The notes under the pieces are model-generated. The model was not told the origin of the DNA. It was given only the letters and a program-made list of their open reading frames with translations, and did no database searches. A DNA stretch of 38,822 bases from Patescibacteria group bacterium (GTDB lineage: Bacteria; Patescibacteriota; Patescibacteriia; Patescibacteriales; UBA12465): the NCBI GenBank assembly GCA_028692765.1, contig JAQUWT010000001.1, positions 79,695 to 118,516 of the forward strand. The letters run 5' to 3'. Within the stretch, counting starts at the first letter, position 1, and every line of letters starts with the position of its first letter. The position numbers and the translations under genes were made by a program. Shown here one piece after another: positions 1 through 38,822 of this stretch.

Positions 1-1040
1 CTATCGGCGTGTAAGCGCAAGACTTTGTAGGCATTATAGAAATTGAATATGCCGAAAATAATGACGATTAAGCCGGCTGTTTTTAAAAATACGCTGCGGT
101 ATTTGCCTTGAATCAAAGACACCAGCCCTCCTAAACCGATAAAGCCGATAGCAGTTCCTAAAGCGAAGACCGCCATCACTAGGGCGCCGCGTATAAACTC
201 GCCGCTGCTTAAAGCATAAACTTGCATCGATTGGGTAAAGCCGCAGGGAAGAAAGAAGGACAGAGCGCCGGCAATCATCGCTCCCGCCGGATGATAGCGG
301 CGCTTGTTGGTGCTGGTAGGAATAATTTTGGATATTCCTTTGGGGAGCGTAAAGCTGAAGCGCCGCAGAATCGGGAAAACATCTATCACTTGGACGCCTA
401 AGAAAATTATTAAAATGCCGATTACTAGGCTGAGCCAAGAACTGGCTAAAGGAGATATTTTCAGGAAAGAGCCGACAAGGCCCAAGATGCCGCCGAGAAT
501 AAAAAAACCAATAATGCGGCCGAGGTTAAAATAAAGATGTGGCTGAAACTTGCGGAAGCGAGAGGCTTCTGGGTGCCTCTTGGCATAATCTGCCGCCAGA
601 GCGATGAGAATACCGCCGACAAGAGCCATGCAAGTGGATACTCCCGCTATTAGTCCTATTAGCCAGACTCCGCCCAGACTGAGATTTTCCGCGCCGATAT
701 TAGTCTGGAGTTTATCCCAGCCGCTTAATTTTAGGATTAAGCCGATGCCTAGGGCGATAAGAAGGGCCCAAAACAAATCTCTCCATTGGTGGGCGGTCGG
801 TTTAATCTTTTCTTTATTGATTGCTTCGTCCAGGTCGTAGCCTAGTTTTTGCAGGCTTTGGCGGATGTCTTTCATGCTCGGGCTGTCGCCGTCATAATCT
901 ATTTCCGCTTGGCCGCGGCTATGGCTGACCCTTACCGCTTTGACGCCGGGCAGGGCAGAGAGCTTTTCTTCGCTCAGGAGTTCGCAGGCCTTGCAGTGCA
1001 GGCCGGAAACCTTTATCCTTAAGGTTTTTATTGGTGGCAT
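1..1040 (-). CDS. HMA domain + TauE/SafE (DsbD-like) membrane protein, 3' end outside window
   Basis: The reading frame is open from an ATG at 1040 down to the window edge, about 346 codons without a stop. Residues 1-70 form a heavy-metal-associated (HMA) domain with a metal-binding CxxC (LHCKAC, Cys16 and Cys19). The rest is a polytopic membrane domain of the TauE/SafE / cytochrome c biogenesis type, with roughly six hydrophobic segments. It keeps single cysteines in GVSTCMALVGG and LPCGFTQ, positions that recall the redox cysteines of the DsbD/CcdA fold. The start is supported by a purine-rich GGCGGAG about 8 nt upstream. It lies 62 nt downstream of csoR on the same strand, so it is probably co-transcribed and induced by copper. 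Inferred role: copper export or copper-linked thiol handling at the cytoplasmic membrane. The family is clear; the substrate is not proven. Confidence 0.85.
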   Translation of the reverse strand, partial: MPPIKTLRIKVSGLHCKACELLSEEKLSALPGVKAVRVSHSRGQAEIDYDGDSPSMKDIRQSLQKLGYDLDEAINKEKIKPTAHQWRDLFWALLIALGIGLILKLSGWDKLQTNIGAENLSLGGVWLIGLIAGVSTCMALVGGILIALAADYAKRHPEASRFRKFQPHLYFNLGRIIGFFILGGILGLVGSFLKISPLASSWLSLVIGILIIFLGVQVIDVFPILRRFSFTLPKGISKIIPTSTNKRRYHPAGAMIAGALSFFLPCGFTQSMQVYALSSGEFIRGALVMAVFALGTAIGFIGLGGLVSLIQGKYRSVFLKTAGLIVIIFGIFNFYNAYKVLRLHAD

Positions 1041-1102
1041 ATTTATATTCTCCGCCGCCTTCTTTTTTGCTTGTAAAACTATAAAGAAGGGGATGGAGAT
1101 AT

Positions 1103-1375
1103 TTATTTATTGGCTAATTTATTTACTTTTAGAATTTCTGTCGTCATTTTCTGTTGCAGGCGTTCATTGTCTGAAGACATCGCCTGGCGGAAGCAAGTGT
1201 TGAGATGGTTCTCTAAAAGCATTTGGTGGGCAGATTTAAGTAAGCCGACGGCCGCCAAATTTTGCTGCATTATATCGATGCAGTATTCGCCCTCTTCAAC
1301 CATGGATATCAATTTATCGGTCAGGCTGCGCGCTTTTTTAAAGTTAATAAGGATTTTTTGTTTTTCTTTATTCAT
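1103..1375 (-). CDS. csoR: CsoR-family copper-sensing repressor
   Basis: A 90-residue all-helical protein of the CsoR/RcnR (DUF156) family. The Cu(I) ligands are all present with canonical spacing: Cys32, His57 and Cys61 (C-x24-H-x3-C), which matches copper-type CsoR rather than nickel/cobalt RcnR. CsoR is a homotetrameric repressor that leaves DNA on binding Cu(I). It is the first gene of a minus-strand unit with the HMA-TauE gene. A G-tract inverted repeat overlaps its own predicted transcription start, so autoregulation is likely. There is no obvious Shine-Dalgarno in front of the ATG, and the leader is about 35 nt. Confidence 0.93.
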   Translation of the reverse strand: MNKEKQKILINFKKARSLTDKLISMVEEGEYCIDIMQQNLAAVGLLKSAHQMLLENHLNTCFRQAMSSDNERLQQKMTTEILKVNKLANK

Positions 1376-1392
1376 ATTTTTGTATCGTTTTT

Positions 1393-1410
1393 ACTACCTG
1401 GGGGGTAGGT
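1393..1410 (-). promoter_or_regulatory. CsoR operator
   Basis: Inverted repeat CTACC-N5-GGTAG with a six-G tract, read on the plus strand as ACTACCTGGGGGGTAGGT. It resembles the G/C-tract pseudo-palindromes bound by CsoR proteins. It covers the predicted transcription start of csoR, so bound repressor would block initiation. Confidence 0.8.
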
Positions 1411-1416
1411 GTAGAA

Positions 1417-1445
1417 ATTATATCAGTAAATGTATAAAGCGGCAA
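1417..1445 (-). promoter_or_regulatory. csoR promoter (TTGCCG-17-TATAAT)
   Basis: On the minus strand the -35 is TTGCCG (1440-1445) and the -10 is a perfect TATAAT (1417-1422), with a 17-bp spacer. The start is expected near 1410, at the edge of the CsoR operator. Confidence 0.8.
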
Positions 1446-1510
1446 GAAGTTTATTTTCAATGCTGTTTTTATCCTATATATAACCATTAACTTCCTGGTA
1501 TTGACTTAAT

Positions 1511-1550
1511 ATATAGTTTATTGATAAACTATATTTTAGTTTTTAAACTA
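1511..1550 (+). promoter_or_regulatory. Double palindromic operator upstream of the marR-RND operon
   Basis: ATATAGTTTA-TTGA-TAAACTATAT at 1511-1534 is a perfect inverted repeat with 10-bp arms and a 4-bp spacer. A second palindrome TAGTTT-TT-AAACTA at 1537-1550 uses the same TAGTTT half-site. Two such sites directly in front of a MarR gene are most simply MarR autorepression operators. Confidence 0.75.
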
Positions 1551-1554
1551 TAAT
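1521..1554 (+). promoter_or_regulatory. marR promoter inside the operators, near-leaderless
   Basis: Two readings are possible: TTGATA (1521-1526) with TAAACT (1544-1549) at 17 bp, or the TATAAT at 1549-1554 with no good -35 at normal spacing. Either places the transcript start at or within a few bases of the ATG at 1558, so the mRNA would be leaderless or nearly so. No Shine-Dalgarno is present. Confidence 0.5.
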
Positions 1555-1557
1555 CCT

Positions 1558-2049
1558 ATGAAGCACATCCTTTATAACCAAGTGGAAGAGCATCGTCTCG
1601 GGGGCTGGCTGGTCTTTACCGCCATGCGCTTGGAAATGCTAGCTGACCGTTTTATGTTTAAGCCCTTAGGTTTAACTACGGCTAGTTTTCGAATTTTGAT
1701 GTTGTTGGATAAGCTCGGGCCGAAGACGCCATCAGAAATAATCGAGTTGATTGGCAGCACTAAATCTAATGTTACCCAGCGCCTTAATTTCCTTAGTCGT
1801 CAAGGATTAATCAATTTAAAACGTAAGGCCGGCGATGACAAGCGCCGCGTATCGGCAGCCATTACTACACTCGGATTAAAGCAGATTAATGCCGCCCGCC
1901 GCCTCTTTAAGAAGCACAATCTTCGTATTGAAAATTATTTTAGCCCTAAAGAAATGCAAGATTTTTTACGCTTAATCCGCAAGCTTAATCAAGGATTAGA
2001 TAAATGTGAAATTAATATCAATAAGCATTATGAACAAGAGAAAGCTTAG
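1558..2049 (+). CDS. MarR-family transcriptional regulator
   Basis: 163 residues with the MarR winged-helix arrangement: an N-terminal helix, a helix-turn-helix around residues 55-90 (PSEIIELIGSTKSNVTQRLN), a basic wing (KRKAGDDKRRVSA) and a C-terminal dimerisation helix. MarR proteins are dimeric repressors that release DNA when a small ligand binds. It is the first gene of an operon with the RND adaptor and permease and sits directly behind two palindromes sharing one half-site, so it probably represses the pump and itself. Its 3' end overlaps the adaptor gene by 20 nt. The inducing ligand cannot be told from the sequence. Confidence 0.9.
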   Translation: MKHILYNQVEEHRLGGWLVFTAMRLEMLADRFMFKPLGLTTASFRILMLLDKLGPKTPSEIIELIGSTKSNVTQRLNFLSRQGLINLKRKAGDDKRRVSAAITTLGLKQINAARRLFKKHNLRIENYFSPKEMQDFLRLIRKLNQGLDKCEININKHYEQEKA

Positions 2050-3937
2050 TTTAGTACTATTTTTAATTATTCCTTTACTCTTTGCCGGCTGCAGCCGTGA
2101 AGAAGCGCCCCTTGAAGAATCGGTTGCAAAAATTAAAGTTAAAGTTCAAAGCGTAGCCGACAGCCAAGCTGTCAGCCAGAATTTAGAATATCCGGCAATT
2201 GTCGCCGCGAGCACGGAGGCAAAGATTATTGCTAAAAGCTCAGGCACCTTATCCGGCGCCAGTTTTCAGGTTGGAGATGAAATTAAGCTGGGTCAGAATT
2301 TGGCAAAAGTTGACGACATTAGTGCTTATAGTTTTAATCCCAGCGGCATTAATAGCAGCCAAGTCAAACAGGCGACTATTGCGGTCGAGCAGGCTCAAGC
2401 CGCGTATCAACTAGCCCGTTCCAATTATGAGAATCTCTTGATTTCTTCCGCTAAAGATTTGCGTCAAGCGGAAATCGCCCGCGACCAAGCCAAGAACGGA
2501 CAGGCTAATCTCGGCGTAACTTCTGGAGAAAGCTTAAAAAGCGCCGAATTGGCTTATGAAACCGCTAAAATTGCTACCGAGCAAGCGCGCCTGTCTTTAG
2601 CTAACAGAGAAAAGCAGATGAAGCAGAGCGGCCTTGACTCTGCCGATAATGCCGACTTAGCCGCCACTGCGGCCGCCAATACCGCCGGCAGCGTTTTAAC
2701 TGGCATTAATAATTTAACTTCATTCGATGATAATAATGTTGTCTCTATCGCTTATCGCAGTAATCTCGGCGCTCTTGACTCCAGTGCTTATAATCAAGCC
2801 GATACCGATTATCAGACCGCTAAAGACGCTTATGATGCTTATGTGTCTGCCTCATTTGCGGATATTTCCAAGCGTCTGGAAGCAGTGATTGCCATGGCGG
2901 AGAAGGTAAAGAAGTTGGCCGATAGCAGTAAATATTTATTTGATAAAAGTATTCCTTCCTCGGTTCTGCCGCAATCAGCGGCCGCTGGGGTTTCTTTGTC
3001 GGGTTTGCAGTCATCCGCCGCTTCTTATCAGTCCCAACTCAATGCCGTTATCGGCCAGGCGCGAAGCGCAGCCCAGGCTCTGACTAATGTAGCTTTGAAT
3101 AATGATAGCACCCTTGATTCTTTGCAGCAGGCTTACGAATTAGCCAAAAAACAAGAAGCTATTGCCGCCCAGAATTTGAATAATCTTAAAGCCGGAAATA
3201 CAAGTCAGAATGATCAAGCGGCGTTTTCCGTCAATCTCGCCCAAAATCAATATGAGAATTTAAAGGTAAAGCTCGATTCCCAGATAATGGCCGCTAAAAC
3301 TCAAGCCGATTCCGCGCAGTTGCAATATAATAATGCCGCTGTGGCTTTGCAAAATTTATACGATATTCATTCCCTTGTTTCACCTATTGCCGGCACCGTT
3401 ACCCAGAAATTAGCTAATGACGGCGACACCATTAGCGCCGGTCAAGTGATTGCGACCGTTAGCCAGACCGAGAGCTTGAAAGTTAAGTTTTTTGTGGAAC
3501 CGGAATATATTTTAGATATGAAATTAGGGACTCCGGTGGAAGTGGTGGGTGCCGATGACCAAGTTTATTCCGGTTTGATTTCTTCAGTTTCCGCTCAGGC
3601 TGACGCGGCCACTAAGCGTTTTCAAGTTGAAGTCCAGCTTGACGGTCAGTCTCAACCTTTACTGGGAACGGTTGTAAGCGTCAAAATTTCGCTGGCTAAA
3701 CAGATTAGCACCGGTGCGGGTCTATTGGCGGTGCCGCTGTCTTGTTTGGAAATAGGGCAGAACGGCAATTTTATCTTTTTATTCGATAACGGCCAGGCGC
3801 ATAAGGTCGCGGTTGAGTTGGAAAAAGTATGGGGCGAGCAAGCGCAAATCAAATTAGAAGCGCCCGCCGATGCCCTTATCATTGTCGACGGCAATAAATT
3901 ATTGCGCGACGGCGACGCCGTAGAAATTAGCCAATAA
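2030..3937 (+). CDS. RND efflux adaptor (HlyD/AcrA-type membrane fusion lipoprotein) with a very long coiled-coil hairpin
   Basis: Start chosen at the ATG at 2030, which gives a clean lipoprotein signal peptide (MNKRKLSLVLFLIIPLLFAG) with the lipid-accepting Cys21. An upstream in-frame ATG at 2006 would only add eight residues inside marR. Length is 635 residues, against about 400 for AcrA. The first half of the biotinyl-lipoyl domain is near residues 65-90 and the second half near 446-475 (SPIAGTVTQKLANDGD). Between them lie about 350 residues rich in Ala, Gln, Lys and Glu that look like long helices, including a middle part (about 190-340) that may be an extra helical insert. A beta-barrel and a membrane-proximal domain follow. 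It links the RND permease, encoded 5 nt downstream, to the outside. No TolC-like outer-membrane gene is present in the window. Confidence 0.9.
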   Translation: MNKRKLSLVLFLIIPLLFAGCSREEAPLEESVAKIKVKVQSVADSQAVSQNLEYPAIVAASTEAKIIAKSSGTLSGASFQVGDEIKLGQNLAKVDDISAYSFNPSGINSSQVKQATIAVEQAQAAYQLARSNYENLLISSAKDLRQAEIARDQAKNGQANLGVTSGESLKSAELAYETAKIATEQARLSLANREKQMKQSGLDSADNADLAATAAANTAGSVLTGINNLTSFDDNNVVSIAYRSNLGALDSSAYNQADTDYQTAKDAYDAYVSASFADISKRLEAVIAMAEKVKKLADSSKYLFDKSIPSSVLPQSAAAGVSLSGLQSSAASYQSQLNAVIGQARSAAQALTNVALNNDSTLDSLQQAYELAKKQEAIAAQNLNNLKAGNTSQNDQAAFSVNLAQNQYENLKVKLDSQIMAAKTQADSAQLQYNNAAVALQNLYDIHSLVSPIAGTVTQKLANDGDTISAGQVIATVSQTESLKVKFFVEPEYILDMKLGTPVEVVGADDQVYSGLISSVSAQADAATKRFQVEVQLDGQSQPLLGTVVSVKISLAKQISTGAGLLAVPLSCLEIGQNGNFIFLFDNGQAHKVAVELEKVWGEQAQIKLEAPADALIIVDGNKLLRDGDAVEISQ

Positions 3938-3942
3938 ATTTT

Positions 3943-6900
3943 ATGGAAATTAATCTGCATAAGCCTCAGGAAGCGGGCTTGGACGAAAAACCGTCAATCG
4001 CTAAAACTTCCGACCATTTGTATCTCGACCAATTGACCTTCAATCCGTCTCTGCGCAAGAGCTGGTTAAATTTTTTTATTGTTAATTTTCGCGTGGTGAT
4101 TTTATTGATGATTCTTTTAACTGCCTGGGGCCTTTATTCCTTCTTCTCCTTGCCGCGGGAATCGAGTCCGGAAGTGAAAATTCCCATTGCAGTCGTCATG
4201 ACCCTTTATCCGGGGGCTTCTCCGGCCGACGTGGAAGAATTGGTTACCAAAAAAATAGAAACGGAAATTTCCGGCATCAAGGATGTTGATAAGATTACCT
4301 CGAATTCCTCCAATTCCGTTTCGGCGATTACGGTCGAATTCAATTCCAAGGCTAATTTGGACGATTCTTTGCGCCGTTTGCGCGATGAAGTCAACGGTTT
4401 GAAGGGAACTTTGCCCAGTGATGTCAATGACCCAGTCGTTAAAGAAATCTCTTTGGATGATACCCCTATTATCACCTTGTCTTTGGCAGCGCCTTATGAC
4501 GGTTTTAAGTTGCGCAGTTTCGGCGAAGACGTCCGTGACGAACTGGAAAAAATTGCCGGCGTGCGCGAGGTGATACTGTCCGGCGGCAATGAGACGGAGT
4601 TTGAAATTGCCTATGATCCGCAAAAGCTGACATTTTTCAATCTTTCTGCCGATTCTGCCAATCAATTGGTGGCCGCGGCTAATTTAGCTATTCCGGCCGG
4701 CACCTTCAAGGGCAAAGAATACTCTTACCCCGTACGCGTGGACGGCCGTTTTTTCGACGCTGACAAGCTTGGCAATACTCCTTTATTCCATACGGATGAA
4801 GGCGCCATCGTCTATTTGAAGGATGTGGCCTCGGTGACGGAGACTTCCATTGAAAAAAGCGTATATTCGCGTTTAGCCACCAGAGATAACGGCAGCCAAG
4901 AAAATATTAATTTGCAGATTATTAAAAAAACCGGCGGATCGATTTTGGATACCTCCGCTCAAACGCAGGCGGTTCTTGATAGAATGGTTAAATCTCTGCC
5001 CGGAGCCACTTATGAAATTACCTATAACGCCGCCGAGCAGATTGATCAAGATTTTAATCAGCTGACTCATGATTTCATCTTAACTCTCATTTTGGTCTTT
5101 ACCATCCTTTTCTTGATTGTCGGCTTTAAAGAGGCTTTAGTGGCCGGCCTGGCCATTCCCTTGGTATTTTTTGCCACTTTCGGCGTCATGTTGATGACCG
5201 GCATCAGCTTGAATTTTTTGTCTTTGTTCTCTTTGATTCTCGCTCTGGGGCTTTTGGTCGATGATGCTATCGTGGTAGTTTCTGCTACCAAGCAATATTT
5301 GCGCTCCGGCAAGTTCACTCCCGAGGAGGCGGTCTTATTGGTTCTGAATGATTTTAAGATGGTGCTGACTACCACTACTTTAACGACGGTCTGGGCTTTT
5401 TTGCCGCTGCTAATGTCCACCGGTATTATCGGTGAATATATCAAGTCGATTCCTATTACCGTTTCCGTCACCCTTATCACCTCTTTGATTATCGCTTTAG
5501 TCATTAATCATCCCTTGGCCGCAATTTTGGAACGCATCCGCTTTACGCGCAAATTATTTTCCTTTCTGTTTTTTGCCTTAGTCTTGGCGGCGGTCGGCGC
5601 GTGGTTTTTGCCGTCTTTGGCTTTTAAATTGGCGATTTTTTTGCCGGCCGCGGCCGCAATCATATTTTTAGCCCGTTGGTATCGCCGGCAAGGCAAGCAA
5701 ACGCTTTTGGCCAATAGTGAATTGGTGGAAATGGAGTGGCGGGATGATGAAGCAATTAAAAAGAAATTACGGGAACAGGGCAGCCACGATAACGATAATT
5801 TTTTTAATCGCCTGCTTCACGGCGTCGTCCATTTCGACCGCGTTCTGCCTTATTATGAAAAATATCTGCGCCGCTTGCTGGCGACTAAGCGCAGCCGTTT
5901 GGCGACCTTGGCGGTGACGGTGCTTATTTTTCTAGCCGCTGTCGCTTTGCCGATGACCGGCGCGGTACAGAGCGAGTTTTTTCCCAGTTCCGATTCTGAT
6001 GTGTTATATATCAATTTGGAAGCGCCGGCGGGCATGCGCCTGGAAGAGACTGATAAGATTACCGCGCAAGTCGAACAGCGCTTGTTCGCTTATCCGGAAA
6101 TTTTGAATTTTACCACTTTAGTCGGTTCTTCCGCTTCTACCAGCGGCTTGGGCAGCGGCAGTAGTTCCTCCCATCTCGCTTCCATTACCATTAAATTAAG
6201 CAAGACGGACGCGCGCCAAATTACTTCCTATCAATTGGCGGATAAGATAAGAGCGGATTTGAGCGATATCAAATCGGCTAAGATTACCGTAGAGTCGCCG
6301 GCCGGCGGACCGCCTTCTGGCGCCGCCTTTGAAGCCCAGATTAAAGGTGATGATTTGCAAGTTTTAGACAGAATTGCCAATGATTTGGAAATAAAATTGC
6401 GCGAAGTGCCGGAAGTGGTAAGCACCGATATTTCTTTGAAAGAATCGCCCGCTGATTATACTTTTACCCTCGATCCGGCCCGCTTGGAGTTATATAGCCT
6501 GAATGCCGCCTATGTCGGCTCGACTCTGCGCATGGCGATTTCCGGCACTGAAGTCACCACCGTGCTGCGCGACGGCAAAGAGATAAAAGTTATGGCCCGT
6601 TTTGATAAAGAGAAGATGCCGACTTTGGAGGCAGTGCAGAATTTGCAGATAATCAATTTGAAAAAACAGCCGGTATTCCTTAAGGATGTGGCTAAGATAG
6701 AATTGAAGCCCTCGGTGGAAACAATTACCCGTATCGACCAAAAACGGACTGTATTGTTGACGGCCGGCATTAAGGGCGGAGCCAATGCCGCGCTGGTGCT
6801 GAAAGACTTCCAAGATAAGATTAAAGATTATCAATTTCCGGATGCTTATGAAATCACCTACGGCGGTGAGAACGAACAGAATCAAGAATCGGTTCTTTCG

Positions 6901-7380
6901 ATTATCCGCGCTATGGCGGTCGCATTTATTTTGATTATCTCCACTTTGGTCATCCAATTTAATTCTTTCAAGAAGGCAGCTATCGTCTTGGCTACCATTC
7001 CTTTGGCTTTAATCGGCGTCTTTTTCGGCTTGGCGCTTACCGGCATCAATTTGTCTTTTCCCGGACTTATCGGTATCTTGGCTTTGTTCGGCATTGTGGT
7101 AAAAAATGCTATTATTTTGGTGGATAAGATTAATCTTAATTTGAAGAGCGGCATTCCCTTTAAAGACGCGATTGTCGATGCCGGCAAATCCCGATTGGAA
7201 GCGATTTTTATCACTTCCATTTGTACGATTTTCGGCATTCTCCCGATTACTTTGTCCAATGAAATGTGGCAAGCTTTAGGCGGTTCCGTTATCTTCGGTT
7301 TGATGCTGTCATCCTTTCTTACCCTCTTTATCGTACCCACCCTCTTTATGACCTTGATTAAGGATAAAGGGCGGTATTAA
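3943..7380 (+). CDS. RND-family multidrug efflux permease (AcrB/MexB-like) with two extra membrane segments
   Basis: 1145 residues with duplicated RND halves. The proton-relay aspartates are kept in GLLVDDAIVVV (about residues 439-440) and the partner lysine in GIVVKNAIILVD (about 1054), so proton coupling should be intact. The porter domains show the typical pattern (FFSLPRESSPEVKIPIAVV at the N-terminus; VQSEFFPSSDSDVLYINLEA in the second half). Between the halves, residues about 537-580 contain two additional hydrophobic stretches followed by a charged cytoplasmic linker rich in Arg and Lys, suggesting 14 rather than 12 membrane segments. The N-terminal 35 residues before the first membrane helix are also longer than usual. 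It follows the adaptor by 5 nt and ends at a strong terminator, closing the marR-adaptor-permease operon. Substrates are unknown. Confidence 0.93.
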   Translation: MEINLHKPQEAGLDEKPSIAKTSDHLYLDQLTFNPSLRKSWLNFFIVNFRVVILLMILLTAWGLYSFFSLPRESSPEVKIPIAVVMTLYPGASPADVEELVTKKIETEISGIKDVDKITSNSSNSVSAITVEFNSKANLDDSLRRLRDEVNGLKGTLPSDVNDPVVKEISLDDTPIITLSLAAPYDGFKLRSFGEDVRDELEKIAGVREVILSGGNETEFEIAYDPQKLTFFNLSADSANQLVAAANLAIPAGTFKGKEYSYPVRVDGRFFDADKLGNTPLFHTDEGAIVYLKDVASVTETSIEKSVYSRLATRDNGSQENINLQIIKKTGGSILDTSAQTQAVLDRMVKSLPGATYEITYNAAEQIDQDFNQLTHDFILTLILVFTILFLIVGFKEALVAGLAIPLVFFATFGVMLMTGISLNFLSLFSLILALGLLVDDAIVVVSATKQYLRSGKFTPEEAVLLVLNDFKMVLTTTTLTTVWAFLPLLMSTGIIGEYIKSIPITVSVTLITSLIIALVINHPLAAILERIRFTRKLFSFLFFALVLAAVGAWFLPSLAFKLAIFLPAAAAIIFLARWYRRQGKQTLLANSELVEMEWRDDEAIKKKLREQGSHDNDNFFNRLLHGVVHFDRVLPYYEKYLRRLLATKRSRLATLAVTVLIFLAAVALPMTGAVQSEFFPSSDSDVLYINLEAPAGMRLEETDKITAQVEQRLFAYPEILNFTTLVGSSASTSGLGSGSSSSHLASITIKLSKTDARQITSYQLADKIRADLSDIKSAKITVESPAGGPPSGAAFEAQIKGDDLQVLDRIANDLEIKLREVPEVVSTDISLKESPADYTFTLDPARLELYSLNAAYVGSTLRMAISGTEVTTVLRDGKEIKVMARFDKEKMPTLEAVQNLQIINLKKQPVFLKDVAKIELKPSVETITRIDQKRTVLLTAGIKGGANAALVLKDFQDKIKDYQFPDAYEITYGGENEQNQESVLSIIRAMAVAFILIISTLVIQFNSFKKAAIVLATIPLALIGVFFGLALTGINLSFPGLIGILALFGIVVKNAIILVDKINLNLKSGIPFKDAIVDAGKSRLEAIFITSICTIFGILPITLSNEMWQALGGSVIFGLMLSSFLTLFIVPTLFMTLIKDKGRY

Positions 7381-7401
7381 AAAATGAGATTATAAAAAAT
7401 T

Positions 7402-7438
7402 AAGGCGATGCTTTTGTGGCATCGCCTTTTTGTTTTTT
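7402..7438 (+). terminator. Terminator of the RND operon
   Basis: Stem AAGGCGATGC / GCATCGCCTT (10 bp, 7-nt loop) followed by a T-rich run, 21 nt after the permease stop. Confidence 0.9.
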
Positions 7439-7520
7439 ACATATTTTTTGTCTCTTTTTTTCTTATGGAGCGTGCCCATAGAAAAAGTTTAAAAAATTCT
7501 ATGATTTTCATTGATTGAAT

Positions 7521-7549
7521 TTTTGAGATTATTTCTATTACACTATAAT
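7521..7549 (+). promoter_or_regulatory. Probable rarA promoter
   Basis: Perfect -10 TATAAT at 7544-7549; the -35 region is weak (TTTTGA at 17 bp, or TTGAGA at 15 bp). The leader before the rarA ATG would be about 49 nt. Apart from this promoter and the upstream terminator, the 224-base gap 7381-7604 shows nothing recognisable. Confidence 0.5.
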
Positions 7550-7604
7550 ATAAAAACTTTGTCAAGAATGGTCGGAAAAGATTAATCAGTATACAATATA
7601 TATT

Positions 7605-8783
7605 ATGATTGGCGGATTACCTTTGGCCGCTTATTTGCGGCCGAAAAAATTGGAAGAAGTGGTCGGACAGGCGCATGTGCTTCGCGCCGATTCCTGGCTG
7701 GTACAAGCGATTAGAAATGACCGCGTCTCTTCGCTTATCTTCTGGGGGCCTCCCGGTTCCGGTAAAACCACCCTGGCTTCTTTAATCGCTAAAGAAACTA
7801 AGGCGGATTTTGTGGAATTGTCGGCCACGGAAAGCGGGGTCAAAGATTTGAAACAGATTGTCGAAAAGGCGCGGAGCGGCAAAAGGCTGGGAGTAAAGAC
7901 AATCTTATTCATTGATGAAATCCACCGTTGGAACAAATCCCAGCAGGACGCGCTCTTGCCGCAAGTGGAAAACGGCACGATTATCCTAATTGGCGCCACT
8001 ACCGAAAATCCCAGCTTTGCCGTTAATGGCGCGCTTTTGTCTCGATTAAAAGTGGTGGTCCTTGAGGCGCTCTCGGAGGAAGATCTTTTGGTAATCGTGA
8101 AGCGGGCGGTAAAAATCTTGAAAGTCAAGATTAAAACCGATGCCGCCCGTTTAGCGGCTCGTTTGGCTAATGGCGACGCCCGCCGCGCTATCGGCTTGGT
8201 TGAGGAAGCAGCCGCCCATCAAACCGTAATTGATATTGCTTTGCTTAAAGAGATAATGAATAAGCCGAACTTGCTTTATGATAAGAGCGGGGAGGAGCAT
8301 TATAATTTAATTTCTGCTTTGCATAAATCGATGCGGGGCAATAATCCCGATGCGGCTCTTTATTATTTGGCGCGCATGCTGGAGGCGGGAGAGGATCCAT
8401 TGTATATCGCTCGGCGCTTGGTGCGTTTCGCCAGTGAAGATATCGGCCTGGCCAATAACAGCGCCGCCATGTTGACCGAAGCGGTTTTTGCCGCCTGCAA
8501 GAATATCGGCATGCCTGAATGTGGCGTTCATTTGGCGCATGCTGTGGTTTATTTGGCCAAGTCGCCGAAAAGCATTGCCGTCTACGCCGCCTTTAATGAG
8601 GTGATGGCGGAGGTCAAAAAAAGCGGCAATTCGCCTGTGCCTTTGCATTTGCGCAACGCCCCGACCAAATTGATGAAGGATTTAGGCTATGGCAAGGATT
8701 ATAAATACACCCCTTTAGAGGATGATTCCGGCCAAGAGTATTTGCCCGCCGCCCTTAAAGGCAGAAAATTTTTTCGCCCCTGA
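7605..8783 (+). CDS. rarA: RarA/MgsA-type replication-associated recombination ATPase
   Basis: 392 residues of the clamp-loader-like AAA+ family. Walker A is GPPGSGKTT with Lys54, Walker B is LFIDEIHRWN near residues 100-110, and sensor 1 lies in IGATTENPSFAV. The C-terminal half carries the MgsA tetramerisation and helical region (SGEEHYNLISALHKSMRG, DPLYIARRLVRFASEDIGLA). RarA acts at stalled replication forks with SSB and the replisome. The gene is monocistronic and converges on the response-regulator gene with one base between the two stop codons, so no terminator fits between them. Confidence 0.95.
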   Translation: MIGGLPLAAYLRPKKLEEVVGQAHVLRADSWLVQAIRNDRVSSLIFWGPPGSGKTTLASLIAKETKADFVELSATESGVKDLKQIVEKARSGKRLGVKTILFIDEIHRWNKSQQDALLPQVENGTIILIGATTENPSFAVNGALLSRLKVVVLEALSEEDLLVIVKRAVKILKVKIKTDAARLAARLANGDARRAIGLVEEAAAHQTVIDIALLKEIMNKPNLLYDKSGEEHYNLISALHKSMRGNNPDAALYYLARMLEAGEDPLYIARRLVRFASEDIGLANNSAAMLTEAVFAACKNIGMPECGVHLAHAVVYLAKSPKSIAVYAAFNEVMAEVKKSGNSPVPLHLRNAPTKLMKDLGYGKDYKYTPLEDDSGQEYLPAALKGRKFFRP

Positions 8784-8784
8784 T

Positions 8785-9462
8785 TTATAAGCGTCTTAAA
8801 CTGAATTTATAGCCTCTGCCGGGAAAGGTATGGATATAATCAATCTCTCCGGATAGATTTAGCTTCTTGCGCAGGCTCATAATATGGGCTTCAATCGTGT
8901 TAGAAAAAGGATCGGCGTTGTTTTCCCAGACATTATCCATGATTTGGCTGCGGGAGAGAACTTCGTCCGGGCGGCGGAAGAACAATTCTAAAAGAGCATA
9001 TTCTTTGCCGGTAAGATAAATGCGGCGTCCATTTCTGATGGCTAATTGGCTTTTATGGTCTAACTGCAGATTGCCCAGGCGCCAAGATTTTTCCGGCCTG
9101 ATTTGCGGGCGGCGCAATAAGGCTTCAACGCGCCAGACAAATTCATCGAAGAGAAAGGGCTTGGTTAGATAATCATCCGCCCCTTGGCGGAACATCTCTC
9201 CTTTTTTGGCCGGTTCCGCCTCTACAGTCAAGATTAGTACTGGTGCTTTTATGCCCTCTTTCCTAATTTCTTTAAGCACGGCTAAGCCGTCTAAATTAGG
9301 CAGATTGCCGTCAAGGACGATGAGGTCATAATGGTTGCTTCGGGCCAGAAAGGCGCCGCGTTCACCGTCATAAGCGGCGTCAACCACGTAATTCTTGCTT
9401 TTTAAGCCGCGGATCAAAAAAGAAACAATATCTTTTTCATCGTCGATAATAAGGATTTTCAT
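8785..9462 (-). CDS. Orphan OmpR/PhoB-family response regulator
   Basis: 225 residues. The receiver domain (1-120) has the acidic pair Asp7/Asp8, phospho-acceptor Asp51 (IVLDGNLPNLDG), a switch Thr in LILTVEAE and the invariant Lys in YLTKPF. The DNA-binding winged helix (about 130-225) has the expected recognition region (NTIEAHIMSLRKKL) and a C-terminal hairpin (GRGYKF). No histidine kinase is next to it, so its sensor must be elsewhere or it may take phosphate from another source. It is transcribed alone, convergent with rarA and divergent from hisS. Target genes are unknown. Confidence 0.93.
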   Translation of the reverse strand: MKILIIDDEKDIVSFLIRGLKSKNYVVDAAYDGERGAFLARSNHYDLIVLDGNLPNLDGLAVLKEIRKEGIKAPVLILTVEAEPAKKGEMFRQGADDYLTKPFLFDEFVWRVEALLRRPQIRPEKSWRLGNLQLDHKSQLAIRNGRRIYLTGKEYALLELFFRRPDEVLSRSQIMDNVWENNADPFSNTIEAHIMSLRKKLNLSGEIDYIHTFPGRGYKFSLRRL

Positions 9463-9476
9463 ATATTTATAATTTT

Positions 9477-9507
9477 AGGCTCTCTAAAGCGGAGCCTTAT
9501 AATTATA
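9477..9507 (-). promoter_or_regulatory. Response-regulator promoter -10 and 5'-terminal leader hairpin
   Basis: On the minus strand a TATAAT (9502-9507) is followed by the inverted repeat AGGCTC-N9-GAGCCT (9477-9497). The hairpin would sit at the very 5' end of the mRNA, 14 nt before the ATG. The -35 region is poor, so the promoter assignment is tentative. Confidence 0.4.
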
Positions 9508-9564
9508 ATATTTGTCTGTTAAATTCTTTTTAAATTTTTTATCACCTACTCATAAGCGAGACAA

Positions 9565-9593
9565 TGGACAAGGATGTGTACCTCCTTTATAAT
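9565..9593 (+). promoter_or_regulatory. hisS promoter (TGGACA-17-TATAAT)
   Basis: TGGACA at 9565-9570 and TATAAT at 9588-9593 with a 17-bp spacer. The start is expected near 9600, giving a leader of about 20 nt without a Shine-Dalgarno. No T-box-like element is seen upstream. Confidence 0.75.
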
Positions 9594-9619
9594 GGAAATA
9601 GGCTTTAAATATAAATTTT

Positions 9620-10900
9620 ATGAAGAAAGTTAAATTAAGCAATCAGGAAGCGAAAGGAACTAGTGATTGGCTGCCGGCTGAATTTTCCGTGCGCCATTAT
9701 ATTTTTGAAACTTGGCGCCGAGTTTGTTTGAGTTACGGTTTTCAAGAATATCTGACGCCTTTGGTAGAATCCGCGGAAATATACCGCGCCAAGTCGGGCG
9801 AAGACGTGGGCGGCAAGGAATTGGTGACTTTTACCGATTTGGGCGGCCGGGAGCTGTGTATCCGCCCGGAGATGACTCCTTCCGTTACGCGCTTGGTTTC
9901 TAAGATTTATGCTTCTTCGCCCAAGCCCCTGAAATTATTTTCAATCGCCAATTTCATGCGCAACGAAAAGCCTCAGCGCGGGCGCAATCGGGAATTCTGG
10001 CAGCTCAATTGCGATATTTTCGGTAGCGCTTCTTTGGCGGCCGATTTGGAAATTTTACAATTGTCCTTGGATGTCATGCAGGCTTTCGGCGCTCCGGAAA
10101 ACTCTTTCACCTTGCGCCTAAATAGCCGCCGCCTGCTTGATAATCTTCTGCCTGTCTTTGGTTTTAATGTAAAGAATAAGTCTTTAATTTTTAGGATTTT
10201 GGACAAGTATGGCAAACTTAGTCAGGATGAATTTATCCGCCGTTTGATTGAAGTCGGAGCCGAGGAAGAGTCTGCTCAACAATTGTCAGCGTTTATGGCT
10301 GGCGGCGAACAGGAATTATTTGCAAAAGCTTTAACAGAAAACCAGGAATTAATGGCCGCTAAGCAGGAAATTGATTTTGTTTTAAAGCAATTACAAAATT
10401 TAGGCTACAATCAAGCCCAATTCGATCCCACTTTAATCCGCGGTTTTGATTATTATGACGGCTTGGTCTTTGAAGTTTTTGATAATCATCCCGATAACCG
10501 CCGGGCTTTATTCGGTGGCGGTCGCTACAATGGTTTGGCCGAACTTTTCGGTACGGAAAGCTTTCCGGCGCTTGGCGTCGCTCCGGGCGACGAGACCACC
10601 CGCTTGTTTTTGGAAAGCTGGAATTTGCTTCCGGAGGTTCAAGATGAGCGCTATTATCTGCCTTTATTGAGTGTGGAATTATTATCGGACACGCAGCGCT
10701 TGGCTCAAGTTTTAAGGGCGGAAGGCAAGAACGTTTTATTCGCTTTTGAGCCGCAACGCCCGGGCAAGGCTTTGGAGTTTGCCAATAAGCAGGGGATTGA
10801 TAAGGTGGTTATTTTCGGCGGCGACGAAAAGGCATTAGGCCAGTATAAAATTAAGGAAATGAAGAGCGGGGAAGAGAGCATATTTCCTTTTAAAGCTTAG
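9620..10900 (+). CDS. hisS: Histidyl-tRNA synthetase
   Basis: 426 residues, a normal length for a class II HisRS. Motif 1 lies in the first 60 residues. Motif 2 reads FMRNEKPQRGRNREFWQLNC. The histidine-binding HisA signature is RGFDYYDGLVFEV, and motif 3 is in ALGVAPGDETTRLF. A C-terminal anticodon-binding (HGTP) domain covers about residues 340-426. The HisA motif has Phe where Leu is usual, and Asp where Thr is common, both conservative for the fold. An N-terminal PxGTxD-like motif appears as AKGTSDWLP. The gene has its own promoter and terminator. Confidence 0.93.
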   Translation: MKKVKLSNQEAKGTSDWLPAEFSVRHYIFETWRRVCLSYGFQEYLTPLVESAEIYRAKSGEDVGGKELVTFTDLGGRELCIRPEMTPSVTRLVSKIYASSPKPLKLFSIANFMRNEKPQRGRNREFWQLNCDIFGSASLAADLEILQLSLDVMQAFGAPENSFTLRLNSRRLLDNLLPVFGFNVKNKSLIFRILDKYGKLSQDEFIRRLIEVGAEEESAQQLSAFMAGGEQELFAKALTENQELMAAKQEIDFVLKQLQNLGYNQAQFDPTLIRGFDYYDGLVFEVFDNHPDNRRALFGGGRYNGLAELFGTESFPALGVAPGDETTRLFLESWNLLPEVQDERYYLPLLSVELLSDTQRLAQVLRAEGKNVLFAFEPQRPGKALEFANKQGIDKVVIFGGDEKALGQYKIKEMKSGEESIFPFKA

Positions 10901-10901
10901 T

Positions 10902-10930
10902 TTGACAAATCTTTGGATTTATATTTAAAT
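10902..10930 (+). promoter_or_regulatory. Candidate promoter for the HAD gene (TTGACA-17-TTAAAT)
   Basis: Perfect TTGACA at 10902-10907 directly after the hisS stop, with TTAAAT at 10925-10930 (17 bp). The start would fall near 10937, inside the left arm of the hisS terminator. Confidence 0.5.
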
Positions 10931-10933
10931 AGA

Positions 10934-10961
10934 AAAGATTAGGATGGTCCTAGTCTTTTTT
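10934..10961 (+). terminator. hisS terminator
   Basis: Stem AAAGATTAGGA / TCCTAGTCTTT (11 pairs, one G-U, 3-nt loop) running into a T tract. Confidence 0.8.
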
Positions 10962-10981
10962 GTTCATTTAAAAGCAGAATC

Positions 10982-11644
10982 ATGGTAAAAAACATTATTT
11001 TTGACGCTGACGGCGTCTTGTTGCTCTCAACCGAGGTCGGTATTAATACCCTGTTGGAAGCTATTGTCTCTTGCGGCTTGAAGAAACCGAGTTATAACGA
11101 AGTACGGAAAATTTGGGGACGTCGCCTGGAGAAAGAATTAATTCCCTTGATTGCGAAACAATGTTCATGGCCAGATGATAATATTAAAAAAGTAACAGAC
11201 TCTTTTTTATCATTATCAGATTTTACGGTCTATCCTCAGCAGCCAAGATTGGTCGAGACCCTTGAGTTTTTAGCTAAGCGTTACCAGCTTGGCATTGCCT
11301 CAAATCGTGATGCCAAGAGTTTGGGTCATCGCCTGCATCAGCAAGGCATTAATCAAAGTCTATTTTCCCATATTCAGACAGCCGATGCCGGTATCAGTAA
11401 ACCTGATCCCAAAATTTTCGATAAATTTTGGAATGGGGTGGGGTTTGACCCTAATCAAACTTTGTATATCGGTGATAGCATCGAACATGACTTAGCAGCT
11501 GCTCGCAATCATAATCCACCCTTAGCTTTTGCCGCCATTACTAGCGGGCTTCATTCTACCGGTGAGTTTGTAAGGGCTGGTGTAAAAGTTACGCATATCT
11601 TCAAAAGTGTAATTGAATTGCCGGATATGCTGCATATTCTTTGA
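10982..11644 (+). CDS. HAD-superfamily hydrolase (phosphoglycolate-phosphatase-like)
   Basis: 220 residues with all HAD motifs: motif I IFDADGVLL with Asp8 and Asp10, motif II around GIASNRD, motif III Lys in ISKPDPKIF, and motif IV YIGDSIEHDLAAA. The helical cap between motifs I and II is of subclass I, as in phosphoglycolate phosphatase and beta-phosphoglucomutase-type enzymes. The substrate cannot be assigned from sequence alone. It stands alone between two terminators. Its 3' end faces rnhB, and the shared terminator overlaps the end of rnhB. Confidence 0.88.
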   Translation: MVKNIIFDADGVLLLSTEVGINTLLEAIVSCGLKKPSYNEVRKIWGRRLEKELIPLIAKQCSWPDDNIKKVTDSFLSLSDFTVYPQQPRLVETLEFLAKRYQLGIASNRDAKSLGHRLHQQGINQSLFSHIQTADAGISKPDPKIFDKFWNGVGFDPNQTLYIGDSIEHDLAAARNHNPPLAFAAITSGLHSTGEFVRAGVKVTHIFKSVIELPDMLHIL

Positions 11645-11665
11645 TTTAAGAGATTGTTCTTATGA

Positions 11666-11697
11666 AAAACGCCCCCTATTTAGGAGGCGTTTTTTTT
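11666..11697 (+). terminator. Bidirectional terminator between the HAD gene and rnhB
   Basis: AAAACGCC ... GGCGTTTT stem, with further pairing inside, followed by eight T on the plus strand and by five T on the minus strand. It overlaps the last codons and stop of rnhB (stop at 11676-11678). Confidence 0.85.
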
Positions 11698-12317
11698 GTT
11701 TTTTTAATGGCAAAAGGGGCGAAGCTGAGACGGTGGAGGGGGCAGGGTCCAAATTCTTTAATTTTTTCCAAATGCCTTTTAGTGCCATAACCTTTATGGC
11801 GGGCGAATTCGTATTCAGGATATTTTTTGTCGGCTTCCAGCATCAGCCAGTCGCGGCTGACTTTAGCGATAATGGAGGCGGCAGCGATGGCGAAGACTTT
11901 GGCGTCGCCATCGATAATCGCGCTTTGTTCTTGCTTGAGCTGAGGTATCTTGAGATTGCCGTCCACCAAGACATAGTCCGGTTGAAGGGATAAGCGCTCA
12001 AGTGCTTGGCGCATCGCCAGAAAAGCGCTTTGGAGAATATTGACTCTATCTATAACTTTATTGTTAACTACCCCAATTTCTACTGCCAATGCCTTATTCT
12101 TAATAACTCCGAATAATTTTTCCCGTCTTTTAGCGCTGAGTTTCTTGGAGTCGGCGACTAACTTTAAATCTTCATCATCAATTTTAAAATCGGGCCCAAT
12201 CACTACGCAAGCGGCCACTACCGGTCCGGCCAAAGGTCCGCGTCCGGCTTCGTCGATGCCGCCGATTAAGCGATAGCCGGAGGCAAATATTTGTTTTTCT
12301 GTTTCTAAATCAAGCAT
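11676..12317 (-). CDS. rnhB: Ribonuclease HII
   Basis: 213 residues, typical for RNase HII. Catalytic Asp22 and Glu23 lie in GIDEAGRGPLAGPV, the third acidic residue is in YVLVDGN, and the conserved block FAIAAASIIAKVSRD supplies the rest of the active site. It cleaves the RNA strand of RNA-DNA hybrids, including single misincorporated ribonucleotides. The last residues (KKTKKTPPK) are encoded by the terminator hairpin shared with the HAD gene. The promoter places the transcript start on the ATG itself, so the mRNA is probably leaderless. Confidence 0.95.
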   Translation of the reverse strand: MLDLETEKQIFASGYRLIGGIDEAGRGPLAGPVVAACVVIGPDFKIDDEDLKLVADSKKLSAKRREKLFGVIKNKALAVEIGVVNNKVIDRVNILQSAFLAMRQALERLSLQPDYVLVDGNLKIPQLKQEQSAIIDGDAKVFAIAAASIIAKVSRDWLMLEADKKYPEYEFARHKGYGTKRHLEKIKEFGPCPLHRLSFAPFAIKKTKKTPPK

Positions 12318-12323
12318 ATTTTA

Positions 12324-12332
12324 ATTATAGCA
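12324..12332 (-). promoter_or_regulatory. rnhB extended -10 promoter, leaderless
   Basis: TGCTATAAT on the minus strand is an extended -10 (TGn + TATAAT). The -10 ends 6 nt before the rnhB ATG, so transcription should begin on the start codon. No good -35 is seen. Confidence 0.6.
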
Positions 12333-12366
12333 TTTTCTGGCATTTTTTGCTTTTTTTATATAATTA

Positions 12367-12395
12367 TTGACATAAATCTTAAATTATGATAAATT
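12367..12395 (+). promoter_or_regulatory. Promoter of the secreted hypothetical gene (TTGACA-17-TAAATT, extended -10)
   Basis: Perfect TTGACA at 12367-12372 and TAAATT at 12390-12395 with a 17-bp spacer; TGA just before the -10 makes it an extended -10. The leader would be about 37 nt. Confidence 0.7.
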
Positions 12396-12438
12396 AAACT
12401 GTCAATTCACGTACATTCAAACCTAAAACTGAAAGAAG

Positions 12439-12951
12439 ATGAAAAAAGTAATCTTGTTGTTCTTGTTAACTATTTCCGTAGGCTTTTTAAGCGCTCAGGA
12501 GTTTTATTTAAATCCCCTGGTATCAATCGGTCGTATCGATACTGCGGGCGCTCGTCTGGTTCGCCAGTTGGCGTTTCAAATTGCAGCCAGCAGTAACCAG
12601 AATAAGTTTTTAATTTCTGGCGAGGTCGCCACTGGCAGCCATGAGTTAAAACAGCGCTATGCTGTTTTTACCCATCATGGTAAGCGATACTCCGTTTATT
12701 ACCAGTGGGATGTAAGCGATGTTATATCGCTGGCGAATTATGAATTCTTACGGATTTCCGTTCGTCCCGAAGGCACGGATGATCCTGAGCATCTTACATC
12801 TTTCAAGGATTATCATCTCAATGGCAGCTGGGATGAGTATTTTAATAACCAGTATATTTATCCAGCTGAATATGAAGATGAATTTTCTGATAGCAATTAT
12901 CAGAAAAAGTTTATCGAAAGCGTAAAGGATGCCCTCACCTTTTTTAAATAA
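12439..12951 (+). CDS. Secreted hypothetical protein
   Basis: 170 residues. The first 19 form a standard Sec signal peptide (KK then a Leu-rich core, ending GFLSA), with likely cleavage before QEF. No family was recognised. The mature part is of mixed charge, rich in Tyr, Phe and Asp, lacks cysteine, and looks globular with alternating beta strands (KRYSVYYQWDVSDV) and an acidic C-terminal third (EYEDEFSDSNYQ). A GAAAGAAG stretch precedes the ATG. It is a single-gene unit with a near-consensus promoter and its own terminator, between rnhB and a tRNA pair, and shows no link to its neighbours. The signal-peptide style (SA|QEF) is common in Bacteroidota, so transfer is possible but unproven. Confidence 0.7.
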   Translation: MKKVILLFLLTISVGFLSAQEFYLNPLVSIGRIDTAGARLVRQLAFQIAASSNQNKFLISGEVATGSHELKQRYAVFTHHGKRYSVYYQWDVSDVISLANYEFLRISVRPEGTDDPEHLTSFKDYHLNGSWDEYFNNQYIYPAEYEDEFSDSNYQKKFIESVKDALTFFK

Positions 12952-12970
12952 GGTGCAATCTGAATTTTAT

Positions 12971-13007
12971 CCGCCGTTTCTCATTTATGGGGAATGGCGG
13001 TTTTTTT
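12971..13007 (+). terminator. Terminator of the secreted hypothetical gene
   Basis: 12-bp stem starting CCGCC and ending GGCGG (with G-U pairs inside, ATTTAT loop), followed by seven T. Confidence 0.9.
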
Positions 13008-13061
13008 ATTTAGTCTTTACAAAGCGTTCTGCCTGTGGCAAGCTATAGGCATGATTTCATC

Positions 13062-13145
13062 GCCCGGATGGCGGAATTGGTAGACGCGCTAGCTTCAGGT
13101 GCTAGTCTTCGCAAGGGGGTGGGGGTTCGAGTCCCCCTTCGGGCA
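13062..13145 (+). tRNA. tRNA-Leu (anticodon CAG)
   Basis: 84-nt class II tRNA. The acceptor stem is GCCCGGA/TTCGGGC with discriminator A. The anticodon arm is CTAGC-TTCAGGT-GCTAG with anticodon CAG at 13096-13098. A variable arm (about TCTTCGCAAGG) and a T arm GGGGG-TTCGAGT-CCCCC follow. The 3' CCA is not encoded (the next bases are CAG). It lies 4 nt upstream of tRNA-Val. A TATAGG at 13044-13049 may be its -10. Confidence 0.95.
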
Positions 13146-13149
13146 CAGC

Positions 13150-13226
13150 GGTCGTTTAGCTCAGCTGGTTAGAGCGCTGCGTTCACATCGCAGAGGTCAG
13201 TGGTTCGAGTCCACTAACGACCACCA
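13150..13226 (+). tRNA. tRNA-Val (anticodon CAC)
   Basis: Acceptor stem GGTCGTT/AACGACC, discriminator A at 13223, and an encoded CCA at 13224-13226. The anticodon arm is CTGCG-TTCACAT-CGCAG, anticodon CAC at 13184-13186. The T arm is GTGG-TTCGAGT-CCAC-type. It is co-transcribed with tRNA-Leu, and a small ORF begins 2 nt after the CCA. Confidence 0.95.
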
Positions 13227-13228
13227 GT

Positions 13229-13594
13229 ATGCATAATAGATTAGAAAGTTTTTCAGCCCTTCCTTATAGCGAGGACCTGAAAAACCGTGAAAAAAGCATT
13301 GAGGAGATTGCCAAGTTTATTCTTGATCATTTAAGTTCCGGTCCAGATTTTTTATCTTTTTTGCGCAATCAAGAATTATCTTCTTCGGAAAGAGGGGAGC
13401 GCTGGCGCGAGCGTCTTGAAAAACTTTTATCAAAAGCGCAGAGGCGGGTCGGCTATCGCATCAATAATCGCGACTTTATTTTAGCGGCCCGTAATCTTAT
13501 TTTACAGCGCCAAGCGGCCGGAGAGTTGCCGCCCCAGCCCGCCTATTTGAATTTTTGTGAATTATCGGATGAAGATTTTAAACTCGACGCCTAG
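13229..13594 (+). CDS. Small hypothetical protein immediately after tRNA-Val
   Basis: 121 residues, not recognised. The sequence is strongly charged and mostly helical (KNREKSIEEIAKFILDHL; ERGERWRERLEKLLSKAQRR), with no signal peptide, membrane segment or cysteine pair. The ATG lies 2 nt after the encoded CCA of tRNA-Val, and an intrinsic terminator follows the stop by 12 nt. The layout points to one tRNA-Leu - tRNA-Val - ORF transcript in which 3' maturation of tRNA-Val would leave a nearly leaderless mRNA. The codon pattern resembles its neighbours, which supports a real gene. Confidence 0.65.
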   Translation: MHNRLESFSALPYSEDLKNREKSIEEIAKFILDHLSSGPDFLSFLRNQELSSSERGERWRERLEKLLSKAQRRVGYRINNRDFILAARNLILQRQAAGELPPQPAYLNFCELSDEDFKLDA

Positions 13595-13606
13595 TTGTAT
13601 TAAGTT

Positions 13607-13629
13607 AAAAACCCTAAAAGGGTTTTTTT
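13607..13629 (+). terminator. Terminator of the tRNA-ORF transcript
   Basis: AAAAACCC-TAAAA-GGGTTTTTTT. Confidence 0.85.
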
Positions 13630-13633
13630 ATAT

Positions 13634-13737
13634 AAAAAAAGGGGATACCGACAGTATCCCCGGTGAACCGTCAAGAAGGTAAAGCAGAAAAAACCCTTGC
13701 AACGGCTCTATATTTTTATTTATTAAAGCAAAGAACT
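13634..13737 (-). ncRNA. Candidate stand-alone small RNA (~100 nt)
   Basis: On the minus strand a near-consensus promoter (see 13743-13771) is followed about 100 nt later by a strong terminator, GGGGATAC-TGTCG-GTATCCCC plus seven T (13634-13661). Upstream of the terminator an imperfect hairpin can be drawn at about 13666-13707: AGCCGT pairs with ACGGTT, then CAAG with CTTG and GGT with ACC around a pyrimidine-rich loop. No ATG occurs within the transcript, and the strand downstream is antisense to the small ORF, so it is not a leader of any gene. No known RNA family was recognised. The 5' third is AU-rich and unstructured, as in many trans-acting sRNAs. Confidence 0.6.
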
Positions 13738-13742
13738 ATTTT

Positions 13743-13771
13743 ATAATAGTATTTATTTTATAACTTGTCAA
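13743..13771 (-). promoter_or_regulatory. Promoter of the candidate small RNA (TTGACA-17-TATTAT)
   Basis: Minus-strand TTGACA (13766-13771), 17-bp spacer, TATTAT (13743-13748). The -35 lies in the 13-bp near-palindrome AACTTGTCAAGTT (13762-13774), which could be a regulator site. The plus-strand gap from 13662 to 13835 contains no other supported feature; no clear promoter for the downstream Gmad2 gene was seen. Confidence 0.7.
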
Positions 13772-13835
13772 GTTTGTATAGTTTTCGATGGATTTTTTAC
13801 GAATATATGTTAAAATGAAAAAATCAGATTATATT

Positions 13836-14474
13836 ATGGAAATTAAGAAAACTTGGCTGATTATTGGCCTTATTATCATAATTGCCGCTGTTATTTTGCG
13901 CTTGGGCACTCCCCGCAATCGCTGGGTATGCGTGCGCGGCCAGTGGCTAGCTCAAGGCAAGCCGCATAACGCTCAGCCTCAGAAGGCTTGTAGGGATGAA
14001 TTTTCAGTGGAAGCAGAATTAGCCGAATTATCTTCTTTAGTTAATGAGTCTTTTTTTAAGAAAGAAGATTCGCCCGCGGCCGCTACTTCTGTTCTGTCGG
14101 AAGATAATGTTAAATCAGATGCAACATCGCTGCTTTCAGAAACGAAATCGGAAAAGACCTTGGAATTGATTGCTCCACAGCCGGATGAAGTAATGCGCAG
14201 TCCTTATTTGATTAGCGGCCGGGCTCAGGATGATTGGTTCTTTGAGGGTGTATTTTCCGTTTCTCTGATTGATGAGCAGGGAGAGACTTTAGCTTCCGGC
14301 TTGGCTCTGGCTCAGGGTGATTGGATAGGAGCGGACTGGGCTAATTTTCTTTCTGAATTAAATTTTTCAATTTCAAAACCGATTACGGGAGAGTTGTTAT
14401 TTAGCAAAGTTAATTCTTCCGCTTCGCTGGAACAGGAGATTCATGTCTCTTATCCGGTAAGGCTGGAACCATAA
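13836..14474 (+). CDS. Membrane-anchored Gmad2 immunoglobulin-like domain protein
   Basis: The ATG at 13836 is preferred because a membrane anchor starts at once (MEIKKTWLIIGLIIIIAAVI); in-frame ATGs at 13788 and 13815 would add 16 or 7 residues. The protein has 212 residues. A short conserved block after the anchor (NRWVCVRGQWLAQGKPHNAQ) resembles the 'W-C-x-x-G-x-W-x-x-x-G-x-P' motif seen in many CPR secreted proteins. A Ser/Ala/Glu-rich linker follows, then a Gmad2 domain at about 115-210 (VMRSPYLISGRAQDDWFFEG, LASGLALAQGDW). Gmad2 is an extracellular beta-sandwich found in spore-germination and envelope proteins; its ligand is unknown. It starts a run of closely spaced genes (4 nt to the next). 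Confidence 0.8.
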   Translation: MEIKKTWLIIGLIIIIAAVILRLGTPRNRWVCVRGQWLAQGKPHNAQPQKACRDEFSVEAELAELSSLVNESFFKKEDSPAAATSVLSEDNVKSDATSLLSETKSEKTLELIAPQPDEVMRSPYLISGRAQDDWFFEGVFSVSLIDEQGETLASGLALAQGDWIGADWANFLSELNFSISKPITGELLFSKVNSSASLEQEIHVSYPVRLEP

Positions 14475-14478
14475 TTAT

Positions 14479-15318
14479 ATGCCAATTGAATATTTACCCA
14501 ACATTCAAGTGGGCGGCAAAATTGATTTAGAGCCCGATCGCGGCCCTCGTCTTCGTCCGGAAAAATTATTAGCATTCTTAAAAGAAAAATTATCAATCCG
14601 GGCTGCTGCCTATAATAAAGCTTATGGCCAGGAGTGGCTGGATGAAAATGCGTGTTTGCGTATACCAGAAAACCATCCCGATAAGGAATCAGACCAAAAA
14701 TTAATAGATATTCAAGAACAGACCTATGCCCGAGAAAGCGGCAAAAGCGTGGAAAAGTGGCGCGAAGATAAAGAAAAAAATCCGGCGACATTAACCGAAG
14801 CGGCTTTAACTTTGATGTTGCAAAGGGTCTTGCCCGATAATTTTATGGTGGTGCGTTCTTCCGCTTACGATGATTATAATAATGGCGTCGATCAATTGAT
14901 AATCGACCGCGAGAGCGGGGCAGTGGTCTGTGGTATCGACGAAGTTATCGATCGCCAGGGTAACACCGGTCCGAGCAAGAAGGAGGCTAAAATGCAGGAG
15001 AACAGATTTTCTCGGTATTCTAATGTAAAATATGGTGCCCAGGTAAAATATGGCGCTAAAATAGAACAAGGAAATTTAATTTTGGGTAGTTTGCGCGATT
15101 TACCCTCTTTTTATTTATCAATTAACAAGGAAGAGTTAGCTCTTCTTGGAGAAACTTTGCTTAAAAATGAAGAGGTGTCTGATTATGAACGTGATTTATT
15201 AAAAAGGCTTTGTCATTCTTTGTCGATGCAATTAAAGGATTATTTTGATTTTACCCTTGATAAAAAATTAAAAATAAAACTTCAAGATTTTCTTCAATCT
15301 TTAGAAACATGGCTTTAA
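14479..15318 (+). CDS. Conserved hypothetical protein, possibly nuclease-fold-like
   Basis: 279 residues, soluble, not assigned to a family with confidence. Proteins of this kind appear to recur in CPR genomes (from memory). The N-terminal half is helical and charged. The middle has a conserved-looking block, FMVVRSSAYDDYNNGVDQLI then IDRESGAVVCGIDEV (about residues 120-155), that alternates strands with acidic residues much as the core of PD-(D/E)xK enzymes does. The expected lysine after the second acidic residue is not in place, so catalytic activity is uncertain. Two VKYGA repeats follow (VKYGAQVKYGAK). Its 3' end is close to cysS (5 nt), so it is probably co-expressed with cysS, dus and tsaB. 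Confidence 0.75.
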   Translation: MPIEYLPNIQVGGKIDLEPDRGPRLRPEKLLAFLKEKLSIRAAAYNKAYGQEWLDENACLRIPENHPDKESDQKLIDIQEQTYARESGKSVEKWREDKEKNPATLTEAALTLMLQRVLPDNFMVVRSSAYDDYNNGVDQLIIDRESGAVVCGIDEVIDRQGNTGPSKKEAKMQENRFSRYSNVKYGAQVKYGAKIEQGNLILGSLRDLPSFYLSINKEELALLGETLLKNEEVSDYERDLLKRLCHSLSMQLKDYFDFTLDKKLKIKLQDFLQSLETWL

Positions 15319-15323
15319 TCTTT

Positions 15324-16712
15324 ATGGATTTATATTTTTACAATACCCTGCATAAGGCTAAGGAGAAATTTGAGCCGATAGTTCCCGGACAAGCCGGGGT
15401 TTATACTTGCGGACCGACGGTTTATAATTTTGCCCATATCGGCAATTTGCGTACCTATCTATTTGAAGATTTTTTGGTTAGGACTTTGGCGTATAACGGT
15501 TACCAAGTGAAACGGGTGATGAATATTACCGATGTCGGGCATTTAAGCGGCGATATGGATATGGGTGAGGATAAGATGGAGCAAGGGGCGACTCGGGAGG
15601 GAAGGACTGCTTGGGAGATTGCCGCCTATTACACCGATGCTTTTCGCGAAGATTTGCAGGCTTTAAATATCGTAGCGCCTGATATCTGGTGCAAAGCGAC
15701 GGACAACATCGCCGAACAGATTGCCTTGGTAAAAAGTTTAGAAGAAAAAGGTTTTGTTTATCGTACGGCTGACGGCCTTTATTTCGATACTTCCAAATTT
15801 CCCGAATATAATCGTTTGAGCCATCTTCCTTTGGAAGAATTGAAAGAAGGGGCGAGAATTGAGAAAAATCTGGATAAGAAAAATCCGACCGATTTCGCCG
15901 TTTGGAAATTTTCTCCGGCCGCTTCGAAGCGGCAGATGGAGTGGGATTCGCCTTGGGGCATCGGTTTTCCCGGCTGGCATTTGGAGTGCTCGGCCATGAG
16001 CTTGAAATATTTGGGTAAGCAGCTGGATATTCATTGCGGCGGCATTGATCACATCAACGTCCATCATACCAATGAAATCGCCCAGAGCGAGGCGGCGACC
16101 GGCGAGAAGTTTTTTAATTACTGGCTCCACGGCGCTTTTCTTAATATCGCCGGCGGCAAGAAAATGGCCAAGAGCGAAGATAATTTTTTGACTTTAGACA
16201 GAGCCTTATTAAGCAAAGGCATCGACCCTTTAGCCTATCGCTTTGCCGCCCTGCAAGTCCATTATCGCAAGCCGATGGAATATAGCGAGGATAGCCTGCG
16301 CCAGGCGGAACAAGGCTGGCAGTCGTTGCGGCGCCAGCTGGCTTTATTGGGAGATGGTTTTGGTAGAGTTGACGATGCTGTTCGTTTGGAATTTCAGCAA
16401 GCCATCAATGACGATTTAAATATGCCGCAAGCTTTGGCACTTCTATTTAAGGTGCTAAAATCCGATTTGTCGGCCGAGGACAAGAGGGCGACGGCTCAAG
16501 ATTTTGATAAGGTTTTCGGTCTAGATTTATTCCGCCCCTTAACGGAGCAAAACGTAGACATTCCGGAAAATGTTGCCGCCCTATTATCCGAGCGCCAGCA
16601 AGCACGAACCGCAAAAGACTGGTTAAAATCTGATATTTTGCGCCAAGCTATTTATGAGGCCGGTTATCTTGTTGAAGACGGTCCGGAGGGGCAGTCTGTA
16701 AAATCAAGATGA
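15324..16712 (+). CDS. cysS: Cysteinyl-tRNA synthetase
   Basis: 462 residues with start at 15324 (MDLYFYNTLHKAKE); an ATG at 15309 would overlap the upstream gene by 10 nt and add five residues without homology value. The class I HIGH motif is FAHIGN, and KMSKS appears as GGKKMAKSEDN. Zinc ligands are present: Cys in YTCGPT, Cys in WHLECSAMS, and His/Glu in VHHTNEIAQSEA. The C-terminal helical domain is shorter than in E. coli but the DALR-type helices remain. It attaches cysteine to tRNA-Cys. The stop overlaps the dus start by 4 nt (ATGA), so translation is probably coupled. Confidence 0.96.
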   Translation: MDLYFYNTLHKAKEKFEPIVPGQAGVYTCGPTVYNFAHIGNLRTYLFEDFLVRTLAYNGYQVKRVMNITDVGHLSGDMDMGEDKMEQGATREGRTAWEIAAYYTDAFREDLQALNIVAPDIWCKATDNIAEQIALVKSLEEKGFVYRTADGLYFDTSKFPEYNRLSHLPLEELKEGARIEKNLDKKNPTDFAVWKFSPAASKRQMEWDSPWGIGFPGWHLECSAMSLKYLGKQLDIHCGGIDHINVHHTNEIAQSEAATGEKFFNYWLHGAFLNIAGGKKMAKSEDNFLTLDRALLSKGIDPLAYRFAALQVHYRKPMEYSEDSLRQAEQGWQSLRRQLALLGDGFGRVDDAVRLEFQQAINDDLNMPQALALLFKVLKSDLSAEDKRATAQDFDKVFGLDLFRPLTEQNVDIPENVAALLSERQQARTAKDWLKSDILRQAIYEAGYLVEDGPEGQSVKSR

Positions 16713-17689
16713 AAGAGCAGGAGCAAAATTTTTGGCAGGAATTAAAAAAGCGGAATCAGTCGATTTTGGCTTTGGCGCCGATGGCCGGATTTACGGACAT
16801 TGCCTTCCGTCAGATATGTTCCGCTTACGGAGCGGACGTGGTCTATAGCGAAATGGCTTCAGCCACCGCTTTATTTTATAATCAGGAAAATGACGATAAT
16901 GAGACCTTGCGCTTATTGCGCTGGGATAGGACAAAAGAAAGCCGTTACCTTGTTCAGCTTTTCGGTTCTAATCCGGAGCATTTTGCTTTGGCGGCGCGCT
17001 TAATTTGTGAAAAAATAAAGCCTAACGGCCTTGACATTAATTTCGGTTGTCCCGTAGGCAAAGTTTTAAAGCAGGGAGCGGGAGCGGATTTAATGAAGAA
17101 TTTAAAGCAGACAAGGCTGGTTATTGAATCTGTTTTAGAAAATTCTCAAGTACCGGTATCGGTGAAAATAAGGGCAAAAGCCGGCGATGTTTCCGCTTTG
17201 GAATTTGTAAAAAATATCAGCGATTTGCCGGTGTCGGCTCTGATGATACATGGCAGAAGTCTTAATCAGGGCTTCGTTGGCGAGGTTGATTTCGGCCTGG
17301 TAAAAACTATCCGTCCTTATTTTAAAGGCCCTGTCTTGATAAACGGCGGCATTGTCGATTTAAAGAGCGCTCAGTCTGCTTTAAATCTTAGCGGCGCCGA
17401 TGGTCTGGGATTGGCTCGGGGTGCTCTCGCCCGTCCTTGGTTATTTCAAGAAATAAAAGAAGGCAGAGAAATTATCTACAACCGCGGGGCTATCAGTCGC
17501 CTGCTTTATCGCCACGCTCTCAGTTTAGTCGAACTGAAGGGAGAATCAGCTTTGCTGGAATGGCGCAAGCAGGCTTGCTGGTATGTCCAGGGCCTTGAAG
17601 GGGCGAGCCAGTGGCGTGGCCGCCTAGTTCAGGTGTCTACTCTTACGCAGTTAGAAAATATTTTAAAAGATTATGGTCTTAACGATTAA
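16709..17689 (+). CDS. dus: tRNA-dihydrouridine synthase
   Basis: 326 residues of the DUS TIM-barrel family. The FMN site begins with LAPMAGFTDIAFRQIC. Catalytic Cys114 lies in the signature INFGCPVGKVLKQGAGADL. Phosphate-binding residues follow in LINGGIVDL and ADGLGLARGALARPWLF. It reduces uridines of the tRNA D-loop with NADPH. The subfamily resembles DusB of bacteria with a single dus gene, but I do not assign the letter firmly. Overlaps of 4 nt with cysS and 17 nt with tsaB indicate a tight tRNA-function operon. Confidence 0.94.
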   Translation: MKEQEQNFWQELKKRNQSILALAPMAGFTDIAFRQICSAYGADVVYSEMASATALFYNQENDDNETLRLLRWDRTKESRYLVQLFGSNPEHFALAARLICEKIKPNGLDINFGCPVGKVLKQGAGADLMKNLKQTRLVIESVLENSQVPVSVKIRAKAGDVSALEFVKNISDLPVSALMIHGRSLNQGFVGEVDFGLVKTIRPYFKGPVLINGGIVDLKSAQSALNLSGADGLGLARGALARPWLFQEIKEGREIIYNRGAISRLLYRHALSLVELKGESALLEWRKQACWYVQGLEGASQWRGRLVQVSTLTQLENILKDYGLND

Positions 17690-18047
17690 TACTAGTTTAG
17701 GCGATGAAATCGCCGTTTCCTTATTAGCGGGGAAAAAAAATATCAATGCTAAAATTAAAGCGCCGAGACAGCAGGCGGAAAAACTTTTACCCTTGATTGA
17801 AAAGCTTTTATATAAAAATAAGTTTTCTTGGCGGTCAATTAAGGAAATACGCGTTCAAAACGAAGGCGGCAGTTTTACTTCTTTGCGCATTGGAGTTTTA
17901 ACCGCTAACGCCTTAGCTTACGCTTTGGGCATCCCCGCCAAAGACTTAAACGGCGGCCAATCTTTTCGGTTTTCCGGCGGACAAGCAGTCAAGCCCAAAT
18001 ATCAGAGTGAGCCTAATATCGGGAAGAAAGCGATGCCGGCCTGTTGA
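17673..18047 (+). CDS. tsaB: Short TsaB-like protein (t6A tRNA modification)
   Basis: 124 residues matching only the N-terminal actin-like (ASKHA) half of TsaB/YeaZ: LTINTS at the start replaces the usual ILaiDTS, and the block GGSFTSLRIGVLTANALAYAL corresponds to the conserved GPGSFTGLRIG region. E. coli TsaB is about 230 residues, so roughly half is missing. TsaB scaffolds TsaD and TsaE in making threonylcarbamoyladenosine at position 37. The conserved dimerisation helix that contacts TsaD is in the retained half, so the short form may work. It overlaps dus by 17 nt and closes the operon before a terminator. Confidence 0.8.
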   Translation: MVLTINTSLGDEIAVSLLAGKKNINAKIKAPRQQAEKLLPLIEKLLYKNKFSWRSIKEIRVQNEGGSFTSLRIGVLTANALAYALGIPAKDLNGGQSFRFSGGQAVKPKYQSEPNIGKKAMPAC

Positions 18048-18079
18048 TAACTTTTTTATTTTTTTGTCAGCTTTTAAAG

Positions 18080-18108
18080 CGGCTTGTGGAAAAGCCGTCT
18101 TTTTTTTA
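18080..18108 (+). terminator. Terminator after tsaB
   Basis: CGGCTT-GTGGAA-AAGCCG followed by TC and a long T run. Confidence 0.8.
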
Positions 18109-18139
18109 TTTTTCCCTTTATTTTTATGGTTTTTAAGGG

Positions 18140-18168
18140 TTGACCCTAGGGGCTTAGTGGTGTATAAT
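18140..18168 (+). promoter_or_regulatory. mraZ (dcw) promoter TTGACC-17-TATAAT
   Basis: TTGACC at 18140-18145 and TATAAT at 18163-18168, 17-bp spacer. The start is expected near 18175, just ahead of the MraZ boxes. Confidence 0.88.
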
Positions 18169-18179
18169 TAAATCATTAA

Positions 18180-18205
18180 GGTGAAAAGTGGGGAAGAGAG
18201 GTGAA
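18180..18205 (+). promoter_or_regulatory. MraZ-box: three 10-bp-phased direct repeats
   Basis: GGTGAA (18180), GGGGAA (18190) and GGTGAA (18200) repeat with an exact 10-bp period between the promoter and the mraZ start. MraZ proteins bind three or more short G-rich direct repeats with about one helical turn between them, so this is very likely the autoregulatory operator. Confidence 0.85.
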
Positions 18206-18240
18206 CTTCTTTTTAGACACTTTATCCACCGCCACGCCCT

Positions 18241-18672
18241 ATGTTTATCGGCGAATACAATCACAATCTGGATGACAAAGGACGCTTGGCCATTCCGGCT
18301 AAGTTCCGTGCCATCTTAAAAAAAGGAGCAGTCGTTACCAAGGGTTTGGACAACTGCTTATTTTTGTATTCAAAAGAACAGTTTGAAAAAATTGCTCAGA
18401 AGTTTGCTTCTTTGCCTATTAGCCAAGCAAAGGCCAGGGCTTTTTCCCGCCACATGTTAGCCGGCGCCATGGATGTTGATTTTGACAATCAGGGCCGAAT
18501 TACTTTGCCGGAGTACCTGCGTAAATTTTCCGCTTTAAAGAAGGGCGTCATTATTGCCGGCCTCTATAATCATTTAGAAATTTGGGATGAGGCTGCTTGG
18601 CGCCGCTATAAGCAGACAGCTGAACAAAACAGTAATAGTATTGCGGAAGAATTGGGGGATTTAGGCATTTAG
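18241..18672 (+). CDS. mraZ: MraZ transcriptional regulator
   Basis: 143 residues, standard length, with two tandem swapped-hairpin AbrB domains: YNHNLDDKGRLAIPAKFR (residues 5-23) and DVDFDNQGRITLPEYLR (residues 78-95), both with the DxxGRxxxP signature. MraZ oligomerises as a ring and controls the dcw cluster and itself. The three direct repeats upstream are the expected target. It leads the cluster with rsmH 1 nt downstream. Confidence 0.97.
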   Translation: MFIGEYNHNLDDKGRLAIPAKFRAILKKGAVVTKGLDNCLFLYSKEQFEKIAQKFASLPISQAKARAFSRHMLAGAMDVDFDNQGRITLPEYLRKFSALKKGVIIAGLYNHLEIWDEAAWRRYKQTAEQNSNSIAEELGDLGI

Positions 18673-18673
18673 T

Positions 18674-19615
18674 ATGATGTATCGGCACCTGCCCGTAATG
18701 TTGCCCGAGGTTTTGTCCGTTTTATCGCCTCGTCCCGGTCAGATTTATATTGATTGCACTCTGGGCGGCGCTGGTTACACTTTAGCTTTGGCCGCCGCCG
18801 TGGGGGAAAGGGGAAAGGTAGTGTCTATTGATGCTGATTCTTTAGCAATTGCTAATGCTCAGAATATCATTAAAGAAAAAAAGATAGAAAATATAGTTTT
18901 AGTTCATGATAATTTTAAGAATTTAGCCGCTATCAGCGATACTTATCTCGATTCTCCAGCGGATGGCATTGTTTTTGATTTAGGTTTATCTTCGGCGCAA
19001 TTAGATGATGAGAGCCGCGGTTTCTCTTTTCAAGGGGATAGGCCTCTCGATATGGCTTTCGGCTCAGGGGCCGATATTGAAACCGCCGCTTTGCTCAATC
19101 GCGCGCCTTTATCGGAATTAGCTCGTATTTTTAGAGAATTAGGCGAAGAACCGCAAGCCTATCGTTTAGCAAAAGAAATAGTGGCCGCCCGTAAAGCGAA
19201 AGCTTTTACCAGCACCAAGCCTCTTGTTGATATTATTTTAAAAGTGAGCCCACCGAGATTGCGTGCCGGTAAGATTCATCCGGCTACCCGCGCTTTTCAA
19301 GCTTTACGCTTGGCTACTAATGACGAATTCGGCAGTTTGCGTTCAGCTTTAAAGGCGGTGCCGGCAGTATTAAAGGTTGGAGGACGTCTGGCGCTTGTTT
19401 CTTTCCATAGCGGCGAAGATAGAATAGTGAAGCAATGGCTGAAGGAAGAGGGCGCTGATTGTCTCTGCCCGCCGCGCGCTCCTGTCTGTGTTTGCGGTCA
19501 TAAAGCTTCTTTCCGTTCTCTATTAAAAAAACCCTTATTGCCCGGTGCCGAGGAAGTTGAACAAAATCCCAGAGCTCGCAGCGCCAAATTGAGGGCTGCC
19601 GAAAAAATAAGATAA
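18674..19615 (+). CDS. rsmH: 16S rRNA (cytosine-1402-N4)-methyltransferase RsmH
   Basis: 313 residues, typical length. The SAM-binding motif I is YIDCTLGGAGYTLAL. The catalytic region includes VFDLGLSSAQLDDESRGFSF, and the late motif is LVSFHSGEDRIVKQWL, where most homologues have FHSLEDR. A cysteine cluster near the C-terminus (DCLCPPRAPVCVCG) is common to the family. It methylates C1402 of 16S rRNA in the P site. Two consecutive ATGs occur at the start; the first is used here. Confidence 0.96.
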   Translation: MMYRHLPVMLPEVLSVLSPRPGQIYIDCTLGGAGYTLALAAAVGERGKVVSIDADSLAIANAQNIIKEKKIENIVLVHDNFKNLAAISDTYLDSPADGIVFDLGLSSAQLDDESRGFSFQGDRPLDMAFGSGADIETAALLNRAPLSELARIFRELGEEPQAYRLAKEIVAARKAKAFTSTKPLVDIILKVSPPRLRAGKIHPATRAFQALRLATNDEFGSLRSALKAVPAVLKVGGRLALVSFHSGEDRIVKQWLKEEGADCLCPPRAPVCVCGHKASFRSLLKKPLLPGAEEVEQNPRARSAKLRAAEKIR

Positions 19616-19669
19616 TTTTCAAATTTATATATTTATAGCCCCTGGCTTTAATTTCAATCACACACTAAT

Positions 19670-20005
19670 ATGATTATTCGCTCAGTTAATACCCCAACAC
19701 GCCGCCAATCAATCAAGAAAAATTTTTCTTGGCGGACGCTTAATATTTTTTTAAGCCTTGCCTGCGTCGCCTTGGGTCTAACTTATTTGGTGGGTATTAA
19801 TGATTTAACGGTAAAAGGCTTTGCTTTGAAGGATTTAAAAAGCCAGCAGCAGATGTTAATGGAAGCCAATCAGGATTTACAAGCGAAAGTTTTAGGCTTG
19901 CAATCATATGCTTCTATTTCGCCGCGTTTGCAAGGATTGAATATGGTGGCCGTGGAAGATGTCGCTTATCTTTCCTCAAAAACACCGGTGGTGGCTAAAA
20001 AGTAA
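19670..20005 (+). CDS. FtsL-like bitopic division protein
   Basis: 111 residues: a basic cytoplasmic tail of about 25 residues, one transmembrane helix at about 26-46 (LNIFLSLACVALGLTYLVGI), then a short coiled-coil segment (LKDLKSQQQMLMEANQDLQA) and a C-terminal strand-like part. Sequence identity to FtsL is low, as usual, but the topology and position between rsmH and ftsI are exactly those of ftsL. It would join FtsB/DivIC in the divisome. It lies 54 nt after rsmH and 14 nt before the PBP gene. Confidence 0.75.
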   Translation: MIIRSVNTPTRRQSIKKNFSWRTLNIFLSLACVALGLTYLVGINDLTVKGFALKDLKSQQQMLMEANQDLQAKVLGLQSYASISPRLQGLNMVAVEDVAYLSSKTPVVAKK

Positions 20006-20019
20006 TTTTTGTCCGTCTT

Positions 20020-22095
20020 ATGTGGAGGGATTATCGCCAGAAAAGTCCGTCTATTAGCAGTCTTAATCCGCGCTTGCGCCTCTTTGCGGCGCTTGTTTTT
20101 TTATTGTTAGCGGCGATTATCTATCGTTTATATTTTTTACAGATTGCCCAGGGCGACTGGTATTCCGCGCTGGCATCGGGACAGCATCAGATTTCCAGCT
20201 TGCTCCAGCCGGCGAGGGGAAAGATTATGCTGCATGAAAAATTGAACGGGCAGGATCAGCTCTACCCTCTGGCAACCAATAAAGATTTTTCTTTTCTTTA
20301 CGCTGTGCCGAAAGATATTAAAAATCCTCGGGATTTAGCGGATAAGCTTTTCGATTTTTTTGATAAGCCGGAATTGGAGGCTAAGGCCAAGCTGGAATTG
20401 GAAACAGAGTCAAAAAATAATTTGCAAAAAGAGATAGATTTTATCAATGCCTCTGAGTATAGCGCTGAAGATAAGGCGGCGAGAATCAAGGCCGCCCAGG
20501 ATTTAGCGGCGGCCAAAAAAGGTAACACTGATTGGCGGGAGATGCAGGAGATATTGTTGGATAGATTACTTAAAGAGAAGCGGGACGAGGCCATTGCCGC
20601 TTATTTAAAAAAACTGGACAAGCCGGGTGATCCTTATGAGCCTTTGCGCGACAAGTTAGACGATGACACTCTTTTGTCTTTATATGCTTTTTTGGGCAGT
20701 TCGGCAGAACGTCCCGTAGCTTCATCCGATTTGGAAAGACGCTTGGAGAAAGTCGTATTTAAAGATAGTGACGAAGAGCTGAAGATAGAGGGTATTGCCT
20801 TTAATTTGCAGAGCTATCGTTTTTATCCGGAAAATAATATGGCGGCCAATATTGTCGGTTTTGTCGGCATGGCCAATGACAAGGTTTCCGGCCGTTACGG
20901 CTTGGAGGAATTTTTTAATGATGAATTGGCGGGTCAAGCCGGCTATCTTAAAGGCGAGCGCGGTGTCAGCAATACTATTATTGTCAATGACCGCGAATAT
21001 ACTCGCCCGGAAGATGGCAGTGATTTAATCCTCACCATGGATAGAAGCGCTCAGTTTCAGGCTTGTTCTTATTTGGAGGAAACAGTGGCAAAATTTAAGG
21101 CTGAAGGCGGCAGCGTGATTGCCGTTAACGCCAAAACCGGAGCCATTTTGGCAATGTGTTCCGTGCCTAATTTTAACCCAAATAATTATAAGGATGTTGG
21201 CGATATCAAAGTTTATAATAATCCGGCTATTATCTACCAGTATGAACCCGGTTCGGTTTTTAAGGTTATCACTATGGCCGCCGCTGTCGATCAAGGCAAG
21301 GTTAGTCCTAGCACCACCTACAAGGATGAAGGCCAGATTATGATTAAGGGCTGGCCGAAGCCGATTAGTAATTCTGATTTCAGCACCAAAGGCGCTCATG
21401 GAATTGTTGATATGAATGCGGTGCTAGAAAATTCTTTAAACACGGGGGCAATTTTTGCGATGCGTCAAATCGGAGCTGAGACTTTTTCCGATTACGTGAA
21501 AAATTTCGGCTTTGGCGAGAAAAGCGGGGTTGAACTTGGTTCCGAAAGTGCTGGTAATATCGACAATTTGCTGAAAAACAATATTCGGGAAATAGATGCG
21601 GCAACCGCTTCTTTCGGCCAAGGTATTGCCGTCACTCCTCTGCAGATGCTAATGTCCTATCAAGCTTTAGCTAATCAAGGAGAATTGATGAAACCTTATA
21701 TTGTCCAGGAAATAAGGCATAGCAACGGACAGGTCGACGAATTTAAGCCGCACTCTCTCCGCCAAGTAGTTTCAGGGCAGACCGCTAATACCATTTTGGC
21801 GATGTTGGTGAATGTAGTCGAAAGCGGCCATGCTAAGGGAGCACAGATTCCCGGTTATTATATCGGCGGAAAAACCGGAACCGCTCAGGTTGCCACCTCT
21901 GGCGGTTATAGTACGGATAAATTTATCCATACCTTCATCGGCATTGTGCCGATAGATAATCCCCAGATTGTCATGCTGACCAAAATTGATGCGCCCAAGG
22001 GAGCGGCTTATGCAGAAAGTACGGCCGTGCCTCTCTGGCATGATATCGCCGATTTTCTTTTGAAATATTATCAAATACCGAAGACCAGGAAATAA
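20020..22095 (+). CDS. ftsI: FtsI/PBP2-type class B penicillin-binding protein with charged helical insert
   Basis: 691 residues, about 100 more than E. coli FtsI. A cytoplasmic tail and one transmembrane helix (about 23-45) come first. The transpeptidase domain has catalytic Ser412 and Lys415 (EPGSVFK), Ser472-x-Asn474 (SLN) and Lys618-Thr-Gly (GGKTGTAQ). Between the anchor and the usual dimerisation domain, residues about 105-225 are a highly charged Lys/Glu/Asp/Ala region that looks helical and is not part of the standard PBP2/FtsI fold. The PBP dimerisation block with GLEEFFNDEL follows. It cross-links septal peptidoglycan. ftsW is not adjacent, so its partner must lie elsewhere. Confidence 0.93.
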   Translation: MWRDYRQKSPSISSLNPRLRLFAALVFLLLAAIIYRLYFLQIAQGDWYSALASGQHQISSLLQPARGKIMLHEKLNGQDQLYPLATNKDFSFLYAVPKDIKNPRDLADKLFDFFDKPELEAKAKLELETESKNNLQKEIDFINASEYSAEDKAARIKAAQDLAAAKKGNTDWREMQEILLDRLLKEKRDEAIAAYLKKLDKPGDPYEPLRDKLDDDTLLSLYAFLGSSAERPVASSDLERRLEKVVFKDSDEELKIEGIAFNLQSYRFYPENNMAANIVGFVGMANDKVSGRYGLEEFFNDELAGQAGYLKGERGVSNTIIVNDREYTRPEDGSDLILTMDRSAQFQACSYLEETVAKFKAEGGSVIAVNAKTGAILAMCSVPNFNPNNYKDVGDIKVYNNPAIIYQYEPGSVFKVITMAAAVDQGKVSPSTTYKDEGQIMIKGWPKPISNSDFSTKGAHGIVDMNAVLENSLNTGAIFAMRQIGAETFSDYVKNFGFGEKSGVELGSESAGNIDNLLKNNIREIDAATASFGQGIAVTPLQMLMSYQALANQGELMKPYIVQEIRHSNGQVDEFKPHSLRQVVSGQTANTILAMLVNVVESGHAKGAQIPGYYIGGKTGTAQVATSGGYSTDKFIHTFIGIVPIDNPQIVMLTKIDAPKGAAYAESTAVPLWHDIADFLLKYYQIPKTRK

Positions 22096-22114
22096 AAAAA
22101 TCATCTTAAAATAT

Positions 22115-23401
22115 ATGAAAAAGCTGCTGCAGTTAAAATTAAGATTTTTAAGCCGTTTAATCTTGAAAAAATATCATCCGGAAATAGTGGCTATTTCCGG
22201 GTCTATCGGCAAGACCAGCACTAAAGAAGCAATTTTTCAGGTTTTATCGGGCCGGCTGGCGGTGCGGACAAGTATTAAGAATTATAATAATGAGATTGGC
22301 GTGCCTTTAACTATCATCGGAGTAGAATCTCCGGGCTCATCTTTGTCTGGATGGTTGCGGGTATTTTGGCGCGCTTGGCGCTTGTATATTCGGCGCGACC
22401 AGTCTTATCCGAAAGTTTTAATTTTAGAAATGGGCATTGATCGTCCCGGCGACATGGACTATCTAACGCGCTTGGCTCCGCCCACAGTCGGAGTCATTAC
22501 CGCTGTCAGTTATTCTCATTTGGAATACTTCGGCAGCTTGCAGAATATCAAGAAGGAAAAGCAAGTTTTAATAGAAAGAGTTACTCGCAAAGGTTTGAGC
22601 ATCCTTAATTACGATAATGAAGCCGCCCGTTCAATGGCTGAAGTCAGTCCGGCACGCGTTCTTAGCTTTGGTCTTTTGCCTGGCGCCGATATTGTCGCCC
22701 AAGATTTGCATTACCGCTATCAAGGAGCGTCTTATGATATTGCCGGTTTAAATTTTAAACTTAATTATGAAGGCAATATCGTGCCTGTAGAAATGCCTAA
22801 TATCATTGGGGAGGGAGGTGTTTATGCCGCCTTGGCCGCCGTTGCGGTGGCCCTTCATTTCGGCCTGAATCTGATGGAAATAGCTTCGGCTTTGCGCGGT
22901 TTGCGCTTGCCGGCCGGCAGGATGCAGCTTTTGCCAGGAATTAAGCATACTTTTTTAATTGATGACAGCTATAATTCTTCCCCGGAAGCGTGCCTTTCCG
23001 CTTTAAAGGTTTTGGGCCAGGTGAAGATAGACGGCGATGCCAGTAAATATGCGGTTTTAGGGGACATGCTGGAAATTGGCGCTTATAGCGAAGAGGGGCA
23101 CGCTTTAGTCGGACGCGCTTTATTCGAACAGGGAATTGATTATTTGGTGAGCGTCGGCGAACGTTCTCGCGATATTGACCGCGGCGCTAAAGAAGCGGGC
23201 ATGAGCGGTGATTTTATTTTTCATTTTGATGATTCAGCGGCGGCGGGATTATTTGTTCAAGAACGCCTGCATGAAGGCGATGTTGTTTTGATTAAAGGCT
23301 CGCAAGGGGCGAGAATGGAAAAAGTGACAAAAGAATTGATGGCCGAGCCTGATAGGGCGGAAGACTTACTTGTCCGGCAGGGGCCAGGCTGGCAGGATTA
23401 G
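22115..23401 (+). CDS. murF: MurF-like Mur ligase lacking the N-terminal substrate domain
   Basis: 428 residues. The ATP-binding P-loop (SGSIGKTST, Lys33) starts at residue 28, whereas in standard MurF it comes after an N-terminal UDP-MurNAc-binding domain of about 80-100 residues. Here that domain is replaced by a basic amphipathic helix (KKLLQLKLRFLSRLILKK). The central domain continues with VLILEMGIDRPGDMDYL and GVITAVSYSHLEYFGS. The C-terminal domain opens with the family's GRMQLLPG ... IDDSYNSSPEA. An aromatic and arginine-rich insert (WLRVFWRAWRLYIRR) may touch the membrane. It would add D-Ala-D-Ala to the UDP-MurNAc peptide. As last gene of the dcw run before a terminator, MurF is the best call; another Mur-type ligase cannot be excluded. 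Confidence 0.82.
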   Translation: MKKLLQLKLRFLSRLILKKYHPEIVAISGSIGKTSTKEAIFQVLSGRLAVRTSIKNYNNEIGVPLTIIGVESPGSSLSGWLRVFWRAWRLYIRRDQSYPKVLILEMGIDRPGDMDYLTRLAPPTVGVITAVSYSHLEYFGSLQNIKKEKQVLIERVTRKGLSILNYDNEAARSMAEVSPARVLSFGLLPGADIVAQDLHYRYQGASYDIAGLNFKLNYEGNIVPVEMPNIIGEGGVYAALAAVAVALHFGLNLMEIASALRGLRLPAGRMQLLPGIKHTFLIDDSYNSSPEACLSALKVLGQVKIDGDASKYAVLGDMLEIGAYSEEGHALVGRALFEQGIDYLVSVGERSRDIDRGAKEAGMSGDFIFHFDDSAAAGLFVQERLHEGDVVLIKGSQGARMEKVTKELMAEPDRAEDLLVRQGPGWQD

Positions 23402-23414
23402 TTATTTTTATGCG

Positions 23415-23442
23415 AAAAAAGCGCCTTCAAGGCGCTTTTTGC
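23415..23442 (+). terminator. Terminator of the dcw operon
   Basis: AAAAAGCGCC-TTCAA-GGCGCTTTTT, 10-bp stem with flanking A and T tracts; probably works in both directions. Confidence 0.9.
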
Positions 23443-23464
23443 TTGATTTTTCAGTTTATTAGGC

Positions 23465-23470
23465 TATACT
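23465..23470 (+). promoter_or_regulatory. rmlD -10 (TATACT), leaderless
   Basis: TATACT ends 6 nt before the rmlD ATG at 23477, so the transcript would begin on the start codon. A TTGATT at 23444-23449 is the only -35 candidate, with a short 15-bp spacer. Confidence 0.45.
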
Positions 23471-23476
23471 CAAATT

Positions 23477-24352
23477 ATGTCTATTCTTATTCTCGGCGCG
23501 GCCGGCAATCTCGGCGGCCAGCTAAAAAAAATTTTTTCCAAGCAAGACTGTCAGGCCTGGGACAGGCTTGATTTTGATTTTTTAAACTTTGAGGAATTAG
23601 CCAAGCGCTTGCGCGCTTTATCGCCCAGCATTATTATCAATGCCGCCGCCTACAATGCCGTTGATAGATGTGAAGAAAATGAGGAAGAAGCAATGTTGGC
23701 TCAGCGTTTGAATGCTGAGCTTCCTGGCGCCCTGGCGGATTATTGCTTGGAGTTCGGGTCCAGACTGATTCATTATTCGACTGATTATGTTTTTGGCGGC
23801 GACGGACGCTTATCGGGGGCTTACTCGGAAACCGATAAGCCGATGCCCGTAAATATTTACGGTCGCACTAAATTTTCTGGTGAGCAGGAAATTGCCAGGA
23901 GGGCTTTAGCCGGCCTAGATTATTATCTGATTCGCACCTCTAAGCTCTTCGGCCCGAAAGGAGAGAATCCGCAGGCGAAACCTAGTTTTTTTGACATTAT
24001 GATTGCCCTGTCTTCAAAAAATGAAACAGTCAAAGCGATTGACGGGGAAAAGAGCTGTTTTACCTATACCCCTGATTTAGCTGCCGCCACCCTGAGTTTA
24101 TTAACGGATAGGCCGGCGCGGGGAATATATCATTTATGTAATTCAGGCGAAGCGACCTGGCATGAGGGCGCTAAATATCTTTTTGAGGCGATTGGCGCCG
24201 ACGTTAATTTGCAAGCTTTGGCGCCGGCAGACTGGCCTCGTCCGGCTGCCCGCCCTCAATACTCAGCCTTAGCCAATCATCGACGCCCTCGTTTGCGTCC
24301 TTGGACCGAGGCCTTGGATGAATACTTGGTTTCTTTAGGTTTGAAAAAATAA
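23477..24352 (+). CDS. rmlD: dTDP-4-dehydrorhamnose reductase
   Basis: 291 residues of the extended SDR family. The NAD(P)-binding motif is GAAGNLG at residues 7-13, the family block INAAAYNAVDRCE follows, and the catalytic Tyr and Lys are in YGRTK, with the upstream Thr in HYSTDYVFGG. It performs the last step of dTDP-L-rhamnose synthesis. rmlA follows after 18 nt; rmlB and rmlC are not in the window. Together with the glycosyltransferases nearby it points to a rhamnose-containing surface glycan. Confidence 0.93.
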   Translation: MSILILGAAGNLGGQLKKIFSKQDCQAWDRLDFDFLNFEELAKRLRALSPSIIINAAAYNAVDRCEENEEEAMLAQRLNAELPGALADYCLEFGSRLIHYSTDYVFGGDGRLSGAYSETDKPMPVNIYGRTKFSGEQEIARRALAGLDYYLIRTSKLFGPKGENPQAKPSFFDIMIALSSKNETVKAIDGEKSCFTYTPDLAAATLSLLTDRPARGIYHLCNSGEATWHEGAKYLFEAIGADVNLQALAPADWPRPAARPQYSALANHRRPRLRPWTEALDEYLVSLGLKK

Positions 24353-24370
24353 TTAAGTTAAAATAAATTT

Positions 24371-25096
24371 ATGCGCGGAATTATTTTATCAGGAGGCAGC
24401 GGCACTCGTTTGCGTCCATTGACGAAAATTACCAGCAAGCAGTTATTGCCGATTTATAATCGGCCGATGATTTATTATCCCTTAGATACTTTAATTAAAG
24501 CCGGTATTAAAGAAATTCTCATTATTGTTTCTCCGGAAAGAGCCGGCGATTATCTCAATTTATTGGGCAGCGGCCGTGAGTTTGGCGTAAAATTTACCTA
24601 TGAAATTCAGGATAAACCCGAAGGATTGGCTCAAGCTTTCATTATCGGCGAAAAATTTATCCAAGGAGAGAGCGTGGCTATGATTTTGGGCGATAATATT
24701 TTCGAGGATAATTTTGCCGATGATATTTCCAGTTTTAAGGGGGGCGCCAAAGTGTTTGCCAAGCATGTGCCCGATCCCGAGCGTTTCGGCGTCGTCAAAT
24801 TCGATGACAAGATGAGGGCGGAAAAAATTGTTGAAAAGCCGGTTGATTATCTGAGCAACTATGCCGTTACCGGCCTGTATGTTTATGACCATCGCGTCGT
24901 TGAAGTGGCTAAAAATTTGCAGCCGAGCGCTCGCGGCGAATTGGAAATTACCGACTTGAATAATTGGTATCTTGAAAAAGGAGAATTGGAAGTGGCGATG
25001 GTAGAAGGAGAATGGCTGGATGCCGGTACTTTTGACAGTCTGTTAAAGGCTCAGCTTTTTGCCAAAGAAAAGCTGGATGCTAAGATGTCTATTTGA
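24371..25096 (+). CDS. rmlA: Glucose-1-phosphate thymidylyltransferase, short form
   Basis: 241 residues. The nucleotidyltransferase signature GGSGTRLRPLT and Lys in SKQLLPIYNRPMIYYPL are intact, as are GLAQAFIIGEKF, the metal-site Asp in MILGDNIFEDN, and EKPVDYLSNYAVTGLYVYD. Full-length RmlA has about 290 residues; the C-terminal helices that form the allosteric dTDP-rhamnose site and part of the dimer interface are missing. Loss of feedback inhibition is therefore plausible. It makes dTDP-glucose from glucose-1-phosphate and dTTP. Confidence 0.92.
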   Translation: MRGIILSGGSGTRLRPLTKITSKQLLPIYNRPMIYYPLDTLIKAGIKEILIIVSPERAGDYLNLLGSGREFGVKFTYEIQDKPEGLAQAFIIGEKFIQGESVAMILGDNIFEDNFADDISSFKGGAKVFAKHVPDPERFGVVKFDDKMRAEKIVEKPVDYLSNYAVTGLYVYDHRVVEVAKNLQPSARGELEITDLNNWYLEKGELEVAMVEGEWLDAGTFDSLLKAQLFAKEKLDAKMSI

Positions 25097-25133
25097 TTTC
25101 TATTGGCAGTCTTTTTGGAATGTTTTTATATAT

Positions 25134-26090
25134 ATGAAATTAGCCGTCGCTTTTTTATGCTACAACGAGAGCTCCGCGCCTTATTTGCCGGAGTTTTTAA
25201 AGAGTTTGGATGCGGCTTTAAGGCGTCTTGAAGCGGAAATTTTTGTTTTTGCCGGCGATAATAGCGACCGCGCCCCCTTTATCAATCAAGAATTATTGTC
25301 TCGCCACAATCTCAGCACTTCCTTTCCGGTCAAATTGCTGGCCTTTGATAGAAATCTAGGTTTTGCCGCCGCCTATAACCGTTTGATTGCCGCCGCCAAA
25401 GAAGCGGGAGCGGATTATTTTTTGATGATTAATCCCGACATGCTGTTGGCGGAGGATATGATTGCGAAGCTATTGTCCGTCTTGTCCGAGCGTATAGATT
25501 TAGCGGCGGCCTGTCCCAAGATATATCGCTGGGATTTTGCGGGTAAGCGCTTGACCAATATTATTGATTCTTGCGGCATCGGCCTAGCATCTGGTTTGCG
25601 TTTTTATGACCTCGGGCAAGGCCAAGAAGATTATGGCCAATATGAAGGCATGGAGATTATCGGCCCATCGGGAGCAGCCGCTCTTTTCCGTATCAGCGCT
25701 TTAGAAAAGATTAAAGAGCATGGCCAATATTTCGACGAACGTTTTTTTATGTATAAGGAGGATTGTGACCTCTCCTATCGCCTATATCGAGCCGGCCAGG
25801 AAACGGCGCTGGTGCCGGGCGCCATTGCTTATCATGATAGGAGTAGCGCTAGTCAGAAAAATTTATGGCAGACTTGGCGGCATTGGCGAAAAAGGAGCCG
25901 GTTGACGCGTTCTTGGTCTTTTACTAACCAGAATTTAATTTTTGCTAAATATTTTCACTCCGAGGGCTATTTTTCCCGCTTTTTAATCATTATCAGGTTA
26001 ATATTTATGTTTCTATTTTCTTTAATATTAGCCCCTTTTCTTTTGAAAACCTTTTTTAAGCCCTGGAAGATGCATCGGAGTATTGACTAA
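25134..26090 (+). CDS. GT2-family glycosyltransferase (rhamnosyltransferase-like)
   Basis: Start set at 25134 (MKLAVAFLCYNES), where the GT-A fold begins; the open frame extends upstream to 25059 inside rmlA without family features. The 318 residues contain the nucleotide-sugar region with an Asn-Pro-Asp (LMINPDMLLAEDM) in place of a DxD, the acceptor-side GPSGAAALFRISAL, and the catalytic ED motif in FFMYKEDCDLSYRL. A hydrophobic C-terminal segment (about 280-305) with a basic tail may anchor it to the membrane. The position after rmlD and rmlA suggests rhamnose transfer, which is an inference. Confidence 0.88.
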   Translation: MKLAVAFLCYNESSAPYLPEFLKSLDAALRRLEAEIFVFAGDNSDRAPFINQELLSRHNLSTSFPVKLLAFDRNLGFAAAYNRLIAAAKEAGADYFLMINPDMLLAEDMIAKLLSVLSERIDLAAACPKIYRWDFAGKRLTNIIDSCGIGLASGLRFYDLGQGQEDYGQYEGMEIIGPSGAAALFRISALEKIKEHGQYFDERFFMYKEDCDLSYRLYRAGQETALVPGAIAYHDRSSASQKNLWQTWRHWRKRSRLTRSWSFTNQNLIFAKYFHSEGYFSRFLIIIRLIFMFLFSLILAPFLLKTFFKPWKMHRSID

Positions 26091-26170
26091 TATAAAATAT
26101 TATGATAGATTGACTTTATAGTAAAATTATTAAGATTAAAATAGTATAGCGAGTCTATATTTTTGTTTAT

Positions 26171-27214
26171 ATGGACAATTTTTTAGAAAGTATTGTGCGC
26201 GATAAGCGCAGCGAGGAATTATCTAAATTGAATGCGATTCAAATCGTCAATGGCTTGTTCTCCGACCTTATGGACAGGGAGCGCGATATTTTGACCAGAC
26301 GTTTCGGTTTGAATGGCGATAAGAATGAAACCTTGGAAAAAATCGGCCAACTGCATAAGCTGACTCGGGAAAGGGTGCGCCAGATTGAGAACGCGAGTAT
26401 TAAAAAAATTAAGCGTTTGGATAATTTAAGCGATTACCTCGTCACTCTGAAAGGAGTGGTTGGGGAATTGTTAAAAGAACATGGTGGCTTGTTGAGGCGT
26501 GATTTTTTGCTTGATATTTTGACCGTAATGAGCTTGGAAATGAGCAGCGATGCCGATATTAATAGCGCTGAATATGAAAAGGATAGGCAGGTCTGTAAAA
26601 ATCGTTTCGATTTTATCTTGTCCAAACTTCTTGGCGATGATTTTGATTTAATGCCAGACTCCGGCAATTTTAACGCCTCCATTAAGCTTAAAGAAGAATC
26701 TTTAGAGCATTTTGAAAATTTATCTAAAGATTTGTTGTCAAAATTTGAATCTTTAAATAAAACGCTCGATACCGAAGGCGTCTTGTCTTTGCTTAAGAGC
26801 CTCGATTCCTATTCTCAATATCAAGATAAGATGGAGGCTAATAACAGCGCTGATATCACCCCTATTTTCAAGAGCCAGGTTTTTCCGGATAAGGCTGAAA
26901 TTATCAACAGCAATAAGACTTTATATTCCCTGATGCAAGCGTTGAAAGATTTGGAACGCAATAAATTCGGTTATTGGGGTAAGGCCGATTGGCAGGAAAT
27001 CAAACCGAAGACAATTAATGATAAGATTTATTTGGTTTTGAAAAATGCTGGCCAGCCGTTACATTTTACAGATATTGCTTCTAAGATTAATGAAATAAAG
27101 TTTGACCATAAGAATGCTAATCCGGCGACCGTACATAATGAATTGATTTTAGACGAGCGCTATGTCTTGACCGGTCGGGGAATGTATGGTCTAAGGGAGT
27201 GGCAGAGTGCCTAA
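26171..27214 (+). CDS. Sigma-70 region 4 domain fused to a HARE-HTH domain
   Basis: 347 residues. Residues about 22-82 are a sigma region 4 helix-turn-helix (LMDRERDILTRRFGLNG, then LTRERVRQIENASIKKIKRL), which in sigma factors reads the -35 element and contacts the RNA polymerase beta flap. Regions 2 and 3 are absent. A helical middle of about 190 residues has no recognised domain. Residues about 278-345 (INDKIYLVLKNAGQPLHFTD ... TGRGMYGLREW) match the HARE-HTH (HB1/ASXL) winged helix also found in the RNA polymerase delta subunit. It cannot be a complete sigma factor; an RNA-polymerase-associated regulator is the best guess. It is a single-gene unit with a strong terminator. Confidence 0.85.
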   Translation: MDNFLESIVRDKRSEELSKLNAIQIVNGLFSDLMDRERDILTRRFGLNGDKNETLEKIGQLHKLTRERVRQIENASIKKIKRLDNLSDYLVTLKGVVGELLKEHGGLLRRDFLLDILTVMSLEMSSDADINSAEYEKDRQVCKNRFDFILSKLLGDDFDLMPDSGNFNASIKLKEESLEHFENLSKDLLSKFESLNKTLDTEGVLSLLKSLDSYSQYQDKMEANNSADITPIFKSQVFPDKAEIINSNKTLYSLMQALKDLERNKFGYWGKADWQEIKPKTINDKIYLVLKNAGQPLHFTDIASKINEIKFDHKNANPATVHNELILDERYVLTGRGMYGLREWQSA

Positions 27215-27253
27215 AAAACTCTATTATTTTTAATTAATTGCAGAATATTTTAT

Positions 27254-27283
27254 AACCGTTGCGCTGAGCGCAACGGTTTTTGT
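27254..27283 (+). terminator. Terminator after the sigma4-HARE gene
   Basis: AACCGTTGCGC-TGA-GCGCAACGGTT, a perfect 11-bp stem followed by a T-rich tract. Confidence 0.92.
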
Positions 27284-27310
27284 TTTCTTAAATTTATGCT
27301 AAAATATTAA

Positions 27311-27316
27311 TATAAT
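27311..27316 (+). promoter_or_regulatory. -10 of the 27357 operon (TATAAT)
   Basis: Perfect TATAAT; the -35 region is not recognisable (TTAAAT at 17 bp). The leader to the ATG at 27357 would be about 34 nt. Confidence 0.5.
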
Positions 27317-27356
27317 TACCGGCGCCTTGGACGACGCCGTTGTCTATCATTTTGTT

Positions 27357-28802
27357 ATGGAAATTACGATTAATACTTCCAGATTGGACGCCTTTTTCGC
27401 TTTACCGGCCGATCAGATGCTGTGGGTATTTTTTATCAATATCGGCTGGATGATTATCGCCGCTGTTTTGTTGTATGGCATTTCTTTGATTTATCTGCAA
27501 AAAATCAGAGCTCAGTGGGCGGCCAAGAATTTAAAGTTTATTATTTTGGCAATTGATATTCCTAAAGGCAATGAACAATCGCCCAAAGCCGTGGAGAATA
27601 TGTTTACTTATCTCGGCGGCGCGCATGGTTCTGTTAATTTTTTTGAAAAATGGTTCGAGGGCAAATTTCAGGTTTCCTTCAGTTATGAAATTGTCAGCAT
27701 TGAGGGCTATACTCAGTTTTTAATTAGGATGCCGATTGAATTTCGCAATTTAATTGAAACTTCTGTCTATTCTCAATATCCCGATGCTGAAATTTCCGAG
27801 GTTGACGACTATGTCGATACGGTTCCTCATCGCTTTCCGGATGAAGATTATGATGTTTGGGGGGCGGAATTCATGCAGGCCAATAATTGGGCTTTTCCCA
27901 TTAAACTTTATCAGGAGTTTGAGCATAGTTTTGGCGAATCGGAGACGCAGTTTAAAGATCCAATGGCGTCTTTAATGGATTTGTGCAGTTCCTTGCGCGA
28001 AGGCGAACAGTTGTGGATGCAGCTAGTGATTATTCCCATCGGTTTCGATTGGGTGGCGGAAACGGATAAGGCGGTTGATAAAATTTTAGGCAAGAAGAAG
28101 AAACAATCAGGCGCCGCTTCTAAATTTGTAGAATGGATGGGCGATGCTAGCGAAGCTGTCTATAGCATCTGGGGTGATATCGAGAGCAAATCGTCAGAAG
28201 AGAAGGGCTTGTCCATGCAGGAGCTTACCCCTAAGCAGAAGAAGCAGATTGAAGCTATCCATATGAAGGCTTCAAAATTATCTTTTGAGGCAAAAATTCG
28301 CGTCGTCTATGTGGCTCGTAAAGATTTAATGAATAAAAGTAAAGTGGTGAACGGAATAGTCGGCTACATGAAGCAATTTGCTTCTCTTGATTTAAATAAT
28401 TTAAAGCCGGATGTTAAATTGACGATGACAAAAACCGCTTATTTTAATAAAGATAAGCGCCTGCTCCGCAAAAAGAATGCAATTATGTCCAATTATGTCG
28501 CCAGGGAAGATACGGCTGGACGCAATCCCGGTTTATATAATATCGAAGAGTTAGCGACTCTCTGGCATTTCCCGATAGAAGCTAATGTCAAGGCGCCGTT
28601 GATTCAGAAAGCCCCAGGCAGAAAAGCCGATGCTCCTTCCGCTTTGCCGATAATCAATGATATCGCCGGGCCCTTGCCGGAACTATTCAGCTCAGAAATT
28701 TTGCGGAGCCAGGCTGCAAGTAGCCCAGCTCAGGATGAGAACAAAAGCAATGTAAAAGCGGAAGAGGATAAGAGCGTGCCTGATAATTTACCCTTTGTTT
28801 AA
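27357..28802 (+). CDS. CPR-type membrane protein, DUF8128-like
   Basis: ATG at 27357 chosen; a TTG at 27327 would add ten residues of unlikely sequence. The protein has 481 residues: one transmembrane helix at about 22-47 (MLWVFFINIGWMIIAAVLLY), then a large soluble domain. The region around 50-240 (LAIDIPKGNEQSPKAVENMF, YPDAEISEVDDYVD) resembles the domain that precedes the ATPase in CPR proteins annotated as type IV secretion DNA-binding proteins, and the motif GLYNIEELATLWHFP near residue 395 closes it. Here no ATPase domain follows. The C-terminal 60 residues are a Pro/Ala/Glu/Lys-rich tail. The function is unknown. The stop overlaps the GT4 start (TAATG). Confidence 0.75.
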   Translation: MEITINTSRLDAFFALPADQMLWVFFINIGWMIIAAVLLYGISLIYLQKIRAQWAAKNLKFIILAIDIPKGNEQSPKAVENMFTYLGGAHGSVNFFEKWFEGKFQVSFSYEIVSIEGYTQFLIRMPIEFRNLIETSVYSQYPDAEISEVDDYVDTVPHRFPDEDYDVWGAEFMQANNWAFPIKLYQEFEHSFGESETQFKDPMASLMDLCSSLREGEQLWMQLVIIPIGFDWVAETDKAVDKILGKKKKQSGAASKFVEWMGDASEAVYSIWGDIESKSSEEKGLSMQELTPKQKKQIEAIHMKASKLSFEAKIRVVYVARKDLMNKSKVVNGIVGYMKQFASLDLNNLKPDVKLTMTKTAYFNKDKRLLRKKNAIMSNYVAREDTAGRNPGLYNIEELATLWHFPIEANVKAPLIQKAPGRKADAPSALPIINDIAGPLPELFSSEILRSQAASSPAQDENKSNVKAEEDKSVPDNLPFV

Positions 28803-29992
28803 TGTCTAATAATAATCAAACAAAAAAAAGAATCGGTATTGATGCCCGTTTTTACGGTCCTTTAGGTAAGGGTCTGGGGCGATATGTTCAGGAAGTAGTT
28901 GATAATATCATATTGAACGATATTGCCAACAACGAATTTGAATATGTTGTTTTTTTGAGTCCGGAAAATTTTAAAGATTTTAATTCTAATAATCCTAATA
29001 TCCGCAAAGTAGAAGTTCCGTTACGCTGGTATTCGTGGCGGGAGCAATTATTTTTTCCTGCTATTTTAAAAAAAGAAAAATTAGACTTAGTCCATTTTCC
29101 TCACTTCAATGTTCCTTTGTTTACTCCGGTCCCCTTTGTCGTTACTATTCATGACTTAATTCTCACCCGTTTTCCCAGCCGTCGCGCTTCAATGCTTCCC
29201 GCCGCTTTTTATTGGCTCAAACAAGCCGCCTATCGCTTGGTTATTAGAACTGCCATCCGGCGCGCTCGCGCCATCATTACCGTTTCGGAATTTACGCGTC
29301 GGGATATTATTAATAAATTTAAGGCTAAACCCGAAAAAATATTTGTCACTTACGAAGGCGTGGCGGATTTAGAGAAGAAGGAGATTGCCGGTAAGATAGA
29401 GGAGGAAAAGGTTTTACAATGTTATCAGATTAGCGAACCCTTTTTGTTATATGTGGGAAACGCTTATCCCCATAAGAATTTAGAAGTTTTGCTGACGGTA
29501 TTTAAAAGCTTACTTGCTCTCTACGGCCGTCTTAGCTTAGTGATGGTGGGGAAGGATGATTATTTTTATCAGCGCGTTAAGGCCAAAGCTTCAGATTTAT
29601 CTCTTTGGCAGAGCGACGGCGGCGATAATAAAGTTTTTTTTCCCGGATATGTCCCTGATGCCGATTTAGCCGTGTTGTATCGCCGAGCTTTGTTTTATGT
29701 TTTTCCCTCCTTATATGAAGGTTTCGGTTTGCCGCCTTTGGAAGCGATGGCTCATTCTTGCCCGGTTGTTTCTTCCAATCAAGCCAGCCTGCCCGAAATA
29801 ATCGGCGGAGCCGCTCTTTATTTTAACCCCTACAGCCAAGAGGATATGTTGTCTAAATTGGAATTTTTATTAAAAAATGAAGAATATCGCCGACAGTTGA
29901 TAGAGCGCGGCTTAGAAAGAATTAAAGATTTCAGCTGGCAGGAATGTGCGCGTCAAACTTTAGAGATATATCGCAGAATCTTAGGAAAATAA
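28802..29992 (+). CDS. GT4-family glycosyltransferase
   Basis: 396 residues of the GT-B fold. The N-terminal domain starts IGIDARFYGPLGKGLGRYV; the linker holds ITVSEFTRRDIINKF. The C-terminal donor domain has LLYVGNAYPHKNLEVLL, VFFPGYVPDADLAVLYRRA and the EX7E motif in YEGFGLPPLEAMAHSCPVVS. The family is retaining and uses nucleotide sugars such as GDP-mannose or UDP-glucose; the exact donor is not predictable. It overlaps the DUF8128-like gene by 1 nt and precedes the DUF4012 gene by 11 nt, so it is probably part of a surface-structure operon. Confidence 0.93.
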   Translation: MSNNNQTKKRIGIDARFYGPLGKGLGRYVQEVVDNIILNDIANNEFEYVVFLSPENFKDFNSNNPNIRKVEVPLRWYSWREQLFFPAILKKEKLDLVHFPHFNVPLFTPVPFVVTIHDLILTRFPSRRASMLPAAFYWLKQAAYRLVIRTAIRRARAIITVSEFTRRDIINKFKAKPEKIFVTYEGVADLEKKEIAGKIEEEKVLQCYQISEPFLLYVGNAYPHKNLEVLLTVFKSLLALYGRLSLVMVGKDDYFYQRVKAKASDLSLWQSDGGDNKVFFPGYVPDADLAVLYRRALFYVFPSLYEGFGLPPLEAMAHSCPVVSSNQASLPEIIGGAALYFNPYSQEDMLSKLEFLLKNEEYRRQLIERGLERIKDFSWQECARQTLEIYRRILGK

Positions 29993-30003
29993 TTTTAACC
30001 TCA

Positions 30004-32493
30004 ATGGGCTTAGAAGATAGCAAAAAGTCGAATAGCGGACATCGTCTGTTGTCAGTCGATTCTTTTGTCGTGGATTTGCGCCGTCATGAGCAGGAAAAAA
30101 TTGCGCAGAAAAAAACATCTTCCTCTTGGATGCCTATAGATTGGCAAAAAATTAAAAAGGTATTTTCTTGGCGCCGGCCTTCGCGTTCCGCCCCCTTATC
30201 TTTTTTTAAATCCAAGCCGCGTTTATTGTTTTCCAGGCAAAAATATCATTCCCACTCATATCATTTTTCTCTGGTTTGGCCGAAAAAGCGGAATCGTTTC
30301 CGCCTCTCTCGCTGGCATTACTTGCGCGGTTCGCGTTTTAATAGGATGGAGGGACGTTTATTCGCCGCCGCCGCTGCTGTAAACTGGCAACGCCTTAAAA
30401 AAGCGAAGCGGGAGAGTTTAAATCCGCGCTTATCCAAGGCGGAATATCTGGTTTCTTGGTATCGGTCTCTATTTGTTTTTATATCAGTCCTCATAATAAT
30501 TATTTTGCCTTTTAAAATTTTGTCTTATTTGAAGATTTTAGACATAAAAGATTTGCAGGCTGGAGTTGTCGGACGTTCTTTGTCTGCTTTGAATAATTTA
30601 GCTTCCGCTTCTGATGGAGCGGCCCAATTAAATTTCAGTGCCGCCGCTTCTGATTTTGCCAAGGCGGAGAATGATTTTATTTCAGCACAGGCAGAATTAA
30701 GCCGGATTGACGACTGGTTGTTGGCTTTTGCTTCCTTTTCCAGCGATTCAAAAATTAAGTTAGCCGCTTCCGGCAAGAAATTCCTGGCCGCCGGCCGCGC
30801 CGCCGCCTCTATGGGTGAGCATTTGAGCGAGGCGGGGAACATTCTCTTGCAAGCGGCTGATGATAAGAATTGGGGAAGCTTAATTGATTCCTTCGTTGAG
30901 CACGGACAGCAGGCTTTAATTGATGCCGAGGAATTACAGGAACAGCTTGACAGTATTAACGTCGACGCCTTGCCGGAGTCATATCAGAGCCAGTTTATCA
31001 GCTTCCGCAATCAAGCTGAAATTGCAGTCGCTTCGCTGCGTTCTTTGTTGGGTTCCGCTCAGGAAATTAAAGATTTTTTAGGAGTAAGCCGGGATAAGCG
31101 CTATTTGCTAGTATTTCAAAACAATGCAGAAATGAGAGGCTCCGGCGGTTTTTTCGGCAGTTACGCGCTGGTTGATATTCGCGACGGCCGTATTCGTCGC
31201 CTGGAAGTTCCGGCCGGAGGTTCTTATGACACCGAGGCGGGCATGAAAAATTTTATTCAATCGCCTAAACCTCTATGGCTAGTGAGTCCGCGCTGGTATT
31301 TCTGGGATGCAAATTGGTGGCCTGATTGGCCCACTAGCGCCCGTTCTTTGATGTGGTTTTACGAAAAAAGCGGCGGCCCGACCGTCGACGGGGTTATCAG
31401 CTTTACTCCCGATGTCTTATCCGATTTATTGAAGATTACCGGACCGATTGATATGCAAGCTGAATACGGTCTCACTATAGATACTGATAATTTCTGGGAT
31501 TTAATTCAGGCGACGGTGGAAAAAGAAAATTTGATAAAGACTCATCCGGAAGAGGTGGCCGCTTTGCCAGACAGCCCGGAGAATCAGCCTAAAAAAATTA
31601 TCGGCGATTTAATGGCGGAAATTATGGACCGCTTGCCCAGAATATTGACGTTTGAAAAGTTACCTTTTCTGATAAGCGCCTTGGAAAAGAATCTTAGTTC
31701 TAAAAATATCATGTTGTATTTTTCCGATCCTTCATTACAGGATAAAGCTGCTCGTTATGGCTTTGACGGAGCGATGTTGCCAAGTCGGCAGGATTATCTT
31801 CTTATCGCCCATACCAATATCGCTGGCCAGAAAAGCGATAGAAAGATGCGCGATGAGCTTAAGCACTCTGTTCAGATTCTCAGTGATCGCAGCGTGATTG
31901 ACACACTGACTATAACCCGGACTCATACCGGATTAAAAAATGAAATTTTGAGCGGCGTTCGGAATGTCGACTGGCTAAGAGTTTATGTCCCTGCCGGCAG
32001 CCAACTGCTCGAAGCCAGCGGCTTCCGTACTCCCGATGCTTCATACTTTGAAGAGCCGGAGGACAATTGGGAGACACTTCCTTTAATTGAGGAAACTGAA
32101 GGGCGGGCTTTAACGGATTTAGTAAGCGGCACTAAGATTTATGAGGAAAATGGGAAAACTGTCTTTGCTAATTGGGTGATGGTTGATCCGGGAGAGACGG
32201 TAGTGATAAAATTACGCTATCGTTTGCCTTTTCGTTTGGAAGCTGAATCCAAGGATAGCAGCGGCGATTGGCTCGCTCGTCTTGGCTCTTTACTGGATAA
32301 GGCCCCGGGAGAACGTTTTGCCTTTTCTTTGCTGTTACAGAAACAGCCGGGTGCTAAAGCCGCCGGAGTTGATTTTGAAATCACGACGCCATCTGCTTGG
32401 CGACAGATTTGGAATTATCCCAATCAAACTCCCTGGAACGGTAGTTCATCTCTTGACAGGGATATTATGCGCGCCGTTTTATTGGAAAAATAA
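30004..32493 (+). CDS. DUF4012 membrane-anchored surface protein
   Basis: Start at 30004 (MGLEDSKKSNSG) avoids a 49-nt overlap with the upstream gene that the ATG at 29944 would require. 829 residues: a long basic cytoplasmic region (about 150 residues, very rich in Arg, Lys, Ser and Trp), one transmembrane helix near 153-177, then an extracellular Ala-rich helical segment and the DUF4012 domain. Its hallmark blocks are YLLVFQNNAEMRGSGGFFGS near residue 370 and WYFWDANWWPDWPTSARSLM near 435. A beta-rich C-terminal domain follows. DUF4012 proteins are common in CPR and some Actinobacteria; the role is unknown, but they often stand next to glycosyltransferases, as here. Confidence 0.88.
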   Translation: MGLEDSKKSNSGHRLLSVDSFVVDLRRHEQEKIAQKKTSSSWMPIDWQKIKKVFSWRRPSRSAPLSFFKSKPRLLFSRQKYHSHSYHFSLVWPKKRNRFRLSRWHYLRGSRFNRMEGRLFAAAAAVNWQRLKKAKRESLNPRLSKAEYLVSWYRSLFVFISVLIIIILPFKILSYLKILDIKDLQAGVVGRSLSALNNLASASDGAAQLNFSAAASDFAKAENDFISAQAELSRIDDWLLAFASFSSDSKIKLAASGKKFLAAGRAAASMGEHLSEAGNILLQAADDKNWGSLIDSFVEHGQQALIDAEELQEQLDSINVDALPESYQSQFISFRNQAEIAVASLRSLLGSAQEIKDFLGVSRDKRYLLVFQNNAEMRGSGGFFGSYALVDIRDGRIRRLEVPAGGSYDTEAGMKNFIQSPKPLWLVSPRWYFWDANWWPDWPTSARSLMWFYEKSGGPTVDGVISFTPDVLSDLLKITGPIDMQAEYGLTIDTDNFWDLIQATVEKENLIKTHPEEVAALPDSPENQPKKIIGDLMAEIMDRLPRILTFEKLPFLISALEKNLSSKNIMLYFSDPSLQDKAARYGFDGAMLPSRQDYLLIAHTNIAGQKSDRKMRDELKHSVQILSDRSVIDTLTITRTHTGLKNEILSGVRNVDWLRVYVPAGSQLLEASGFRTPDASYFEEPEDNWETLPLIEETEGRALTDLVSGTKIYEENGKTVFANWVMVDPGETVVIKLRYRLPFRLEAESKDSSGDWLARLGSLLDKAPGERFAFSLLLQKQPGAKAAGVDFEITTPSAWRQIWNYPNQTPWNGSSSLDRDIMRAVLLEK

Positions 32494-32525
32494 TAATTGG
32501 TTTATTTTTGGAGATTTTTAAGAAT

Positions 32526-32572
32526 TATAATTTTTAACGGGCGTCGGCAGTCGCGGCTATCGGCGGACCGTT
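32526..32572 (+). promoter_or_regulatory. -10 element and GC-rich 5'-terminal hairpin of the Ig-like protein mRNA
   Basis: TATAAT at 32526-32531 is followed by a hairpin at 32536-32572: AACGG/CCGTT outer stem, CGTCG/CGGCG inner stem, and possible AGT/GCT pairing in the loop. The predicted start (about 32538) falls at the hairpin foot, and the ATG is 9 nt after it. The -35 is poor. The G+C content of the leader stands out sharply from the AT-rich flank. Confidence 0.5.
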
Positions 32573-32581
32573 CTCAATGAC

Positions 32582-34588
32582 ATGACAGTCTTGAAGAAAA
32601 AGAAAAAATCATCTTCCGCTGAGAAGGATTCAGGTTTAAAGACTTTTTTGGAAAGGCCTTTGCCGGGCGCCGAAGAAGTTTCCCGCTTTGAAGAGGCGGT
32701 AAAAAAAGAGGCGGCCGCTGAAGAGGCCGAAAAAAATCTTTCTGCGATTTATCACGATAAGCAGGGGAATCTAGTTGATGTGAGCCGGGTGAAGAAAAGG
32801 CGCCGCTTGCGTTTATTGATTTTGTTTAAACAAATTTTTATTCTTACTCTTTTGGCCTGCGGTTTCTACGCCGGATATTATTACTATTTTCAACGTCCCG
32901 CCGGTACCAGCGCCATTGTTTTAATAGTTCAGGCTCCGGAAAAAGCTTTAGCCGGCGAACCAATCTCTTATGATATTGCTTATAGCAACGATAGCGGTTT
33001 AGCTTTGAGCAAGGTGAAGCTGGAGGCAATTTTGCCGCCGAATTTTGTCATTACCGAAAGCGTGCCCGCTCCTTCCGGTATTAATGCCTGGAATCTTGGA
33101 GATATCGCCGTGGGCGGGAGCGGACAGGTAGTAATTAGTGGTTATTTAGCTTCGCCGGTCGATTCGGCTAATGTGGTCAGCGCCCGCTTGTCTTACATTC
33201 CGGCAAATTTTTCCAGTGAGTTTAAGAAGGAGGCCAGTGCAAATACGGTGGTTTCCGGTTTGGGCTTCATTGTCAGCGCTGATTATCTTAATACGGCCAT
33301 TATCGGCCAAGATAATGAAATGAAATTATCTTTGAGTGCCTTTAAGAGTAATCATCTGTCGGACTTATATCTAAAAGTTTCTGGTTCCGATAATTTTTCT
33401 ATCGCTAAAGTGTCGCTAGAGGATAGGGAGTCTGTGCCGGAAAATCAGCAAGAGGGCAGCGCGTCTAATGATAATATCGTTAATCTGCAGAATGCCGGCG
33501 AGAACTCTTGGCTTTTATCCAATTTGCCGATTGATTCTGAGGAGAGGATGACCGTCGCTCTCGATTTCACTTTAAAAGCCAAGAATCAGGATAAAGAAGA
33601 TTTAAATTTGCGCTTAATTAAAAGAGAAGCTGACGGCAGGGAAATGACATTATGGGAAAAGACCGTATCTTTCGATGCCACCAAGAGCGATTTAAATTTA
33701 AGTCTTGCTTTAAACGAATCTAAAACTGACCAAACTTTAGGTTTCGGCGACACTCTCTCATATCAATTGGAATATGCCAATAACGGCGATTCTACTCTTT
33801 ATGATGTCGCTTTGATGGCGGTTATTAAGGGCGATTTTGTCGATTGGTCGTCTTTGCGCGACCCTTTGGGCGGCAGCGTTGCTGGCGGCGCAATTGTCTG
33901 GACAAAAGAGCAGATACCATCATTGTCAGAACTGGCTCCCGGGGCCAGCGGGAAAATAGATTTTTCTCTGAAGTCGCGTAATTTTTCCGTTGCTGATTTA
34001 GGCGCTGATACCAGTATTAATAGTTATGCTCAATATGGCCTCAATAATAACCAGGAAGGATCTTCCGAGGATAATCGGAGCAATGCCATTAAGGCTCAAT
34101 TAAATAGCGATTTGTCGTTAAGCGAAAAGATTTTATATTTTAATGAAGATAATATTCCCGTCGGTTCCGGCCCCTTGCCGCCTCGCGTCGGCGAAAAGAC
34201 CAGCGTACGGGTTTTTTGGACGCTGAAAAATAATTTACATGATTTAAGCGATGTCCAAGTCGTTTTGAATTTGCCCCAAGGAGTAGAGTGGTCTGGCGGA
34301 GAAAATACCAATGTCGGCAGCCTTGCTTATGATGCCGATAATCGTCAAATAACTTGGCGTTTAGGTTTTTTGCCAATTTCCGTATACCGAGCCGATGCCG
34401 AGTTTAATATCAGCCTTATCCCTAAAGACGGCGATCGTGATAAGATTCTAGTGATTTCTCCTGGAAGTACGGTCACGGCACTTGATTCTTTGACCGGTGG
34501 CCGGATAAGCTACAAGACTAAGGCAAAAACTAGCAAACTTGAAGATGATGAAATCGCCGGCCTTTCCAATAACGGGCGCGTGGAATAA
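32582..34588 (+). CDS. Membrane-anchored surface protein with Ig-like (DUF11/CARDB-type) repeats
   Basis: 668 residues. The first 70 are charged and cytoplasmic (KKKKKSSSAEK, then an Ala/Glu/Lys helix). A basic stop-transfer stretch KKRRRLRLL leads into one transmembrane helix (about 80-103). The remaining 560 residues are extracellular beta-sandwich repeats with the typical DUF11 wording: ALAGEPISYDIAYSNDSG (about 122), LGFGDTLSYQLEYANNGD (about 382) and VGEKTSVRVFWTLKNNL (about 533). No cysteine and no sortase motif is present. Likely role: cell-surface stalk or adhesin. It shares its direction with the DUF4012 gene 88 nt upstream and tgt 2 nt downstream. Confidence 0.85.
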   Translation: MTVLKKKKKSSSAEKDSGLKTFLERPLPGAEEVSRFEEAVKKEAAAEEAEKNLSAIYHDKQGNLVDVSRVKKRRRLRLLILFKQIFILTLLACGFYAGYYYYFQRPAGTSAIVLIVQAPEKALAGEPISYDIAYSNDSGLALSKVKLEAILPPNFVITESVPAPSGINAWNLGDIAVGGSGQVVISGYLASPVDSANVVSARLSYIPANFSSEFKKEASANTVVSGLGFIVSADYLNTAIIGQDNEMKLSLSAFKSNHLSDLYLKVSGSDNFSIAKVSLEDRESVPENQQEGSASNDNIVNLQNAGENSWLLSNLPIDSEERMTVALDFTLKAKNQDKEDLNLRLIKREADGREMTLWEKTVSFDATKSDLNLSLALNESKTDQTLGFGDTLSYQLEYANNGDSTLYDVALMAVIKGDFVDWSSLRDPLGGSVAGGAIVWTKEQIPSLSELAPGASGKIDFSLKSRNFSVADLGADTSINSYAQYGLNNNQEGSSEDNRSNAIKAQLNSDLSLSEKILYFNEDNIPVGSGPLPPRVGEKTSVRVFWTLKNNLHDLSDVQVVLNLPQGVEWSGGENTNVGSLAYDADNRQITWRLGFLPISVYRADAEFNISLIPKDGDRDKILVISPGSTVTALDSLTGGRISYKTKAKTSKLEDDEIAGLSNNGRVE

Positions 34589-34590
34589 TT

Positions 34591-35745
34591 ATGACTGGGT
34601 TCAAATTAAAATCATCGGCAGACAATTTGCGCCGGGGACGCTTGCTCAGCGCCCACGGCTCTTTGTCGATTCCTTTTTTCATGCCTGATGCTACCAGGGC
34701 ATTCGTAAAAGCCAATACGAGTGCGGATGCTGCCAAAGCAGGGACGGAAGCAATGGTGGTCAATACTTTTCACCTCTATCTCCAGCCTGGACAAAAAATA
34801 ATCAAGCGGGCCGGCGGCGTCCATAATTTTATGGATTGGCAGGGTCCGCTTTTGTCCGATTCCGGCGGTTTTCAGGTTTTTTCTTTGATTCATCGAGGAC
34901 AGGGAATGGGCAAGATAGATGACGACAAGGTACTTTTCAAATCACCCATAGACGGTTCAAAGCATGAATTGACTCCAGAGAAATCCATTCAAATCCAATT
35001 TGATTTGGGCGTTGATATGATGGTGTGCCTGGATGATTGCCCGCCCAATGACTGGCCTAAAAAAGAATTGGAAAAAGCCGTTAGGCGCAGTTTGGATTGG
35101 GCGGCGCGTTGCCAGCGGGAATATCTTAAACAGATAAAGAAGAGGAAAATAAACGAAGATAAGAGGCCCTTGCTTTTTGCGGTGGTTCAGGGCGGCGATT
35201 ATGAGGATTTACGGCTGAAAAGCGCGCAGGAATTAAGCGCTATCGGTTTCGACGGCTATGGCTTCGGCGCCAGGCCGGTTGATAAGGATGGTAATTTTTT
35301 AGCGGAAACGATTTTTAAGACCGCTTCATTTTTACCGGAAGACTCTTTGCGTTTCGCTCTCGGCGTCGGCATGCCTGAGGACATCTATCGTTGCTATCTG
35401 ATGGGCTGGGATATGTTCGATTGCGTTATTCCTACTCGCGAGGGCAGGCACGGCAAATTATTTTTTTTCAAACCCGGTTTCAAGGGTTTTGCAAGAAGCA
35501 AGGCAAAGCCTGGGCCGGTGGCGGCTTATCCAGATTTTTATCGGACGAAAAATATCAGCAATGCCGCCTTTGCTCAAGATTTTTCTCCAATTAATGCCGA
35601 CAGCGATTTGCCGGAATTGCGCCGCTACAGCAAGGCTTTTTTACACCATCTGTTCCGCCTGAACGAACCTTTGGGGCAAAAGTTAGCCAGCCTTAATAAT
35701 TTGGAATTCTATAACCGTTTGATGAGAGAATTACGCAATTTATAG
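34591..35745 (+). CDS. tgt: TGT-like tRNA-guanine transglycosylase without zinc site
   Basis: 384 residues, full length for bacterial Tgt. Catalytic residues are kept: Asp90 in LSDSGGFQVFSL (Asp102 in Zymomonas numbering) and Asp277 in GWDMFDCVIPTREGRHG (Asp280). Substrate-pocket residues CLDDCPP and VVQGG are also present. The structural zinc site is lost: the usual C-x-C-x2-C...H is replaced by Ser338, Leu340, Leu343 and Asn369 in an ungapped alignment made by eye. The loop normally GGLAVGE, which frames preQ1, reads GARPVDK (226-232). Tgt exchanges guanine 34 of GUN tRNAs for preQ1; whether this enzyme does so is open. No queuosine biosynthesis gene is in the window. It follows the Ig-like gene by 2 nt. 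Confidence 0.9.
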   Translation: MTGFKLKSSADNLRRGRLLSAHGSLSIPFFMPDATRAFVKANTSADAAKAGTEAMVVNTFHLYLQPGQKIIKRAGGVHNFMDWQGPLLSDSGGFQVFSLIHRGQGMGKIDDDKVLFKSPIDGSKHELTPEKSIQIQFDLGVDMMVCLDDCPPNDWPKKELEKAVRRSLDWAARCQREYLKQIKKRKINEDKRPLLFAVVQGGDYEDLRLKSAQELSAIGFDGYGFGARPVDKDGNFLAETIFKTASFLPEDSLRFALGVGMPEDIYRCYLMGWDMFDCVIPTREGRHGKLFFFKPGFKGFARSKAKPGPVAAYPDFYRTKNISNAAFAQDFSPINADSDLPELRRYSKAFLHHLFRLNEPLGQKLASLNNLEFYNRLMRELRNL

Positions 35746-35782
35746 GAATAAGGCCAGTCTTTTATTTTTTCATTTTTTGTTT

Positions 35783-35788
35783 TATAAT
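35783..35788 (+). promoter_or_regulatory. pyk -10 (TATAAT)
   Basis: Perfect TATAAT with a T-rich, poorly defined -35 region. The leader would be about 70 nt and contains GAGGGTGGG about 35 nt before the ATG, too far to be a Shine-Dalgarno. No terminator is seen after tgt. Confidence 0.5.
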
Positions 35789-35864
35789 GCTGTTGCTAAA
35801 TAAATTATATTTATAGAAATAAAGAGGGTGGGTCTGCTCGCTATTTTTATTTTTTGCTCGATTT

Positions 35865-36896
35865 ATGCCTACGAAAATTATTGCTACGATTGGACCGAAC
35901 AGTGAATCCAAAGAAAAACTTTCGGCTTTGCTTAAAGCCGGTGTCGATATGGTGAGGGTTAATTTCTCACACGCCAGCTACAGCCAGTATTTGCGCATTC
36001 AAAAGATAATCAAAGATTTTAATGCAGAATCGGAACGCCAGATAAAGATAATGCTTGATTTGCAGGGTCCCCGTATTCGGGTAGGGCGCATGCCGGAGGG
36101 CGGTATTTTTATGGCTGACGGCGAATCATATCGTTTTGCTTTTTCAAATAAGCCTTACGTCAATCCCGGCGATGTTATTCCTATCGACAGTCATGACTTA
36201 TATCAAGATATCAAGAAGGGCGAGGCTTTGTTTTTATGTAATGGCGCTATTGAGCTGCAGGTGAAGGCGATTAAGAATAAGACTATTACCGCCGAGGTTA
36301 TCAACGGCGGCGTTCTTAGTTCTCGTAAGGCTATCAATGTTCCCGATACCAACATTCGTAAAGGCGGAATGACGGCTAAAGACTTGAAAGACGCCGCTTT
36401 CGGCGTTAAGGCGGGTGCGGATTATATCGCTCTATCGTTCGTACAGACCGCTAATGATGTTTTGCGCCTGCGCAGACTGCTGGGTAAAAAAAGCGGCATC
36501 AAGATTATTTCCAAAATTGAACGTGGCATCGCTTTGAAGCATATTGATAAGATTATCGCTACTTCCGATGCGATTATGGTCGCCCGGGGCGACTTGGGCA
36601 TTGAAGTGCCGATTGAAGATTTGCCGATTATCCAAAAGAATCTGGTGCGCCACGCCCATTGGCATGACCGTCCGGCCATTATTGCCACTCAAGTCATGAC
36701 TTCCATGATTAAGAATGCCCATCCGACTCGGGCGGAAATTTCCGACATTGCCAATGCCGTTTTTGACGGCGCTGACATGGTTATGCTGTCTGATGAAACT
36801 ACCGTCGGCGATTATCCGGTCGAAGCGGTTAAAATCCTGAAGAAGGTGATTGAGCGGACGGAGAAATATATTTATAAAGGCAATGTCGATAACTAA
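35865..36896 (+). CDS. pyk: Pyruvate kinase lacking the C-terminal allosteric domain
   Basis: 343 residues against about 470 for standard enzymes. The A domain barrel and B domain are complete: VRVNFSH with the substrate Arg, IMLDLQGPRIRVG (usually LDTKGPEIR), catalytic Lys217 in ISKIERG, metal site in VARGDLGIEVP, and HPTRAEISDIANAVFDGADM. The next block reads MLSDETTVGDYP where most have MLSGETA. The chain ends where the C domain, which binds fructose-1,6-bisphosphate in E. coli PykF, would start, so such regulation should be absent. It makes pyruvate and ATP from phosphoenolpyruvate. eno follows after 26 nt and supplies its substrate. Confidence 0.93.
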   Translation: MPTKIIATIGPNSESKEKLSALLKAGVDMVRVNFSHASYSQYLRIQKIIKDFNAESERQIKIMLDLQGPRIRVGRMPEGGIFMADGESYRFAFSNKPYVNPGDVIPIDSHDLYQDIKKGEALFLCNGAIELQVKAIKNKTITAEVINGGVLSSRKAINVPDTNIRKGGMTAKDLKDAAFGVKAGADYIALSFVQTANDVLRLRRLLGKKSGIKIISKIERGIALKHIDKIIATSDAIMVARGDLGIEVPIEDLPIIQKNLVRHAHWHDRPAIIATQVMTSMIKNAHPTRAEISDIANAVFDGADMVMLSDETTVGDYPVEAVKILKKVIERTEKYIYKGNVDN

Positions 36897-36922
36897 GATT
36901 TAAATAGTTAATTATTATTTAT

Positions 36923-38212
36923 ATGAAAATAAAATCAATTTCCGCTTTAGAAATTTTGGACTCTCGCGGCAATCCTACAATTTCGGCTCGGGTGACGCTT
37001 GAAGACGGTTCGGTAGGCGAAGCGGCCGTTCCTTCGGGCGCCTCCACTGGATCTTATGAAGCCGTAGAATTGCGCGACGGCGACCCTAACCGTTATCAGG
37101 GGGCGGGAGTTTTGACGGCCGTAAAAAATGTCGAAGAAATCATTGCTCCGGCTTTAATCGGTTTGAAAGCCGATAATCAGGCCGGTTTGGATGAAAAAAT
37201 GATGGCTTTAGACGGCACCGCCAATAAAGCCAAGCTTGGGGCCAACGCTATCCTTTCGGTTTCTTTGGCTTGCGCCCGTGCGGCCGCGGTTTCTTCTGGA
37301 CAGCCTTTGTATCAATATCTATCCCGCTTCAATCCTGAATTCGATGGCCGCTATGTTTTACCGGTACCGATGATGAATGTTTTAAACGGCGGCAAGCATG
37401 CCAATTGGGCAACGGATATCCAGGAATATATGATTTTGCCGGTCGGAGCCAAAAATGTTGCTAGCGCGATTAGGATGGGAGCGGAGATATATCAATCTTT
37501 AAAGAAAATCTTAAAGAATAAGGGCTATGCCGTCAGCGTCGGCGACGAAGGCGGTTTCGCTCCGGCTTTTAAGGATAATGAAGAGCCTTTCCAGGTTTTG
37601 GCGGAAGCAGTAGTGGCCGCCGGCTATTCTTTGGGCGAAGACATTGTCTTCGGCATTGATGCCGCCGCCACTGAGTTTTATGCTGACGGCGTTTATAATC
37701 TCAATAAGGAGGGGAAGAAGCTGTCCGCTCAAGAATTGATTTCTTTTTATCAAGAATTGTCCAATCGCCATCCTTTAGTTTCTTTTGAAGATGTTTTGGC
37801 GGAAGACGATTGGGAGGGCTTTCGCGCTTTTACGGAAATTTTTGCGCCTTTATGCCAAATCGTCGGCGATGATCTCTATGTCACCAATGTCAAGCGCCTG
37901 GAAAGAGGCATAGCGGAAAAGAGCAGCAATTCCATTTTGATTAAATTAAATCAAATCGGCACTTTGACGGAAACGATAGCGGCTATCAATTTGGCTCGCA
38001 AGCATGGTTTGACGGCCGTTGTTTCTCATCGCAGCGGCGAAACCGAAGACGCTTTTATCGCCGATTTCGTCGTGGCTATGGGTACGGGCCAGATTAAGAC
38101 CGGCGCTCCTTGCCGCAGCGAACGAACCGCCAAGTATAATCGCCTGTTGGCGATTGCCGCGGAACTGGGCGATAAGGCCGTTTTTGCTCCTTTTCCTTTT
38201 GCCGGCAAATAG
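36923..38212 (+). CDS. eno: Enolase
   Basis: 429 residues, the usual bacterial length, and every catalytic element is present: the N-terminal SRGNPT, the flexible loop PSGASTG, the catalytic Glu in VGDEGGFAP, Lys341 in [10 protein letters not shown], magnesium ligands in [21 protein letters not shown] and [10 protein letters not shown], and SHRSGETED. It converts 2-phosphoglycerate to phosphoenolpyruvate. Adjacent to pyk, it forms a two-gene lower-glycolysis unit. The stop codon lies at the foot of a weak hairpin (AGCCG 38211-38215 with CGGCT 38231-38235, then TTTT) that may act as a partial terminator. Confidence 0.97.
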
Positions 38213-38238
38213 CCGCTTATCCTGCCGGGACGGCTTTT

Positions 38239-38822
38239 ATGAAATATATTTTTTTTACCCTCAATGTCATTATTGATTTAGCCGGTCATTTTCTGATGTT
38301 TTTGATTTGGCGTTATTTTTTTGCCTTTGAGAGTACGTATTTGCAAATAGCGGTAGGGATAATATTATTATTCGCCGTTTTCTTGACGGTGCTGGCGCCT
38401 CTGCTGGTTTATTGGCGCGATAATATGCTGAGCCGCTCTTTATATCTAGTGGTCGGCTTGTGGGCCGGACTAATGTTGAATTCGGTCTTATTGGCTCTAA
38501 TTTTTATTGCGTTTAATTCCGCCGGTGTTTACGAAATTGGCTCCTGGTCTCTTTCGGAGAGGTGGTGGTGGATGGGAGTTTTGCCTTTGTTGCTATTGCT
38601 GCCGGAGGCGTGGCTGGCGCAAGCAACCAGGATAAGGAGAGTGTCGGCGAAGATAATTGACCTGCCTGAAGCCTGGCAGGGAAAGGAAATAGCACATGTT
38701 TCCGATGTCCATCTCGGACCGGTTTGGCGGCAGAGATTTTTTGACAAGCTAGTGAAGAAGGTTAATGCTTTGGGCGCGACCGCCATTTTTATCACCGGCG
38801 ATTTGTTTGACGGGATGGATAC
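38239..38822 (+). CDS. Membrane-bound metallophosphoesterase, 5' part
   Basis: The frame opens with ATG at 38239 and runs to the window end without a stop (194 codons seen). Residues 1-145 hold about four hydrophobic segments (for example YLQIAVGIILLFAVFLTVLA and WMGVLPLLLLLPEAWLA). A calcineurin-like phosphoesterase domain begins at about residue 153 with the metal-binding motifs HVSDVHLGP and ITGDLFDG. This arrangement resembles YkuE/YaeI-type phosphoesterases, some of which act on lipid-linked substrates. The remaining catalytic motifs lie beyond the window. It starts 26 nt after eno. Confidence 0.85.
   Translation, partial: MKYIFFTLNVIIDLAGHFLMFLIWRYFFAFESTYLQIAVGIILLFAVFLTVLAPLLVYWRDNMLSRSLYLVVGLWAGLMLNSVLLALIFIAFNSAGVYEIGSWSLSERWWWMGVLPLLLLLPEAWLAQATRIRRVSAKIIDLPEAWQGKEIAHVSDVHLGPVWRQRFFDKLVKKVNALGATAIFITGDLFDGMD

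Follow-up and report, generated by a model that had tools for sequence, protein, structure and literature searches.

QueA and QueH act in the queuosine pathway after the insertion of preQ1 into tRNA, and the substrate of QueA is preQ1-tRNA. Of the two hallmarks that crystallographers have recognized in tRNA-guanine transglycosylases (TGTs), one is the zinc domain (PMC6165067). In the enzyme of Zymomonas mobilis, Glu235 governs a flip of the Leu231/Ala232 peptide between the preQ1-bound and the guanine-bound state, and Cys158 and Val233 help to separate the use of preQ1 from that of queuine (PMC3660597); the location of Val45 in this enzyme is taken from PMC5395182. TGTs of the queuine type carry the motif GG[LS][AS]G (PMC11570991). 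In the open-access literature searched, no paper was found that joins Patescibacteria or Parcubacteria with queuosine.

The window analysed here, meaning the whole stretch of 38,822 nucleotides, belongs to a genome of 0.88 Mb (21 contigs, 99% complete) whose nearest named relatives are Parcubacteria/Falkowbacteria, and in which tgt is present as a single copy. The gene is an intact open reading frame with an ATG start and without internal stops; it begins just past the stop of a gene for a DUF11 surface protein and is followed on its 3' side by genes for pyruvate kinase and enolase. The pyruvate kinase (35865-36896, 343 aa) was matched by the barrel-domain model only, its usual C-terminal domain being unmatched. 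The features of tgt referred to below are as follows.

34591-35745, forward strand: tgt, tRNA-guanine(34) transglycosylase, 384 aa (open reading frame, PF01702, TIGR00430, AlphaFold2 model)
34681-34695, forward strand: MPDAT, residues 31-35, with D33 at the position of Val45 of Z. mobilis (alignment)
34858-34863, forward strand: D90-S91, catalytic Asp (Z. mobilis D102) and the Ser103 equivalent (alignment conservation)
34888-34899, forward strand: IHRG, residues 100-103, four-residue insert of the rewired subfamily after SGGFQVFSL (alignment)
35032-35040, forward strand: D148-D149-C150, equivalents of the base-recognition Asp156, of Glu157 (E157D) and of Cys158 (alignment)
35266-35286, forward strand: GARPVDK, residues 226-232, substrate loop (Z. 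mobilis GGLAVGE, 229-235; alignment)
35353-35364, forward strand: F255-A256-L257-G258, canonically YLMG, with L257 at the Met260 position (alignment)
35419-35421, forward strand: D277, catalytic nucleophile (Z. mobilis D280; invariant in alignments)
35602-35619, forward strand: S338-D-L340-P-E-L343, former zinc knuckle CxCxxC (alignment)
35695-35697, forward strand: N369, at the place of the former zinc ligand His349 (alignment)

The protein is a TGT, as judged from profiles and from comparison with solved structures. It scores 338 bits against Pfam PF01702 (cut-off 26) and 343.3 bits against NCBIfam TIGR00430, the equivalog of bacterial Tgt, which lies above the curated cut-off of 306.75. A preliminary description of this DNA had suggested predicting the structure and building a family alignment and tree. 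The resulting AlphaFold2 model is confident (pLDDT 95.1) and shows the TIM-barrel TGT fold with a C-terminal subdomain, its best Foldseek matches being Z. mobilis TGT (TM 0.84-0.86, E 3e-36), and the tree places the protein in a branch of TGTs with a rewired substrate loop. Three other identities were rejected: an archaeosine TGT (TgtA), by a score of 77 bits against the TIGR00432 cut-off of 350; a non-catalytic subunit like QTRT2, by the retention of catalytic D90 and D277; and a queuine-inserting TGT of the Chlamydia/eukaryote type, by V230 where the GG[LS][AS]G type has Gly at the Val233 position. Residues were mapped by MAFFT alignment to Z. mobilis Tgt, in which D102, D280, D156, C158 and Q203 correspond to D90, D277, D148, C150 and Q200, all kept. 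Among 252 aligned TGT rows, D90, D277 and D148 are invariant and Q200 is found in 251. What the preliminary description had said of residues that remain (Asp90, Asp277, the pocket Cys and VQGG) holds throughout; its alignment to the Zymomonas enzyme had been ungapped, and gaps are needed, for the four-residue insert at 100-103 and for a longer one at about 294-318.

The structural zinc site of bacterial Tgt, CxCxxC...H, is absent from the window protein. At the places of Z. mobilis C318, C320, C323 and H349 stand S338, L340, L343 and N369, exactly as had been read by eye. The only cysteines are at 146, 150, 174, 268 and 278, so that the C-terminal part cannot rebuild the site. Displaced cysteines that might remake it, an alternative raised in the preliminary description against its own reading, were searched for in the window protein and none was found past residue 278; a C-terminal cysteine is likewise absent from 98 of 130 zinc-free rows. 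Compared with a homologue of 87% identity, the whole gene has a pN/pS of 0.069/0.625 (ratio about 0.11), and residues 317-384, the former zinc region, one of 0.014/0.581 (ratio about 0.02). Since the same pattern occurs in about 50 of 80 database relatives and pN/pS is low, neither chance nor an assembly error accounts for it. The AlphaFold2 model, made without metal, is confident over the knuckle, with block means of 98 for residues 321-380, a figure that is no gauge of metal-free stability. In the sequence, a mini-core of hydrophobic residues and Asn (S-x-L-x-x-L...N, with co-changing N335 and E372) takes the place of the zinc knuckle; the protein would bind no zinc and would fold without it.

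The second departure concerns the substrate loop, where the motif GG[LV][AS]VGE of preQ1-using bacterial Tgt is not found. Z. mobilis G229-G-L-A-V-G-E235 becomes G226-A-R-P-V-D-K232, with L231 replaced by R228 and E235 by K232, as the preliminary description had correctly noted. In a phylum-wide tree, a branch with support of 100 parts 122 such rewired sequences from the remaining 129 TGTs, among them the Z. mobilis and T. maritima enzymes. Their signature comprises V45D (122/122 rewired sequences against 0/130 others), T101S, E157D, the loop G-A/G-R/W/Y-P/H-V/I-D, L259A/G, M260L and an insert at 100-103 that reads IHxN in most of the clade; in total, about ten otherwise conserved pocket positions differ. 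The Val233 position is held by Val or Ile in 110 of the 122. Two observations concern gene copies: a Moraniibacteriota bin has two rewired TGT genes of almost the same sequence, each on a contig of its own (L065 and L066), maybe through a mixture of strains, and in genome G036 (L207, contig C18, 42000-46415) an intact rewired tgt lies beside another copy that is fragmented into several frames and interrupted by stops.

Loss of the zinc site extends well beyond the window's lineage. The pattern S-x-hydrophobic-x-x-L...N is present in about 50 of the 80 database relatives, and CxCxxC...H with the same loop type in 27, mainly Moranbacteria. Among 183 dereplicated TGTs of the class, 60 are rewired and zinc-less, 30 rewired with CCCH, 59 canonical and zinc-less, and 22 canonical with CCCH, the last count taking in three references that do not belong to the phylum. 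Since CxCxxC...H is missing from many further members of the TGT tree, this motif does not delimit the family. The preliminary description had run the loss of zinc and the change of the loop together into a single event. This was rejected, as all four combinations are common and the two traits vary independently; in a tree from which the columns of both traits were left out, a single change of the loop stands against at least ten of the zinc site. Forcing all zinc-free sequences into one clade is rejected (p-AU 0.00018), also for the N-terminal part alone (p 0.0023). The preliminary description had also asked whether ordinary enzymes show the same substitutions: for one half this is so, zinc loss being seen also in TGTs with the canonical GGLAVGE loop. 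The remodelled loop is a separate trait of the whole subfamily, and an older one. Outside the class, the zinc site is absent from 8 of 66 sampled Patescibacterial TGTs, most of which keep it, and some of the replacements are quite different (enzymes with a GGELQEK loop). A separate TGT group of this kind, with a GGELQEK-like loop and without CxCxxC, was seen in one family of the phylum, f111 (L245, L246, L253, L255, L257 and L278); QueA is absent from all six genomes. Taken together, class-wide recurrent loss, purifying selection and the lack of replacement cysteines give good support to the zinc-independent Tgt lineage proposed in the preliminary description, as far as sequences can tell.

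How the zinc-free C-terminus arose is a question of its own. Instead of repeated loss, recombination may have carried the segment from tgt genes of one loop type, canonical or rewired, to those of the other, an origin that would be compatible with the main explanation and that is possible, though we lean against it. The replacement residues are nearly identical in both subfamilies, down to the co-changing positions (Asp to Asn at 335, Lys/Arg to Glu at 372), and a FastTree of the C-terminal part splits the loop types poorly, with 13 changes against one for the N-terminal part. On the other hand, about 60 C-terminal columns are too few, as the tests leave both a rewired clade (p 0.87) and a zinc-free clade (p 0.73) standing, and in several canonical-loop lineages the knuckle is wholly deleted (e.g. 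SPINNTNLKQYS), which suggests separate routes.

For the rewired pocket, the charge reversal from Glu to Lys had been taken as an argument for a changed substrate, but the reversal is not conserved: K, E, S, A and N are all seen at this position in relatives, and it is D231, one position earlier, that is conserved. Pro at the Ala232 position has no peptide NH, the group that is gripped by Glu235 when preQ1 is bound and turned towards the pocket when guanine is bound. Because Pro removes the NH on which the flip depends, the guanine/preQ1 switch is probably lost or altered, and the conserved Asp perhaps stands in for it; such a loss or replacement would give the pocket a bias and leave the base as it is, and a change of base is not thereby proven. 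A broader proposal holds that the whole PDAT, or rewired, subfamily is functionally distinct, lacks the Glu235-gated switch and either inserts, in its many QueA-less members, a base not known from other TGTs or exchanges preQ1 only, the window's lineage having in addition no zinc. This we regard as unlikely.

The search for que genes, also suggested in the preliminary description, succeeded for the end of the pathway: QueA (E 6.7e-130) and a QueH domain (E 1.7e-54) are encoded in the source genome. QueF, QueT, YhhQ/Vut and a preQ1-I riboswitch were searched for in this genome and none was found; QueG was not found there either, QueH being present instead, and no RNA element was found near tgt. 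As the end of the pathway is present and a recognized beginning or importer is absent, a novel preQ1 importer is predicted. Within the window's order, QueA is found in 30 and QueH in 27 of 32 genomes with a rewired TGT, and both in all four with a canonical TGT. Outside the order, QueA occurs in 8/36 rewired-TGT against 15/28 canonical-TGT genomes, counts that are uncorrected for relatedness among genomes that are not independent. The genes queA, queH and tgt are consecutive in genome G026, queA and tgt in its sister in the tree (L041), and queA and tgt lie about 33 bases apart in two genomes of another family (G536 and G476), so that queA or queA-queH directly precedes a rewired tgt in two lineages. 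In the source genome QueH, an epoxyqueuosine reductase, forms the C-terminal portion of a 518-aa fusion protein that begins as a WecA/MraY-like glycosyltransferase-4 membrane protein (L160:4489-6045, contig C13, which also carries the window, some 74 kb further on); open frames of similar length were seen in most genomes of the family, and in G027 (L139) the QueH and glycosyltransferase-4 genes are adjacent and unfused.

The reading preferred here, to which a probability of about 0.72 is given, is that of a catalytically competent, zinc-independent TGT that would exchange G34 of tRNAs with GUN anticodons for salvaged preQ1, after which QueA and QueH would complete queuosine; the preQ1 would be imported from neighbours by the predicted transporter. 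Against it count the lack of any preQ1 source among those searched for in the source genome, the lower frequency of QueA with rewired TGTs outside the order, and the roughly ten pocket changes, which go beyond what the use of preQ1 would appear to require. Because of the counts outside the order, this reading is firm for the window's lineage and less so for the whole subfamily.

A base different from preQ1, e.g. another 7-deazaguanine, might be what the rewired subfamily inserts, with the pocket changes as an adaptation; for the window enzyme, a different base was one of the two options of the preliminary description. This reading draws on coordinated, near-invariant changes in one clade (V45D, L231R/W/Y, A232P/H, G234D, L259A/G, M260L) and on the absence of QueA from 28 of the 36 rewired-TGT genomes that lie beyond the window's order, but QueA is often missing from canonical-TGT genomes too. 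The near-universal company of QueA and QueH within the order, the former acting on preQ1-tRNA, the position of queA directly 5' of rewired tgt in two lineages, and the retention of C158 and V233 (Z. mobilis numbering) in the window protein make a changed base distinctly unlikely. Direct salvage of queuine in the manner of Chlamydia, which would make relics of QueA and QueH, would suit a reduced genome without preQ1 synthesis, and members of the phylum are likely to depend on hosts; it would, however, make two conserved enzymes useless, and the pocket of queuine TGTs owes its opening to a Gly at the Val233 position, where Val or Ile prevails here (PMC3660597, PMC11570991), so that this route is very improbable. 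Decay or a non-catalytic, QTRT2-like role, which the disappearance of a structural site considered near-invariant and the decayed second copy in G036 might suggest, is scarcely credible given two catalytic Asp residues that do not vary in any of 252 sequences, the low pN/pS of the gene and above all of the former zinc region, and a single tgt copy in the source genome.

About two-thirds of the sampled TGTs of this class lack the zinc site, with a specific replacement that recurs. Such a class would demonstrate that TGTs can do without the metal and in what way side chains can rebuild a zinc knuckle. The rewired pockets, for their part, provide naturally occurring variants of a base-exchange switch that is already well studied.

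The window TGT is most likely a new zinc-independent variant of a known enzyme that salvages preQ1 for queuosine. With bacterial TGTs (Tgt, TIGR00430; Z. mobilis, E. coli, T. maritima) it shares the fold, the catalytic Asp pair, Asp156, Gln203, Cys158 and Val233, and the interface aromatics F92, Y330 and H333 of Z. mobilis correspond to F80, F350 and H353; it differs from the Z. mobilis type in the missing zinc ligands, GARPVDK for GGLAVGE, V45D, the four-residue IHxN insert and FALG for YLMG. Zinc-keeping rewired TGTs (Moranbacteria and other Patescibacteria) have PDAT, IHxN, LDD, Asp at the Gly234 position and ALG in common with it but retain CxCxxC...H, whereas zinc-free canonical-loop TGTs of the class share S-x-hydrophobic-x-x-L...N or a deleted knuckle, N335 and E372, and retain the GGLAVGE loop and YLMG. 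QTRT1 and the Chlamydia queuine TGT are alike in base-exchange chemistry and family fold and unlike in having Gly at the Val233 position, and QTRT2 has lost the catalytic Asp residues that the window TGT keeps as D90 and D277. Both eukaryotic subunits have the family fold in common with the window TGT and, unlike it, hold zinc (PMC6165067).
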